The notes beneath the pieces are model-generated. The model saw only the letters and a program-made list of their open reading frames with translations, did no database searches and was not told the DNA's origin. DNA of 58,555 nucleotides from Candidatus Izemoplasma sp. (GTDB lineage: Bacteria; Bacillota_I; Bacilli_A; Izemoplasmatales; Izemoplasmataceae): contig SLQR01000032.1 of NCBI GenBank assembly GCA_007131405.1, positions 1-58,555 of the forward strand. Reading direction: 5' to 3'. How positions within the stretch are numbered: position 1 is the stretch's first letter; the number at the start of each line of letters is the position of its first letter. Positions 1 to 58,555 of the stretch are shown here, piece by piece. Position numbers and translations under genes: made by a program.

Positions 1-1
1 A

Positions 2-607
2 ACTATCATCGAAACTGATGGTACCGTACATGTTCCAGAAAATCCTACAATGGTAACATTAACTGCCGTTATTACCGATGGAAATGGACTAGAAGTTACC
101 ATAGTCTATGAAGTTGAAGTTGCAGCACCAGCTACAATTGCTTACGAAACTGGTTTTGAAGATGCTACCGCAAAAGGTTCATATGCAAATGGAATTATGA
201 CATCTGATGGCGTTGACTGGGAATTAGAAGAAGCCCTGCGTGGTAATTTAGCAGATGACAAAACTGTAGGCGATTGGGCCATTCGTGGTCGATCACCAGG
301 CTTCGCTAGAATTCTTGATGAATTTGAAGGATTAGAAACTATTGAGTTCATGTTTGCACATTATGGTTCTTTATCTGCTGGTGAACTATCAGTTGAAATT
401 TCAGTTGATGGCGGAGTTAACTGGATTACAGTTTGGACCATGCCAGAAGGTACTTATGCAGATTTAACGTTAGTAGTGATTGAACTAGACTATGATGCGT
501 TAGGCGTAGAAGTCACTGATCAATTTATGGTTCAATGGGTATTTGGTGGACCAACTGGAAACACTACTCGCATGAACATTGATGAAGTAAAACTTTATAC
601 TTGGTAA
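2..607 (+). CDS. C-terminal part of a large secreted/surface protein (Ig-like domain followed by a beta-sandwich domain), truncated by window start
   Basis: The frame of ORF 50..607 is open upstream to base 2 (TIIETDGTVHVPENPTMVTLTAVITDGNG...). Ig-like VTLTAVITDGNGLEVTIVYEVEVAAP, then a GFED...G..W/IRGR region typical of extracellular beta-sandwich domains. Confidence 0.7.
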   Translation, partial: TIIETDGTVHVPENPTMVTLTAVITDGNGLEVTIVYEVEVAAPATIAYETGFEDATAKGSYANGIMTSDGVDWELEEALRGNLADDKTVGDWAIRGRSPGFARILDEFEGLETIEFMFAHYGSLSAGELSVEISVDGGVNWITVWTMPEGTYADLTLVVIELDYDALGVEVTDQFMVQWVFGGPTGNTTRMNIDEVKLYTW

Positions 608-641
608 CTGACAAAAAAGATATATCTTTCATTTTAATATT

Positions 642-676
642 AAACACCCTAGCCATTTGGCTAGGGTGTTTTTTTG
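642..676. terminator. Bidirectional intrinsic terminator
   Basis: AAACACCCTAGCC-atttg-type loop-GGCTAGGGTGTTTTTTT between convergent genes. Confidence 0.85.
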
Positions 677-680
677 TGGT

Positions 681-2471
681 TTACACAAAGAATAAGAATA
701 AGTTTAAGGCAATGAGAAGAAGTAGAATTAAGAACTTTAGGTTTACTTTAAAAGCATTGCGTCTGTGCATGCTTTTCACAACTTCGATGGTGGTGTCGTC
801 GTAATTTCTGATGTAGGTACTGCGTTTGATTGGATTTGCTTTAAAGAGTGTATAGGTGAAGTAACCAATGACAAGACCTAGTAAGACACTTAACGATTGA
901 TAGATGTAAAGAGTATAAAACCAAGCTATAATGCTGATTTCACTTAAGTATTCGTGATAGACATTATACAAAGTGAACGGGATGATAAGCGCAAATAGCA
1001 CGGCAATAACACGTTGGTTGATCGTTAACATCGATTGTTTACGCAAGAAGCGTCCTAAGATACGTTCGAAGCGTCTTTCAAGTGGGAAAAGCATGTCATC
1101 AATTTGGCTTTCATTGCTTAAGTCAATGATTTGTGTGAAGCTTTGTTTCTGGAATTTATAGTGTACGTCGAGTTGGGGTTTGACGAGATACGCGTATTCA
1201 TATGAGAAATCTTTTTTGATCTTCTTGGCCCGTTTTGGTTTTTGGAAGTGTTGACTGATGCGTTTTTCGATTAAGGCTTTGAGGTTGTCTTGATGGGGTG
1301 GTTTTTCAAACTCAAAGACGTATTGCTCGTTGCCTAAAGCCCGCATCAGTTCGCTTAAGGAATCAAAGCGCATGTATTTGAGTAAGGTATGTTCCATGTC
1401 GTCTTTCTCAAGCGTCACGTCACGGTCTTCCCAGGTTTTAATCTTTTTAATTTTACGAATCGTACGCGGGACTTTAACGGATCCAGTTTTTTTAAAGCCT
1501 TTGCGAACGGTTTGTTTTTTTACAACTTCTTTTTCTTCAATTTCTTTTTCGATTTTACGCTCTTTGTAGGTAATGTTTGCGTGGTAGTTATAAATCGTTT
1601 CAAGCTCAAACTTGACGGTAATATCAAAGGTATCTAAGGTGACGGTTTTGGAGAAGGTTTCATCAATCGCAAGGCTGGTTTTCATACGGCTTAAGGTTTT
1701 TTCTAAATACTGCTTAACCGGGTGGTAGTTCTTTGGTAAATACACACCTTGTTCATGGATAAACTCCGTGCCTTCTAAAATGCCATTGCCTTCAATAATA
1801 TAGCGTAAGAACTCGCGGGCTTTATGGGGTTCTTTCATTTTAAAGCCTGGGTATTTGTTTTCTTGTGGGGCGTATAGATAATAAAGTTCTTTTGCCGCAT
1901 TCACATCGGCGGTCGCGGCGTAATAACTCTCTAAAAAATCAAGGGCTTTGGGGTAGTCTTTGTATTTGGCGTCTGTTAAATACATGAGCCCTAAATAATA
2001 CTTTGCTTTAACGAGCCCAAAATCGATGGCCTCTTTTAAAAACGTATGCGCTTCAGTGCTGTTTTTAAAGACGCTTTGATCAAAGACACTAAGCAGGGGT
2101 TCGAGTGCATCGTACTTATCGTATTGGTAATAGCCGTAAAACATCTTAGCGGCTTCTTTTTTGTTTTCTAAATGTGGGTCGTAACTGCCTTTATAGATGG
2201 AACCAAGCGGTTTATAAGCAAGATCGTATTTGCGTTTGATGGCTTTTGTGAACGAATTGAGCGCAATGGTATAATCTTCTTGTTCAAGTTTAATGAGGCC
2301 AAGTTGATAAAGGGCTTCAGGGTGATTTTTTTTAGCGGCATGTTTAAACCACTTTTCCGCGTCGTGATTGTCTTGGGGGACATCATTGCCTTCCAAAAAA
2401 CGCATCCCGAGTTCAAACTGCGCTTCTTTTTTGCCTTTGCTTGCTTTGTGTTTTAATTCGTTTAAGTCCAT
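681..2471 (-). CDS. Sel1/TPR-repeat protein with C-terminal transmembrane helices
   Basis: Sel1-like repeats (EAQFELGMRFLEGNDVPQDNHDAEKWFKHAAKKNHPEALYQLG); two hydrophobic segments near the C-terminus. Confidence 0.8.
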   Translation of the reverse strand: MDLNELKHKASKGKKEAQFELGMRFLEGNDVPQDNHDAEKWFKHAAKKNHPEALYQLGLIKLEQEDYTIALNSFTKAIKRKYDLAYKPLGSIYKGSYDPHLENKKEAAKMFYGYYQYDKYDALEPLLSVFDQSVFKNSTEAHTFLKEAIDFGLVKAKYYLGLMYLTDAKYKDYPKALDFLESYYAATADVNAAKELYYLYAPQENKYPGFKMKEPHKAREFLRYIIEGNGILEGTEFIHEQGVYLPKNYHPVKQYLEKTLSRMKTSLAIDETFSKTVTLDTFDITVKFELETIYNYHANITYKERKIEKEIEEKEVVKKQTVRKGFKKTGSVKVPRTIRKIKKIKTWEDRDVTLEKDDMEHTLLKYMRFDSLSELMRALGNEQYVFEFEKPPHQDNLKALIEKRISQHFQKPKRAKKIKKDFSYEYAYLVKPQLDVHYKFQKQSFTQIIDLSNESQIDDMLFPLERRFERILGRFLRKQSMLTINQRVIAVLFALIIPFTLYNVYHEYLSEISIIAWFYTLYIYQSLSVLLGLVIGYFTYTLFKANPIKRSTYIRNYDDTTIEVVKSMHRRNAFKVNLKFLILLLLIALNLFLFFV

Positions 2472-2591
2472 CTTCTCACCCCCAGAAACTACTCATATTT
2501 TACCTTAAAAGCGCAACTTTAACAATGTATCCGAATAAAATAGACCAAAAAGTCTTGAAATTTGATATAGTATAAGTAAGGAGATGATTAG

Positions 2592-3035
2592 ATGAATCGT
2601 TTAAACCTCATAACACTCGGTGTTAAAGACATGAAAAGAAGTCTCGCTTTTTACAAAGGCTTGGGGTTTAAAACCCCTGCAGAACTCGATGATTCCCCTG
2701 ACATTGTGTTTTTTCGAAACGATGGAACCAAATTAGCGCTTTACCCACTTGATGCCTTAGCGGTCGATATTAGCCTTGAAAACCCACCAAAGAAATCAAA
2801 AGGATTTAGTGGCATGACGATTGCCTATAACTGCAAAGAAAAAGACGAAGTTGATCGAACATTAAAGCTTGCGGAAAAATTGGGCGGGAAAATTATCAAA
2901 CCCGCTGAACAAGTCTTCTGGGGTGGATACAGTGGCTATTTTGAAGATTTAGATGGTTATATTTTTGAAGTCGCTTATAGCGATACCTTCACCTTTGACA
3001 AACAGAATATGCTTGTATTTGATGAGAAAAACTAA
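2592..3035 (+). CDS. VOC (glyoxalase/bleomycin resistance) family protein
   Basis: LITLGVKDMKRSLAFYKGLGF ... GGYSGYFEDLDGYIFEVAYSD, typical VOC fold motifs. Confidence 0.85.
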   Translation: MNRLNLITLGVKDMKRSLAFYKGLGFKTPAELDDSPDIVFFRNDGTKLALYPLDALAVDISLENPPKKSKGFSGMTIAYNCKEKDEVDRTLKLAEKLGGKIIKPAEQVFWGGYSGYFEDLDGYIFEVAYSDTFTFDKQNMLVFDEKN

Positions 3036-3048
3036 AAAATGACCACAC

Positions 3049-3077
3049 AAAAGGGTGCTGAATGCACCCTTTTTTTG
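3049..3077. terminator. Intrinsic terminator
   Basis: AAAAGGGTGC-tgaat-GCACCCTTTTTTT. Confidence 0.85.
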
Positions 3078-3084
3078 TTTGTAA

Positions 3085-3636
3085 TTATGCGTCGTGGATA
3101 ATGATGCTTCCGCAGGCATAATCAACGGTGATTAACGCATCAAGGTGTTCCGCTAAAGAAGGCGTATCAATGACAATTTTCTCGTACACACTGCGTAAGG
3201 CATGAATACGCTGTTTAAACCCACGGCTTACAAGGTAGTGCGACACATTATCATCCACGGAACCACTTGCTAAAACATCTAAATTTTTCTCGAGGGTATT
3301 GACGGGGAGTACATCATCAATGGCCCAGTAACTAAATCCGTTGTTCGCATCCAAATCGAAAAATGTAGGAAAGAATGAATGTCGAAAATTCACTTCGAGC
3401 AACAAAGTCTTATACCCAGCACGAGCATAACTTTTTGCTAAACTCACAGCCATCAACGTTTTGTTCATGCTGCGTGAAACACTCATCACATTCACGGTTT
3501 GCAACGTGGGATTTAATGATGAATGATCAATGGCATCTTCTAAGGCACTATCTCGACGCGTTAGATTCTCATGCGTCATAATATGGTATTTCGGTTTGCT
3601 TGTACATGATCTTGACAAGGGTTGCATTATAATCAT
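3085..3636 (-). CDS. CpsD/BY-kinase-like (ParA/MinD superfamily) P-loop protein with degenerate nucleotide-binding motifs
   Basis: SVSRSMNKTLMAVSLAKSYARAGYKTLLLEVNFRHSFFPTFFDLDANNGFSYWA...VLASGSVDDN...EKIVIDTPSL aligns with the CpsD layout; Walker A and A' deviate. Confidence 0.6.
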   Translation of the reverse strand: MIIMQPLSRSCTSKPKYHIMTHENLTRRDSALEDAIDHSSLNPTLQTVNVMSVSRSMNKTLMAVSLAKSYARAGYKTLLLEVNFRHSFFPTFFDLDANNGFSYWAIDDVLPVNTLEKNLDVLASGSVDDNVSHYLVSRGFKQRIHALRSVYEKIVIDTPSLAEHLDALITVDYACGSIIIHDA

Positions 3637-3714
3637 CCTTCCTGCTTATTGAGTATACGGCGAAAAAGACGATTTTATTGGTGTTTTCTGCATTTTTCTT
3701 ACTTTTTTCAAAAG

Positions 3715-3760
3715 AAAAGGATAAAGCGTTAAGCAAAACAGCTTAAGTTTTATCCTTTAT
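3715..3760 (-). terminator. Intrinsic terminator for the minus-strand operon
   Basis: AAAGGATAAA..TTAAGC loop GCTTAA..TTTATCCTTT nested stem; T-rich on the minus strand after the hairpin. Confidence 0.6.
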
Positions 3761-3765
3761 TGTCT

Positions 3766-4857
3766 TTAATTTTTTTTTACTGTATTTCTGCCAGACTCTT
3801 TTGCGTCGTATAAAGCAAGGTCCGCTTGTTTATAACTTTCTTTAAACCCATCCTTCGCTTCATGATCGAGTTTCGTGACGCCAATACTGACGGTGATTTT
3901 AAGGGCATGGTTGTCGTGACTAAACGTTGTTTCTTGAACCATTTGACGAATCCGTTTCGCTAAGATAACGGCCCCATCAACTTCAGTATGTGACAGCAAA
4001 ATCATAAACTCTTCCCCACCCCAGCGACAAACCGTGTCCGATTCACGCACACTGGATTTAAAGATTTTACCAAGGCCATTTAAAATCAAGTCACCTGCGT
4101 CATGCCCGTAGGTATCGTTCACTTCTTTAAAGTGATCGATATCAATCAGCAACAAACTCGCGATTTGATTATAGCGTTTATTAATGGCGATTTCATATAG
4201 AACTTGACGCTGAAAGTGACGGCGATTTGGCAATTCAGTTAATGGGTCAATGGTCGATAGAATTTGGAGTTCTTTATTTTTAGCTTTGAGCGTTTCTTGG
4301 TAAGTAATTTCTTTGATTAAGTGATGGTAAAAGTGACGCGAACTAAACAAAACACCCGCAAAAATAATCGACCCATTGATGAGATGCGTCAGCAAGATGT
4401 CTTGGCTTTCTTGAAACACACTGACCCCTACAACAAATACCACAAACGGCATAGCAAAGATAAAGAAACTGCGCGATGGTTTTAAATAAAGCAACAACCC
4501 AAACGCAAGTAAGTGGACACTAAAAAGCGTAATATGGCCGTGCGTTAGTTGATCAAAAAACGCAATGACTGCCGAAAACATTAGCACAATCAACGTAGCA
4601 AGCAGTGGCAAACGGTGTAAAAAAGAATTGCGTTTAATCGGTTTGTTTCTGCCTAAAAAGAGCAGCAAAAAAATCGTGACACTAAAAAGCGCTAACAAAC
4701 TATGAAGGGCGTAAGACACCACCACAAGTTCATGAACCTCATCAAATAAACGCACACGCTCTACATAAAGCAAAAACGCCGATTCAATCACAAACACCGC
4801 CAGCATTAAGTACCGTAAACGACGAAGGTTTAACGTCGTAATGGTTGCTTCAATCAT
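3766..4857 (-). CDS. Membrane-anchored diguanylate cyclase (GGDEF)
   Basis: DPLTELPNRRHF, LIDIDHFKEVNDTYGHDAGDLIL, CRWGGEEFMILL (GGEEF), ITVSIGV; N-terminal TM helices. Confidence 0.92.
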   Translation of the reverse strand: MIEATITTLNLRRLRYLMLAVFVIESAFLLYVERVRLFDEVHELVVVSYALHSLLALFSVTIFLLLFLGRNKPIKRNSFLHRLPLLATLIVLMFSAVIAFFDQLTHGHITLFSVHLLAFGLLLYLKPSRSFFIFAMPFVVFVVGVSVFQESQDILLTHLINGSIIFAGVLFSSRHFYHHLIKEITYQETLKAKNKELQILSTIDPLTELPNRRHFQRQVLYEIAINKRYNQIASLLLIDIDHFKEVNDTYGHDAGDLILNGLGKIFKSSVRESDTVCRWGGEEFMILLSHTEVDGAVILAKRIRQMVQETTFSHDNHALKITVSIGVTKLDHEAKDGFKESYKQADLALYDAKESGRNTVKKN

Positions 4858-6089
4858 AGCACATCAATGAACGCGATGCGTTCACTTACTGGTGGGTGTG
4901 AATAATGAATAAAGACATAAAGCGGATGCGGGGTGAGTTGAGAAAAGTTTTCACGACTTAAAATTTTAAGTGCCGCAATCATCGCAACATGATCAAATTC
5001 TTTAGCGGCAAACGCATCGGCCTTATGTTCTGCTTGACGGGATAAAGTGTTACTGATGAGCCCAATGATAAGCCCGATTGGTGAAACCACAAAACTAAAA
5101 ATCAAAAGCATAAACCCAAAGTGAATCGCTTCAAGCCCAAGCGCATTCGCGAATAATTCAATCGATATAAAGGCATAAAGCAGCGTCAACATCACCGCAA
5201 GATTTAGCATCGTAAAGAAGATGTTTTTCAGCACATCTTTGTGCTTTGCGTGTGCAATCTCATGGGCAAGCACGGCTAAGATCGCATCGTCATCCATTTT
5301 ATCGAGTAATGTATCAAATAAGACAACATTTTTAAACCGACCAAAACCGGAAAAAAAGGCATTAAGTTTACTCGAACGGCGTGAAGCATCCATCACATGA
5401 ATTTTTTTGATTTGGTAGTTTTGTTTCTCAGCAAAGGTTTCGATACGCGCTTTAAGTTCATTATCTTCAAGCGGTGTGAGCTTATTAAACAAAGGCACCC
5501 AAATCGTTGTATACGTTATGTTTATAAACAAGAAAACGATTAAGATGGCAATGAATGCATACAGAATAAAGAGTTGGCCAGTATTGACATAAATCCACGT
5601 TAATAGTGAAATGAGACCAGCACCAAATACTAAGATAAGCACGAACGCCTTGATGCTGTCGGATACAAAGGTTTTCTTTGTGGTTTTGTTAAAGTCGTAA
5701 CGCTCTTCAATTGAGAATGTCTCATAATAGCGAAACGGCAACTTGTAAAGAAAACTAAGGACAATCAAAACCCCAATAAAAAGAAGTGTCTCTAAGTAAG
5801 GGTTTGCGTTTCCAACCTCTCGACTCCACTCAGCTAAAGCCACAAAGCCACCACTAAGTAACATCACAAGAATAAACACAAAACGCGGAATCTCAATGAG
5901 CTTGGATAAACGATATTTTTCTTTCGAATAATCAAGCCACTTTGCGTAGTCATCTTCGTCATACACATCCTTGACATTGTTTGGAATCTTATCGTAACGC
6001 GATTTGTTGTTTAAATGTGAAGCGTAAAGCGTAAAAAGTTCTGTCCCAATAATCAGTGCAATAATGACATAAAAAACAGTTGTTTCCAT
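4854..6089 (-). CDS. M48 family metallopeptidase (Ste24/CAAX prenyl protease-like)
   Basis: AVLAHEIAHAKHKD (HExxH), multi-TM; SRQAEHKADAFAAKEF. Confidence 0.9.
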   Translation of the reverse strand: METTVFYVIIALIIGTELFTLYASHLNNKSRYDKIPNNVKDVYDEDDYAKWLDYSKEKYRLSKLIEIPRFVFILVMLLSGGFVALAEWSREVGNANPYLETLLFIGVLIVLSFLYKLPFRYYETFSIEERYDFNKTTKKTFVSDSIKAFVLILVFGAGLISLLTWIYVNTGQLFILYAFIAILIVFLFINITYTTIWVPLFNKLTPLEDNELKARIETFAEKQNYQIKKIHVMDASRRSSKLNAFFSGFGRFKNVVLFDTLLDKMDDDAILAVLAHEIAHAKHKDVLKNIFFTMLNLAVMLTLLYAFISIELFANALGLEAIHFGFMLLIFSFVVSPIGLIIGLISNTLSRQAEHKADAFAAKEFDHVAMIAALKILSRENFSQLTPHPLYVFIHYSHPPVSERIAFIDVL

Positions 6090-6110
6090 GAATACCCTCC
6101 TGTAAATTCT

Positions 6111-6344
6111 TTATTTTTTATCTTCTTTCCAATAAAAACCAAAAATTTTAATAAACATATAACCTAAAGTAACCACAAAAACAATACGGAGAACCCATAT
6201 TATATCTCTAAAAAATGAAGTAAAATAAACCGCAAACAAGGCACCAAAGACAATGCAGAGTATCTTTAATACGCCAATGTCAAACACATCAAACTGTTTG
6301 GTCACATGGGTTATCTTTTCAAAAAGTAATTTCACTTTAATCAC
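6111..6344 (-). CDS. Small membrane protein of unknown function
   Basis: 77-aa ORF with hydrophobic core; SD-like GAGGTG immediately upstream; the start may be an internal GTG 9 nt downstream. Confidence 0.5.
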   Translation of the reverse strand: MIKVKLLFEKITHVTKQFDVFDIGVLKILCIVFGALFAVYFTSFFRDIIWVLRIVFVVTLGYMFIKIFGFYWKEDKK

Positions 6345-6359
6345 CTCACTTATAAGTAT

Positions 6360-6395
6360 AACGCAAAAGAAAAAGATTGCCTAGTAGACAATCTT
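6360..6395 (-). terminator. Intrinsic terminator (minus strand)
   Basis: Minus strand AAGATTG-loop-CAATCTTTTTCTTTT after the rhomboid gene. Confidence 0.7.
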
Positions 6396-6399
6396 ACTT

Positions 6400-7152
6400 T
6401 TACCACACTCTTCGGTCATCATCATCGTCATCATCAACGACGTCAATGTAATCAAACGGATCATCATCATTCAGGGTGCGTTTCCGCTCATGCGCATAGG
6501 GGTCGTATGGATCGTTAAAGCCTTTGCCTTGACCAGGGAAATAACGTTCCGGACGAAGCATCGCCGTCAACACAAAGCCCATGAAAAGCCCACCAAAGTG
6601 CGCGGAGTTGCTGATGTTTCCAACCAATAAGGTAAAAATAACGTTAATCAAAATCAACCCACGAATACTTGAAATGTCGCGTGGTGAAAACCAACTTTGC
6701 TTATAGAGTGTCAAGAAAAGCAAAGCCCCTAATACCCCATAAATGGCACCACTTGCGCCAACCCCAAGCGACACTTCTTGGCGAATGTGAATATCATAAA
6801 GATAGGTAATCAAACTTGCCCCAATCCCTGAGACAAAAAAGATAATCGCAAACTTAGCACTCCCAATTAAGCGTTCAAGTGCTGCGCTAATAATAAAGAG
6901 ACCAAACATCACATTAAAAATAAAGTGCATTAAGTCCCCGTGCAAAAACATGACCGTGAAAAAGCGCCAATAATCGCCTTCAACATACACATGCCACGTT
7001 GAAAGTGCTCCAAGGCGTATAAAGTTCTCTGTGGTAAACCCACCGGTCACAATCGTCACAAAAAACATCACCGTCACAGCCACAATCATCCCGAATGTGA
7101 CGGGTGTTGTTCGTATAATGTTTTGTAAACCTGAACGTTGTTCAAAAATCAT
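6400..7152 (-). CDS. Rhomboid family intramembrane serine protease with acidic C-terminal tail
   Basis: GVGASGAIYGVLGALL (GxSG), HFIFNVMFGLFIISAALERLIG, SAHFGGLFMGF; tail DDDDPFDYIDVVDDDDDDDRRVW. Confidence 0.93.
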   Translation of the reverse strand: MIFEQRSGLQNIIRTTPVTFGMIVAVTVMFFVTIVTGGFTTENFIRLGALSTWHVYVEGDYWRFFTVMFLHGDLMHFIFNVMFGLFIISAALERLIGSAKFAIIFFVSGIGASLITYLYDIHIRQEVSLGVGASGAIYGVLGALLFLTLYKQSWFSPRDISSIRGLILINVIFTLLVGNISNSAHFGGLFMGFVLTAMLRPERYFPGQGKGFNDPYDPYAHERKRTLNDDDPFDYIDVVDDDDDDDRRVW

Positions 7153-8258
7153 AGCGATGTTCCTTTCTTTGAAAAGTAGATTAACGGTACATTCATCTCA
7201 TCATCCAAACTGCCAGCGTGATGGCCTTTATGAACGACCGTATCGGTTAGTTCTAAATAATAACGGTCCGTGGCAATTGCCATGTAATCACCAAGCGATT
7301 CCTCAATTAACGCATGGCGCGTTCCAAAGCCAAAGAGTTTTTTTTCAAGCAAGGTTTCGGTTTTGTGTAAATCAAAGTATTTACCGAACCGTTCATTAAA
7401 GCGTGAAACAAACTGTTCGTGCTTATCCTCTTTAATAAAGAACGTCGTAGCACGAGGTTCATTTGCCGGTAATACCTCATAGGTTTCATTTAAGACATCA
7501 TCATCAAGGAGTTTCATCGGTTCGACATCGACTAAGCCGTGATCAGCAGTAATAAGGATGAGTGTATTGTCAGGCATCGCGTGATAAAAATCCGTGATCT
7601 GATCGTTTAAGGTTTGGACGACATTTTTGGTGGCATCACTTTTTATCCCGTTTTTATGCTGCGTCATGTCGGGGTCTATGCTATAAAAATAACTTAGGGT
7701 TTTGTCGTGGTTCGACAGATGCATAAGCAAGGCGTCAAACCCATCAGCATTTGCCCGATAACCTTGTTTATCAATCGGCCAAGGGAAAAAGTGTTTTAAC
7801 GAAAGATCATCACGTGTTTTCGCAATTCGATCAAGCACACGTTCATGCGTAAAACGGTTGCGTAAATCCTCATGAATCGCTTTACGGTGGTCATAATAAT
7901 CTTCTTGCAAAAACACGGTGTAATGGGTATTAAACGGTTTGACATACTGAAACCATCCCAAATGCCCAGTTTCATACGGCGTAAGACCGGTAAGAAGCGA
8001 TGTTGTGGCGGCTACCGTTGTGGGCGGGAAGGTTGAACGGAGTGTATCTTTATGGTGTTTCTTTAAAAGATCGTCACCTGTTAAATAAGGCAATAAATTT
8101 GTCCCAAACCCATCAAGTACCATCAAGACAACGTGATCGTAATCGTTCTTTAATTCGTTTTCAAGCATGGGTAAACTCGCGTGATGCGAAGCAAGCCCAT
8201 AATGCTTTAAAAGTGTTGCGGGAATATTTACTATCGAGTGGTTGTAATTAACCAACAT
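7149..8258 (-). CDS. Alkaline phosphatase/type I phosphodiesterase superfamily protein
   Basis: VVLMVLDGFGTNLLPYL, FPPTTVAATTSLLTGLTPYETGHLGW, ITADHGLVDV, HAGSLDDEMNVPLIYFSKKG; start at ATG 8258 with upstream AAGGTGA rather than the longest ORF start 8441. Confidence 0.85.
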   Translation of the reverse strand: MLVNYNHSIVNIPATLLKHYGLASHHASLPMLENELKNDYDHVVLMVLDGFGTNLLPYLTGDDLLKKHHKDTLRSTFPPTTVAATTSLLTGLTPYETGHLGWFQYVKPFNTHYTVFLQEDYYDHRKAIHEDLRNRFTHERVLDRIAKTRDDLSLKHFFPWPIDKQGYRANADGFDALLMHLSNHDKTLSYFYSIDPDMTQHKNGIKSDATKNVVQTLNDQITDFYHAMPDNTLILITADHGLVDVEPMKLLDDDVLNETYEVLPANEPRATTFFIKEDKHEQFVSRFNERFGKYFDLHKTETLLEKKLFGFGTRHALIEESLGDYMAIATDRYYLELTDTVVHKGHHAGSLDDEMNVPLIYFSKKGTSL

Positions 8259-8378
8259 GTAAGTCACCTTCAATCCTAACCATAGTTTATAGGGAAACGC
8301 AAACTTTTTCAAGAAATATAAACTGATTACATCGAAACAGGTAAGCCATGCTATAATTAGCGTGAAGGAGGAGATTTG

Positions 8379-9545
8379 ATGATCAATTTTATCTACCATA
8401 ATCCCACAAAAATCGTTTTTGGGAAAAATCAGATTAACCAATTAAGCACCTTATTAAAACCGTATGAAGGGAAAAACATTCTGCTTGTCTACGGAAAAGC
8501 GTCCATTAAACAACTCGGTATCTATGACGAGGTCTTAACGCACCTAAAAGAGCTAAACATCCATGTTTATGAAGAAGCCGGTGTGCGTGCGAACCCAAGC
8601 ATGGAATCCGTTTTAAGCGGAAGACGCACTTGCGTTGATAAACAAATTGACTTTATTTTAGCGGTTGGGGGTGGATCCGTCCTGGATGCGGCCAAAGCCA
8701 TTGCCTTTGCGGCCACCATCGAAGAAGACGAAGTATGGGATGTCTTCTTACGTAAAACGGATGCCAACCGTGCCATTCCACTGGGAACCATTTTAACCTT
8801 AGCCGCCACTGGATCTGAATCAAACGGCAACACCGTCATCACCAATGACGCCACCGACGAAAAACGCAGTGTCGCTTACCCGTTTATCTTTCCAACATTC
8901 TCTATTATTGATCCATCCTATACACAAAGCGTCGATCACCACTATGTGATTGCTGGGACGATTGATATTATGATGCATGTCTTTGAACAGTATTTTTCCA
9001 ACACCGAACGCACCGAAACCAGCGACTTTATGAGCACAGGCATTTTAAAAAGCGTCATGCAAAACACCGAACGTATTTTAAACGGTGAAGACGACTATGA
9101 AACCCGCGCCAATATATCCTGGGCGGCCACACTTGGATTAAACTGGTTGTTGCAACAAGGAAAAATCGGGGACTGGGCTACGCACCGCTTATCGTACCCG
9201 ATTACCCAACACTATGGCATCACCCACGGCTATGCCTTAACGACCATCTTTATCGCCTGGATGCGCATTACGTTAAAACACAACCCAGACACGATGACCC
9301 GACGCCTTGGCTTTTTAGGTCAAGAACTCTTTGGCTCAAGTGACCCAAATCTTACCATCAAACTCATTCGTGAACGCTTTAGATCTTGGGGAGCACCAAC
9401 CTCATTTAAAGAAGCAGGGATTGACTTAGATGAACACGCCATCGACAAACTTGTCGATAATGCGTTAGCACTTGGCCATGTTGGCACCGTCGTATCCATC
9501 GATAAAGTTATCGCCAAAGAACTTTTTATGAAAGCCCTTAAGTAA
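8379..9545 (+). CDS. Iron-containing alcohol dehydrogenase (butanol dehydrogenase-like)
   Basis: PTKIVFGKNQI, ILAVGGGSVLDAAKAIA, H-containing HVFEQYFSN/THRLSYPITQHYGITHGYAL; AAGGAGGAG before ATG 8379. Confidence 0.92.
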   Translation: MINFIYHNPTKIVFGKNQINQLSTLLKPYEGKNILLVYGKASIKQLGIYDEVLTHLKELNIHVYEEAGVRANPSMESVLSGRRTCVDKQIDFILAVGGGSVLDAAKAIAFAATIEEDEVWDVFLRKTDANRAIPLGTILTLAATGSESNGNTVITNDATDEKRSVAYPFIFPTFSIIDPSYTQSVDHHYVIAGTIDIMMHVFEQYFSNTERTETSDFMSTGILKSVMQNTERILNGEDDYETRANISWAATLGLNWLLQQGKIGDWATHRLSYPITQHYGITHGYALTTIFIAWMRITLKHNPDTMTRRLGFLGQELFGSSDPNLTIKLIRERFRSWGAPTSFKEAGIDLDEHAIDKLVDNALALGHVGTVVSIDKVIAKELFMKALK

Positions 9546-9612
9546 GACTTTAATTGTATATATTTTTGCAATATGTTAAACTAAACATAGATAGAAGTAG
9601 GAGGGAAAATGT

Positions 9613-9957
9613 ATGAATCAATACCATGAACCACCTGAACAACTCGATGAAGAAACCAAAGACATCACCCGTGCACTAAAAAGTTTAATGGAAGAACTTG
9701 AAGCCGTGGATTGGTATAACCAACGCATGGCCGTCACCAAAGATGAAGAACTTTATAACATCTTAAAACACAACCGTGACGAAGAAGTCGAACATGCAGC
9801 AATGGCCCTTGAATGGCTACGCAGAAAGTTACCTATCTTCGACGATGAACTTCGTGAAAACCTTTTTAAAGAAGGACCAATTACTGGTCACCACGGTGAC
9901 GAAGGTGACGAAACAGTCGCCCCAACAAAACGTCTCAATATCGGAAAACTGAAATAA
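9613..9957 (+). CDS. Encapsulated ferritin-like cargo protein (EncFtn) with C-terminal encapsulin loading peptide
   Basis: NRDEEVEHAAMALEWLRRKLP ferritin-like ExxH helix; C-terminal TKRLNIGKLK resembles encapsulin cargo-loading peptides; located 11 bp upstream of the encapsulin shell gene. Confidence 0.92.
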   Translation: MNQYHEPPEQLDEETKDITRALKSLMEELEAVDWYNQRMAVTKDEELYNILKHNRDEEVEHAAMALEWLRRKLPIFDDELRENLFKEGPITGHHGDEGDETVAPTKRLNIGKLK

Positions 9958-9968
9958 GGAGGCAACCT

Positions 9969-10775
9969 ATGGATCTTTTTAAACAACACTTAGCACCCAT
10001 TGCGGAAGAAGCATGGGAAGAAATTAACGAAACCGCTGAAAAAGTATTAACCACCATGTTATCGGCACGAAAAGTCTTGCATGTCAACGGGCCATTCGGA
10101 CTCGATAAAGCGTCCGTTCCAAACGGAACCTTAGACATGGTGGATGAAAACGGAAAAGACGGCGTCGTTAGCGCTGGGCTTTACAATGTTGATCGTTTAC
10201 TCGAATCACGCATCGCCTTTGAACTCCCGCGCTGGGAACTTGACAACGTCTTGCGCGGCAAAAAAGACGTCGAACTCGACACCTTGGAAGATGCCGCTGA
10301 AAAGCTTGCGTTATATGAAGAAGACACCATCTACAACGGCAACACAAAAGCCAACATCAAAGGCTTAGTTTCGCTTGCCGAACACAAACTTTCGATGTCC
10401 GATGACGCCAACGAAAACTTACAAGCCATCGCTGAGGGATTACTCAAACTCAAAGACGCGTACACCGAAAAACCATACATGCTTGTTGTCGGTGAAGATT
10501 TATTCAAAATCTTACACAAAGTCTACGATGGAAAACTGTTAATTGATGCCATCGAATCGCTTATTGACGGCAAAGTTGTGCATTCAAAAGTCTTAAAAGG
10601 TGCACTTTTACTACCGTATGACCACGAAGACTTAGAAATTACGATTGGTCAAGATTACGCCATCGGTTACGAATCACACGATGCGAAAAACGTAAAACTC
10701 TTTATCACAAACGCCTTTACCTTCCGCGTCCTTGATAAAGCCTTGATTGTCTACTACAAATACTATCAAAAGTAA
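9969..10775 (+). CDS. Encapsulin shell protein, family 1 (linocin M18/CFP29-like)
   Basis: LAPIAEEAWEEINETAEKVLTTMLSARKVLHVNGPFG, ELPRWELDNVLRGKKDVELDTLEDAAEKLALYEEDTIYNG, TIGQDYAIGYESHDAKNVKLFITNAFTFRV. Confidence 0.95.
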   Translation: MDLFKQHLAPIAEEAWEEINETAEKVLTTMLSARKVLHVNGPFGLDKASVPNGTLDMVDENGKDGVVSAGLYNVDRLLESRIAFELPRWELDNVLRGKKDVELDTLEDAAEKLALYEEDTIYNGNTKANIKGLVSLAEHKLSMSDDANENLQAIAEGLLKLKDAYTEKPYMLVVGEDLFKILHKVYDGKLLIDAIESLIDGKVVHSKVLKGALLLPYDHEDLEITIGQDYAIGYESHDAKNVKLFITNAFTFRVLDKALIVYYKYYQK

Positions 10776-10783
10776 CACCAAGC

Positions 10784-10811
10784 AAAAAGGTGCTTTTTCA
10801 GCACCTTTTTC
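10784..10811 (+). terminator. Intrinsic terminator after encapsulin operon
   Basis: AAAAAGGTGC-tttttca-GCACCTTTTT. Confidence 0.85.
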
Positions 10812-10833
10812 TCTTGGTATATGGAGGTTTACT

Positions 10834-12792
10834 ATGGATTATGAACACAAGTATCTCACCCTACTAAGCAAAGAATTCCCCAATGTTCAATCCGCAAGCA
10901 CGGAGTTTATCAACTTAAACGCCATCATCAACCTTCCCAAAGGAACCGAACATTTTATCACCGATATCCACGGAGAATACGATGCCTTTAACCACTTTCT
11001 AAAAAACGCATCCGGGATCATTAAAGAAAAGATTGATCAATACTTCAACACCCTAAGTGAGTCGAAGCGTAACCAACTCGCCTTTTTTATCTATTACCCA
11101 ACCGACATGCTCAACAAATACCAAAACAAATTGGCAAAACCTGAGTTTCAAAAACTTTTACGACATGTCTTAACACACATGGTTCAACTCTCAAAACTGC
11201 TGGCCTCAAAATACACCAAAAGCCATGTCCGAAAAACCTTGCCTGAAGAATTTTCATACATCATTCAAGAACTGATCTATGAATCCGCAGACCATGAAGA
11301 CAAAGAGCGCTACTACACCGCCATCATGGATGCGATTTTTGACATGCAGCGTGAAAACAAATTCATTTTACAACTCTCACGCTTTATTCGTAAACTTGCC
11401 ATTGATCGTTTGCATGTAGTCGGCGACATATTTGATCGTGGTCCAAAACCACACCTCGTGATGGAAAAACTGACGACGATGAAACATGTTGATATCCAAT
11501 GGGGAAATCATGACATCATCTGGATGGGCGCAGCCAGCGGGTCGGAAGTTTGCGTCGCAAACGTCATCCGCATCGCCGCTCGCTACAACAACTTAGACTG
11601 TTTAGAAGATGGCTACGGAATTAACCTTTTACCGCTTGCACGTTTTGCTGGAAAAACTTACGACAACGACCCATGCACAGCCTATATGCCAAAACCCGAT
11701 GCCACCTACACCCACGATGACGATGACCAACGCTTTGTCTCAAAAATTCATAAAGCGATAACCATCATTCAATTTAAACTCGAACGTGACGCCATCTTAA
11801 GACACCCAAACTTCGACTTATCGAACCGGTTGTTGCTCGATAAAATCAACCCAAAAGAAGGCACCATCACGCTCGACAATAAAACCTATACGCTTAAAGA
11901 TGCCCACTTTCCAACCGTCAAGTTTAACCGTGATCCTTACGCATTGACCACCGAAGAACGTGACATCATCAACCACTTAACGCATCTTTTCAAACACAAT
12001 GAAATGCTTCAAAAACACGTTAAGTTTCTCTTTCAACGTGGCTCGATGTATTTAAAATACAACGACAACCTTCTTTTTCACGCCGCTATTCCTTTTAATG
12101 AAGATGGCAACTTACTCAGCCAGTCCATTGATGGTGAAAAAGTCAAAGGCAAAGCCTTATTTGAAGCCTATGAAAAGAAAGTTCGTCATGCCTACTTAAA
12201 CCGTTACAGCAAAGATAACGACGACAAAGACTACTTCATGATTCTTTGGCAAGCCCCAAGCAGTCCACTCTTTGCCAAAAGCAAAATGGCGACCTTTGAG
12301 CGCTATTTAATCAACGAAAAATCTACCCATAAAGAAATTAAAAATGCCTACTTTAAACTCAGACAACATGACGACACCCTCGATACCATCTTTGATGAAT
12401 TTGAGCTCGACAAAGCCCACTCACGCATCATTAACGGCCATGTTCCACTCGACATAACCAAAGGCGAAGACGTGATTGTTGGAAACCGCCGTATTTATAA
12501 CATCGATGGTGGCATGAGCAAACAATACGCTTCCAAAACCTCAATCGGTGGGTACACACTTATTAGTGACTCCTATGCCTTCTATCTCGTCAGTCACGAG
12601 CGTTTTTCTTCGTACACGCAACTGATTCACCAAGAACGCGATATCGTTAGTGTGACACGCGATGAAGCCATTAACACCCGACGAACCTACATCTATGACA
12701 CCGACAAAGGCAAACTGCTTAAAACCCAAATCGACGATTTAGCGAAACTGATTACCGCCTACCGCAAAGGACTAATCAAAGAAAAATCCTAA
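10834..12792 (+). CDS. fbp: Fructose-1,6-bisphosphatase class III
   Basis: FITDIHGEYDAFNHFLKNASG, VVGDIFDRGPKPHLVMEKL, QWGNHDIIWMGAASGSEVCVANVIRIAARYNN, INGHVPLDITKGEDVIVGNRRIYNIDGGMSKQY; start ATG 10834 after ATGGAGG. Confidence 0.92.
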   Translation: MDYEHKYLTLLSKEFPNVQSASTEFINLNAIINLPKGTEHFITDIHGEYDAFNHFLKNASGIIKEKIDQYFNTLSESKRNQLAFFIYYPTDMLNKYQNKLAKPEFQKLLRHVLTHMVQLSKLLASKYTKSHVRKTLPEEFSYIIQELIYESADHEDKERYYTAIMDAIFDMQRENKFILQLSRFIRKLAIDRLHVVGDIFDRGPKPHLVMEKLTTMKHVDIQWGNHDIIWMGAASGSEVCVANVIRIAARYNNLDCLEDGYGINLLPLARFAGKTYDNDPCTAYMPKPDATYTHDDDDQRFVSKIHKAITIIQFKLERDAILRHPNFDLSNRLLLDKINPKEGTITLDNKTYTLKDAHFPTVKFNRDPYALTTEERDIINHLTHLFKHNEMLQKHVKFLFQRGSMYLKYNDNLLFHAAIPFNEDGNLLSQSIDGEKVKGKALFEAYEKKVRHAYLNRYSKDNDDKDYFMILWQAPSSPLFAKSKMATFERYLINEKSTHKEIKNAYFKLRQHDDTLDTIFDEFELDKAHSRIINGHVPLDITKGEDVIVGNRRIYNIDGGMSKQYASKTSIGGYTLISDSYAFYLVSHERFSSYTQLIHQERDIVSVTRDEAINTRRTYIYDTDKGKLLKTQIDDLAKLITAYRKGLIKEKS

Positions 12793-12794
12793 CC

Positions 12795-12822
12795 AAAAGA
12801 GGCTAACTTTAGCCTCTTTTAT
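12795..12822 (+). terminator. Intrinsic terminator
   Basis: AAAAGAGGCTAA-ctt-TTAGCCTCTTTTATT. Confidence 0.8.
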
Positions 12823-12981
12823 TACCCCCAAACAGGTTACTTTATAAAATCTATAAAATAGAGCGTTTTGCATGAAAAAAAAGCCATTCTACGTTACACT
12901 TGAAGTGTCCTTTGAAAAGTGACTTTATATTTTTTTACAAAAATATTAATTATAAGATTTCCAAACAAGGAGGAACACTTC

Positions 12982-14070
12982 ATGATTTTAGGAAAATTTG
13001 ATCCATTAAAAATGGAACAGTTTCAAGTCTTAGATAAAGACGGAAAAGTCGTTAATAAAGAGTATGAGCCTGATATTGACGATGATACACTGATCCATAT
13101 GTACAAAGTGATGTCGCTTGCACGCGTAGCCGACATTAAAGCTCTGCAATACCAACGCCAAGGGCGTATGTTAACATTTGCGCCTGTTCAGGGGCAAGAA
13201 GCTGCACAAATCGGCCCAATGGCCGCCTGCGATAAAAAAGACTGGCTCGTCCCAGCCTTCCGTGAACAAGCAGCGATGCTTTATAAAGGTGTCGACTTAT
13301 TCAAAGCCTACCTTTATTGGTATGGAAACGAAGAAGGGGCACGTTATGACGATGGCATTAACGTTTTACCGGTTAATGTTCCAATTGGTTCACAAATCAA
13401 CCACGCCGCAGGGATTGCTTACGCAAGCAAAATCCTCAACAAAGGCGAAGTTGCAATCACCTATATTGGTGATGGCGGAACCAGCCATGGTGAATTCCAT
13501 GAAGGCATGAACTTTGCGGCCGTGATGGACGCACCGATGATTGCGATTATCCAAAACAACCAATACGCGATCTCAACCCCGCGCCATAAACAGACGCGCT
13601 CTGAAACGCTTGCCCAAAAAGCCATCGCTTACGGGATCCCAGGGATTCAAGTCGATGGAAATGACGTATTAGCGATGTACGCGGTCACAAAAGAAGCACG
13701 TGAACGCGCACTTAAAGGCGAAGGACCGACGCTTATTGAAGCCTATACTTATCGCTTAGGGCCACACACCACAAGTGATGACCCAACGATTTACCGCAAA
13801 GACTCCGAAGTAGAAGAATGGAAAACAAAAGACCCACTCTTACGCTTCCGTAAATACTTAAGCAACAAAAAACTGTGGAACCAAGACAAAGAAGACAAAC
13901 TTCAAGAAGAACTGAAAAAACAAGTTACTGACACCTTTAAAGAAGTTGAAAAAACAGGCCTTATATCCCTTGATGATGTCTTTGATTATACCTACGCAAC
14001 ACTCACAGACGATCTGAAAAAACAAAAAGCCGATTACCAAACATATCTCGATGAAACGGAGGGTGAATAA
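12982..14070 (+). CDS. pdhA: Pyruvate dehydrogenase E1 component alpha subunit
   Basis: YIGDGGTSHGEFHEGMNFAAVMDAPMIAIIQNNQYAISTP (ThDP motif), FRKYL...; start ATG 12982 after AAGGAGGA. Confidence 0.95.
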   Translation: MILGKFDPLKMEQFQVLDKDGKVVNKEYEPDIDDDTLIHMYKVMSLARVADIKALQYQRQGRMLTFAPVQGQEAAQIGPMAACDKKDWLVPAFREQAAMLYKGVDLFKAYLYWYGNEEGARYDDGINVLPVNVPIGSQINHAAGIAYASKILNKGEVAITYIGDGGTSHGEFHEGMNFAAVMDAPMIAIIQNNQYAISTPRHKQTRSETLAQKAIAYGIPGIQVDGNDVLAMYAVTKEARERALKGEGPTLIEAYTYRLGPHTTSDDPTIYRKDSEVEEWKTKDPLLRFRKYLSNKKLWNQDKEDKLQEELKKQVTDTFKEVEKTGLISLDDVFDYTYATLTDDLKKQKADYQTYLDETEGE

Positions 14071-14072
14071 TC

Positions 14073-15056
14073 ATGGCACAACTTACTTTACTTCAAGCCA
14101 TTAATAAAACGCTTGAACAACAAATGGAAAAAGACGACACTGTTGTCGTACTCGGTGAGGATGCCGGATTCGAAGGTGGCGTCTTCCGTGTCACCGCAGG
14201 GCTTCAAAAGAAATTTGGCGAAGCCCGCGTTTTCGATACCCCGATTGCGGAAGCAGCAATTGTAGGGTCATCCGTTGGGATGGCCATTAACGGACTTAAA
14301 CCCGTGACCGAAATTCAATTCTCAGGGTTTATGTTTCCGGGGTATAACCAAATCGTAACGCACATGGCACGTATGCGTAACCGCTCACGCGGGAAGTATC
14401 ACGTTCCAATGGTTTTACGTATGCCTTATGGTGGTGGCGTAAGAGCCTTAGAACACCACTCCGAATCACTCGAAACCTTATTCGCTCATATTCCAGGGTT
14501 AAAACTGGTTATTCCATCAACGCCGTATGATGCAAAAGGCCTGCTCACCGCAGCCATTCAAGACCCAGACCCAGTTATTTACATGGAACCAAAACGCATC
14601 TACCGCGCCTTTAAACAAGACGTACCGGATGAAGAATACACCGTTGAAATTGGAAAAGCCCGCGTGGTTCAAAAAGGCGATGACATGACAATAGTCGCTT
14701 GGGGTGCGATGATGCGCGAAACACAAAAAGCCATCAAAGCCCTTGAAGATGAAAACATCAGCATTGAACTAATCGACTTACGAACCATCGCCCCAATGGA
14801 TTACAACACAATCATTAAATCCGTTAAAAAAACAGGACGCTTACTCGTGATTCAAGAAGCGGTTAAAACCTTAGGCATTGCCTCAGAACTTATTAGCCGT
14901 GCCAACGAAGAAGCATTCCTATATTTAGAAGCACCACCAATGCGCGTCACAGGCCATGACATTACCGTTCCACTTCCAAAAGGGGAACATCACCACATAG
15001 TCGATGAAAAACGCATTAAACACGCCATTAAAAAACTCGCAAACTACGAAGTCTAA
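14073..15056 (+). CDS. pdhB: Pyruvate dehydrogenase E1 component beta subunit
   Basis: VVVLGEDAGFEGGVFRVTAGLQKKFGEARVFDTPIAEAAIVG; VTGHDITVPLP. Confidence 0.95.
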   Translation: MAQLTLLQAINKTLEQQMEKDDTVVVLGEDAGFEGGVFRVTAGLQKKFGEARVFDTPIAEAAIVGSSVGMAINGLKPVTEIQFSGFMFPGYNQIVTHMARMRNRSRGKYHVPMVLRMPYGGGVRALEHHSESLETLFAHIPGLKLVIPSTPYDAKGLLTAAIQDPDPVIYMEPKRIYRAFKQDVPDEEYTVEIGKARVVQKGDDMTIVAWGAMMRETQKAIKALEDENISIELIDLRTIAPMDYNTIIKSVKKTGRLLVIQEAVKTLGIASELISRANEEAFLYLEAPPMRVTGHDITVPLPKGEHHHIVDEKRIKHAIKKLANYEV

Positions 15057-15068
15057 GGAGGCTTATCA

Positions 15069-16424
15069 ATGATTGATTTTAAATTTGCAGACATCGGAGA
15101 GGGTATCCACGAAGGTGTCATCCTCAAATGGATGTTCGAAGTTGGCGACAAAGTCGAAGAAGGCGATACCATTGTTGTTGTTGAAACCGACAAAGTCAAC
15201 GCCGAAATCCCTGCTCCAGAATCCGGAACCTTAAAAAAACGAGGAGCCGAAGTTGGCGAAACCATTCACGTAGGTGAAACCTTAGCTGTAATCGACGATG
15301 GCAGCGAAGAAGTAAAAGAAGAATCACCAGGTGAAGACAAGCCAGCCGACGACAAACAAGACGATGCAGAAGACAAAAAAACCGACCAAGATGATGAAGA
15401 AGACGACGACGCAAAAGAATCGAAAAAAAGCGACGACAACGCAAGCGTAGTTGGTGCGCTTGAAAGTTCGGATGAAATCATGGAAGCAAGCAACGAACAC
15501 ACCGAACAAAGCGAAGACAAAGTCGTCAACGAAAAAGTACTCGCAACCCCGGTCGCCCGTAAAATGGCAAAAGACAAAGGGGTCGACCTAAAAACCATCA
15601 AAGGCAGTGGCGAAAACGGACGCATCATGAAAGCGGACATTGAACAAGCTGCAGAAGGTAAAGAACAAGACACATCAACAAGCCAACCAAGTCGAGCAAC
15701 CTACAGCATGCCAAAAATGCCTGAAGACCGTGTACGACGTGAAAAAATCAGCAAACTACGTAAAGCCGTCGTGACCGCCATGGATAAATCAAACACCCTG
15801 ATCCCAGCGACAACAGTGATGGATGAATTTGACGTGACCGACCTTGTCACATTCCGTAAAGAACAAAAATCACGTGCCCAAAACCACGATGTTAAACTTA
15901 CCTATTTACCACTTATCATCAAAGCCGTTATTTTAACCATGAAAGAATACCCAATCTTTAACGCAAGCTTTGATCATGAAAAAGAAGAAATCATCTACAA
16001 AGACTTCATTAACATCGGGATTGCTGTTGACACCGAAAACGGCCTTATTGTTCCAAACATCAAAGACGCGGATAGAAAGTCGATTTTCGAACTCGCAAAA
16101 AGCATCGATGAATTAGCAAACAAAGCGCGCGAACGTAAAGTTCAAATGAGCGACTTACAAAACACCACGTTCTCAATTACCAACTACGGCGCCTTTGGAT
16201 CAAAACTTGGAACCCCAGTCATCAACCATCCAGAAGTGGCCATTTTAGGTATGGGTGCGATCACGAAAAAACCGGTCGTTGTTGATGATGAAATTGTTAT
16301 CCGTGACATGTTCCCAATCTCACTTACCATTGACCACCGTGTTATTGACGGTGGCGATGCTGGACGATTCTTAGTGAAATTAAGAGAATATCTAAGTGAC
16401 CCAATTGCACTACTTTTAAACTAG
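15069..16424 (+). CDS. pdhC: Dihydrolipoamide acetyltransferase (PDH E2)
   Basis: Single N-terminal lipoyl domain (VVETDKVNAEIPAP), acidic linker, PSBD (LATPVARKMAKDKGVDLKTIKGSGENGRIMKADIE), catalytic ISLTIDHRVIDGGDAGRFL. Confidence 0.95.
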   Translation: MIDFKFADIGEGIHEGVILKWMFEVGDKVEEGDTIVVVETDKVNAEIPAPESGTLKKRGAEVGETIHVGETLAVIDDGSEEVKEESPGEDKPADDKQDDAEDKKTDQDDEEDDDAKESKKSDDNASVVGALESSDEIMEASNEHTEQSEDKVVNEKVLATPVARKMAKDKGVDLKTIKGSGENGRIMKADIEQAAEGKEQDTSTSQPSRATYSMPKMPEDRVRREKISKLRKAVVTAMDKSNTLIPATTVMDEFDVTDLVTFRKEQKSRAQNHDVKLTYLPLIIKAVILTMKEYPIFNASFDHEKEEIIYKDFINIGIAVDTENGLIVPNIKDADRKSIFELAKSIDELANKARERKVQMSDLQNTTFSITNYGAFGSKLGTPVINHPEVAILGMGAITKKPVVVDDEIVIRDMFPISLTIDHRVIDGGDAGRFLVKLREYLSDPIALLLN

Positions 16425-16434
16425 GAGGCTAACT

Positions 16435-17808
16435 ATGCCAAAACATGAACTGACCATTATTGGCGGCGGACCCGGAGGTTACGTGGCAGCCATCAAAGCC
16501 GCGCAAAAAGGTCTCGATGTCGCCTTAATCGAAAAAGAAACGATTGGTGGCGTGTGCTTAAACTGGGGATGTATCCCCACCAAAGCATTGCTTAAAAGCG
16601 CCAAAGTCTATGAAACCATTAACCACGCGAGCGATTATGGCATCACCTTAAAAAAAGATGCTGCATCGGTCGATATTAAAAGCATGATCAAACGCAAAGA
16701 CATCATCGTCAAAAAACTCACAGGAGGTGTCGCACACCTACTTAAGAAAAATGGTGTGAAAGTCTATGATGGCTTCGCGGAAGTTAAAGACGCGAACACC
16801 GTCAATGTTGGAGACACCACGATTGAAACCAAAACCTTAATTATCGCAACGGGCGCACATCCTGCGATGCCACCAATTGATGGGCTAAAAAAAGCCTATG
16901 AAGATGGTGTTGTGCATACCTCAAAAGAACTCTTAAGGATTAAAGAAATTCCGAAAAACCTCACCATTATTGGTGGCGGTGTGATTGGAGTTGAATTTGC
17001 GACCATCTTTAACGCACTCGGAAGCAACGTCACCATTTTAGAACGTGAAGACGATATCTTACTGACAATTGATGACGAACTCCGTAAACCATTTAAGAAA
17101 AAACTTGAAAAAGACGGCGTAAAAATCTTAACAGGTGCCGATGTGAAAAAGGTCTTAAAAACAAAAATCAACTACATCCATAAAGACCAAGAAGCAGCGA
17201 TTGAGCATTCGATTGTCTTATTAAGTACTGGGATGCAACCAAACTTAAAAGGGTTAGAAGCGTTAAACCTTAAAACCACGCGACTCGGCATTGAAACCGA
17301 TGAGTACATGCGAACCAATGTGAAAAATGTTTACGCGATTGGCGATGTAAACGGGAAATACTTGCTCGCACACGTGGCAAGCAAAGAAGGTATTGTGGCA
17401 GTCGAGCATCTGTTAGGCAACAAAAAACCACTGGATTACCGTGTTATTCCTTCTGGTATTTATACCTTTCCTGAAATTGCCCAAGTGGGCTTAACCGAAC
17501 AAGAAGCGAAAAAAGCAGGCATCGACTATAAAGTCTCAACCTTCCCACTTTCCGCAAACGGAAAAGCCTTAGCCGAAAACGAAACGATTGGTTTAGTGAA
17601 AATGATTGCGGACAAAAAGTACAATGAAATTATTGGTGTCCACATCTTAGCGCAAAACGCAACAGAGATGATTTCAGAAAGTGTCCTCGGCATGACACTT
17701 GAAGCCTCCGCAGAAGAATTTGCTGATGCCATACATCCACATCCTACATTATCCGAAATGCTTCATGAAGTGGCGCACGGCATCATCGATAAACCCATAC
17801 ACATGTAA
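16435..17808 (+). CDS. pdhD: Dihydrolipoyl dehydrogenase (E3)
   Basis: IIGGGPGGYVAAIKAAQKG, GGVCLNWGCIPTKALL redox cysteines, GGGVIGVEFATIF, HPHPTLSEMLHE. Confidence 0.96.
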   Translation: MPKHELTIIGGGPGGYVAAIKAAQKGLDVALIEKETIGGVCLNWGCIPTKALLKSAKVYETINHASDYGITLKKDAASVDIKSMIKRKDIIVKKLTGGVAHLLKKNGVKVYDGFAEVKDANTVNVGDTTIETKTLIIATGAHPAMPPIDGLKKAYEDGVVHTSKELLRIKEIPKNLTIIGGGVIGVEFATIFNALGSNVTILEREDDILLTIDDELRKPFKKKLEKDGVKILTGADVKKVLKTKINYIHKDQEAAIEHSIVLLSTGMQPNLKGLEALNLKTTRLGIETDEYMRTNVKNVYAIGDVNGKYLLAHVASKEGIVAVEHLLGNKKPLDYRVIPSGIYTFPEIAQVGLTEQEAKKAGIDYKVSTFPLSANGKALAENETIGLVKMIADKKYNEIIGVHILAQNATEMISESVLGMTLEASAEEFADAIHPHPTLSEMLHEVAHGIIDKPIHM

Positions 17809-17834
17809 AGGAGAGCACACGCTCTCCTTTTTTT
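17807..17834 (+). terminator. Intrinsic terminator after pdh operon
   Basis: AAAGGAGAGC-acac-GCTCTCCTTTTTTT. Confidence 0.88.
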
Positions 17835-17941
17835 CGTGCACGTTATGCATAGACGATGAAAGATACACCGAATTTAGTATCTAGGCTTTGCAAAGTAGCG
17901 CCAATATGTTACACTTTTTACAAGGAAAAAGGAGGCAATTT

Positions 17942-18610
17942 ATGAAAAAAATATTTGCACTGTTTATAACCGTCCTAGGCCTTAGTGTTTTAAGTGCCTG
18001 TGGCCTTAATGAACAACAACAAATCTTGCAAGATCGCATTGATGCTTATGCTGAATCAAATAATTACACCGTCGATTTTGATCAATTTGAAAATGTGTCT
18101 GACCAAGTCATGAATGTCACCATTCGTTACTTCGGAAATCACGCGAACATTCAAGTCTTTTGGCAATGGGATGAACGCACCGAAGAAAATGATATGTACA
18201 TCATTGATGAAGGTGGTCACTATACCGTCATGACCAACTTTGAAGGTGAACGTGACGTCTTACGCAATGTCGATAAAGACAACTTCACGGGATCGATTAA
18301 CGATTTGCGTTTACTTCAAGTCATTGAACCAAACAACTTTAATCCGCGTTGGTTCAGCTATAATGATGGGCAGTATGTTTTACGCTCGCGTTCGGTCGAA
18401 GATTTCTTTGAAGAAGCCTTCATGGGACGCATTGATCTCGACGAAATTAGCAACGCAAGTTTCGTGCTTACCTTGCTTGAAGATGGCATGACGATGACCC
18501 TGACCTTTGATGAAGGGGACTACGAATTTGAGATGGTTATGACCATTCATGCCTTTGATGAAACCGTGTTTGAGATACCAGATAAAGACGAATACGAAGA
18601 CGAAGAATAA
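17942..18610 (+). CDS. Putative lipoprotein (paralogue of 18762..19412)
   Basis: Signal/lipobox MKKIFALFITVLGLSVLSAC; AGGAGG before ATG 17942. Confidence 0.8.
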   Translation: MKKIFALFITVLGLSVLSACGLNEQQQILQDRIDAYAESNNYTVDFDQFENVSDQVMNVTIRYFGNHANIQVFWQWDERTEENDMYIIDEGGHYTVMTNFEGERDVLRNVDKDNFTGSINDLRLLQVIEPNNFNPRWFSYNDGQYVLRSRSVEDFFEEAFMGRIDLDEISNASFVLTLLEDGMTMTLTFDEGDYEFEMVMTIHAFDETVFEIPDKDEYEDEE

Positions 18611-18611
18611 G

Positions 18612-18636
18612 AAAAGGGCATCAGCCCTTTTTTTAT
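18612..18636 (+). terminator. Intrinsic terminator
   Basis: AAAAGGGC-atca-GCCCTTTTTTT. Confidence 0.8.
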
Positions 18637-18761
18637 CCGAAAACGTATAGCAAAAATCACGGATATTTTGTATAATATAGAATGGAAATTGCAATATAAA
18701 ATAACTCTTTTACAACACGTAAACACTTTGATATACTTGACTTAAGATTAGGAGGAATACA

Positions 18762-19412
18762 ATGAAAAAACTATCTGGACTCTTGCTTATGGTAATCGCA
18801 ACGTTTCTGCTAACAGCATGTGGAGCCACAAAAATTGAATCCATGGACGATTACACAAATGCATTAAACGAACACGATAGCTATACCGTAAGATTGGTTT
18901 TTAAAAACTGGAGAAGCAACCAAGAATACACCATTTTAGGTCGTTATCAGGATAACATTGAACACATGAAACTCACAGAAAGTGGAAGCGATATACCAGA
19001 CCGTGAAATCTTTGTGGTTGACCAAGGACAAACGTACGACATATATATCCCTCAAACACAAACCCAAGCATCGATTCACCCTGATGTAGATAAAAGCGAA
19101 TTCACGGGGAGCTTTACCGATGTGCGTTTATATCAATTTATTGATCCTTTTGCGCTAAACCCAGAGTGGTTTACGTACTTAGACGATGTCGACTTGTATG
19201 TTATTCAAAGCCAATACCGAGACGACTTGTTACGAGCCATCATGCTTGAAGACAGCAGCCCAGAAGACTTTACGACATTCAACGCCCAAATTCGTTTCCG
19301 TAATAACGAAATGCATCTATTTATCTTTATGGCAAACGAGACCGACCAAATCGAGATTAACTATACCGTTTCAAACATTGGAAGGACAAATATTACGTTA
19401 CCAAGAGGCTAA
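18762..19412 (+). CDS. Putative lipoprotein (paralogue of 17942..18610)
   Basis: Lipobox FLLTAC; shared FTGS-[IF]-x-D-[LV]-RL-x-Q-x-I-x-P...NPxWFxY block with the preceding gene. Confidence 0.8.
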   Translation: MKKLSGLLLMVIATFLLTACGATKIESMDDYTNALNEHDSYTVRLVFKNWRSNQEYTILGRYQDNIEHMKLTESGSDIPDREIFVVDQGQTYDIYIPQTQTQASIHPDVDKSEFTGSFTDVRLYQFIDPFALNPEWFTYLDDVDLYVIQSQYRDDLLRAIMLEDSSPEDFTTFNAQIRFRNNEMHLFIFMANETDQIEINYTVSNIGRTNITLPRG

Positions 19413-19453
19413 ATAAAAGCGTTCACTACAATTTGTAGTGAACGCTTTTTTGT
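19413..19453. terminator. Bidirectional intrinsic terminator
   Basis: AAAAGCGTTCACTACA-attt-TGTAGTGAACGCTTTTTT. Confidence 0.9.
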
Positions 19454-20445
19454 TAGTTAAATAGACAATCAATAATATCGTCAAGGGTAATGTTGAAGAA
19501 GTAATCATCAAGCGGCTCATCTTTAAGCACGCTACGCACTGCGCTTTCCTCATACTGCGTGCCAATCAGCACATTTTCAAATGCACCAATGTCCTTTGAA
19601 CCAAGAAAATCGCCGTAAATCTTCAGCTCATCAATGACGCCTTCACGGACATTGAAACGAAATTCAATCTTTCCACCGGCATAGCGTCCTTCTTTTTCAA
19701 TGCTAAAGTCAGGGGATTCACCATAGTTCCATTGCCAAGTATTGTAGCGCATCTCCATGAGTTCATTGATTTTATCTAAGTCGTGATCGGTTAACTCATA
19801 AACATGATCCATAATGTTTTTCGTGTCCAGTAAGTATTTAAGCAAACGCTCTTTAAACTGAACCATGGTAATTTCTTCTGTTAGATAGGGTTTAATGTTG
19901 GTTACACGCGCACGGTTGGACTTGATGCCTTTTGAGGCGATTTTATCGGGTTTGACATTTAACGCGTCAGCAATAATCCCTAAGTTTGCGTCAAAAAGTA
20001 TCGTTCCATGATGAAGCATGCGGTGCTTATGGAAACTTTGTGCATTCCCACTAATTTTCTTGCCTTCAACGACAATGTCATTGCGTCCAGAAAATTCAGC
20101 TTGAATCCCTAAACTGTTCAACGCTTTAATGACTGGGTCGGTAAATTTACGGTAGTTGTTTAGATTGTCTTTTAACGTGTTCGTCACAAACGAGAAATTC
20201 AAGTTCCCAAGGTCATGATAAACGGCCCCGCCACCCGTAATTCGGCGGACAACATTAACCTCGTGTTCTTTAACGTAACTGGCATTAATCTCTTCAATCG
20301 TATTTTGATTGCGTCCAATGATAATGCTGTTTTCATTTTGCCAAAGCAAGACAAAATCTTCATCGCTATTTAAATACTTTAACACGTATTCTTCAAGCGC
20401 TAAGTTAAAACGCGGATTCTTTGAATCATTTAAAATGGTTTTCAT
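19453..20445 (-). CDS. lplA: Lipoate-protein ligase A
   Basis: NLALEEYVL, NSIIIGRNQNTIEEIN, VVRRITGGGAVYHDLGNLNFSF, KISGNAQSFHKHRMLHHGTILFD; start ATG 20445 with GAGGTGA upstream. Confidence 0.93.
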   Translation of the reverse strand: MKTILNDSKNPRFNLALEEYVLKYLNSDEDFVLLWQNENSIIIGRNQNTIEEINASYVKEHEVNVVRRITGGGAVYHDLGNLNFSFVTNTLKDNLNNYRKFTDPVIKALNSLGIQAEFSGRNDIVVEGKKISGNAQSFHKHRMLHHGTILFDANLGIIADALNVKPDKIASKGIKSNRARVTNIKPYLTEEITMVQFKERLLKYLLDTKNIMDHVYELTDHDLDKINELMEMRYNTWQWNYGESPDFSIEKEGRYAGGKIEFRFNVREGVIDELKIYGDFLGSKDIGAFENVLIGTQYEESAVRSVLKDEPLDDYFFNITLDDIIDCLFN

Positions 20446-20582
20446 CGAAGTCACCTCATGTATTTGATAGTTAAAGTGTACCGTATTCACTTGGCTGTGT
20501 CAACGAAACTACTAGGTGAACTTTCCATCTTTTTCAAGCGATTATGTTACAATAGAGATGGATAGCGAAAAGGAGTGAAACG

Positions 20583-21113
20583 ATGAAAAAATGTTTGCTA
20601 GTCATTGATTATCAACGTGACTTTGTGGACGGTGCTTTAGGGTTTGATAAAGCGTTGACCATTGAACCACGAATCTATGACAAAATTAAAGCCTATAAAG
20701 AACGTCATGATGACGTCATTTTTACTCAAGATACACATGATGACGATTACTTAGACACCGAAGAAGGATCGCATTTGCCAGTTCAACACTGCATCAAAGG
20801 CACCGAAGGTCATGAAATCATGCCACGCATTGCCGAACTGATCGACGAGCATGATACCATGATTGAAAAACATACCTTCGCATCGCTTGATTTAGGTATC
20901 TTACTCAAAGAGGCAGCCTACGATGAAATCGAACTCGTGGGTCTGGTTTCAAACATTTGCGTCATCAGCAACGCCATTATCGCTAAGGCTGCTTGCCCAC
21001 ACGCCCGTATCATCATTGATACGGCCGCGATTGCAAGCTTTGACGAATCACTCCATGAAAAGGCACTCGATGTCATGGAAGGCTTACACATACACTTAAA
21101 GAATAGAGGGTAA
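20583..21113 (+). CDS. pncA: Nicotinamidase/isochorismatase family cysteine hydrolase
   Basis: LLVIDYQRDFVDGALG, FTQDTHDDDYL, LVGLVSNICVISNAI; followed by pncB. Confidence 0.85.
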   Translation: MKKCLLVIDYQRDFVDGALGFDKALTIEPRIYDKIKAYKERHDDVIFTQDTHDDDYLDTEEGSHLPVQHCIKGTEGHEIMPRIAELIDEHDTMIEKHTFASLDLGILLKEAAYDEIELVGLVSNICVISNAIIAKAACPHARIIIDTAAIASFDESLHEKALDVMEGLHIHLKNRG

Positions 21114-21115
21114 AC

Positions 21116-22579
21116 ATGAAGAAACACAATGAAAGTATGCTGATTGATTTTTATGAATTCACCATGGCAAATGGCTATTTTGACCATGGCTATAAGGACC
21201 AAATTGTTTATTTTGATCTGTTTTTCCGCACCATTCCAAATCGTGGAGGTTACGCGATTATGGCCGGGCTTGAATCGGTGATCGATTACATTGAAAACTT
21301 AGCGTTTACCGAGGAAGACATTGACTATTTACGCCAACGCGATATGTTTAGTGATGAATTTTTAACGTATTTAAGTACCTTTACCTTTACGGGTGATCTT
21401 TATGCTGTTAAAGAAGGAACGATTATTTTTCCAAATGAACCTATTCTCACTGTACGTGCGACCGCGATCGAAGCGCAACTCATTGAAACCTATTTATTGC
21501 TTGCGATTAATCACCAATCGTTAATTGCGACCAAAGCAAGTCGCTTAAAACACGCTGCGGGAGACCGCTTACTGATTGAAATGGGTGCACGTCGAGCGCA
21601 TGGTGTTTCCAGTGCAAACCTAGGTGCCCGTGCGGCGTATATTGGCGGGGCGGATTTAACAAGTAACACCTACGCGGATCGTCACTTGAAAGTGCCAGCA
21701 AATGGAACCATGGCGCATTCCTGGATCCAGCTTTTTGACAGTGAAATCGACGCATTTAGAGCGTACGCCAAAACTTACCCAACCCAAACAACCTTTTTAG
21801 TCGATACCTACGACACCTTAAAAAGCGGCGTCCCTAATGCGATTAAAGTCATAAAAGAAGACCTCGTGCCAAAAGGCATCAATAAATACGCCATTCGTAT
21901 TGACTCAGGGGACTTAACCTATTTATCAAAATGCGCACGACGCTTGCTTGATGAAGCAGGGTTACCTGAATGCAAGATTGTGGCAAGCAACGCTTTAGAC
22001 GAATACTTAATTAAAACCATTATTGACCAAGGCGCACCAATTGACATCTTTGGTGTGGGTGAACGCTTAATTACCGCCAAAAGCGACCCCGTCTTTGGCG
22101 GCGTTTATAAACTGGTGGCAATGGAAGAAAACAAGCGCATTATGCCAAAAATTAAAATCAGCGACAATCCCGCAAAAATTACCACCCCACACTTTAAGAA
22201 ACTGTATCGGATCTACGATAAAACAACCGGTAACGCCCACGCGGATTTACTCACGGTCCATACCGAAACCATCGATGAATCAAAACCCTTAACCATCTTT
22301 AACCCCGAACATACATGGCAAACCACGACGTACACCGATTACACGCTAAAAAGCCTACTAATTCCGATTTTTAAAGACGGAAAACGCGTGTATGATGTGC
22401 CAACGATTAACGAAGTTCGAGCGCATTGCCAGAATGAGTTAAGCCATTTATGGGACGAAATGAAACGCTTTGAACATCCCCATAAATATTACGTTGATTT
22501 ATCCAAAAAACTCTATGACTCCAAAATGCGACTCATTAAAAAACACCATGATGCCATCGATGATAAGTCCCACCAATAA
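21116..22579 (+). CDS. pncB: Nicotinate phosphoribosyltransferase
   Basis: SMLIDFYEFTMANGYF, IEMGARRAHG, FGVGERLITAKSDPVFGGVYKLV. Confidence 0.93.
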   Translation: MKKHNESMLIDFYEFTMANGYFDHGYKDQIVYFDLFFRTIPNRGGYAIMAGLESVIDYIENLAFTEEDIDYLRQRDMFSDEFLTYLSTFTFTGDLYAVKEGTIIFPNEPILTVRATAIEAQLIETYLLLAINHQSLIATKASRLKHAAGDRLLIEMGARRAHGVSSANLGARAAYIGGADLTSNTYADRHLKVPANGTMAHSWIQLFDSEIDAFRAYAKTYPTQTTFLVDTYDTLKSGVPNAIKVIKEDLVPKGINKYAIRIDSGDLTYLSKCARRLLDEAGLPECKIVASNALDEYLIKTIIDQGAPIDIFGVGERLITAKSDPVFGGVYKLVAMEENKRIMPKIKISDNPAKITTPHFKKLYRIYDKTTGNAHADLLTVHTETIDESKPLTIFNPEHTWQTTTYTDYTLKSLLIPIFKDGKRVYDVPTINEVRAHCQNELSHLWDEMKRFEHPHKYYVDLSKKLYDSKMRLIKKHHDAIDDKSHQ

Positions 22580-22627
22580 AGCATGGTATAATAGAAGTAT
22601 CAAAATATAAATTGGGGAGTGAAATGC

Positions 22628-23125
22628 ATGGAAGTTATGTTTGGAAAAGAAAAAGTAACCCTTAAAGGAAACACAGTCAAACTCGGCGATATTGCAGAAA
22701 ACTTCACCGCCATTAATACCCGCTTTCAAGAAAAATCACTTGATGACTTTACGGAAAAAGTTCTTGTTATAAGTGTCGTACCAAGCTTGGACACAGGCGT
22801 TTGCGATTACCAAACGAAGACCTTTAACAAAGCGCTTGAACAGTTTAAAAAAGTCAAAGTCATCACCATCTCAAACGATTTACCTTTCGCTCAAGAGCGA
22901 TGGTGTGGATCGTCGGGATTGGATCATGTAATCACACTTAGCGATCACCGCAATTTAGACTTTGCGATGAAGTATGGAACGCTCATTGAAAAGCACCGTC
23001 TTCAAACACGCGCCGTTTTCGTCTTAGACCAAGACCGTAAAATTGTCTACAAAGAATTTGTCCCAGTGATTAGTGACCATCCATCGTATGAAGAGGTCAC
23101 TGAAGTCATTAAAGAATTGCTTTAA
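22628..23125 (+). CDS. tpx: Thiol peroxidase
   Basis: VTLKGNTVKLGDIAENFTA, VVPSLDTGVCDYQTKTFNKA, SNDLPFAQERWC; ATG 22628 preferred over GTG 22619. Confidence 0.92.
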   Translation: MEVMFGKEKVTLKGNTVKLGDIAENFTAINTRFQEKSLDDFTEKVLVISVVPSLDTGVCDYQTKTFNKALEQFKKVKVITISNDLPFAQERWCGSSGLDHVITLSDHRNLDFAMKYGTLIEKHRLQTRAVFVLDQDRKIVYKEFVPVISDHPSYEEVTEVIKELL

Positions 23126-23128
23126 CAT

Positions 23129-23160
23129 AAAACGTCAAGGAAATCCTTGACGTTTTTTTT
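23129..23160 (+). terminator. Intrinsic terminator
   Basis: AACGTCAAGG-aaat-CCTTGACGTTTTTTTT. Confidence 0.88.
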
Positions 23161-23203
23161 CGAGTTTATGCTATAATAAACTCAATTTAAAGGAGGGATG
23201 ATT

Positions 23204-24982
23204 GTGACGTTTGATCAATGGGCTATTTCCTTGTTGCTAGTGTTAATCTTAACGTTCTTTGTGTGGGGAAAATACCGCTATGATTTGATTTCTCTTGCGG
23301 CTTTGCTCGTGGCAACATTTCTAGGTCTTGTGCCTTTTACCCACGCTTTTTCAGGCTTCTCTCATCCAGCTGTCATTACGGTCGCAGCGGTGTTAATCAT
23401 GAGTCGCGGTTTAATGGATTCAGGCATTGTTGATTTTATTGCCCGTTACTTAAACAAAGTGGGGTCAAACGTGCTCCTTCAACTCGCCGTGCTTTTAGTC
23501 TTTGTGACCATTGCGAGTGCGTTTATGAACAATGTGGGTGCGCTTGCGCTTTTTATGCCTGTGGCGATTCGCATGGCGCGCAAACAAGAACGCTCACCTT
23601 CGCTTTACTTAATGCCGCTTGCCTTTGGAAGTTTGCTCGGCGGCATGATGACGTTAATTGGAACACCACCAAATATTATTATCTCAAGTTTTCGAAGTGA
23701 AACCCTTGGTTTAGAGCCTTTTGGTATGTTTCAATTTCTGCCTGTAGGTGGGGTGTTAACCGTCGTTGGCATTCTCTTCTTAGTGCTTTTAGGCCCGCTT
23801 ATCGTCCCCGATCGCAAAGGGAAAGTTTCACGCGATGAACTTTTTGATATTAATGACTACTTGACGCAAGTAAAAATTCCTGAACGATCAAAAGTAACCG
23901 ATTTGCGCGTCAAAGAACTTGAACGCATGACCGATGGCGATATTACCGTTGTTGGTCATATCCGAGAAGACGAGCGGTTTAATAACGTCTCGATGTATCG
24001 CAGCTTACGCGCAAACGATAAACTCATTATTCGCGCGAGTGCAAGTGATATTCAAGAACTGGTAGATGCCACGGGAATTATGTTATCTGAAAGCGATAAA
24101 TTATCATCTGAAATTGAAAGCAACGAAGACATTGAAGTCACGGAAGTTAGTGTCACCGCAAGTAGCGGATTAATCAATAAAACCGCGCGTAGTTTAAACT
24201 TGCGTTCACGGTTTGGCGTTAATATCTTAGGCATTGCACGAAGCACAGGACGCATCCGCTCAACGCCTGGAAACGTTCGATTTAAATCAGGTGATGTCTT
24301 ACTCCTTCAAGGCCAAGAATCCGCGATTCAAGATGTTGTGTCTAATTTTACCCTTTTGCCACTTGAATCGCGCAATTTACGTCTTGGGAAACTATCCAAT
24401 GTTGCGCTTGCGCTAAGTATCTTTATGCTTGCGATTCTCCTGGCGGTCTTTAATGTTTTGCCAGTTGAAGTGGCCTTTGTCCTTGGGGCAGTCTTAATGG
24501 TTTTTACCAAACGCTTGTCGCTTAAAAATATGTATGAAGCGATTGATTGGCCAATTATTATTTTACTCGGTGCAATGATTCCGATTAGCGCAGCCTTAGA
24601 AACAACTGGAACAGCCGATCTCATTGCGGCACAGATGCTCACGCTTGCTGGACAAAATGCCCCATGGATCAGTTTGTTGCTTATCATGGGTGTAACGATG
24701 GGATTGTCGAATGTCGTGAATAATGCCGCCGCAGCGCTTTTAATGGCGCCTGTTGCCATAGCGATTGCCAGTGGGTTAAGCGTGTCTTATGACCCATTCC
24801 TGATGGGTGTTGCGATTAGTGCATCGGCTGCGTTTTTAACCCCAATTGGGCATCAATCGAATACGCTTGTGATGGGCCCAGCTGGGTATAGATTTTCCGA
24901 TTACACACGCCTTGGTTTACCAATATCACTCATTGTGATCGCGGTTGCCCTCCCCCTTATTTTAATGGTCTTTCCACTCTAA
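23204..24982 (+). CDS. SLC13/DASS-type permease with internal TrkA-C (RCK_C) domains
   Basis: Multi-TM; GMMTLIGTPPNIIIS and LTPIGHQSNTLVMGP signatures; RCK_C-like GDITVVGHIREDERF...ANDKLIIRAS and RSGDVLLLQG-type segments; start probably GTG 23204 after AGGAGGG. Confidence 0.88.
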   Translation: MTFDQWAISLLLVLILTFFVWGKYRYDLISLAALLVATFLGLVPFTHAFSGFSHPAVITVAAVLIMSRGLMDSGIVDFIARYLNKVGSNVLLQLAVLLVFVTIASAFMNNVGALALFMPVAIRMARKQERSPSLYLMPLAFGSLLGGMMTLIGTPPNIIISSFRSETLGLEPFGMFQFLPVGGVLTVVGILFLVLLGPLIVPDRKGKVSRDELFDINDYLTQVKIPERSKVTDLRVKELERMTDGDITVVGHIREDERFNNVSMYRSLRANDKLIIRASASDIQELVDATGIMLSESDKLSSEIESNEDIEVTEVSVTASSGLINKTARSLNLRSRFGVNILGIARSTGRIRSTPGNVRFKSGDVLLLQGQESAIQDVVSNFTLLPLESRNLRLGKLSNVALALSIFMLAILLAVFNVLPVEVAFVLGAVLMVFTKRLSLKNMYEAIDWPIIILLGAMIPISAALETTGTADLIAAQMLTLAGQNAPWISLLLIMGVTMGLSNVVNNAAAALLMAPVAIAIASGLSVSYDPFLMGVAISASAAFLTPIGHQSNTLVMGPAGYRFSDYTRLGLPISLIVIAVALPLILMVFPL

Positions 24983-24984
24983 AT

Positions 24985-25014
24985 AAAAAATCATCCCGAA
25001 GGATGATTTTTTTG
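24985..25014. terminator. Bidirectional intrinsic terminator
   Basis: AAAAAATCATCC-cga-AGGATGATTTTTTT. Confidence 0.8.
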
Positions 25015-25024
25015 TGTGTGATTG

Positions 25025-25681
25025 TTAAGGTCTCATGTGATTAAATGGTGCATCTTCAGGCATGTTGTCTCTGCGGTGCTCACGGTGATTTGGCATACCG
25101 TGTGCTTCATGAATAATTCGCATTAGTTCTGGGATGTTTAATTCAAGTGCTTCTTCAAGTGTGATTTCATCATCAGCACTTGCGGCATAAGCCATTCTTA
25201 AGTGACCAGGGTTAACGCCAAGATCTCGAGCTTCTTGAAGAAACTCTTCTTGAGTTAATCCACTTGCTTCAACAGCGCCACCAATTGAGTGACCTACCAT
25301 GTAGCCTTGAGCACGTTCACGTACACGTTCACGGATTTGCTCTTCGCGTTCTTCGTCGTTATTCACGACAGTTAAGTAAACGATATTGTCATCTTCATTA
25401 ACATCAAGGTAACCAGCTTCAAGTGCAAGCTCTAACCAAGCTTCAACAGCATCTTCAATATCCATACCGATGAAGTCAACGTCTGATTCGTCTAATAAAG
25501 CTTCTGCATCTTCATTTAATGCGGAAAAACTTGTAACCTCATCGTCTTCATCAAGAATAAATTCGATTTGAGGGTTAATTTCTACGAGCACATAACTCGA
25601 TGCATCACTCTCTTGCGTGGTGCAAGCTGCAAGACCGATAACTGCAAATACACCTACCATTAATAATAGTAATTTTTTCAT
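25025..25681 (-). CDS. Lipoprotein with RsgI-like (anti-sigma factor extracytoplasmic) domain
   Basis: Lipobox FAVIGLAAC; YVLVEINPQIEFILDEDDEVTSFSALNEDAEALL matches the conserved RsgI-type xxINPxIEF...V.S..ALNEDAxxLL pattern; AGGAGGAATT before ATG 25681. Confidence 0.75.
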   Translation of the reverse strand: MKKLLLLMVGVFAVIGLAACTTQESDASSYVLVEINPQIEFILDEDDEVTSFSALNEDAEALLDESDVDFIGMDIEDAVEAWLELALEAGYLDVNEDDNIVYLTVVNNDEEREEQIRERVRERAQGYMVGHSIGGAVEASGLTQEEFLQEARDLGVNPGHLRMAYAASADDEITLEEALELNIPELMRIIHEAHGMPNHREHRRDNMPEDAPFNHMRP

Positions 25682-25787
25682 TTTATAATTCCTCCTTATT
25701 TTGTTTTCACCCTTTAAACAGTTGAAAGCGGTATTTTGTTGGGATAAAGTGAAAAATAAGTGATATAATGGGTTCGAGGTGAGAAAT

Positions 25788-26705
25788 ATGACAAAACAAA
25801 CAACTGGATCGCGACTTAAAACGATTCGAAATGAACGCAATTTAACCTTAAAAACCGTGGGGAAAGCATTGAACCTTGATGCTTCAACCATATCAAAATA
25901 CGAAAACAACGCCCGTCAAATTCAACACGATACATTGAAACAATTTGCAGCGTACTACGGCGTACCGCTGATTGAACTCCTCGGCGAAGAAAAGCAAGAG
26001 CCGGTTGAAAAAACCTACCAAGTCCAAACCCCGTTTATTATGGGTTACACATCGCAAGCTGTGCTGTTAACCCTTGTTGCGTATCTTGGTCTGTTTGTCT
26101 TTGCGGTGACCGAAACCCCCTTAGCGCTTACCCTTAGCATCTTTTTCTTCTTTGCGATTCTCGTGCATAAAGCAATGAAACTATTTTTATCACGTCAACG
26201 TGCGCATAAAACCTTTACCCTTTACCGTGGAGAAGAACTTTTCTTTGAACACCCGTTGAGTGAAAAAGCAATCCGTAAAAACCGTCGTTTAGATCTTATG
26301 TTTTTAATGTGGGTGCTCTTTATGACCATCATGCTAAACGCCTTTTTAATGACCACCGACTTAGCCTTTGCGGATCAATGGATCTTAATGACGATTTTTC
26401 TCTTTAACTTCTTCACCATTGGGACACTTATTGTATACACAAGTCTTGGCAAAACCAATCAAAAAATTCTTGTCTATGATAAAACCAACAAAGTCTTAAA
26501 CACCACAAAATACCGTTTCTTCCATATCCTTTCATCGGTGAGTGTTGTCATCTATACTTTGTTTTATAGCTTTCAACGCGAGGTCTATGATTCATCATTC
26601 CGACTGCCAATACTAGGGATGATTTTTGTCTACTTTTTAGCCACACAGCACTTTCACTACACCAAACACGTCTTTTATAAACAGTATCGCTTATACAAAC
26701 GTTAA
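25788..26705 (+). CDS. XRE-family HTH regulator fused to a C-terminal membrane domain
   Basis: GSRLKTIRNERNLTLKTVGKALNLDASTISKYENNARQIQHDTLKQFAAYYGVPLIELLG followed by several TM helices. Confidence 0.85.
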   Translation: MTKQTTGSRLKTIRNERNLTLKTVGKALNLDASTISKYENNARQIQHDTLKQFAAYYGVPLIELLGEEKQEPVEKTYQVQTPFIMGYTSQAVLLTLVAYLGLFVFAVTETPLALTLSIFFFFAILVHKAMKLFLSRQRAHKTFTLYRGEELFFEHPLSEKAIRKNRRLDLMFLMWVLFMTIMLNAFLMTTDLAFADQWILMTIFLFNFFTIGTLIVYTSLGKTNQKILVYDKTNKVLNTTKYRFFHILSSVSVVIYTLFYSFQREVYDSSFRLPILGMIFVYFLATQHFHYTKHVFYKQYRLYKR

Positions 26706-26726
26706 AAGCCAAAATGGCAAAAACTT

Positions 26727-26757
26727 GACGAAGGTGTCCAACACCTTCTTTTTTTAT
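26727..26757 (+). terminator. Intrinsic terminator
   Basis: GAAGGTGT-cca-ACACCTTCTTTTTTT. Confidence 0.8.
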
Positions 26758-26796
26758 TGCGTCCTTGCTATAAAGAGACAAAAAGGACGTGATTAA

Positions 26797-27381
26797 GTGA
26801 ACCAGCCAAACATTCAAACCCTTCGCTTGAGCATGCAAAGCATTGTGATCTTTACGGTCTTGGGGTTGGTTATCCATAACAGCTTAATTACCAGCTTAAT
26901 CCTCGCGCTTTTACTGGGTCTTATTATTCTCACTTTCCGTCAACTCACTACCTACATCAAACACCAAAAACAGTATAAAACCACACAGTTTTACAAAGTG
27001 TATGGTGTCGATTTTCACACACTCTTAAAAAAAGAAAAAGGCTATTTTCATTATTTTGTCTACACTGAACTCTTAAAACGCTACGCCGATCACGCCGAAC
27101 TTTTTAATCAACTCACCTTGCCAAACACGCGAGCAACGATTGATTTATTGTTGCTGCATAAATCGGGTGTGTACGCGTTAAATCTTTCATCAACGCCAAT
27201 GAGTCAAACAGTGAATCAACTCAGTAACCTCCTCAACATCCCCATCAAACAAAAAACCATCAATGAATCGAATTTCACTGCCTTCATTCACACGCTTGAT
27301 CACGCGCCATCAACGCTAGATGTTACCACGATACATACCCTTTATGACACGATTGAAATGATTTCAGTAGAAAACGCCTAA
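26797..27381 (+). CDS. Membrane-anchored protein with possible NERD-like domain
   Basis: N-terminal TM pair; TRATIDLLLLHKSGVYALNLS resembles the NERD core (xIDxxLI...GxxxIE-K); weak. Confidence 0.45.
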   Translation: MNQPNIQTLRLSMQSIVIFTVLGLVIHNSLITSLILALLLGLIILTFRQLTTYIKHQKQYKTTQFYKVYGVDFHTLLKKEKGYFHYFVYTELLKRYADHAELFNQLTLPNTRATIDLLLLHKSGVYALNLSSTPMSQTVNQLSNLLNIPIKQKTINESNFTAFIHTLDHAPSTLDVTTIHTLYDTIEMISVENA

Positions 27382-27453
27382 ACAAAGCAAATCATAGGAC
27401 TTGACAAAGTGGCCGTAACTCGTTAAAATCATACATGAAATGGAGGGAATATT

Positions 27454-29337
27454 ATGCCAAAAACAAAAAAATTTAAAACCGAATCACAAAAACTTTTAAA
27501 CCTAATGATTAACTCGATTTACACCCATAAAGACATCTTTTTGCGTGAACTAATCTCAAACGCAAGTGATGCGATTGATAAGCGCCATTATTTATCGCTC
27601 ACCGATGACTCCGTTCCATCCGATGAGACTTACACCATCTTCATTGAACGCGATGAAAAAAACCGCACCTTAACCATTGAAGATAACGGCATCGGCCTAA
27701 CTGAGGACGAACTCATTAAAAATCTAGGAACTATTGCCGAAAGCGGCTCAAAAGCTTTTCTAGAAAAACTTGAGAAAAAAGATGTGGATATTATTGGGCA
27801 GTTTGGGGTGGGCTTTTACTCGGCCTTTATGGTCGCACAAAAAGTTAAAATCCAGACCCGCTCACCTTATGACACCACTGGATACCAGTGGGTATCAAAA
27901 GGGGAATCAACCTACCAAATCGAACCGATTGAAAAAGACACGATTGGGACACGCATCACACTTCATCTGCGTGACGATGATCAAGAAAACGAAGAAAACT
28001 ATAGCGACTATTTAACCCTTGAGACCATTAAACGCCTAGTCAAAAAATACAGCGACTACGTTCGCTACCCAATCAAAACCGACACCATCAAGCAAACCGA
28101 AGAAGACGATGAACCAACCACCGAAACAATCACCTTAAACAGCATGATTCCAATCTGGAAAAAACCGAAATCCGAACGCACAGAAGAAGCCTTAAACCAT
28201 TTTTACAAACACCAATATAATGGTTTCGAAGACCCGCTCCACGTCATTCACACAAGCGTTGAAGGCATGCTTACCTATACCGCCTTACTCTTTATCCCCG
28301 CACATCCACCTCATGATTTTTACACTGAAAACTATGAGAAAGGCTTACAACTTTACACCAAAGGCGTTTTCATCATGGATAAAAACAAAGACCTCATCCC
28401 CGATCACTTTCGCTTTATTCGCGGCTTAGTTGATTCAGCAGATCTATCCTTAAACATTTCTCGTGAAATGCTGCAACACGATCGTCAACTCAAAAAAATC
28501 GCGTCACACCTTGAAAAGAAAATCAAATCCGAACTTGAAAAGATGCTAAAAAATGACCGCGACAAATACCTTGAGTTTTACAAAGCGTATGGACGCAATC
28601 TAAAGTACGGCATCTACGAAAACTTCGGCGCAAAAAAAGACCTGTTACAAGATTTAATCATGTTCACCACCAACAAATCCGAAAACTATATCACCTTAAG
28701 TGAATACATCGAACGCAAAACAGATGACCAAAAAGCCATTTACTACGCCACCGGTTCAAGCCGTGCTCAGATCATGAACCAACCCCAAATGGACGCGGTC
28801 AAAGACAAAGACTACGAAGTCTTACTCTTTACCGATGAAATCGATGAGTTCATGGTACAAATGCTTAATACGTATCAAGAGTTGCCGTTTAAATCATTAA
28901 AACAATCTAGCGACGACTTACTTGATGACACCAAAAAAGAAGAACTTGAAACCCAAGAAAAAACCAACAAAAACCTTTTAAAAGCACTAAAAAAATCGCT
29001 TGGTAAAAAAGTCAAAGACGTCAAGCTCTCTGGTCGACTCAGTTCATCACCCGTCTGCTTAGTCAGCGGAGAAGGATTAAGTTTAGAGATGGAAAAAGTC
29101 TTAAAACAAATGCCAAACCAAAGTGATATGAAAGCCGATAAAATCCTCGAGATTAACCCGAATCATGATCTCTTCCAGGCTTTAAAAAGTATCTTTGAAA
29201 GTGACACAACGAAACTCGACGACTACGCCAGCTTACTGTATGACCAAGCCTTACTCATCGAAGGCTATGAGATTGAGAACCCAGTAGAATTCTCAAACCG
29301 TATGGTCAAACTGATGGTCGAAAGCAGCAAAAAATAA
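27454..29337 (+). CDS. htpG: Molecular chaperone HtpG (Hsp90)
   Basis: KFKTESQKLLNLMINSIYTHKDIFLRELISNASDAIDKRHYLSL, IGQFGVGFYSAFMVA, GVVDSxDLxLNISREMLQ-like motif. Confidence 0.97.
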   Translation: MPKTKKFKTESQKLLNLMINSIYTHKDIFLRELISNASDAIDKRHYLSLTDDSVPSDETYTIFIERDEKNRTLTIEDNGIGLTEDELIKNLGTIAESGSKAFLEKLEKKDVDIIGQFGVGFYSAFMVAQKVKIQTRSPYDTTGYQWVSKGESTYQIEPIEKDTIGTRITLHLRDDDQENEENYSDYLTLETIKRLVKKYSDYVRYPIKTDTIKQTEEDDEPTTETITLNSMIPIWKKPKSERTEEALNHFYKHQYNGFEDPLHVIHTSVEGMLTYTALLFIPAHPPHDFYTENYEKGLQLYTKGVFIMDKNKDLIPDHFRFIRGLVDSADLSLNISREMLQHDRQLKKIASHLEKKIKSELEKMLKNDRDKYLEFYKAYGRNLKYGIYENFGAKKDLLQDLIMFTTNKSENYITLSEYIERKTDDQKAIYYATGSSRAQIMNQPQMDAVKDKDYEVLLFTDEIDEFMVQMLNTYQELPFKSLKQSSDDLLDDTKKEELETQEKTNKNLLKALKKSLGKKVKDVKLSGRLSSSPVCLVSGEGLSLEMEKVLKQMPNQSDMKADKILEINPNHDLFQALKSIFESDTTKLDDYASLLYDQALLIEGYEIENPVEFSNRMVKLMVESSKK

Positions 29338-29364
29338 GGTGCGGAATTTTCCGCACTTTTTTTT
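29338..29364 (+). terminator. Intrinsic terminator
   Basis: GGTGCGGAA-tt-TTCCGCACTTTTTTTT. Confidence 0.85.
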
Positions 29365-29429
29365 CGCTTACAACGCAATAAAACACCCTAAACATAAGTT
29401 TTATGCTATAATTTTTACGAGGTGAAAAC

Positions 29430-30971
29430 ATGAGAAAAGCATACATAAACGCAAAACTATTTAACCAACCAAACGACGCTTTTATCGTCGAAAACGGACG
29501 ATTTATCCGTTTTGGACGCAAAGGCAGCATTTTAAACACGCACGTTGACGAGGTCATTGACCTTGCAGGGCATCACGTCTTACCGGGCTTTAACGATTCC
29601 CATCTTCATGTTTTGGGGATTGGCAAAAGCATGAACATGGAAAACCTAGCGCATTACAAAACCATCAACGATCTAATTGAGGGATTGAAAAAAAGTGCCA
29701 AAACACCCCTGATTGGCCGTGGCTATCACGAAAGCCAATTTCTTGATAAACGCAGCCCAACCAAAGTCGACCTTAATCAAATTAGTGCGAATAAAATCAT
29801 CATTCTTTACCGCGTATGTGGCCATATGGTGGTCGCCAACGATTACGCCATTAACCTTGCCAAAAAACAAGGCACTTTACCAGAAGACCCGGATGCTTAT
29901 GATCTATCCACGGGTATCTTCAAAGAAGACGCCATTGCCTGGATTATGCAAGTCGCTTCCACCATTACCGATGCGGCCATTGAAGCAGAAATTTTAAAGG
30001 CTCAAGATTATCTCCTCTCTCACGGCATCACCGCCGTAGGAAGTGATGACTTTGCGATGTATAAAATTCCCTTCGAACGCATCTTAAATGTCTTTAAAAA
30101 GCTTGACGATGACCACCGACTTAAACTGCGTGTTCTCGAACAAGCCAACATTCCATCGATTGGTGAATTTCAACGATTTATTGATCAAGGATTAGTCCGC
30201 AAACGCTTTAACCGCTACCACATGGGACCGCTTAAACTCTTAGCGGATGGGTCACTTGGTGCGCGAAGCGCCTACATGAGGGAACCCTATGAAGACGCAG
30301 ACACCAAAGGCATACGCGTCTTTAAACCGGACGTTATAAAGCGCCTAATTACCATGGCAAATGATGCCGGAATGGATGTAGCTATTCATGCCATTGGGGA
30401 TCAAATGATTGAAGAATTGCTTGATATTTTTGAAAGCATTCCAGAAGAAGCACGCCTCAACCGACGTCATTCGATCATTCATGCTCAACTTGCACGACCG
30501 GATCAAATCGAGCGCATGCGTGATTTAAAGATTGGTGCACAAACCCAACCAATCTTTATCAATTCCGATCTTGCCATCTTAGAAAAAAGCCTCGGTAAAA
30601 CGCGCATGGAAAACAGTTATCTCTTTAACACCATGGCCAAACAAGATGTCGTGACCACGATTTCAACCGATGCACCTGTTGAAGATGTCAATCCGTTTGA
30701 GAATTTGCACGTTGCCATTACCCGCCAATCGATCAAAAACCCGGAACTAGGGGTTTATTTAAAAGAAGAAGGCTTTAGTTACCGTGACGCCATCAAAGCA
30801 TATACTGAAGTCCCAGCCTATTTCTTCTACCAAGAAGATGAACTCGGCAAACTCAAAAAAGATTATTACGCAGATTTTATCATTGTTAAGGATCTGAGTC
30901 AGAAAGATCTTTTAAAAGCAGAAGTACTCGAAACCTACATTGAAGGTGAACGTGTGTACGCAAAAAAATAA
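29430..30971 (+). CDS. Amidohydrolase family protein (YtcJ-like)
   Basis: HHVLPGFNDSHLHVLGIGKS, LKLLADGSLGARSAYM, VAIHAIGDQMIEELLD, ISTDAPVEDVNPFENLHVAITR. Confidence 0.9.
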   Translation: MRKAYINAKLFNQPNDAFIVENGRFIRFGRKGSILNTHVDEVIDLAGHHVLPGFNDSHLHVLGIGKSMNMENLAHYKTINDLIEGLKKSAKTPLIGRGYHESQFLDKRSPTKVDLNQISANKIIILYRVCGHMVVANDYAINLAKKQGTLPEDPDAYDLSTGIFKEDAIAWIMQVASTITDAAIEAEILKAQDYLLSHGITAVGSDDFAMYKIPFERILNVFKKLDDDHRLKLRVLEQANIPSIGEFQRFIDQGLVRKRFNRYHMGPLKLLADGSLGARSAYMREPYEDADTKGIRVFKPDVIKRLITMANDAGMDVAIHAIGDQMIEELLDIFESIPEEARLNRRHSIIHAQLARPDQIERMRDLKIGAQTQPIFINSDLAILEKSLGKTRMENSYLFNTMAKQDVVTTISTDAPVEDVNPFENLHVAITRQSIKNPELGVYLKEEGFSYRDAIKAYTEVPAYFFYQEDELGKLKKDYYADFIIVKDLSQKDLLKAEVLETYIEGERVYAKK

Positions 30972-30994
30972 GCTCATCTGAGCTTATTTTTTTT
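30965..30994. terminator. Bidirectional intrinsic terminator
   Basis: AAATAAGCTCA-tc-TGAGCTTATTTTTTTT. Confidence 0.85.
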
Positions 30995-33014
30995 ATGTTA
31001 AGGTATAGTGTTTTTCAAGTAGCCCTTGATCGAGCAATTCAAGCATCGAATCAACAACCCGTGGTGAAAACTGAACGCCACGGTATTTTTTTAGTTCCTT
31101 GACAATGCGATTTTTGGATTGTTTCGCGCGGTACGTACGGTTTGTTGCCATGGTTGACACCATGTCGGCAACACCAATGATTTGACTGCCAAGTGGAATT
31201 TCCTGTTCTTTTAAGCCATCAGGGTAACCTTGTCCGTTCCACCATTCATGATGGTGACGAACAATCTTTGCAATCGTGTTTAAATCTTCAGAGGGATAAA
31301 GAACATCGTAACCGTAGTTGACATGTTCTTTAACATCGTCATACTCTTCTTTAGTTAATTTAGACGGTTTATTTAAAATCCGGTTTGACACACCGACTTT
31401 ACCGATATCATGCAAGATCCCAGCCCAGTACAAAGTATCAAATTGAGCATCGTCTAAATCAAGCTTTTTCGCGATTTCGGTGACGAAAAATGCGACATCC
31501 TCACTATGCCCTTTCGTGTAAGGGTCGTAAAGTTCAAGGGTTCGAATAAAGGAAAGCACAATCTCATGTTTCATCTGTGTGTTTTGTGTTAAATAATAAT
31601 TACGCTTAAACAAACTGCGAATGAGTTTCATAAAATGCTCCATGTGATCCAGTTGCCTGTTCGTAAAAATATCACGGCGTTTATGTTTCCCAATAGACAC
31701 AATAAACGATCGGTTTTTGCCTAAATCAAACCGCATCAATAAACGTCTACGTTCGGTTTCCTTGCGCGATTGTAAAAGCCCATATTGTTCTCCATACATC
31801 TCGCGGAATGTCCGTAAAATATTTTGCGTATAAAACAGATTGTGGTCTGATTTTTCGAGCAAATCATGGCTTTCATAGACAAACGGCACGTCATCATCGT
31901 AACCGACAGAATTCACCAACGTAATCGTTCCCGAGGTTTCGATGTAACAATACCCATAATCAATCTCTTTTAACTGGCGCATCGCAACGTGTAGGGTTTT
32001 TTCAAGGTACTCCTGTTCATTATCAGGCTGTCTAACGACATCCCTAGAAAAATGAAGCAGGTTGTGAACATCATCAAGAATGGTGACGTTGTGACGGTTA
32101 CTCTCTTCTATCTGGTCCCGTTGGGCGTAACGTACATCGTTAAAGCGCTTAATGGTAATGGCGAGTCCGGTCCCAATCATTAAGAAGACATTAATATTAA
32201 GCGCACTTGCCATCCATTCACCACTCGCTAAACCCCCTATATGAAAAGCACTGATCAACAAAAAGATCACGGTAAAATACCCAATCATGCGGTAACTAAA
32301 CGCAAACCCAATCACCGCGTAAAAGGCAAGCACAATGTAGTAGTCTTTATCGAAGGAAAAATAGCTAACTTCATAAGCCAATAAAATCAGTAATCCAGCA
32401 AAGACAGAAACCAACCCTAAACGAACCGCAATTATTTTCCAGGTCGCGATATCAAAAAGTTCACGATCAACGCGATACGACAAAATGCCTACAGGCACAA
32501 AGAGCACAAACGCAAAATAATCCCCAATAAAATGGATGCTGCCAATCAATGCCCAAGAAATGCTGGGTTCATAGACAAGGACATAAAGCGTTGTTCCCAT
32601 AATGGCCCCGGTTAAGGAGACCACCACAACGGTTAAAAAGACTTTTCCAAGTAAGACCCAATTAAAGCCGTTAAATAAAAGATCAAGTTTATATTTTTTC
32701 GTTAAATAAAGCGCCATGTGAATTTGGAGTAAAATCAGAAACGCCGTAAAGACACTCATCGATAAACTATGCAAAACCAGTGCTTGCCAAACGAAAAGAC
32801 GCATCACAATATGCGCTAAAATAATCCCACTTGCAATGCCAGCATATACTTTTCTTCCAAACGTGTAAGCGAGCACAAATCCAATCCCAAGTGCGGGGTG
32901 AATAAAGGCCGGTCCATGCTCAAAACGAAAAGCAAAGCCAAGCAAACTCACGACAAAAATTAAACCCGTCACAAACACCGGATGATGCTCATACGATTTA
33001 ACCCAAAATTTCAT
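30993..33014 (-). CDS. Membrane HD-GYP domain phosphodiesterase (MASE-like N-terminal TM sensor)
   Basis: GHSEDVAFFVTEIAKKL, AGILHDIGKVGVSNRILNKPSKLTKEEYDDVKEH, HHHEWWNGQGYPDGLKEQEIPLGSQIIGVADM. Confidence 0.92.
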   Translation of the reverse strand: MKFWVKSYEHHPVFVTGLIFVVSLLGFAFRFEHGPAFIHPALGIGFVLAYTFGRKVYAGIASGIILAHIVMRLFVWQALVLHSLSMSVFTAFLILLQIHMALYLTKKYKLDLLFNGFNWVLLGKVFLTVVVVSLTGAIMGTTLYVLVYEPSISWALIGSIHFIGDYFAFVLFVPVGILSYRVDRELFDIATWKIIAVRLGLVSVFAGLLILLAYEVSYFSFDKDYYIVLAFYAVIGFAFSYRMIGYFTVIFLLISAFHIGGLASGEWMASALNINVFLMIGTGLAITIKRFNDVRYAQRDQIEESNRHNVTILDDVHNLLHFSRDVVRQPDNEQEYLEKTLHVAMRQLKEIDYGYCYIETSGTITLVNSVGYDDDVPFVYESHDLLEKSDHNLFYTQNILRTFREMYGEQYGLLQSRKETERRRLLMRFDLGKNRSFIVSIGKHKRRDIFTNRQLDHMEHFMKLIRSLFKRNYYLTQNTQMKHEIVLSFIRTLELYDPYTKGHSEDVAFFVTEIAKKLDLDDAQFDTLYWAGILHDIGKVGVSNRILNKPSKLTKEEYDDVKEHVNYGYDVLYPSEDLNTIAKIVRHHHEWWNGQGYPDGLKEQEIPLGSQIIGVADMVSTMATNRTYRAKQSKNRIVKELKKYRGVQFSPRVVDSMLELLDQGLLEKHYTLT

Positions 33015-33132
33015 CTCGCCACCACCTTGTATATGCCATATTATAGCACACTATAAGCACCTAAGTCGTTTTTTATACCGCAAAAGATAAGAGTATGGTA
33101 TAATATACACCAACCATAAGGAGGGAGAACTA

Positions 33133-34008
33133 ATGAGTTTAACACTATACCGAGTCAGCGCCTTCCCAAAAGGGAACATTGGTGGCAATGAAGCCGGGGT
33201 TGTGCTTGATGCACAAGCCATTAGCGAAGAAGAAATGATCAACATTGCCCGACGCGTGAACTTTTCCGAAACCGCTTTTGTTTTACCAAGTGATGTCGCA
33301 GACTTCAAACTGCGCTATTTTAGTCCGACAGTTGAAGTGCCACTTTGTGGCCACGCAACCGTCGCGACCTTTAACCTCATGCGCAATTTAGACAAACTTG
33401 ATAAAACACACTATACCATTGAAACTAAAGAGGCGATTCTTGATGTCTATATATATGAGGAAAAAGTTACCTTGCAAATGAAGAAACCAAAATACCTCGA
33501 CACCATCGACCAGGATGAAGTCCTCAAAGCCTTGAACCTTAAAAAAGACGATATACTCGACTACCCAGTACAAGTTGTATCCACGGGTATTCGTGAAATA
33601 TTCTTAGGGATTAAAGATTTAAAAACCTTACACGCTTTAACCCCAAACATTGATGCCATTGCGAAACTATCCAAAAAATACAACGCTGAAGGCATCTACA
33701 TGTACACACTCGAAACCTTAGAAGACGAAAGCACAGCCCACGGGCGAAACTTTATCCCACTCGTTGGCATCGATGAAGAAAGTGCCACAGGGACAGCTTC
33801 AGGCGCCCTTGCATGTTTTTTAAACAAATACCACGACACCGAAAACACCCACTTTATCTTCGAACAAGGCTACACGATGTTTAAGCCCTCACGCATCACC
33901 GTTGACTTAAAAGTCGAAAATCAAGCCATTACCGCCGTCTATGTTGGTGGGACTATGCGACTGATTGATAAGATTGTCGGCTTTATGCCAGACACAAAAG
34001 ACGCTTAA
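33133..34008 (+). CDS. PhzF family isomerase-like protein
   Basis: YRVSAFPKGNIGGNEAGVVLDAQ, NFSETAFVLPS, LRYFSPTVEVPLCGHATVATF, ESATGTASGALACFL. Confidence 0.93.
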   Translation: MSLTLYRVSAFPKGNIGGNEAGVVLDAQAISEEEMINIARRVNFSETAFVLPSDVADFKLRYFSPTVEVPLCGHATVATFNLMRNLDKLDKTHYTIETKEAILDVYIYEEKVTLQMKKPKYLDTIDQDEVLKALNLKKDDILDYPVQVVSTGIREIFLGIKDLKTLHALTPNIDAIAKLSKKYNAEGIYMYTLETLEDESTAHGRNFIPLVGIDEESATGTASGALACFLNKYHDTENTHFIFEQGYTMFKPSRITVDLKVENQAITAVYVGGTMRLIDKIVGFMPDTKDA

Positions 34009-34024
34009 ATAGCGTCTTTTTTTT
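33996..34024 (+). terminator. Intrinsic terminator
   Basis: AAAAGACGC-ttaaat-AGCGTCTTTTTTTT. Confidence 0.85.
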
Positions 34025-34095
34025 ATAAAAACACCACAAAAAAACACATGCACATTTTTAAAAAAATGGTACAATATAGACAAGGGGGGAATACT

Positions 34096-36795
34096 ATGCC
34101 AACAAAATTGGGGTTAAAAGAGGCACTTATGAAAAACTATGAAAAGGTCATCGAGGCACGGCTGGAAAGTGATGAAGCACTCAGACACAAAACCAAGTTG
34201 TTTCAAACCAATGCCAAAACCATTCAAGGATCACTCAAAACGAAACTTGATGCTTTTTCAGAGCGTTTAAAAACAGAAGAAACAATCTACAACGAGGATA
34301 AGAAAACACTCAAGCTAAATCTACAAAAAACGAAGTCAGAGCTTAAGAAAAAAGAAAAGACCATCCAAAATAAAACCACTAAAGACTTAACAGCAATTGA
34401 AGATGACTATGAAAAAAAGCAAAGTTTAAACACACTTAAAGAACAAAAGATTGAATCCGATTACCAAGCACGGCTTGATCGCATTGCAAAGAAAATGCAA
34501 GAACGTCAAATCGCGCTTGATAAGTCGATTGAATCATCCACGCAAACATTCTACGATCAAACCGTCCAACTCGAGAAAGAAACCGACACACAAAATGCCA
34601 AACTTGAAAACACGATTAATCAAAAAAATAGTGATTATTCCAGCAAAATCGATCAAGTCAACGCCGCAACTAAAAAAGTACTCGACGCATCCGAACAAAC
34701 AAAAACAGCGCAAATCGACGCCTTCAAAAAAGCACTCAAAAAACTTATGACAGAGTATAAAGAAGTCGTTAAACCCGCAGAAGAGGAACTTAAAAAACTC
34801 CAAACAACCCAAGCCAAAGCACGCCAAAAAATCGTCGATGGGTTTGATGAGACCATCGCTAAAATATTGAAATACAAAAAAGAAAAAGAAAAACTTAAAG
34901 AGAGTAGCGAAGTAAATCGCTACACCAAAGAACTCAAAGCGCACCGCAAGGAAAAAGACGAAGCGTTAAACGAACTCGACGCCGAACACACCTTGCAGCG
35001 TGAACCTTACGAAACGAAACTTCAAGCTATTATTGATGACTATAAAAAACAAGCCTACGCATTAAAAGAAACCCATATTCAAGCTATTCTTGAAACACTC
35101 ATCACCACCAAAAAACACAAAACACAAGACATGATTAAAACCAATGAAGTGAACATCGAACGCTTAATCGAAGAAGCCCGTTTTAATCACGCACAAACCA
35201 CATTAAAAATCGATTACGATATCCAACTCATCAACTTTAATCAAACCTTAGAAGAAGCCCGTCTTGCGTATGACCGTCAAAGCGCCATCTTAAAACCAGA
35301 AACCCAAAAACTTAACGACGAGCAAAAACGTCAATATAACCAAAATAAAAACGATCTCACCACCAAACGTCAAACGGAAAAAGCCGAGTTCGATGTCAAT
35401 GGCGACACCCGTAAAATCGACCAAAAGATTGACTTGGAAAATGTCGATTACGAACTCAAAAAACACGATTACCACTACACCTACGATAAAATTGCACGTG
35501 ACATCGAGTTTGAAAAACAAAAAATCACCAACGACTTTGCCAAAGAAACCATTTTAGTCGGCCATTATTACCACAACGCGAAAAACTACACCGCGTTAAA
35601 AAATGATGAAATCATGACCTATAAACCAAGCCATGAAAAAGCCATCGAGCATGAGCGAACCAATCAAATCAAGCAATACAACACCATGCTTGCCCAAGCC
35701 GAAAAAGATCATGACCGCATGGTTGGTCACATTGATGATACCTTTGAATTGGAAATTGCCATTTACCAAGAAGCCATTGATCGGGTCGAAAAACACCACA
35801 ACACCACCATCAAAGACCTGATGGCAAAACAAGCACTCGAACGCAATAAAGATCTATCACTCATAGAATCCCTTGATGCCAAAAAAGACAAAGCACGCAT
35901 CAAACGATTAAAACGTGACCTCAACACCAAACAAGAACACCACGATGAAACCATCGCGCTTAAAAAACGTGAACTTGAACAAAAACGCCAACTCTATCAA
36001 CACATGATTGAACAAACTAAAAGCTTTAAAATGCACTCCACAGAAGAAGCTGAAACCTTACTCATTCATATCAAAGACCAAATACACGATGCCATCGAAC
36101 GAGTTGAACGCAACGCCCAACAAGCTATCAATACCTTTGACACCTTGTACTACGAAGTCAAACACAACGCCAACTTATTCAACATCTTCCAACTGCAACG
36201 TCAAGACGATACCCTCGATCAAGCAACGCACTATAAAGCGGCACGCATAAAAAGCCAACAAGAACTACTAGCACACCATAAACAACAACTTAACGAGCAA
36301 CTAAGTGCGATTAAAAAAGCCTTTGACAGCATGATTGAAAGCTATAAAAAAGAACGCGATGAGCGCACAAAATCGCATGAAAGTAAAATCGAAATAATCA
36401 AAAAAGTCCATCAAGAAAACGCCGAGCACATCGATGAACTATACGAAAACGATGCCAAAAAATTAAATCAACAAATCCAACGCTTGCAAAAAGATTACGA
36501 TCAGCGCTTAAAAACTTTAACCCAAGATAAGAAGAGCGAAAAAGAAGCGTGTTTCGAGAAAAAAGACGAAGCAGAAAAAGCGCATGAGACAATCTTAAAA
36601 CGCCGCGAAGACGAAGCCCAAAACTATCAAGCCGAACGCGAACGTATGTTAGAAGAAGACATCACCAGATTAACCAAACACAAAGACGCATTGCTTGCGT
36701 CCATCGAACAGGAACCACTAAAACACCTAACTGAACAAGACCTCAAACACATCGAAGCCTATTTAGAAGGACAAAAAACCATTCCGGAGGCTTAA
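34096..36795 (+). CDS. Large (~899 aa) predicted coiled-coil protein of unknown function
   Basis: Almost continuous charged heptad-like sequence rich in K/E/Q; GGGGGGA SD-like tract before ATG 34096. Confidence 0.85.
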   Translation: MPTKLGLKEALMKNYEKVIEARLESDEALRHKTKLFQTNAKTIQGSLKTKLDAFSERLKTEETIYNEDKKTLKLNLQKTKSELKKKEKTIQNKTTKDLTAIEDDYEKKQSLNTLKEQKIESDYQARLDRIAKKMQERQIALDKSIESSTQTFYDQTVQLEKETDTQNAKLENTINQKNSDYSSKIDQVNAATKKVLDASEQTKTAQIDAFKKALKKLMTEYKEVVKPAEEELKKLQTTQAKARQKIVDGFDETIAKILKYKKEKEKLKESSEVNRYTKELKAHRKEKDEALNELDAEHTLQREPYETKLQAIIDDYKKQAYALKETHIQAILETLITTKKHKTQDMIKTNEVNIERLIEEARFNHAQTTLKIDYDIQLINFNQTLEEARLAYDRQSAILKPETQKLNDEQKRQYNQNKNDLTTKRQTEKAEFDVNGDTRKIDQKIDLENVDYELKKHDYHYTYDKIARDIEFEKQKITNDFAKETILVGHYYHNAKNYTALKNDEIMTYKPSHEKAIEHERTNQIKQYNTMLAQAEKDHDRMVGHIDDTFELEIAIYQEAIDRVEKHHNTTIKDLMAKQALERNKDLSLIESLDAKKDKARIKRLKRDLNTKQEHHDETIALKKRELEQKRQLYQHMIEQTKSFKMHSTEEAETLLIHIKDQIHDAIERVERNAQQAINTFDTLYYEVKHNANLFNIFQLQRQDDTLDQATHYKAARIKSQQELLAHHKQQLNEQLSAIKKAFDSMIESYKKERDERTKSHESKIEIIKKVHQENAEHIDELYENDAKKLNQQIQRLQKDYDQRLKTLTQDKKSEKEACFEKKDEAEKAHETILKRREDEAQNYQAERERMLEEDITRLTKHKDALLASIEQEPLKHLTEQDLKHIEAYLEGQKTIPEA

Positions 36796-36821
36796 GTTTC
36801 ATCTAAGAATCGAGGAACGCT

Positions 36822-38366
36822 ATGGAAAAAAGTATTCGTAAGATTATGTTCATACTCATGATTGTCATAATCGCCATCAGTTTGCGATTTGGTTTTGAGT
36901 ATGTCTACAATTTTATTTTAAACCTAATTGATCACCGACCATACATCGGGTTCGCTATTCGAACCCTTCTAGTGGCTATTGTGGTTGTCGTTTGGATGTA
37001 CGTTTCCCTGCGAAGTGAAAACCCCACCCAAAAACTTCCCTGGCTACTGATTTTGACCTTTGAACCCATCATCGGCATAACGCTTTTCCTATCTTTTGGT
37101 CGAGGCTTTAAAAACAGTTTTCGCTATCGCCGTCGTCCACTTATTCATGATGATGCGTACATCACCAAAGAAACGAAATCAAGCGATGGTCCGCTTACCT
37201 TACCAACCGATGATAAAGACCTTACCCATATATTTCATGCAAGCCACCGTATTTCTTATCATCAACCATTCGCCGATTCAACGGAAATCACCGTTTTAAA
37301 AAATGGCGAAGCGTTTTACCCAGACTTGATCAATTCCATTGAAAACGCCAAACAGTTTATTCTCATGGAATTTTTTATCATCCGCAATGACACTCGAAGC
37401 CGTCAAGTCCTGGACTTAATGATGAAAAAAGCCGAAGAAGGCATTGAGGTTAAACTTATATTTGACGCATTGGGTTCCGCTCGAATCAGCCGAAAATACT
37501 TAAAAAAACTTCGAAAATCACCCATCGATGTGATCATCAATGACCGTATTTACTTTCCACTATTTAACACGCGAATGAACTTCCGAAATCACCGAAAAAT
37601 TGTGGTCGTTGATGGCTTAGTTGGCTACACTGGCGGCATGAACTTAGCCGATGAATACGACAACACCATCGCCTATGATTATTATTTCCGCGACACCCAA
37701 GTCAAACTCGTAGGTGAAGCCGTTCGGTCATTAACCTGTATTTTTTTCAAAGACTATTACTACAACACAGGTCATTTTATTGACGACGACATCTATTACC
37801 CAAAAACCAATGTTAAAACGCGAGGCATCACACAAATTCTTCAATCGGGTCCAGATTCCCATGAAGCTCATATTCGTAACGTGTATTTAAAGATGATCTT
37901 AACCGCGAAAAAATCGATTCGCATCATGACCCCATACATGGCCCTTGATCAAGAAACACTCACCGCCTTAATCGTCGCTAGACGTTCAGGGGTTGATGTT
38001 GAAATCATCATTCCAGGCACCCCCGATAAACGCCTCGTGTATAACGTCACCAAGTTTTTTGCGACTGTCATGCTCAAACATGATATCAACGTTTATCAAT
38101 ACACCAAAGGCTTTAGTCACGCTAAAATCTTTGTGATTGATGATAAACTTGCTTCAGTAGGAAGCTATAACCTCGACAACCGCAGTGCGGTCATCGACTT
38201 TGAAATTACTGCTCTTTTTACAGGTAGCGCCGTTCAAACCATTGTTGACCAATTTATTCAAGATAAGCAAGATTCACACAAAATCGACCCAATAACTTGG
38301 CAAAAGCGTAATATCTTCATTAAGGTTTTTGAAGGATTACTCAGTATTTTTGCCCCTATTATTTAG
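36822..38366 (+). CDS. cls: Cardiolipin synthase (phospholipase D family)
   Basis: NHRKIVVVDGLVGYTGGMNLADEY and SHAKIFVIDDKLASVGSYNLDNRS (two HKD-like motifs); N-terminal TM helices. Confidence 0.95.
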   Translation: MEKSIRKIMFILMIVIIAISLRFGFEYVYNFILNLIDHRPYIGFAIRTLLVAIVVVVWMYVSLRSENPTQKLPWLLILTFEPIIGITLFLSFGRGFKNSFRYRRRPLIHDDAYITKETKSSDGPLTLPTDDKDLTHIFHASHRISYHQPFADSTEITVLKNGEAFYPDLINSIENAKQFILMEFFIIRNDTRSRQVLDLMMKKAEEGIEVKLIFDALGSARISRKYLKKLRKSPIDVIINDRIYFPLFNTRMNFRNHRKIVVVDGLVGYTGGMNLADEYDNTIAYDYYFRDTQVKLVGEAVRSLTCIFFKDYYYNTGHFIDDDIYYPKTNVKTRGITQILQSGPDSHEAHIRNVYLKMILTAKKSIRIMTPYMALDQETLTALIVARRSGVDVEIIIPGTPDKRLVYNVTKFFATVMLKHDINVYQYTKGFSHAKIFVIDDKLASVGSYNLDNRSAVIDFEITALFTGSAVQTIVDQFIQDKQDSHKIDPITWQKRNIFIKVFEGLLSIFAPII

Positions 38367-38374
38367 GAGGTTCT

Positions 38375-39289
38375 ATGAACATCATAACCGTACACAATTT
38401 ATCGAAGCATTATGGTTCGGTGCACGCCGTAAAAAACATTGACTTTACCGTAAAAGAAGGCGCATTTTTTGCCTTGCTTGGTCCCAATGGCGCCGGAAAA
38501 ACCACCACCATTGAAATGCTTGCGACTCTGCTAAAAAAAGACGAAGGTGACGTCACCGTTGCCGGCAACCCGTTAGACCAACATGACGATGCGATTCGTA
38601 AAAATCTCGGCATCGTGTTTCAGTACAGCACCTTAGATACCTATCTAACGGTGCGTGAAAATCTAAGCATTCGCTCTTCCTTTTATGCCATGACAAAAGA
38701 AACATTCAACGAACGACTAAAAGCACTCTCAGCGCTGCTTAACTTAGGTCCGTTTTTAGACCAACGCGTCCAAACCTTATCGGGCGGGCAAAAACGCAAA
38801 GCCGATATCGCCCGTGCACTCCTTCATAACCCAAAAATTTTGATGCTTGATGAACCAACCACAGGCTTAGACCCAGCATCACGTAAAAGTCTATGGGAAC
38901 TGATCTTAAGCTTAAAACAAAATCTGAACATGACGATTTTTCTAACCACGCACTACATGGAAGAAGTGCTCGAAGCGGATCACGTAATTATCATGAATGA
39001 AGGCACGATTGTTGCGAATGATTCCGCCGACAATCTCCGTAAACATTACGCGCAAGACACCTTGAAAATTGTCCCAAAAGCACCCCTTGAAAAGGCACTA
39101 AACGCAGCGAAAATAGCCTATCGACTCGTAAACTCACGTATTCATGTGCCGCTTAACAATGCCTTTGAAGGCTTAGATATCGTCAAGCGTTTTGAAGCGC
39201 ATATTCAAGACTTTGAAATCATAAAAGCCACCATGGACGATGTCTTCTTAACGATTACCGGTCGCGAACTTGAGGAGGCTAACCAATGA
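38375..39289 (+). CDS. ABC transporter ATP-binding protein
   Basis: LLGPNGAGKTTTIEML, LSGGQKRKADIARALLHNPKILMLDEPTTGLDP. Confidence 0.96.
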   Translation: MNIITVHNLSKHYGSVHAVKNIDFTVKEGAFFALLGPNGAGKTTTIEMLATLLKKDEGDVTVAGNPLDQHDDAIRKNLGIVFQYSTLDTYLTVRENLSIRSSFYAMTKETFNERLKALSALLNLGPFLDQRVQTLSGGQKRKADIARALLHNPKILMLDEPTTGLDPASRKSLWELILSLKQNLNMTIFLTTHYMEEVLEADHVIIMNEGTIVANDSADNLRKHYAQDTLKIVPKAPLEKALNAAKIAYRLVNSRIHVPLNNAFEGLDIVKRFEAHIQDFEIIKATMDDVFLTITGRELEEANQ

Positions 39290-40149
39290 AATTCGCTTTG
39301 ATAAAACGCCATTTAATGCTCTATTTACGTAATCGCTGGGCAGTTTTCTTCTCGTTTTTATCGGTTTTAATTATCCTCGGTTTGTTTTTGCTTTTTCTAG
39401 GCAACATGTTTCAAGGTGGACCTTTAGGTGAACACCCCGATGGGGAAGCGTTTATCTATACCTGGATTTTTTCAGGCATCCTCTTTGTTTCAACGGTCAC
39501 CGTGCCGCTTGGGTTTTTAGGCATCATGGTACGCGATTTTGAAACAAAAGCCATCAATGATTTTTATGTATCGCCATTAGATCGTCGTCACATTGTGGTA
39601 AGTTATTTTGTGGCAGCCGTGGTGATTAGCCTAGCTTTAAGCATCGTGAATTTAATTGTTGGACAGCTTTATTTATGGTTTAAGTTTGGCTTTGTGCTTG
39701 CCTTTGCGAATTGGTTAGGTATTTTCGGCTTATTGTTGCTATCAAGCATGCTTTTTTCAAGTATTTTCTTTTACGTTGTCACGTATGTGAAAACCTCAAA
39801 TACCCACGGCACCTTATCCACCCTTGTAGGGACACTCATTGGGTTTTTAGCCGGTCTTTATGTATCTGTTGGAGCACTGCCTGATTTCACCCGCTATATT
39901 TTGAGTTTATTACCAACCTTGCAAATGTCGAGTGCGTTTAGACTCATCTACATGGATGCCCTAATTCAATCGGTTTTTAGTGGTGCAGACCCAAGTGTTG
40001 CATCACGCGAACGCATGTTTTTAGCGATTGATTTACAGCTTGGAGACTTTACCTTTAGTTTATGGATGCTAATCCTAATTGGGATCGCATGGACACTGGT
40101 ATTTATGACTTTATCCATGCTTAGATTAAAATCATTTAAAAAAACATAA
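39286..40149 (+). CDS. ABC-2 type transporter permease
   Basis: Multi-TM, overlaps the ATPase stop codon (ATGA), typical ABC-2 membrane layout. Confidence 0.88.
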   Translation: MKFALIKRHLMLYLRNRWAVFFSFLSVLIILGLFLLFLGNMFQGGPLGEHPDGEAFIYTWIFSGILFVSTVTVPLGFLGIMVRDFETKAINDFYVSPLDRRHIVVSYFVAAVVISLALSIVNLIVGQLYLWFKFGFVLAFANWLGIFGLLLLSSMLFSSIFFYVVTYVKTSNTHGTLSTLVGTLIGFLAGLYVSVGALPDFTRYILSLLPTLQMSSAFRLIYMDALIQSVFSGADPSVASRERMFLAIDLQLGDFTFSLWMLILIGIAWTLVFMTLSMLRLKSFKKT

Positions 40150-40213
40150 GACGTTTCTTTTTATTCACTCCATGCTATACTAAACATAGAAAACCAAAGG
40201 AGGACCCCCCCTT

Positions 40214-40753
40214 ATGAACATTGATGACTACAATCAAATCTCCACAAAAACTGGCGACAAAGGCACAAGTAAAAATTATTCAAACGAAACCTTCTCAAAA
40301 GATGACATCCTCTTTGATGCTTTAGGGACAAACGACGAATTAAGTTCAATGCTTGGCTTAACGTACCACCGGGCTCCCTATGAAAACATTAAAACCATTC
40401 AAAATACCTTACAAGCCATTAACGCATTAATTGCGACAAACGAATCCGCGCACCCTGAGCGCTACAAAAAACTGCGTCAAATAACCGACGAAGATATATC
40501 ATTCATTGAACAAGAAGAAGAAATCTACATGAAAAAAGCCCCCATCGCAGCAAAATTCTTTTTACCGGGTTCAGAAGCAACCGAAGCGGGTGCCTACTTT
40601 GACTTAGCACGCACCGTTGCACGACGTGCAGAGCGCACCCTAGTGCGCTATATCAACCACACAAAACGCGACGATCTTGATGGCCCAAGACGCTACTTAA
40701 ACCGATTGAGTGACCTGCTCTTTATTTTAGCAAGAAACTATTCGGTTGAATAA
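40214..40753 (+). CDS. PduO-type cob(I)alamin adenosyltransferase
   Basis: ISTKTGDKGTS...LFDALGTNDELSSMLGL...LPGSEATEAGAYFDLARTVARRAERTLVRY...RYLNRLSDLLFILAR. Confidence 0.9.
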   Translation: MNIDDYNQISTKTGDKGTSKNYSNETFSKDDILFDALGTNDELSSMLGLTYHRAPYENIKTIQNTLQAINALIATNESAHPERYKKLRQITDEDISFIEQEEEIYMKKAPIAAKFFLPGSEATEAGAYFDLARTVARRAERTLVRYINHTKRDDLDGPRRYLNRLSDLLFILARNYSVE

Positions 40754-40756
40754 AAC

Positions 40757-40786
40757 AAGAAAAAGCACATTTCTGTGCTTTTTTTC
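40757..40786 (+). terminator. Intrinsic terminator
   Basis: AAAAAGCACA-ttt-CTGTGCTTTTTTT-type hairpin. Confidence 0.75.
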
Positions 40787-40849
40787 ATCAACAAAGTCTT
40801 CACGCTATGCTATAATATAAGCGATAAAGGATGTAAGGAGAGTAAAAAA

Positions 40850-41710
40850 ATGATAAAAAAAATTGGTGTCATTGCCGACACAAATGCCTGTTTAGATTAT
40901 TTTGATCACCCCTATGATATACGCATCATGCGTTCAATGATTCATCTTGGGGATGAAGAGTTTTTAGATCACGTTGAATTGACAGCGGATGAATTTTACG
41001 AGCGCTTGCAAGCGAATAAGAATCTCATCCCAAAAACAAGTCAGCCATCTACGGCTTCCATGGTTGAACTGTACAAAGCGATGAAAAAAGATGAGTATAC
41101 CGATATTGTAGTGGTAACAATTTCATCCAATATGAGTGGGATTTATAGCGCTGCACAAGTTGCTGCTCAACAAGTAGAGGACTTAAACGTCGTCGTTGTT
41201 GACTCAAAATCCGTTGCTTTTCCAGAAGCGAAAATGGCACTAACAGCCGCTGAAATGGCAAAAAAAGGCAAGAGTCTTGATGAGATTGTTAAAGCGCTAC
41301 ACATGATTCGCGACAACAACCACATCTATTTTGCAGTGGATACGCTTGCGTATCTTGTAAAAAATGGCCGTTTGTCTAATGCCGCAGGCTTTATGGGAAG
41401 TATGTTGAAAATTAAACCTTTGCTACACATTTCCAAAGAAGGCAAAGTTGAAACCGTTGAAAAAATTCGTACCTTTAAAAAAGCTGTCGACCGCGTAGTC
41501 GAGATGTATTTAGAAGAAACAAAAGATCTAGATGTCGAGCCGTTTATATGTCACGCCGACAACCCAGCGATTCGCGATTACATTGAAGCGCGTTTAAAAG
41601 AAACAAATAAAGACATTAAATCGGTCTTTAGTATGCCACTTACCCCAGCGGTTGGTGCGCACGCCGGCCCAGGTGCGATTGGCTTAGGATATTACAAGAA
41701 AACAACGTAA
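40850..41710 (+). CDS. DegV family protein
   Basis: KKIGVIADTNACLD, KTSQPSTASMVELYKAM, TISSNMSGIYSAAQVAA, GAHAGPGAIGLGYY; start ATG 40850. Confidence 0.92.
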   Translation: MIKKIGVIADTNACLDYFDHPYDIRIMRSMIHLGDEEFLDHVELTADEFYERLQANKNLIPKTSQPSTASMVELYKAMKKDEYTDIVVVTISSNMSGIYSAAQVAAQQVEDLNVVVVDSKSVAFPEAKMALTAAEMAKKGKSLDEIVKALHMIRDNNHIYFAVDTLAYLVKNGRLSNAAGFMGSMLKIKPLLHISKEGKVETVEKIRTFKKAVDRVVEMYLEETKDLDVEPFICHADNPAIRDYIEARLKETNKDIKSVFSMPLTPAVGAHAGPGAIGLGYYKKTT

Positions 41711-41802
41711 TAGTTTTTTGACATACAATGTATTTGTTTCTAAGTAACCATGTGATACAATAAACATAGGGAACGGGAAAATGTTAATCAAAAGGTGATA
41801 GT

Positions 41803-42135
41803 ATGAAACAAAAAGCACACTTTTACCGACTCGCACGGCTGAGCATCATATCCATTTTGCATATTGTTTTATCCGTTGTGTTTGTTTTTACGACGGAGAT
41901 AGCTCTTATTCACATCGTTGCAGCCGGATTTATTGCTGTCAATATGCTCTTTTTATTGCGCTATTTTTCAGCTACGATTGAACTTGTTATGGCGAGCCGA
42001 CTTGAGAAAAGACCAAGACCAGCGAAGTATTACACGCTGTTTAATGTCTTGCTCGGTATTCTTTTGAATGCCGTCTTAATCTTTATTTTGTTTGTGATTA
42101 TGTTTAATCACATCGATGCGCTTATTGCCAACTAA
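41803..42135 (+). CDS. Small membrane protein, unknown function
   Basis: 110 aa with three hydrophobic segments; own start and terminator. Confidence 0.6.
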   Translation: MKQKAHFYRLARLSIISILHIVLSVVFVFTTEIALIHIVAAGFIAVNMLFLLRYFSATIELVMASRLEKRPRPAKYYTLFNVLLGILLNAVLIFILFVIMFNHIDALIAN

Positions 42136-42163
42136 AAAACGCATGAAAAATGCGTTTTTTTTA
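42135..42163. terminator. Bidirectional intrinsic terminator
   Basis: AAAAAACGCAT-gaaa-AATGCGTTTTTTTT. Confidence 0.85.
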
Positions 42164-42766
42164 TGCTTTGTAAAAGTAGGTCTTAAAAAACACCAAATAA
42201 TGCTCAAGTTCTGACTTTAAAATCTTTAAAGCGTCCGATGGTTCTTTCTTTGCATGGTTTCGCTCCCAGTCGTGGGTAATCTTATTAAAGGTCCATGTAA
42301 CTACCTTAAAAATCTCATCCAAATGTTGGTCATCTTTGAAGAGGGATTTATCAATCTGATCAAATACCCGCTTATAGTTTCGTTGTTGGAAACTTTGGTA
42401 AATTTGTGTACGCGCCTTAACAATATCTGGCATCGTATTCATATGAACACGCTTAATAAACGCCGTAATGGTTTGATGCTTAATCATGCTGTCGGTTTTA
42501 CGGACAATCATTTCCATTAAGCGGTCGAACGCGTCGTGATTTGCTTGAGGAAAATCGGTGAAGATATCACGATGAATTAAACTCCAAGCCATTTCATATA
42601 GTGAAATATACAGTGTTTGTTTATTCTTGAAGTAATGAAAAAGTAAGCCTTTTGAGACATTCGCATCCTGCACAATTTGGTTTGTGGATACCTGCTTGTA
42701 ATCCGCCTTAGCAAACGCTTTATAAGCAGCACGGACGATGTCATTCTTTAAATCTTTTCCTTTCAT
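42161..42766 (-). CDS. TetR/AcrR family transcriptional regulator
   Basis: NDIVRAAYKAFAKADYKQVSTNQIVQDANVSKGLLFHYFKNKQTLYISLYE; start ATG 42766 with GGTGGTGAGAAGT upstream. Confidence 0.92.
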   Translation of the reverse strand: MKGKDLKNDIVRAAYKAFAKADYKQVSTNQIVQDANVSKGLLFHYFKNKQTLYISLYEMAWSLIHRDIFTDFPQANHDAFDRLMEMIVRKTDSMIKHQTITAFIKRVHMNTMPDIVKARTQIYQSFQQRNYKRVFDQIDKSLFKDDQHLDEIFKVVTWTFNKITHDWERNHAKKEPSDALKILKSELEHYLVFFKTYFYKA

Positions 42767-42838
42767 ACTTCTCACCACCATATTTGAGTTTAAAAACCAA
42801 TGAAACATGATATAATATGACAAAAGGAGGCAATATTT

Positions 42839-43315
42839 ATGGACCTATATACCATACCTTTAGAAACCATTGACGGAAAAGAAACAACGCTCAAACCCTA
42901 TCAAGACCAAGTTGTTCTTATTGTGAATACCGCCAGCAAGTGCGGGTTTACCCCTCAATTTGAAGGCCTCGAAAAACTATACAAAACCTATAAAGACAAA
43001 GGCTTTACCGTGCTTGGCTTTCCGTGCAATCAATTTATGAATCAAGACCCAGGCACAGAAGAAGAAATTCTATCTTTCTGCAAGACCCACTTTAGCGTTA
43101 CCTTCCCAATGTTTAAGAAGACACAAGTAAAAGGGAAAAACAAACACCCACTGTTTGATCTTTTGTTAAAGATGAACTCAAACAACGACCCAATTCAGTG
43201 GAACTTTGAAAAATTCCTGATCAACAAAGACGGTCAACTCATCAAACGCTTCACATCAAGAGAAACGCCTGAAACGATCGAACCAGCCATTCAATCGCTC
43301 TTGGAGAAAACCTAA
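42839..43315 (+). CDS. Glutathione peroxidase family protein
   Basis: LIVNTASKCGFTPQFEGLEKLYKTYKDKGFTVLGFPCNQFMNQDPGTEEEI, active-site Cys, WNFEKFLINKDG. Confidence 0.94.
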   Translation: MDLYTIPLETIDGKETTLKPYQDQVVLIVNTASKCGFTPQFEGLEKLYKTYKDKGFTVLGFPCNQFMNQDPGTEEEILSFCKTHFSVTFPMFKKTQVKGKNKHPLFDLLLKMNSNNDPIQWNFEKFLINKDGQLIKRFTSRETPETIEPAIQSLLEKT

Positions 43316-43581
43316 TGGACGGGATGTTAAAGCGCGCAAAATACCTTGTGTTAAATGGTCGATTTCAAAACCAAGTATCAAAGATGAGTGAACGTTTCGA
43401 AATCATTGAAGAAGGCGAAACCATAAAAATTGGCACCGAACGCTACACACCGTATCTCGACACCAAAACCAAGCAAATTGTTTATGGTCGAATCGAAAAC
43501 GATAAAATCTATTACCTTACCTTTTCCAATGCAGATTATACGTATGGCGTTGGCGATACCTTTGAATGGTTTGACGTTTAG
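43315..43581 (+). CDS. Small protein of unknown function, translationally coupled to the peroxidase gene
   Basis: TAATG stop/start overlap at 43313-43317. Confidence 0.6.
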   Translation: MDGMLKRAKYLVLNGRFQNQVSKMSERFEIIEEGETIKIGTERYTPYLDTKTKQIVYGRIENDKIYYLTFSNADYTYGVGDTFEWFDV

Positions 43582-43595
43582 TCAAACCTTTTTTA
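43567..43595. terminator. Bidirectional intrinsic terminator
   Basis: GGTTTGAC-gttta-GTCAAACCTTTTTT. Confidence 0.8.
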
Positions 43596-45930
43596 ATGCC
43601 GTACTGAGAGGGACTTTTTGAATCCGTACATGGCTTAAATAAGACACAAAACCAATAAATAGACTCATCACTAAGAACCCAATAATAACGGTAAATACGG
43701 AGAAATTAAACACAAACACAAACCCAAAGTCACGGTAAAGCATATGCAACATGCGTGTAATCATAAAGATTGATACAAGACACGCCAGCACATAACTCGC
43801 CCCTAAAATGAGAAAATTGTCACGGAAAAACACTCGATAGGTTTCCTTTGAAGTATAGCCTAAAGCTTTTAAGGTTAAAAATGTCGGCAACACACGATCA
43901 AGTGCGGCGTTGATAAGGTAATAAAACATCAAAAACGCCACCAGAACACTTATCACCATCAAACCATACAAGACACGATTGGTTAACTGAAAAAGCTGAT
44001 TGATCTCTTCAACAACCACCGAATAATGGATAATACGAAACGCATCGGCGTCACTTTCAATCACCTTTGAGGTGAAATAGCCATTCACCATCGGTTGATC
44101 GCTATAGCCTTGAAGTGCATTGAAGGTTTCATGATTCATATAAAGCGCACTTTCAATCAGTTCACTGGTAATTTCAGTCACCGGCAAGCGGACTTGGTTT
44201 CGTCCAATGCCGAGTAAAAGTTCATCCCCTATAGTTATATTATAACTGTTTGCGAAGTGTTCGGAAACTAAAACACCATGTTCGAGCAAATTATTTTGCG
44301 TCTCCATCGACTCAGAAAACCTTAAAAGCGTGGTATCATAAGGAATACCATACCCTTGAACATATGTTCTTGACGTAATGGTTTGTGCATTGATGGCTTG
44401 GATTTCCACAAAACCATAGACAAACGGTTCATGCTCAGGATCAACGGAGGGTGTATGGTTTTTTAAAAAAACCATTTGTTCGAAATGTTTGCCTTCGAGG
44501 GTTTGCGATTGAAAGTCATCAATCAAATCCGCCGTAAAACGACTAAACAAGAAAAGCGTAGCAACACCAACAAAAAGCAGGCCACGACCCATGAATTTAC
44601 GCACCTGATGCATGCGCATGCGTGCGTGTGTCATCGTTTTCTCACGTGAAAACCGTTTAATCACCGAGTAACTATACCCATACGTTCCGCCCATCATCAC
44701 AAGAACCGGAAGCGCGATGCCAAACACAAAAACCAAGCCATCAACCCGAAACGAATCATGAGGATAAAAATAGCGCGCGGTATAGAAACGGTAGAAGAAA
44801 TCACTAAGGTAAAGACCAATGAACCCAAAAACAATGAGCAAGAAACTAAAATAAGCTGCAATGACAAGCTGACTTCTCGCCAGTTTCGCGCGTGAATAAC
44901 CAAGTGCATAAAGCGTTAAAAACATCAATTTTTGTTTATCCAAATGGTTTTTAATCGCGTAACCAATAAGCACAAACGATAAAAGATAAAAGAGAATCGA
45001 GAAGCCATTCACAAAAGTGGATGTTACCCCGCTTTCAGTCGAAACAGCTTGAATGCGTAAATTGTACTCTTGAGGCACAACGGTTTCAACCATGCGCATA
45101 TTGCGCCCAAGACGCTGCACATCACTTTGCATGATCTGATAGACATCAAAGTCCCCTTGAATGGATTCAAAATCACCGGACCCTTGATAATAGACTTTAA
45201 ACGGTTCTTCAAACTGCAAAAACGTTTCAAAATCAACTAACACATAACTTTCTGTATGAGCGTCATACGTTAACGAGGTTGTTTGAAGCGCAGGCAAGAT
45301 AAACTGCGGCGAATAGAAAAAACCACTAATCTCAAAAGTTTTTCCATGAATAATAAACGCATCCCCAACATCGAGTTGATTGGCGATACCAAAGGGATGA
45401 AAAAGGGCGACTTGTCCTGTATTTGGCGCGTTACCATCAGTAAAATAAGGACGATTTAGCGTTTGATTCACGGTGAGCACTTGATAATGAAAATCCCCAT
45501 CATCAAGCGCAAAACGATAACTCAGTTCATAATGAACTTGATCAGTTTGAAAAGGTGTAATGACACTAGCGTAAATCCGTTCAACTAAGTCAGGGTAGTG
45601 ATAAATGTGGGTTTGAATGTATTGGTTGATGGCATTCATTTGATAGGGATTATTTTCATCAAGGGCAGGAAATTCAGCATAAAGATCCATCGTATTGTAA
45701 ACATCTAAACGTTGCGCCCCACTTAGATGGTTAAAATCAATCATCCCCAGTGAGACATGAAACGATTCAACATTTTGTTCTTCTAAAAAAGCATCGACAG
45801 GTGCATTGAGTCGCCTAAGCATTGGGGTGATGGTCATGCTTGTTAAAACAATCACGATAACGATTAACGATAAAACCGCTAATTCAAAGGGTTTTTCACG
45901 GATGCGAGTGCACTGTTCTTTTATAAGCAT
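43582..45930 (-). CDS. FtsX-like ABC transporter permease
   Basis: Large two-domain multi-TM protein (N-terminal TM, extracytoplasmic region, 3-4 TM blocks); ...LTLKALGYTSKETYRVFFRDNFLILGASYV... typical FtsX segment; start ATG 45930. Confidence 0.8.
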   Translation of the reverse strand: MLIKEQCTRIREKPFELAVLSLIVIVIVLTSMTITPMLRRLNAPVDAFLEEQNVESFHVSLGMIDFNHLSGAQRLDVYNTMDLYAEFPALDENNPYQMNAINQYIQTHIYHYPDLVERIYASVITPFQTDQVHYELSYRFALDDGDFHYQVLTVNQTLNRPYFTDGNAPNTGQVALFHPFGIANQLDVGDAFIIHGKTFEISGFFYSPQFILPALQTTSLTYDAHTESYVLVDFETFLQFEEPFKVYYQGSGDFESIQGDFDVYQIMQSDVQRLGRNMRMVETVVPQEYNLRIQAVSTESGVTSTFVNGFSILFYLLSFVLIGYAIKNHLDKQKLMFLTLYALGYSRAKLARSQLVIAAYFSFLLIVFGFIGLYLSDFFYRFYTARYFYPHDSFRVDGLVFVFGIALPVLVMMGGTYGYSYSVIKRFSREKTMTHARMRMHQVRKFMGRGLLFVGVATLFLFSRFTADLIDDFQSQTLEGKHFEQMVFLKNHTPSVDPEHEPFVYGFVEIQAINAQTITSRTYVQGYGIPYDTTLLRFSESMETQNNLLEHGVLVSEHFANSYNITIGDELLLGIGRNQVRLPVTEITSELIESALYMNHETFNALQGYSDQPMVNGYFTSKVIESDADAFRIIHYSVVVEEINQLFQLTNRVLYGLMVISVLVAFLMFYYLINAALDRVLPTFLTLKALGYTSKETYRVFFRDNFLILGASYVLACLVSIFMITRMLHMLYRDFGFVFVFNFSVFTVIIGFLVMSLFIGFVSYLSHVRIQKVPLSTALKKV

Positions 45931-46055
45931 GTTTATCACCACCTAATTCACTTTTATTATACAATATGGACGCATAATTTCCTAAAAACTTATGCATTTA
46001 TCCTTTGTTTTCTAGTAAAGAAAGTTTATAATAGAAGCATAAAGGAGATGATAAA

Positions 46056-47543
46056 ATGAAACGCATACTACTGTTAACACTTACCCTTATTGTAACGTTT
46101 TCTTTAAGCGCTTGTGGTCTTTTCCGTGACAATGAAGAAGAAGCCGCTGAACGCGTTATTGAAGAATGGGATGGAAGCCTTCAATTCCTATCCGATGCAA
46201 TGACTGAAATGAATTTAGAAGAGCAATTTGAGTTGCGACATAGTTTAGAACTTGATGTTGAAGAAAATGGTGTACGTAATCAATTATACGTCGACGCAAT
46301 CATTCGCGGCATCAAACAAAACGGCCTATACACGACCGAATATTTATTCGAAATTCGTCTGCCCGATACGATGCCACTTGAGGTTGATACGTTCACCCTG
46401 AACATGATCATACAAGAACAAGGTGAAGCATTTGATTTTTACATCAACATCGACACCATTCGCGACATTGCAACCGCTGAAGAGATCGATGAGTTTTTTG
46501 ACGTCTTAGATATGTTCGCGATTAATGAATCCTGGGTTCGCTTTACGTTTGCTGACAACATGCAAAACATTGTTGAACTTGAGATGCTTGAAATGTTGCT
46601 TGAAAAAATGAATATGGAGTTTGTGCTTGATTATATTCTTGATGAATTTGGTCTCAATCTTGACTATGAGCTTGGTGAATTCTTTAATGAATCACAAAAA
46701 TATTTCAATGACGCCGAAGCCTTACTGCAAAAATATTTTAATCTTGATTACATCGGGAACCATGATGATGTAGAAATCGAACTTGAGAAAACCGAAGATA
46801 ACCATATTCAAGCGGTGGTAAAAGTTGATCACATCATGCTCGCATCCATTTTAGAAGCGTTTGCTTATGATGCGTATGATTTCTTAGTTGAGATGGGCGC
46901 AATGCCTGCAGATATGGATCCGCTTAAAGATGTTGACCTTGAAGAAGAACTCTCCGATATGCCAGCCCCAATCTTTGTGCATATCGAATACGACCCATAC
47001 ACACTTGACTTCATGAAAATTACGATTGATTTTTTAGACTTAGTTGAAGATGCCGATCCAAACACGACCTTTATGGCGTTTAACTATGAAGTCGAGGTCA
47101 AAAACACGACCACCATTAATGTACCATCTGCCTATGGTGATTTAAACCACGTAGCAGAAGAAGCAGCAAAACTTGCGCTCATGATGGATATCATGATGAT
47201 GATGACGACAAATAGGTATCTTATGCACGAAGAAGGAACGTTTACGCTTGAAGATTACTCCCCGTCTCACAACGCTTTATTCCATCCAACAATGAGTGAA
47301 ATTACCGTTACAAGCACAACGGTTATCGTTGATCTTTATTACATCGACGAAGTCGCTGTATTTACCGAACCACTCAACCTGACTGCCATGGAAGCCAACG
47401 CGCCCGAAGAGTTGATGAGCCGTGAATGGATTGAGTATGTTATTGCGCCACTCAATGACGCAACCTTTAGTCTTACCCGATTCTTTGCTTGGTCAGCTGG
47501 TGAATTAGGTATGGACATGATAAAAGATGATTTGATGGATTAA
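46056..47543 (+). CDS. Putative lipoprotein, probably prematurely stopped (see 47553..47837)
   Basis: Lipobox LIVTFSLSAC; in-frame TAA at 47541-47543, after which the same frame stays open to 47837. Confidence 0.75.
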   Translation: MKRILLLTLTLIVTFSLSACGLFRDNEEEAAERVIEEWDGSLQFLSDAMTEMNLEEQFELRHSLELDVEENGVRNQLYVDAIIRGIKQNGLYTTEYLFEIRLPDTMPLEVDTFTLNMIIQEQGEAFDFYINIDTIRDIATAEEIDEFFDVLDMFAINESWVRFTFADNMQNIVELEMLEMLLEKMNMEFVLDYILDEFGLNLDYELGEFFNESQKYFNDAEALLQKYFNLDYIGNHDDVEIELEKTEDNHIQAVVKVDHIMLASILEAFAYDAYDFLVEMGAMPADMDPLKDVDLEEELSDMPAPIFVHIEYDPYTLDFMKITIDFLDLVEDADPNTTFMAFNYEVEVKNTTTINVPSAYGDLNHVAEEAAKLALMMDIMMMMTTNRYLMHEEGTFTLEDYSPSHNALFHPTMSEITVTSTTVIVDLYYIDEVAVFTEPLNLTAMEANAPEELMSREWIEYVIAPLNDATFSLTRFFAWSAGELGMDMIKDDLMD

Positions 47544-47552
47544 GCGTACCAA

Positions 47553-47837
47553 GTGCATAATGCAGCTCAAAATTATTGCTACGATACATGGGATGAAGAT
47601 TACTGCGACTGGAACGGCGATAACGCAGTTTTAACCAGTGCACAGTTAGCCCCGTATCTTTATAACTGGGATATGGCCTATGAATATGCTGCACTTTATG
47701 ATGGTTCATTTTATACAGTCCTTGTTGCAAACGACACCCATTTTGTCTTTGGTATTATGTGGTATTGGGATGTTTTATTTGAATCACGTGATGGGAAAAC
47801 CTTCCAACAATTAATTGACGAACACTTTCATTCCTAA
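47553..47837 (+). pseudogene. In-frame 3' continuation of the 46056 lipoprotein gene after an internal TAA
   Basis: Same frame as 46056 (offset 1497 nt), no SD before GTG 47553, protein-like content AAQNYCYDTWDEDYCDWNGDNAVLTSAQLAPYLYNWD; terminator lies after 47837, not after 47543. Confidence 0.6.
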
Positions 47838-47846
47838 CCGCATTTA

Positions 47847-47874
47847 AGCGCGCCATGTAGGCGCGCTTTTTTAT
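47847..47874 (+). terminator. Intrinsic terminator
   Basis: AAGCGCGC-catgta-GGCGCGCTTTTTT. Confidence 0.88.
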
Positions 47875-47887
47875 TTCCGAAAAAGCA

Positions 47888-47917
47888 TTGACAACGCTTA
47901 CATTTATCGACTATAAT
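47888..47917 (+). promoter_or_regulatory. Consensus sigma-70/sigA-type promoter of the lysine-fermentation operon
   Basis: TTGACA (47888-47893), 18 bp spacer, TATAAT (47912-47917). Confidence 0.9.
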
Positions 47918-47929
47918 GACGGTGTGTAA

Positions 47930-48100
47930 AGCACACAGAGGCGCAAAGCGTTGGGTAGTTTTTAGTGGCTTAAGAAGCCGGATCTTCGACACTAAAAAAC
48001 GAAGGCACGTTTTGCCGAAAGAGTTATGAAATTCGGTCATAACACTTGGTGATTGAGGGCACGCTTCAATCATTGCCATTTATTAAAATGGAGAGCTGGT
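47930..48100 (+). ncRNA. Lysine riboswitch (L-box) aptamer
   Basis: AGAGGCGC...GGGTAGT core; L2 hairpin GAAG-CCGGAT-CTTC (47974-47987) whose loop is complementary to the L3 loop ATTCGG (48031-48036) in GTTATGA/TCATAAC; GCCGAAAG...ACTTGG; P4 GATTGA/TCAATC; P5 CCATTT/AAATGG; GGAGAGCTG 3' core. Confidence 0.88.
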
Positions 48101-48125
48101 TAGTATAACAGCTCTTTTTATATTT
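48090..48125 (+). terminator. Intrinsic terminator expression platform of the lysine riboswitch
   Basis: AGAGCT(G)GTTA-GTA-TAACAGCTCTTTTTATATTTT; the 5' arm overlaps the aptamer 3' end. Confidence 0.85.
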
Positions 48126-48144
48126 TATAAGGACGGTGATATTT

Positions 48145-48567
48145 ATGATTCATTCGATACACATTGGGGATGAACGACGTTACAAACGCATCATTACCCA
48201 AACAGACGTAAAACGTTTTGGTGAAGTCAGTGGGGACATGAATCCAATTCATTTTGATGAGCATTACGCGAGTCGAACAGTGTTTAAGAAGCCGATTGTT
48301 CACGGCATGCTAGTGGGTTCCTTATTTAGCAAACTCTTCGGCATGTATTATCCCGACGCGGGTATGATCTATTTATCGCAATCGCTTAAGTTTATTAAGC
48401 CGGTTTATCCAGACACCGAGCTTGACATTGTGGTGCGTGTTAAAGAAGTTATACTTGAAAAAAACCGGGTCATCTTTCAAACCGACATCTACGGTGATGC
48501 CGAACAACTTTTACTCACCGGTGAAGCAATCATGATGCCACCTAAAGCAAAGGATTCCAATGAATAA
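48145..48567 (+). CDS. MaoC-like (R)-specific enoyl-CoA hydratase
   Basis: GDMNPIHFDEHYASRTVFKKPIVHGMLVGSLFSKLFG (MaoC/PhaJ hydratase motif). Confidence 0.88.
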   Translation: MIHSIHIGDERRYKRIITQTDVKRFGEVSGDMNPIHFDEHYASRTVFKKPIVHGMLVGSLFSKLFGMYYPDAGMIYLSQSLKFIKPVYPDTELDIVVRVKEVILEKNRVIFQTDIYGDAEQLLLTGEAIMMPPKAKDSNE

Positions 48568-49216
48568 ACGCATAGACAAACAAGCTTTTATCGATAAGCT
48601 TAAAGACGGTCAAACCGTCATGGTCGGTGGGTTTATGGCGGTTGGAACCCCAGAAATTCTGATTGATTGGATGGTTGAGGCAAACGTACAAGACTTAACC
48701 TTAATCTGTAACGATGCTGGGTTTGGCGATAAAGGCATCGGCAAACTTATTAAAAACAATCAAGTAAAAAAACTCATTGCTTCCCATATCGGACTCAACC
48801 CCTACGCGGGCCAACGTATGAGCGAAGGAACCTTAAGTGTTGAACTGGTGCCACAAGGAACCTTAGCCGAACGGATCCGTGCTTTTGGTGCGGGACTTGG
48901 TGGTTTGCTTACCCCAACTGGGATGCATACACTAGTTGAAGAAGGCAAACAAGTCATCAACGTTGAGGATAAACCCTACTTGCTTGAAACAGCCCTTGGG
49001 GCAGATCTTGCGCTTATTGAAGCAAAAACAAGCGATCATTATGGGAACCTCATTTACGATAAAACTGCGCGTAACTTTAACCCGGTGATGGCCACGGCCG
49101 CACACGAAGTCATCGCCCTTACTCATAATCTAGTAAAGACACTCGACCCTGAATGCATTGTTACCCCACATGTCTTTGTGGACGCCTTAGTCATGGAGGT
49201 GCACGATGAACGCTAA
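48560..49216 (+). CDS. atoD: Butyrate/butyryl-CoA:acetoacetate CoA-transferase subunit A
   Basis: DGQTVMVGGFMAVGTPEILIDWMVE, GLNPYAGQRMSEGTLSVELVPQGTLAERIRAFGAGLGGLLTPTG. Confidence 0.92.
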   Translation: MNKRIDKQAFIDKLKDGQTVMVGGFMAVGTPEILIDWMVEANVQDLTLICNDAGFGDKGIGKLIKNNQVKKLIASHIGLNPYAGQRMSEGTLSVELVPQGTLAERIRAFGAGLGGLLTPTGMHTLVEEGKQVINVEDKPYLLETALGADLALIEAKTSDHYGNLIYDKTARNFNPVMATAAHEVIALTHNLVKTLDPECIVTPHVFVDALVMEVHDER

Positions 49217-49853
49217 AGAGATTATTGCATCCCGTGTGGCTAAAGAACTAAGCGATGGTGACTTAGTCAATTTAGGCATCGGACTACCAACCTTAGTCGC
49301 AAACTATGTGCCGAGTAACATCGACGTGTTTTTTCAAAGTGAAAACGGATTAATTGGGCTTGGCCCAACCCCAGACGACGATGAAATCGATAAGAATCTT
49401 ACCAATGCCGGTGCGCAATACGTCACCTTAAAACAAGGAGGCATGTATTTCGACTCCGTCACATCCTTTGGGATTATCCGCGGAAACCACGTGAATATTA
49501 CCGTTTTAGGCGCTTTAGAAGTTGACGCCGAAGGCTCCCTTGCTTCATGGATTATTCCTGGAAAACTTGTCCCTGGCATGGGTGGCGCAATGGACTTAGT
49601 GGTGGGCGCAAAAAAAGTGATTATCGCGACAACCCATACCAATAAAGGCAAACCAAAAATCAAAAAACGATGCACCTTACCCCTCACGGCCTATAAAGAA
49701 GTTGACATGATTGTGACAGAACTGGCGGTCATGGAAGTCAGAGACGATGGCTTGCATTTACTTGAGCGTCATCCTAATGCCACCATTGAAACAATCATTG
49801 AACAAACCGACGCACCACTGATTATCAATCACGTAAAATTAATGGAGGTATAA
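49206..49853 (+). CDS. atoA: Butyrate/butyryl-CoA:acetoacetate CoA-transferase subunit B
   Basis: [31 protein letters not shown] (catalytic E in SENG), [14 protein letters not shown]. Confidence 0.93.
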
Positions 49854-49855
49854 AC

Positions 49856-50242
49856 ATGAAAAACGTTATGCACCGATTACGCTTATCCCAAGCGGACGCA
49901 CATTATGGTGGCGATTTAGTTGATGGCGCAAAAGTCTTAGCCTTTTTTGGCGACGTGGCCACCGAACTTTTAATTCATACCGATGGGGATGAAGGCCTCT
50001 TTCGTGCCTATGAATCCATTGACTTTTTAGCCCCACTTTACGCGGGTGACTTTATCGAAGTCGAAGCAACCCTTATTCACAAAGGCAACACTTCACGCAA
50101 AATTGAATTTGCTTGCTACAAAGTGATTACAGCAAGAAAAGACATCAGCGCATCCGCAGCGGATTGTTTAAAGGAACGCGTCCTTACCACCAAAGCAGTA
50201 GGAACTTGCATCGTGCCAAAGGACAAGCAACGTCATGAATAA
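49856..50242 (+). CDS. kal: 3-aminobutyryl-CoA ammonia lyase
   Basis: Hot-dog fold [65 protein letters not shown]; position between atoA and kce. Confidence 0.9.
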
Positions 50243-51077
50243 ACTCATCATAACCTGTGCAATCAGTGGCGCGGAAGTGATGAAAGAGCATAATCCCTAC
50301 GTGCCTTATACTGTCGATGAAATGGTCCGTGAAGCACGTGAAGCCGTCGACGCAGGCGCGGCCATCATTCATTTGCATGCACGCTTTGATGATGGCACAC
50401 CTACGCAAGATAAAGCTCGATATGAAACCATCATCAAAGCAATACGTAAGGCATGTCCGGATGTCATCATTCAACCTTCAACAGGTGGCGCAGTGGGCAT
50501 GAGCCGTGAAGAGCGAATGCAAGTCACAGAACTCCCAATTGAAATGGCGACACTTGATTGTGGGACGCTTAATTTTGGTGGGGACGCTATTTTTATCAAC
50601 ACCGAAAACGACATAAAATATTTCGCGAAAACAATGAAGGAGCGAAATATTTTCCCCGAACTTGAATGCTTTGAGAAAGGCCATATTGATATGGTCTTGA
50701 ACCTTCACAAAAAAGGCTTTATCCACGCCCCACTTCATTTTAGTTTTGTGCTCGGTGTCAATGGCGGCATGCGTGGTGAAGCAAGAGACTTTCACTTTTT
50801 GCGCGAAAGTTTGCCCCCTAGTGCCACCTTTAGTGTCGCTGGGATTGGGCGTTATGAATTCCGACTTGCTGAACTCGCCATTCACCATGGCGGCCATGTC
50901 CGTGTGGGATTAGAAGATAATATTTACCTTGAAAAAGGTGTGCTAGCCGAAGGCAACAAAGCCCTCGTCAAAAAAGTCGTTGCCATGGCAAACGAAGCAA
51001 ATCGTTGCGTTGCAACCCCAAAAGAAGCGCGTCAACTACTTGGCATAAAGGAGTTTGATCATGAAAACATATTGTAA
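50235..51077 (+). CDS. kce: 3-keto-5-aminohexanoate cleavage enzyme
   Basis: [61 protein letters not shown] family. Confidence 0.95.
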
Positions 51078-52095
51078 GTACGGAAGCCATCGTGTCATTA
51101 GCCCAAAAGGAGCGTTGCCACAAGCCGCCGAAATAATCGATAATACCATGACGCTTTACCCAAATGAAGTATTAATAGACGTTACCACTTTAAACATTGA
51201 TTCGGCCTCATTTCATCAAATTAAAGAAGTCTGCAACCACGATAAAGACGCAATGAAAAACATGATTCTTGACATTGTCGCGATGAAAGGCAAAATGCAA
51301 AACCCAATCACAAAAAGTGGTGGGATGTTAATTGGTGAAATTCGTCAAGTAGGCGCAGATTTTCACAATCAAACGCTTACCCCAAACACCAAAATAGCGA
51401 CCCTTGTTTCGCTTTCGTTAACCCCTTTAATGATTGATGAAATCATTGACATTAACTTAAGCAACGAACAAGTCACCATCAAAGGGAAAGCGATTCTTTT
51501 TGATTCAGGACTTTATGCGGAACTCCCGCATGACCTCGATGAAAAATTAGCGCTTGCGGCACTTGATGTTGCCGGCGCGCCAGCTCAAGTAAGAAAACTC
51601 GCAAAAAAAGGCGATACAGTCTTTATTTTAGGCGCCGCTGGTAAAAGTGGCTTACTGTGTGCCTATGAAGCAAAAAAACAAGTCGGTCAAAAAGGCAAAG
51701 TCATTGGGTTAGTCAATGAAACCCCTCAAGTGGACTTTTTAAAAGCCTTTGATGTCTGTGATGAGATTCTCTTTGGCGACGCACTCAACGCTTTAGCCGT
51801 CTATGAAGCCGTGAGCGACGTCACAGACGGTAAACTTGCCGATCTCACGATTAATGTCGTTAATGTTGAAAACACCGAAATGACTTCGATTCTAAGTACC
51901 AAAGACGAAGGCACGGTCTATTTCTTTAGCATGGCCACATCATTCACCAAAGCAGCTCTAGGCGCTGAAGGTGTCGGCAAAGACGTTAACATGATTATTG
52001 GCAATGGTTACACAAAAAACCATGCCCTCATCACCCTTGATTTATTAAGAGAAAACAAACAAATACGCGACGCGTTTTCAAAAAAATATATCTAA
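51061..52095 (+). CDS. kdd: L-erythro-3,5-diaminohexanoate dehydrogenase
   Basis: YGSHRVISPKGALPQAAEIIDN, Rossmann-like VFILGAAGKSGLLCAYEAKKQ; position in kam cluster; ATG 61 nt after the track start codon TTG is not needed, ATG 51061 used. Confidence 0.92.
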   Translation: MKTYCKYGSHRVISPKGALPQAAEIIDNTMTLYPNEVLIDVTTLNIDSASFHQIKEVCNHDKDAMKNMILDIVAMKGKMQNPITKSGGMLIGEIRQVGADFHNQTLTPNTKIATLVSLSLTPLMIDEIIDINLSNEQVTIKGKAILFDSGLYAELPHDLDEKLALAALDVAGAPAQVRKLAKKGDTVFILGAAGKSGLLCAYEAKKQVGQKGKVIGLVNETPQVDFLKAFDVCDEILFGDALNALAVYEAVSDVTDGKLADLTINVVNVENTEMTSILSTKDEGTVYFFSMATSFTKAALGAEGVGKDVNMIIGNGYTKNHALITLDLLRENKQIRDAFSKKYI

Positions 52096-52109
52096 AAAGG
52101 AGGTTCGCC

Positions 52110-53375
52110 ATGAAATCAATTCTGAATAATGCTTACAAAGCACGAAAAGATAAATACTTCGGTCATGTGTCAAACGAAGACTGGCAAGACTGGAAATGGC
52201 AAACGAAACACCGCATTAAAACCACCGACCAACTGAAAAACTACATCGAACTCTCTGAACGTGAAGAACACATGATTGACGATGTACTCGGTCGTTTTCG
52301 TATGGCTATTACGCCGTATTTCTTAACGCTGATTGATCCCTTAGACCCTGAATGCCCAATTCGTCTTCAAGCCATCCCGTTAGGCAATGAACTCACCATC
52401 GGCAAACACGATTTGCATGACCCATTAGCAGAAGACCATGATTCACCTGTCCCAGGCTTAACCCACCGTTACCCAGACCGTGTCCTCTTCTTAATTACTG
52501 ACATGTGTAGCATGTACTGCAGACACTGCACGCGCAGGCGTTTTGCCGGAATGAAAGATACCGACACTAGCCAAGACCATCTCGATTTGGCGATTGAATA
52601 CATCCGAGAGCATGAAGAGATACGAGACGTTTTATTAAGTGGTGGCGATGCCTTTTTAGTGAGCGATGAGCGCATTGAATACATCCTTAAAAAACTCCGT
52701 GCAATCGACCATGTTGAAGTTATCCGTTTTGGCACAAGAACGCCAGTTGTTATGCCACAACGCATCACCGATAATCTTGTGAACATTCTTAAAAAATACC
52801 ATCCAATATGGGTCAATACCCACTTCAACCACCCCGATGAAATCACCGAAGAAAGCAAAACGGCTATTGATCGCTTAGCGGATGCGGGCATCCCACTCGG
52901 CAACCAAAGTGTCCTTTTGCGCGGCGTTAATGATTGCGTTCACGTTATGCGAAAGCTCGTCACAAGCCTTGTTGCTATACGCGTACGTCCTTACTACATT
53001 TACCAATGTGACTTATCGATGGGAATTGAACATTTCCGCACCCCAGTCTCAAAAGGCATTGAAATTATTGAAGGCTTACGTGGACACGTCAGTGGGTTTG
53101 CGGTGCCAACCTTTGTTGTTGATGCCCCAGGTGGTGGCGGGAAAATTCCAGTCATGCCACAGTATGTTTTATCAAGTGCCCCGGGTAAAATCGTCTTACG
53201 AAACTACGAAGGGGTTATCACGACCTACAGCGAACCAACACACTACGTGTCAAACTGTCAATGTGAAGACTGCAAAACGGTCCATACTGACGGTGTCAGT
53301 GGGTTATTGCAAGGCGAACGCATTGCTCTTGAGCCTAGTCACCTAAGACGAAATGAACGCATAAACCGTGAATAA
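52110..53375 (+). CDS. kamA: Lysine 2,3-aminomutase (radical SAM)
   Basis: DWQDWKWQTKHRIKT, CSMYCRHCTRRRFAG (CxxxCxxC), VLLSGGDAFLVSDERIEYIL, QSVLLRGVND. Confidence 0.97.
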   Translation: MKSILNNAYKARKDKYFGHVSNEDWQDWKWQTKHRIKTTDQLKNYIELSEREEHMIDDVLGRFRMAITPYFLTLIDPLDPECPIRLQAIPLGNELTIGKHDLHDPLAEDHDSPVPGLTHRYPDRVLFLITDMCSMYCRHCTRRRFAGMKDTDTSQDHLDLAIEYIREHEEIRDVLLSGGDAFLVSDERIEYILKKLRAIDHVEVIRFGTRTPVVMPQRITDNLVNILKKYHPIWVNTHFNHPDEITEESKTAIDRLADAGIPLGNQSVLLRGVNDCVHVMRKLVTSLVAIRVRPYYIYQCDLSMGIEHFRTPVSKGIEIIEGLRGHVSGFAVPTFVVDAPGGGGKIPVMPQYVLSSAPGKIVLRNYEGVITTYSEPTHYVSNCQCEDCKTVHTDGVSGLLQGERIALEPSHLRRNERINRE

Positions 53376-54339
53376 CCTATTAAGAGAACACCGCACTGTT
53401 GGCATTGTTGGTCTAGCAAAAAACACCGGAAAAACGACGACACTCAATGCCTTAATCCAAACGTATAAACACAAAACCATAGGCCTTACCAGCATCGGTC
53501 TTGACGGCGAAAAAATCGATCAAATGACCTATCTACCCAAACCACGCATTGAGGTATCCGCATCGATGGTCGTTGCGACTGCAACACAATGTTTAAGGGA
53601 TTGTTCGCTTGCGTATACGCTTTTAGAAGAAACCCCTTTTCAAACCGCCCTTGGGCCAATTGTGCTGGTCAAAATTGAAGAGTCTGGTCACTTAGTCATC
53701 GCCGGACCAACCACCAACCAAGCGATGAATCATGTGATTAACCGCTTAAAAACCTACACCGACCACGTCTTTATTGATGGCGCGTTTAACCGCTTAACCT
53801 TTGCCTCAATTGAATCGATTGATGCGATTATTTTAGCCACGGGCGCAAGCGTGCACTCGGACATGGATGAAACCATCAAAAAAACACTCAATGCAGTTAA
53901 TACATTTAGCTTGCCCCTCCGAGAAATGCCCCAGCTAACACCCCTTGAAAAGATGGTCGTCTACCATGAAAAAATCCCTACCACGTTTGACCGTAAAGAC
54001 TACACACACCTTATCAAACTCTATCAAACAAACCCATTTACCGCACTTTATGTAAAAGGTGCGATTACTGAAACCCTGTGCAACCATTTTATCCGTCATC
54101 AGATGAAAAACTTTACCCTGATTGCACAAGACGCAACGAAGTTTTTATTGCCTGTTCGCTACAGCGATTACCTAAAAAGTTTGGCCATAAAAAAAGCCGT
54201 CTTACGCAACATTAATCTTCTAGCAGTCACCATCAACCCAGAAAGTCCTACAGGCAAACACTACGATGCTGAACTTTTTAAGCACGCATTAGCTAAAAAA
54301 CTCGATGTGCCTGTCATCAATGTAAAACGAACGGAGTGA
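53368..54339 (+). CDS. kamB: KamB-like P-loop protein (lysine aminomutase accessory)
   Basis: GIVGLAKNTGKTTTLNALI Walker A; located between kamA and kamD. Confidence 0.75.
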   Translation: MNNLLREHRTVGIVGLAKNTGKTTTLNALIQTYKHKTIGLTSIGLDGEKIDQMTYLPKPRIEVSASMVVATATQCLRDCSLAYTLLEETPFQTALGPIVLVKIEESGHLVIAGPTTNQAMNHVINRLKTYTDHVFIDGAFNRLTFASIESIDAIILATGASVHSDMDETIKKTLNAVNTFSLPLREMPQLTPLEKMVVYHEKIPTTFDRKDYTHLIKLYQTNPFTALYVKGAITETLCNHFIRHQMKNFTLIAQDATKFLLPVRYSDYLKSLAIKKAVLRNINLLAVTINPESPTGKHYDAELFKHALAKKLDVPVINVKRTE

Positions 54340-54344
54340 ACTTA

Positions 54345-55904
54345 ATGAAACTAACGTTAAACGAAGACACTATCCGCGCGTGTCGCACAGACGCAAAAAC
54401 CATTGTCGATGATCTTATTACGATGATCGATAAACATAGCACCGTATCCGTTGAACGCACGATTTTACGCTTGCTCGGCATTGATGGTGTGAACGACTTT
54501 GATATTCCCTTTGTGAATGTTCTCGTTGATCACATCAACGATCATGCCGATTTATCAAAAGGCGTTAGCCATTACCTAGCTGCAGCGGTTAAGGATACAA
54601 AACTTTCCCCTCAAGCCATTGCGGAAAAAATCAATGCAAGCACGTTGTCGCTTAAACCGTATCAAGATGTGGAAACTGATATGGCTGTGCTTATGCCGTA
54701 TATTGAGTCAACACTTGAAGCAATCAACAAACAAAAAGCAACGCGTCAAACCTTTATGCAATCGCGTCAAACCGATCAACCTGAAAAGTATGTGATTGTC
54801 GCGACGGGCAATATTTATGAAGACATTGAACAAGCAAAAAGCGCCGCCAAAAAAGGCGCCGATATTATTGCGGTGATCCGAACAACAGGGCAATCACTTC
54901 TTGATTATGTTCCTTATGGCGCCACAACCGAAGGGTTTGGGGGAACGTACGCCACTCAAGAAAACTTCCGCTTAATGCGTGAGGCCCTTGATGCGGTGTC
55001 AAAAGAAGAAGGACGCTACATAAAACTCGTCAATTATGCCTCAGGATTATGCATGCCAGAAATTGCTGCGATGGGTGCCATTGAACGCTTAGATATGATG
55101 TTAAACGATTCACTGTATGGCATTATCTTCCGCGACATCAATATGAAACGCACGCTCATTGATCAATATTTTTCGCGTGTCATCAGTGCGTACGCCGACA
55201 TTACCATCAACACCGGTGAAGACAACTACTTAACCACAAGCGATGCCTTTGATCATGCGCACACAGTCTTAGCCAGTCAGTTTATCAATGAACAGTTTGC
55301 GGCTTCTGCGCACATGAAAGAATCGTTAATGGGTCTTGGACATGCTTATGAGATTGACCCGGATATGGAGAACAGTTTTCTTTATGAACTTGCTCAAGCC
55401 GCTTTAAGTAAACACATCTTTCCCCGTGCTCCACTAAAATACATGCCACCAACCAAACACATGACGGGCGATATCTTTAAAGGCACCATTCAAAACGCCT
55501 TATTCAATATCGCGGCGGTCTCGACCAATCAATCGATTCATCTCTTAGGCATGTTAACTGAAGCCATTCACACCCCGTTTATGAGTGATCGTGCGCTTGC
55601 GCTTGATAACGCAACGTATATATACAAAGCCTTTAAAGACTTTGGTGCCGACATTGAGTTTAAGGAAGATGGCTTAATGAATACCCGTGCTCAAGATGTT
55701 TTAAGCAACGCAAAAGCTTTGCTTGATACGATCTCAGAAGAAGGGTTATTTACCACCCTTGAAAAAGGTCGTTTTGCGGAAATATCGCGTAGTCCACACC
55801 TCGGTAAAGGATTAGATGGTGTGTTTGAAAAAGCACCATCGTATAAAAACCCCGTGATTGACGTATTGATTAAGCAGCTAAAGGAGGGAGACACATGGCT
55901 TTAA
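54345..55904 (+). CDS. kamD: D-lysine 5,6-aminomutase alpha subunit
   Basis: TILRLLGIDGVND, PYGATTEGFGGTYATQENFRLMREALD, SRSPHLGKGLDGVFEKAPSYKNP; adjacent kamE. Confidence 0.95.
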   Translation: MKLTLNEDTIRACRTDAKTIVDDLITMIDKHSTVSVERTILRLLGIDGVNDFDIPFVNVLVDHINDHADLSKGVSHYLAAAVKDTKLSPQAIAEKINASTLSLKPYQDVETDMAVLMPYIESTLEAINKQKATRQTFMQSRQTDQPEKYVIVATGNIYEDIEQAKSAAKKGADIIAVIRTTGQSLLDYVPYGATTEGFGGTYATQENFRLMREALDAVSKEEGRYIKLVNYASGLCMPEIAAMGAIERLDMMLNDSLYGIIFRDINMKRTLIDQYFSRVISAYADITINTGEDNYLTTSDAFDHAHTVLASQFINEQFAASAHMKESLMGLGHAYEIDPDMENSFLYELAQAALSKHIFPRAPLKYMPPTKHMTGDIFKGTIQNALFNIAAVSTNQSIHLLGMLTEAIHTPFMSDRALALDNATYIYKAFKDFGADIEFKEDGLMNTRAQDVLSNAKALLDTISEEGLFTTLEKGRFAEISRSPHLGKGLDGVFEKAPSYKNPVIDVLIKQLKEGDTWL

Positions 55905-56632
55905 TTCGTCCTTATGGCGATACCTTAAACGATGGAAAGATTCAACTTAGTTTCACATTACCGTTGCCTTGCGATGCCCTCGGCGAAGAAACCGCCAAAG
56001 CCTTTGCGCATAAAATGGGCATTGAAAATGTCTCCGTTGTCCACAGCGAAGCCTTGTCTGAAGGCTACTCTTATTACATTGTCTATGGAACCTTAACCCA
56101 CCAAGTTGACCCAACGTCCTTAACTGTCACCGAAGTGGAAACAACTGCCATGAGCAAAGAAGCGATTGAAGCCTATATTGACACCCATTTTGATCGCGAT
56201 CTTGTCTTTATCGGCGCATCAACGGGTACAGATGCGCATACAGTAGGCATTGATGCCATCATGAACATGAAAGGCTATAGTGGTCATTATGGTTTAGAGC
56301 GTTATAAACACATAAAAGCCATTAACTTAGGTAGCCAAGTCGATAATGAAACCCTGTTAAGTGAAGCCTTAAAGCATCAAGCAGATGTGATACTGATCTC
56401 ACAAACGGTTACACAAAAAGATGTGCACATCCAAAATTTAACCGCCTTTATCGAACTGTTAGAAGCGGAAAATGTGCGCGATGACTTTATTGTCATCATT
56501 GGGGGAGCACGCATTAATCACGCGCTCGCAAAAGAACTCGGATATGACGCTGGGTTTGGGCCGAAAAAGTTTGCCTTTGATGTAGCGAGTTTTGCTGTTT
56601 TAGCTTTACACGAAAAAAAGAAAGTCAATTGA
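55895..56632 (+). CDS. kamE: D-lysine 5,6-aminomutase beta subunit (B12/PLP-binding)
   Basis: GASTGTDAHTVGIDAIMNMKGYSGHYGLERY with the DxHxxG base-off cobalamin motif; IIGGARINHALAKELGYDAGFGP. Confidence 0.95.
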   Translation: MALIRPYGDTLNDGKIQLSFTLPLPCDALGEETAKAFAHKMGIENVSVVHSEALSEGYSYYIVYGTLTHQVDPTSLTVTEVETTAMSKEAIEAYIDTHFDRDLVFIGASTGTDAHTVGIDAIMNMKGYSGHYGLERYKHIKAINLGSQVDNETLLSEALKHQADVILISQTVTQKDVHIQNLTAFIELLEAENVRDDFIVIIGGARINHALAKELGYDAGFGPKKFAFDVASFAVLALHEKKKVN

Positions 56633-56645
56633 CTTTCTTTTCTTT
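56615..56645. terminator. Terminator-like hairpin between convergent genes
   Basis: AAGAAAGTCAATTGACTTTCTTTTCTTT. Confidence 0.65.
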
Positions 56646-58555
56646 ATTAAAGAGATGCTTAAGGTCATTTTCTAGAATGCTTTCAATCGTTAACTCAACC
56701 ATTTGCTCACTAAATTGTTGGTTCTTTTCACGGGTTAATGCCTTAATAATAGCCTCAGAAGATAGCGCTTCTGCGTAAGGCTGCGTTGCAGCCATCGACG
56801 CAACCGCTTCAGCGATTGCTAGTATTTGACTTCCAAGGTTTATATCGTCGCCTTTAAGTTGATCGGGATAGCCAAGGCCATCAAAACGTTCATGGTGATG
56901 GCGTACATAAAGCGCCACATTGGTTAAAACGTCAGACTGATTTAAGACATGGAACCCCTTCATCGGATGGGCTTTCATTTGCTCGTAATCCGACACACTG
57001 AATAAGGATTCTTTGCGTACAATTGTCTCTTCAACGCCCAGTTTACCAAGATCATGCGCAATTCCAGCCCAGTACAATTCATCAATTTGGCTTTCGGTTA
57101 ACTTCATCTTTTGGGCAAGTGTTTTGGCAATATACGCCACATCCAAACTGTGTTGTTTTAAGTCCTTTTCATAAAGTTCAAGCGTTCTCAGTAAACTGAG
57201 CACCATTTCATGTTTTTTTGTGTCAAACTCTTTTGAGAAACGCTCGGATTCATAATAGGCGGTAAAAAGCGTTTGAATGGATTTAAAAAACGTGTAGTCA
57301 CTTTCAGTAAAATCATAAGGGTTATCGATCGCGAGATCAAAACTCATCTCACAAGTTGAGGTTTCATTCAATCGAAGCCCAACGTGAATACTTTGTTTGA
57401 TTGGCGGTTGATTATTGGCGTAGTCCGCATAACGGCGTTTTAAATGAAGACGTATTTTTTGTTCAGCGTTATAGACAATGGTTGGGTGCTTTAAATTTTG
57501 TTGCCAATGCTTAGCCTCGTATTTCAAGGCATTCAAATGGTCGGTATCAAAGCCAATCGTTTTAACAAAATGCACGTGGTCACCAATCAACATGCATGAT
57601 CCATAATCGGCTTTATCAAAAAGCGTAAAGATCGTGTCAAACATTTTGGTAATCTGTTGGTTAAGACGCGGGGCATCCACACGGTGATACGCTGAAGAAA
57701 AGTCCAGCAAGGTATGGGTTGCGTCAAGGATTTTATCTAGGCGGTTACTTGTTTCAAAAATAGCCTGATTGTTTTTTTGCACACGGTACATATAATCTTT
57801 AATCAGTAAGACGGTGAGGGTTAAAAAGATTAAAAAGATATTGATGTCAATCATTAAACTGAAGTAATTAATGCCTGTATCGTAAGGCGAATAAAAGACA
57901 AGAAAGTAATAGGTTAAAAAGGAAAACATATAAGCGGTTCGGTAGGGATAGCGAAACGCAATCGCAATTGCAAACAAACTGAAGAAATACTTATGTTCAC
58001 GGAAATAAATCCCGGGAATTAACTCCGCAAAGAAAAGATAAGCAAAGAGCAAGAAAAAAGCATAAAACAGCCCTTCTTCAAAGGAAAAACGAGTTGGAAG
58101 TGGGTGTTTATCAAAATGCAACGCAAAAAGCAACGGCACACCAATAATAATTAAACTCGTTACATCACCAATCCACCAGATAAACATGCTGAGGAAGAGT
58201 TCATCAAACGCGCGAAAGCCAAACAAAACAAGAATGGCGTGGCCTGAAAGACTTGCGAGTATCCCAATGACACTGGCAATAAGGAGAAACTTGGCAATAT
58301 TGATCCATTTCGTGTTGACCTTATAACCAATAAGGGTATTTAACGAATAACCAATGTATGCTGGAATTACACTAAATAAGCCTAACAGAAACGCTTGAAT
58401 GGTCATCGACACAAGTGTTGCATCGCCCGTTAAAAGATAACTTGCCATGTATCCAAGGATAGACCCAATCACCAAACTGTAAAAGACACGCATACCATAG
58501 TAAAAAGCAAACCCGAAAATAAACCCAAGAGCAGGCCAAATCAAGCTGGATTCAT
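56625..58555 (-). CDS. Membrane HD-GYP domain phosphodiesterase, N-terminus possibly truncated by window end
   Basis: AGIAHDLGKLGVEETIVRKESLFSVSDYEQMKAHPMKGFHVL, HHHERFDGLGYPDQLKGDDINLGSQILAIAEAV; the frame stays open from TTG 58544 to the window edge. Confidence 0.88.
   Translation of the reverse strand, partial: ESSLIWPALGFIFGFAFYYGMRVFYSLVIGSILGYMASYLLTGDATLVSMTIQAFLLGLFSVIPAYIGYSLNTLIGYKVNTKWINIAKFLLIASVIGILASLSGHAILVLFGFRAFDELFLSMFIWWIGDVTSLIIIGVPLLFALHFDKHPLPTRFSFEEGLFYAFFLLFAYLFFAELIPGIYFREHKYFFSLFAIAIAFRYPYRTAYMFSFLTYYFLVFYSPYDTGINYFSLMIDINIFLIFLTLTVLLIKDYMYRVQKNNQAIFETSNRLDKILDATHTLLDFSSAYHRVDAPRLNQQITKMFDTIFTLFDKADYGSCMLIGDHVHFVKTIGFDTDHLNALKYEAKHWQQNLKHPTIVYNAEQKIRLHLKRRYADYANNQPPIKQSIHVGLRLNETSTCEMSFDLAIDNPYDFTESDYTFFKSIQTLFTAYYESERFSKEFDTKKHEMVLSLLRTLELYEKDLKQHSLDVAYIAKTLAQKMKLTESQIDELYWAGIAHDLGKLGVEETIVRKESLFSVSDYEQMKAHPMKGFHVLNQSDVLTNVALYVRHHHERFDGLGYPDQLKGDDINLGSQILAIAEAVASMAATQPYAEALSSEAIIKALTREKNQQFSEQMVELTIESILENDLKHLFNKEKKVN

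What the first reader, a model, noticed from the sequence alone, without database searches (positions are those of the whole stretch)
47888..48125. Lysine riboswitch whose architecture predicts an ON switch for a catabolic operon
Seen: consensus promoter, then an L-box-like leader. The L2 loop CCGGAT (47978-47983) can form 6 pairs (one G-U) with the L3 loop ATTCGG (48031-48036), the kissing-loop hallmark of lysine aptamers. The aptamer 3' core GGAGAGCTGGT (ending ~48100) is also the 5' arm of the intrinsic terminator AGAGCTG...CAGCTCT-TTTTATATTTT. A short P1 (AC-A-CAG 47933-47938 with CTGGT 48096-48100, one bulge) would compete directly with the terminator. Ligand-stabilised P1 should therefore antiterminate, so lysine switches its own fermentation ON. 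This is the opposite of the classical lysC/lysine-biosynthesis OFF switches. Established: L-box elements upstream of lysine-degradation genes have been proposed in a few anaerobes. Inference: the direction of regulation here.
Basis: partly seen in the sequence, partly recalled or inferred. Interest (0 to 1): 0.82.

Follow-up and report, generated by a model that had tools for sequence, protein, structure and literature searches.

The report
Lysine-activated RNA switch for lysine fermentation
A lysine-sensing RNA sits in front of the lysine-burning operon of a wall-less Izemoplasma-type bacterium and is built so that lysine should turn the operon on; this was already predicted for a few other anaerobes, but here the same layout recurs in 72 of 73 copies found upstream of this operon.

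Summary
Window 47928-48106 (+) matches the whole Rfam lysine aptamer RF00168 at 66.9 bits (cut-off 30). It lies between a 12/12 sigma-70 promoter and the operon maoC-like/atoDA/kal/kce/kdd/kamA/kamB/kamD/kamE. The kissing loop, the P1/terminator overlap and the stated coordinates are correct. The inferred direction (lysine ON) is strongly supported by comparison. I found 131 distinct lysine riboswitches, mostly in the same order (Izemoplasmatales by named relatives). The terminator's 5' arm overlaps the P1 3' strand in 62/62 upstream of kam operons and in 0/69 upstream of other genes. Most transporter- and lysA-linked copies instead have a separate terminator plus an antiterminator-type pairing (classical OFF layout). 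Thirty-seven genomes carry both types. Caveats: the kam-linked aptamers form one clade, so this is one inherited lineage, not 62 independent cases; one Clostridia member lacks the overlap; nothing was measured. ON lysine riboswitches for lysine catabolism were predicted earlier (PMC2258182, PMC5584792), so this is a new member of a known kind. Its value is a clean ON/OFF pair in cultured Xianfuyuplasma coldseepsis zrk13, for which RNA-seq already exists.

The parts
47846..47868 (+). intrinsic terminator of the preceding gene, separating the kam operon as its own transcription unit
47888..47917 (+). sigma-70 type promoter TTGACA-18-TATAAT, 12 of 12 matches
47928..48106 (+). lysine riboswitch aptamer, RF00168, full length
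   Evidence: 66.9 bits
47933..47938 (+). P1 5' strand (AC-A-CAG)
   Evidence: sequence; model alignment
47943..48015 (+). P2 arm with L2 loop CCGGAT at 47978-47983
   Evidence: fold; model alignment
48019..48047 (+). P3 hairpin with L3 loop; ATTCGG 48031-48036 can kiss L2
   Evidence: conserved complementarity in relatives
48048..48074 (+). P4 hairpin
48076..48091 (+). P5 hairpin
48092..48098 (+). AGAGCUG: J5/1 plus inner P1 3' strand, and at the same time the 5' arm of the terminator (the switching segment)
48109..48119 (+). terminator 3' arm CAGCUCU and U tract
48145..48567 (+). maoC-like hydratase/hotdog gene, first gene of the operon
48560..49853 (+). atoD and atoA, CoA-transferase subunits
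49856..50242 (+). kal, 3-aminobutyryl-CoA ammonia lyase
   Evidence: NF052388
50235..51077 (+). kce, 3-keto-5-aminohexanoate cleavage enzyme
   Evidence: NF052387
51055..52095 (+). kdd, 3,5-diaminohexanoate dehydrogenase
   Evidence: NF052381
52110..53375 (+). kamA, lysine 2,3-aminomutase
   Evidence: TIGR03820
53368..56632 (+). kamB, kamD, kamE: lysine 5,6-aminomutase reactivase and subunits
   Evidence: NF052386, NF052384, NF052385

Best explanation
This is a transcriptional lysine riboswitch with ON logic. Without lysine, the nascent RNA folds P2-P5 and then the terminator 48092-48115, whose 5' arm is made of J5/1 and the inner P1 3' strand, so RNA polymerase stops at the U tract before maoC/kal/kce/kam. 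When lysine is abundant it binds the five-way junction as P1 closes, holds AGAGCUG in the aptamer, the terminator cannot form, and the lysine fermentation operon is transcribed. Shown: the aptamer family, the mutually exclusive pairings, the operon, and conservation of the layout. Inferred: lysine binding, the effect of lysine on termination, and the kinetic nature of the choice.
For: RF00168 66.9 bits. Operon = lysine fermentation set. Overlap of terminator 5' arm with P1 3' strand in 62/62 kam-linked and 0/69 other lysine riboswitches; 10 of 11 further kam/kal-linked sites agree. Transporter-linked copies instead pair GGCGCUA with UAGUGUC ahead of a separate terminator, the classical OFF layout. 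Both competing helices keep pairing when the shared segment changes: P1 C-G to U-A with the terminator partner following in 5 of 6 changed rows, and J5/1 A-U to C-G in the terminator. The default state favours the terminator: -56.0 against -47.9 kcal/mol with P1 enforced, median gap 10 kcal/mol over 62 leaders. Binding-core bases of J1/2, J2/3 and J5/1 are the same in kam-linked and other aptamers. dapA and lysA were not found in this draft genome, and lysA not in any of the five genomes of the genus, so burning lysine only when it is plentiful makes sense.
Against: No binding or transcription data. The kam-linked aptamers are one clade (SH-aLRT 95), so the 62 cases are not independent. P1 in the window is only 3 contiguous pairs plus 2 beyond a bulge, and the computed gap of about 8 kcal/mol is larger than equilibrium binding at ordinary lysine levels would be expected to overcome, so the switch must work kinetically within roughly 20 nt of transcription. 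One kal-linked riboswitch in a Clostridia genome (G223) has no direct overlap.
Confidence: 0.87

Rival explanations
1. The terminator always wins: P1 is too weak to compete, and the leader is a degenerate riboswitch acting as a constant attenuator.
For: P1 is short and bulged in the window; the terminator state is 8 kcal/mol better without ligand; the window aptamer scores below many relatives.
Against: The aptamer core is intact, P1 and the shared segment are kept in relatives including all four other genomes of the genus, and transporter-linked lysine riboswitches in the same clade have equally short P1.
Confidence: 0.06
2. It is an OFF switch: lysine binding promotes termination through an arrangement not seen here.
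For: Most studied lysine riboswitches are OFF; the 69 non-kam copies in the set lack the overlap, most with the OFF-type layout.
Against: P1 and the terminator share the same bases, no antiterminator of 6 or more pairs was found in any of the kam leaders tested, and repressing lysine catabolism by lysine has no evident use.
Confidence: 0.03
3. The kam-linked aptamers respond to another ligand of the pathway, such as beta-lysine, rather than L-lysine.
For: They form a separate clade with a lineage-specific A to G change in the P2 loop-E motif.
Against: The junction bases are invariant and shared with transporter- and biosynthesis-linked copies; the changed position lies in P2, away from the junction.
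Confidence: 0.04

Closest known systems
Lysine riboswitches upstream of kal/kce in Clostridium sticklandii, Fusobacterium nucleatum and Thermoanaerobacter (PMC5584792; ON logic for some lysine riboswitches also stated in PMC2258182 citing Rodionov 2003)
   Same: Same aptamer family, same catabolic pathway, same predicted positive regulation.
   Different: Different phylum and operon (maoC-ato-kal-kce-kdd-kam in one unit); the expression platforms of those species could not be compared here. The one Clostridia kal leader found here lacks the direct overlap.
lysC-type lysine OFF riboswitches (L box)
   Same: Aptamer RF00168 with five helices and kissing loop.
   Different: There P1 frees the terminator by breaking an antiterminator; here P1 uses up the terminator's own 5' arm.
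Adenine pbuE and glycine gcvT ON riboswitches
   Same: Ligand-bound aptamer buries part of a terminator stem, activating genes that remove or use the ligand (glycine and adenine named as ON examples with lysine in PMC2258182; gene names from own knowledge).
   Different: Different aptamers and ligands.

Membership tests
Lysine riboswitch RF00168 | Covariance-model score above the curated cut-off, full length | tested here: met
   66.9 bits against 30, positions 1-182
Lysine riboswitch RF00168 | Five helices P1-P5 around a conserved junction (AGAGG.GC, GCCGAA, G.GCU) | tested here: met
   P2-P5 in the free fold; P1 in the model alignment; junction bases invariant
Lysine riboswitch RF00168 | L2-L3 kissing interaction | tested here: met
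   6 possible pairs in the window (sequence); in kam-linked relatives 28 of 58 have 5 or more pairs against 9% with shuffled L3
Lysine riboswitch RF00168 | Sarcin-ricin (loop E) motif AGUA/GAA in P2 | tested here: inconclusive
   GGUA instead of AGUA at 47954-47957, as in 86% of kam-linked copies; opposing strand kept
Lysine riboswitch RF00168 | Selective L-lysine binding | not testable with these tools
   needs in-line probing or ITC
Transcriptional ON riboswitch | Terminator 5' arm overlaps the ligand-stabilised P1 3' strand | tested here: met
Transcriptional ON riboswitch | No antiterminator that P1 would disrupt | tested here: met
   longest candidate pairing in the window leader 2 bp
Transcriptional ON riboswitch | Read-through increases with ligand | not testable with these tools
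   experiment proposed
lysC-type OFF lysine riboswitch | Separate terminator with an antiterminator that uses the P1 3' strand | tested here: not met
   met by most non-kam copies, not by the window

The most novel reading that the evidence does not exclude
The kam-linked aptamers are a separate functional subclass with altered ligand tuning, for example a preference for beta-lysine or a much weaker lysine affinity suited to a catabolic threshold, marked by the clade-wide loop-E change.
Probability: 0.08. Interest if true: 0.65.

Novelty: new member of a known kind. Interest (0 to 1): 0.45.

Why it matters
One aptamer family appears to be wired with opposite logic in the same cell: 37 genomes carry an ON-type switch for lysine fermentation beside lysine switches that lack that layout, mostly OFF-type, for uptake or synthesis. 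That gives natural matched pairs for studying how an expression platform sets polarity. It also bears on an old prediction about catabolic lysine riboswitches for which I found no experiment in the held papers, in a lineage with a cultured member and public RNA-seq.

Tried and rejected
The default Rfam scan of the whole window returned nothing; this is a filter effect, not absence. A first terminator finder that allowed long hairpins reported overlaps in some transporter-linked copies; these were antiterminator-type hairpins, and restricting to compact hairpins next to a U tract removed them. In the extended set two non-kam copies were flagged by weak hairpins without a proper U tract and were discounted by eye. 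A short P1 as a mark of ON switches was rejected: transporter-linked copies are equally short. A first kissing-loop test over the whole P2 arm was too permissive and was repeated on the loops alone; that second test mis-picks the window's own L2 loop because isolated P2 folds differently, so the window's kissing pairs rest on the full-leader fold and the sequence. A separate-origins test of the kam/overlap link had no power because the kam copies are one clade. A small alignment included one irrelevant filler row and was not used.

Full report
Observation. The leader at 47928-48106 (+) is a full-length match to the Rfam lysine aptamer (66.9 bits, cut-off 30), although the fast whole-window scan missed it. 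It is the only such match in the draft genome (1.46 Mb, about 86% complete). A perfect-hexamer promoter with an 18-base spacer lies at 47888-47917, and a terminator of the upstream gene at 47846-47868 separates the unit.

Operon. NCBIfam assigns kal, kce, kdd, lysine 2,3-aminomutase, KamB, KamD and KamE above their cut-offs; atoA and atoD pass CoA-transferase subfamily cut-offs, and the first gene is a MaoC-type hydratase by weaker similarity. This is lysine fermentation to butyrate and acetate (own knowledge of the pathway). dapA and lysA were not found in the genome, and lysA not in any of the five genomes of the genus, so the cells probably import lysine. Named near relatives of the kce gene are Candidatus Izimaplasma, Acholeplasmataceae and other Tenericutes genomes.

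Architecture. The segment AGAGCUG (48092-48098) is J5/1 plus the inner P1 3' strand and also the 5' arm of the terminator. Free folding gives P2-P5 plus the terminator; the terminator state is -56.0 kcal/mol and enforcing P1 instead costs 8.1 kcal/mol. So the default is termination, and ligand must act by holding P1 before the 3' arm is made. The interval between the P1 3' strand and the end of the U tract is about 20 nt, which demands a kinetic mechanism. This part is inference.

Comparison. Scans of the family, the order and named relatives gave 131 distinct lysine riboswitches, sorted by downstream gene: 62 kam operon, 41 amino-acid ABC transporter (one further probable), 14 lysA, 12 M20 amidohydrolase, 1 NhaC-like. 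With one rule applied to all, the terminator overlapped the P1 3' strand in 62 of 62 kam-linked and 0 of 69 others. Most of the others have a separate terminator and a pairing of at least 6 bp between the P1 3' region and the terminator region, typical of OFF switches; for the amidohydrolase class that pairing was found in only 5 of 12. Thirty-seven genomes carry a kam-linked copy together with another class.

Beyond the order. Among KAL-positive genomes sampled in the class of an Eubacterium relative, only one (G223) had a lysine riboswitch next to kal, and it has a separate terminator. In other families of the window's own class the overlap recurs with different sequences, e.g. GGGGCGCUAUU...AAUGCGUCC and ACCGGUUAAACAU...AUGUUUAGCCGGU. 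In all, 72 of 73 kam/kal-linked copies show the overlap.

Covariation. Where P1 changes from C-G to U-A, the terminator partner changes with it in 5 of 6 rows; in J5/1 an A-U to C-G change is seen in the terminator stem. These counts read partners from predicted hairpins and so lean towards pairing. L2-L3 complementarity is conserved while its sequence changes.

Independence. On aptamer-core columns, with P1 and J5/1 left out, the 73 kam-linked copies are one clade (SH-aLRT 95). The association is therefore one lineage that has kept its layout, not many convergent cases. The exception G223 falls in the same clade.

Known work. PMC2258182 already lists lysine riboswitches with ON logic that bury terminator pieces, citing an earlier comparative study, and PMC5584792 (section 13) states that kal/kce-linked lysine riboswitches regulate positively. 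Searches of the held library found no direct experiment, but subscription papers are not held. A 2026 study reports covariation between the lysine aptamer and its terminator region in general (PMC13273304).

Verdict. A real lysine riboswitch; ON logic very likely; a new member, in a new bacterial group, of a kind already predicted. The best use is the cultured relative zrk13: its genome length equals G045, it carries a kam-linked and a transporter-linked copy, and RNA-seq in poor and rich medium is public.

Noticed in passing
window 47954 and kam-linked copies: A lineage-wide A to G change in the P2 loop-E motif (GGUA instead of AGUA): G in 86% of kam-linked copies, A in 99% of the others.
   Followed up: partly
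transporter- and amidohydrolase-linked lysine riboswitches, e.g. L033, L077: These copies show no L2-L3 kissing complementarity (0 of 40 and 0 of 6 with 5 or more pairs) and are shorter, suggesting reduced P2/P3 arms.
   Followed up: no
L247 (G223:C13:40924-41110): A kal-linked lysine riboswitch in a Clostridia genome with an 11 bp P1 and a separate terminator 56 nt downstream; its logic is unclear. AUGGA...CUAUU could pair with AAUAG.UCCAU.
   Followed up: partly
L046 (G003:C56) and L049 (G002:C1): Two lysine riboswitches about 1.4 kb apart, one before an M20 amidohydrolase gene and one before lysA, in one operon-like run.
   Followed up: no
L059, L080, L039: In some relatives the operon begins with an extra 240 aa gene (sequence looks like a short-chain dehydrogenase) and carries a 403 aa gene between maoC and atoD.
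   Followed up: no
window, Rfam scan: A 66.9-bit riboswitch is lost by the default filters when 58 kb is scanned against all Rfam families, a warning for annotation pipelines.
   Followed up: yes
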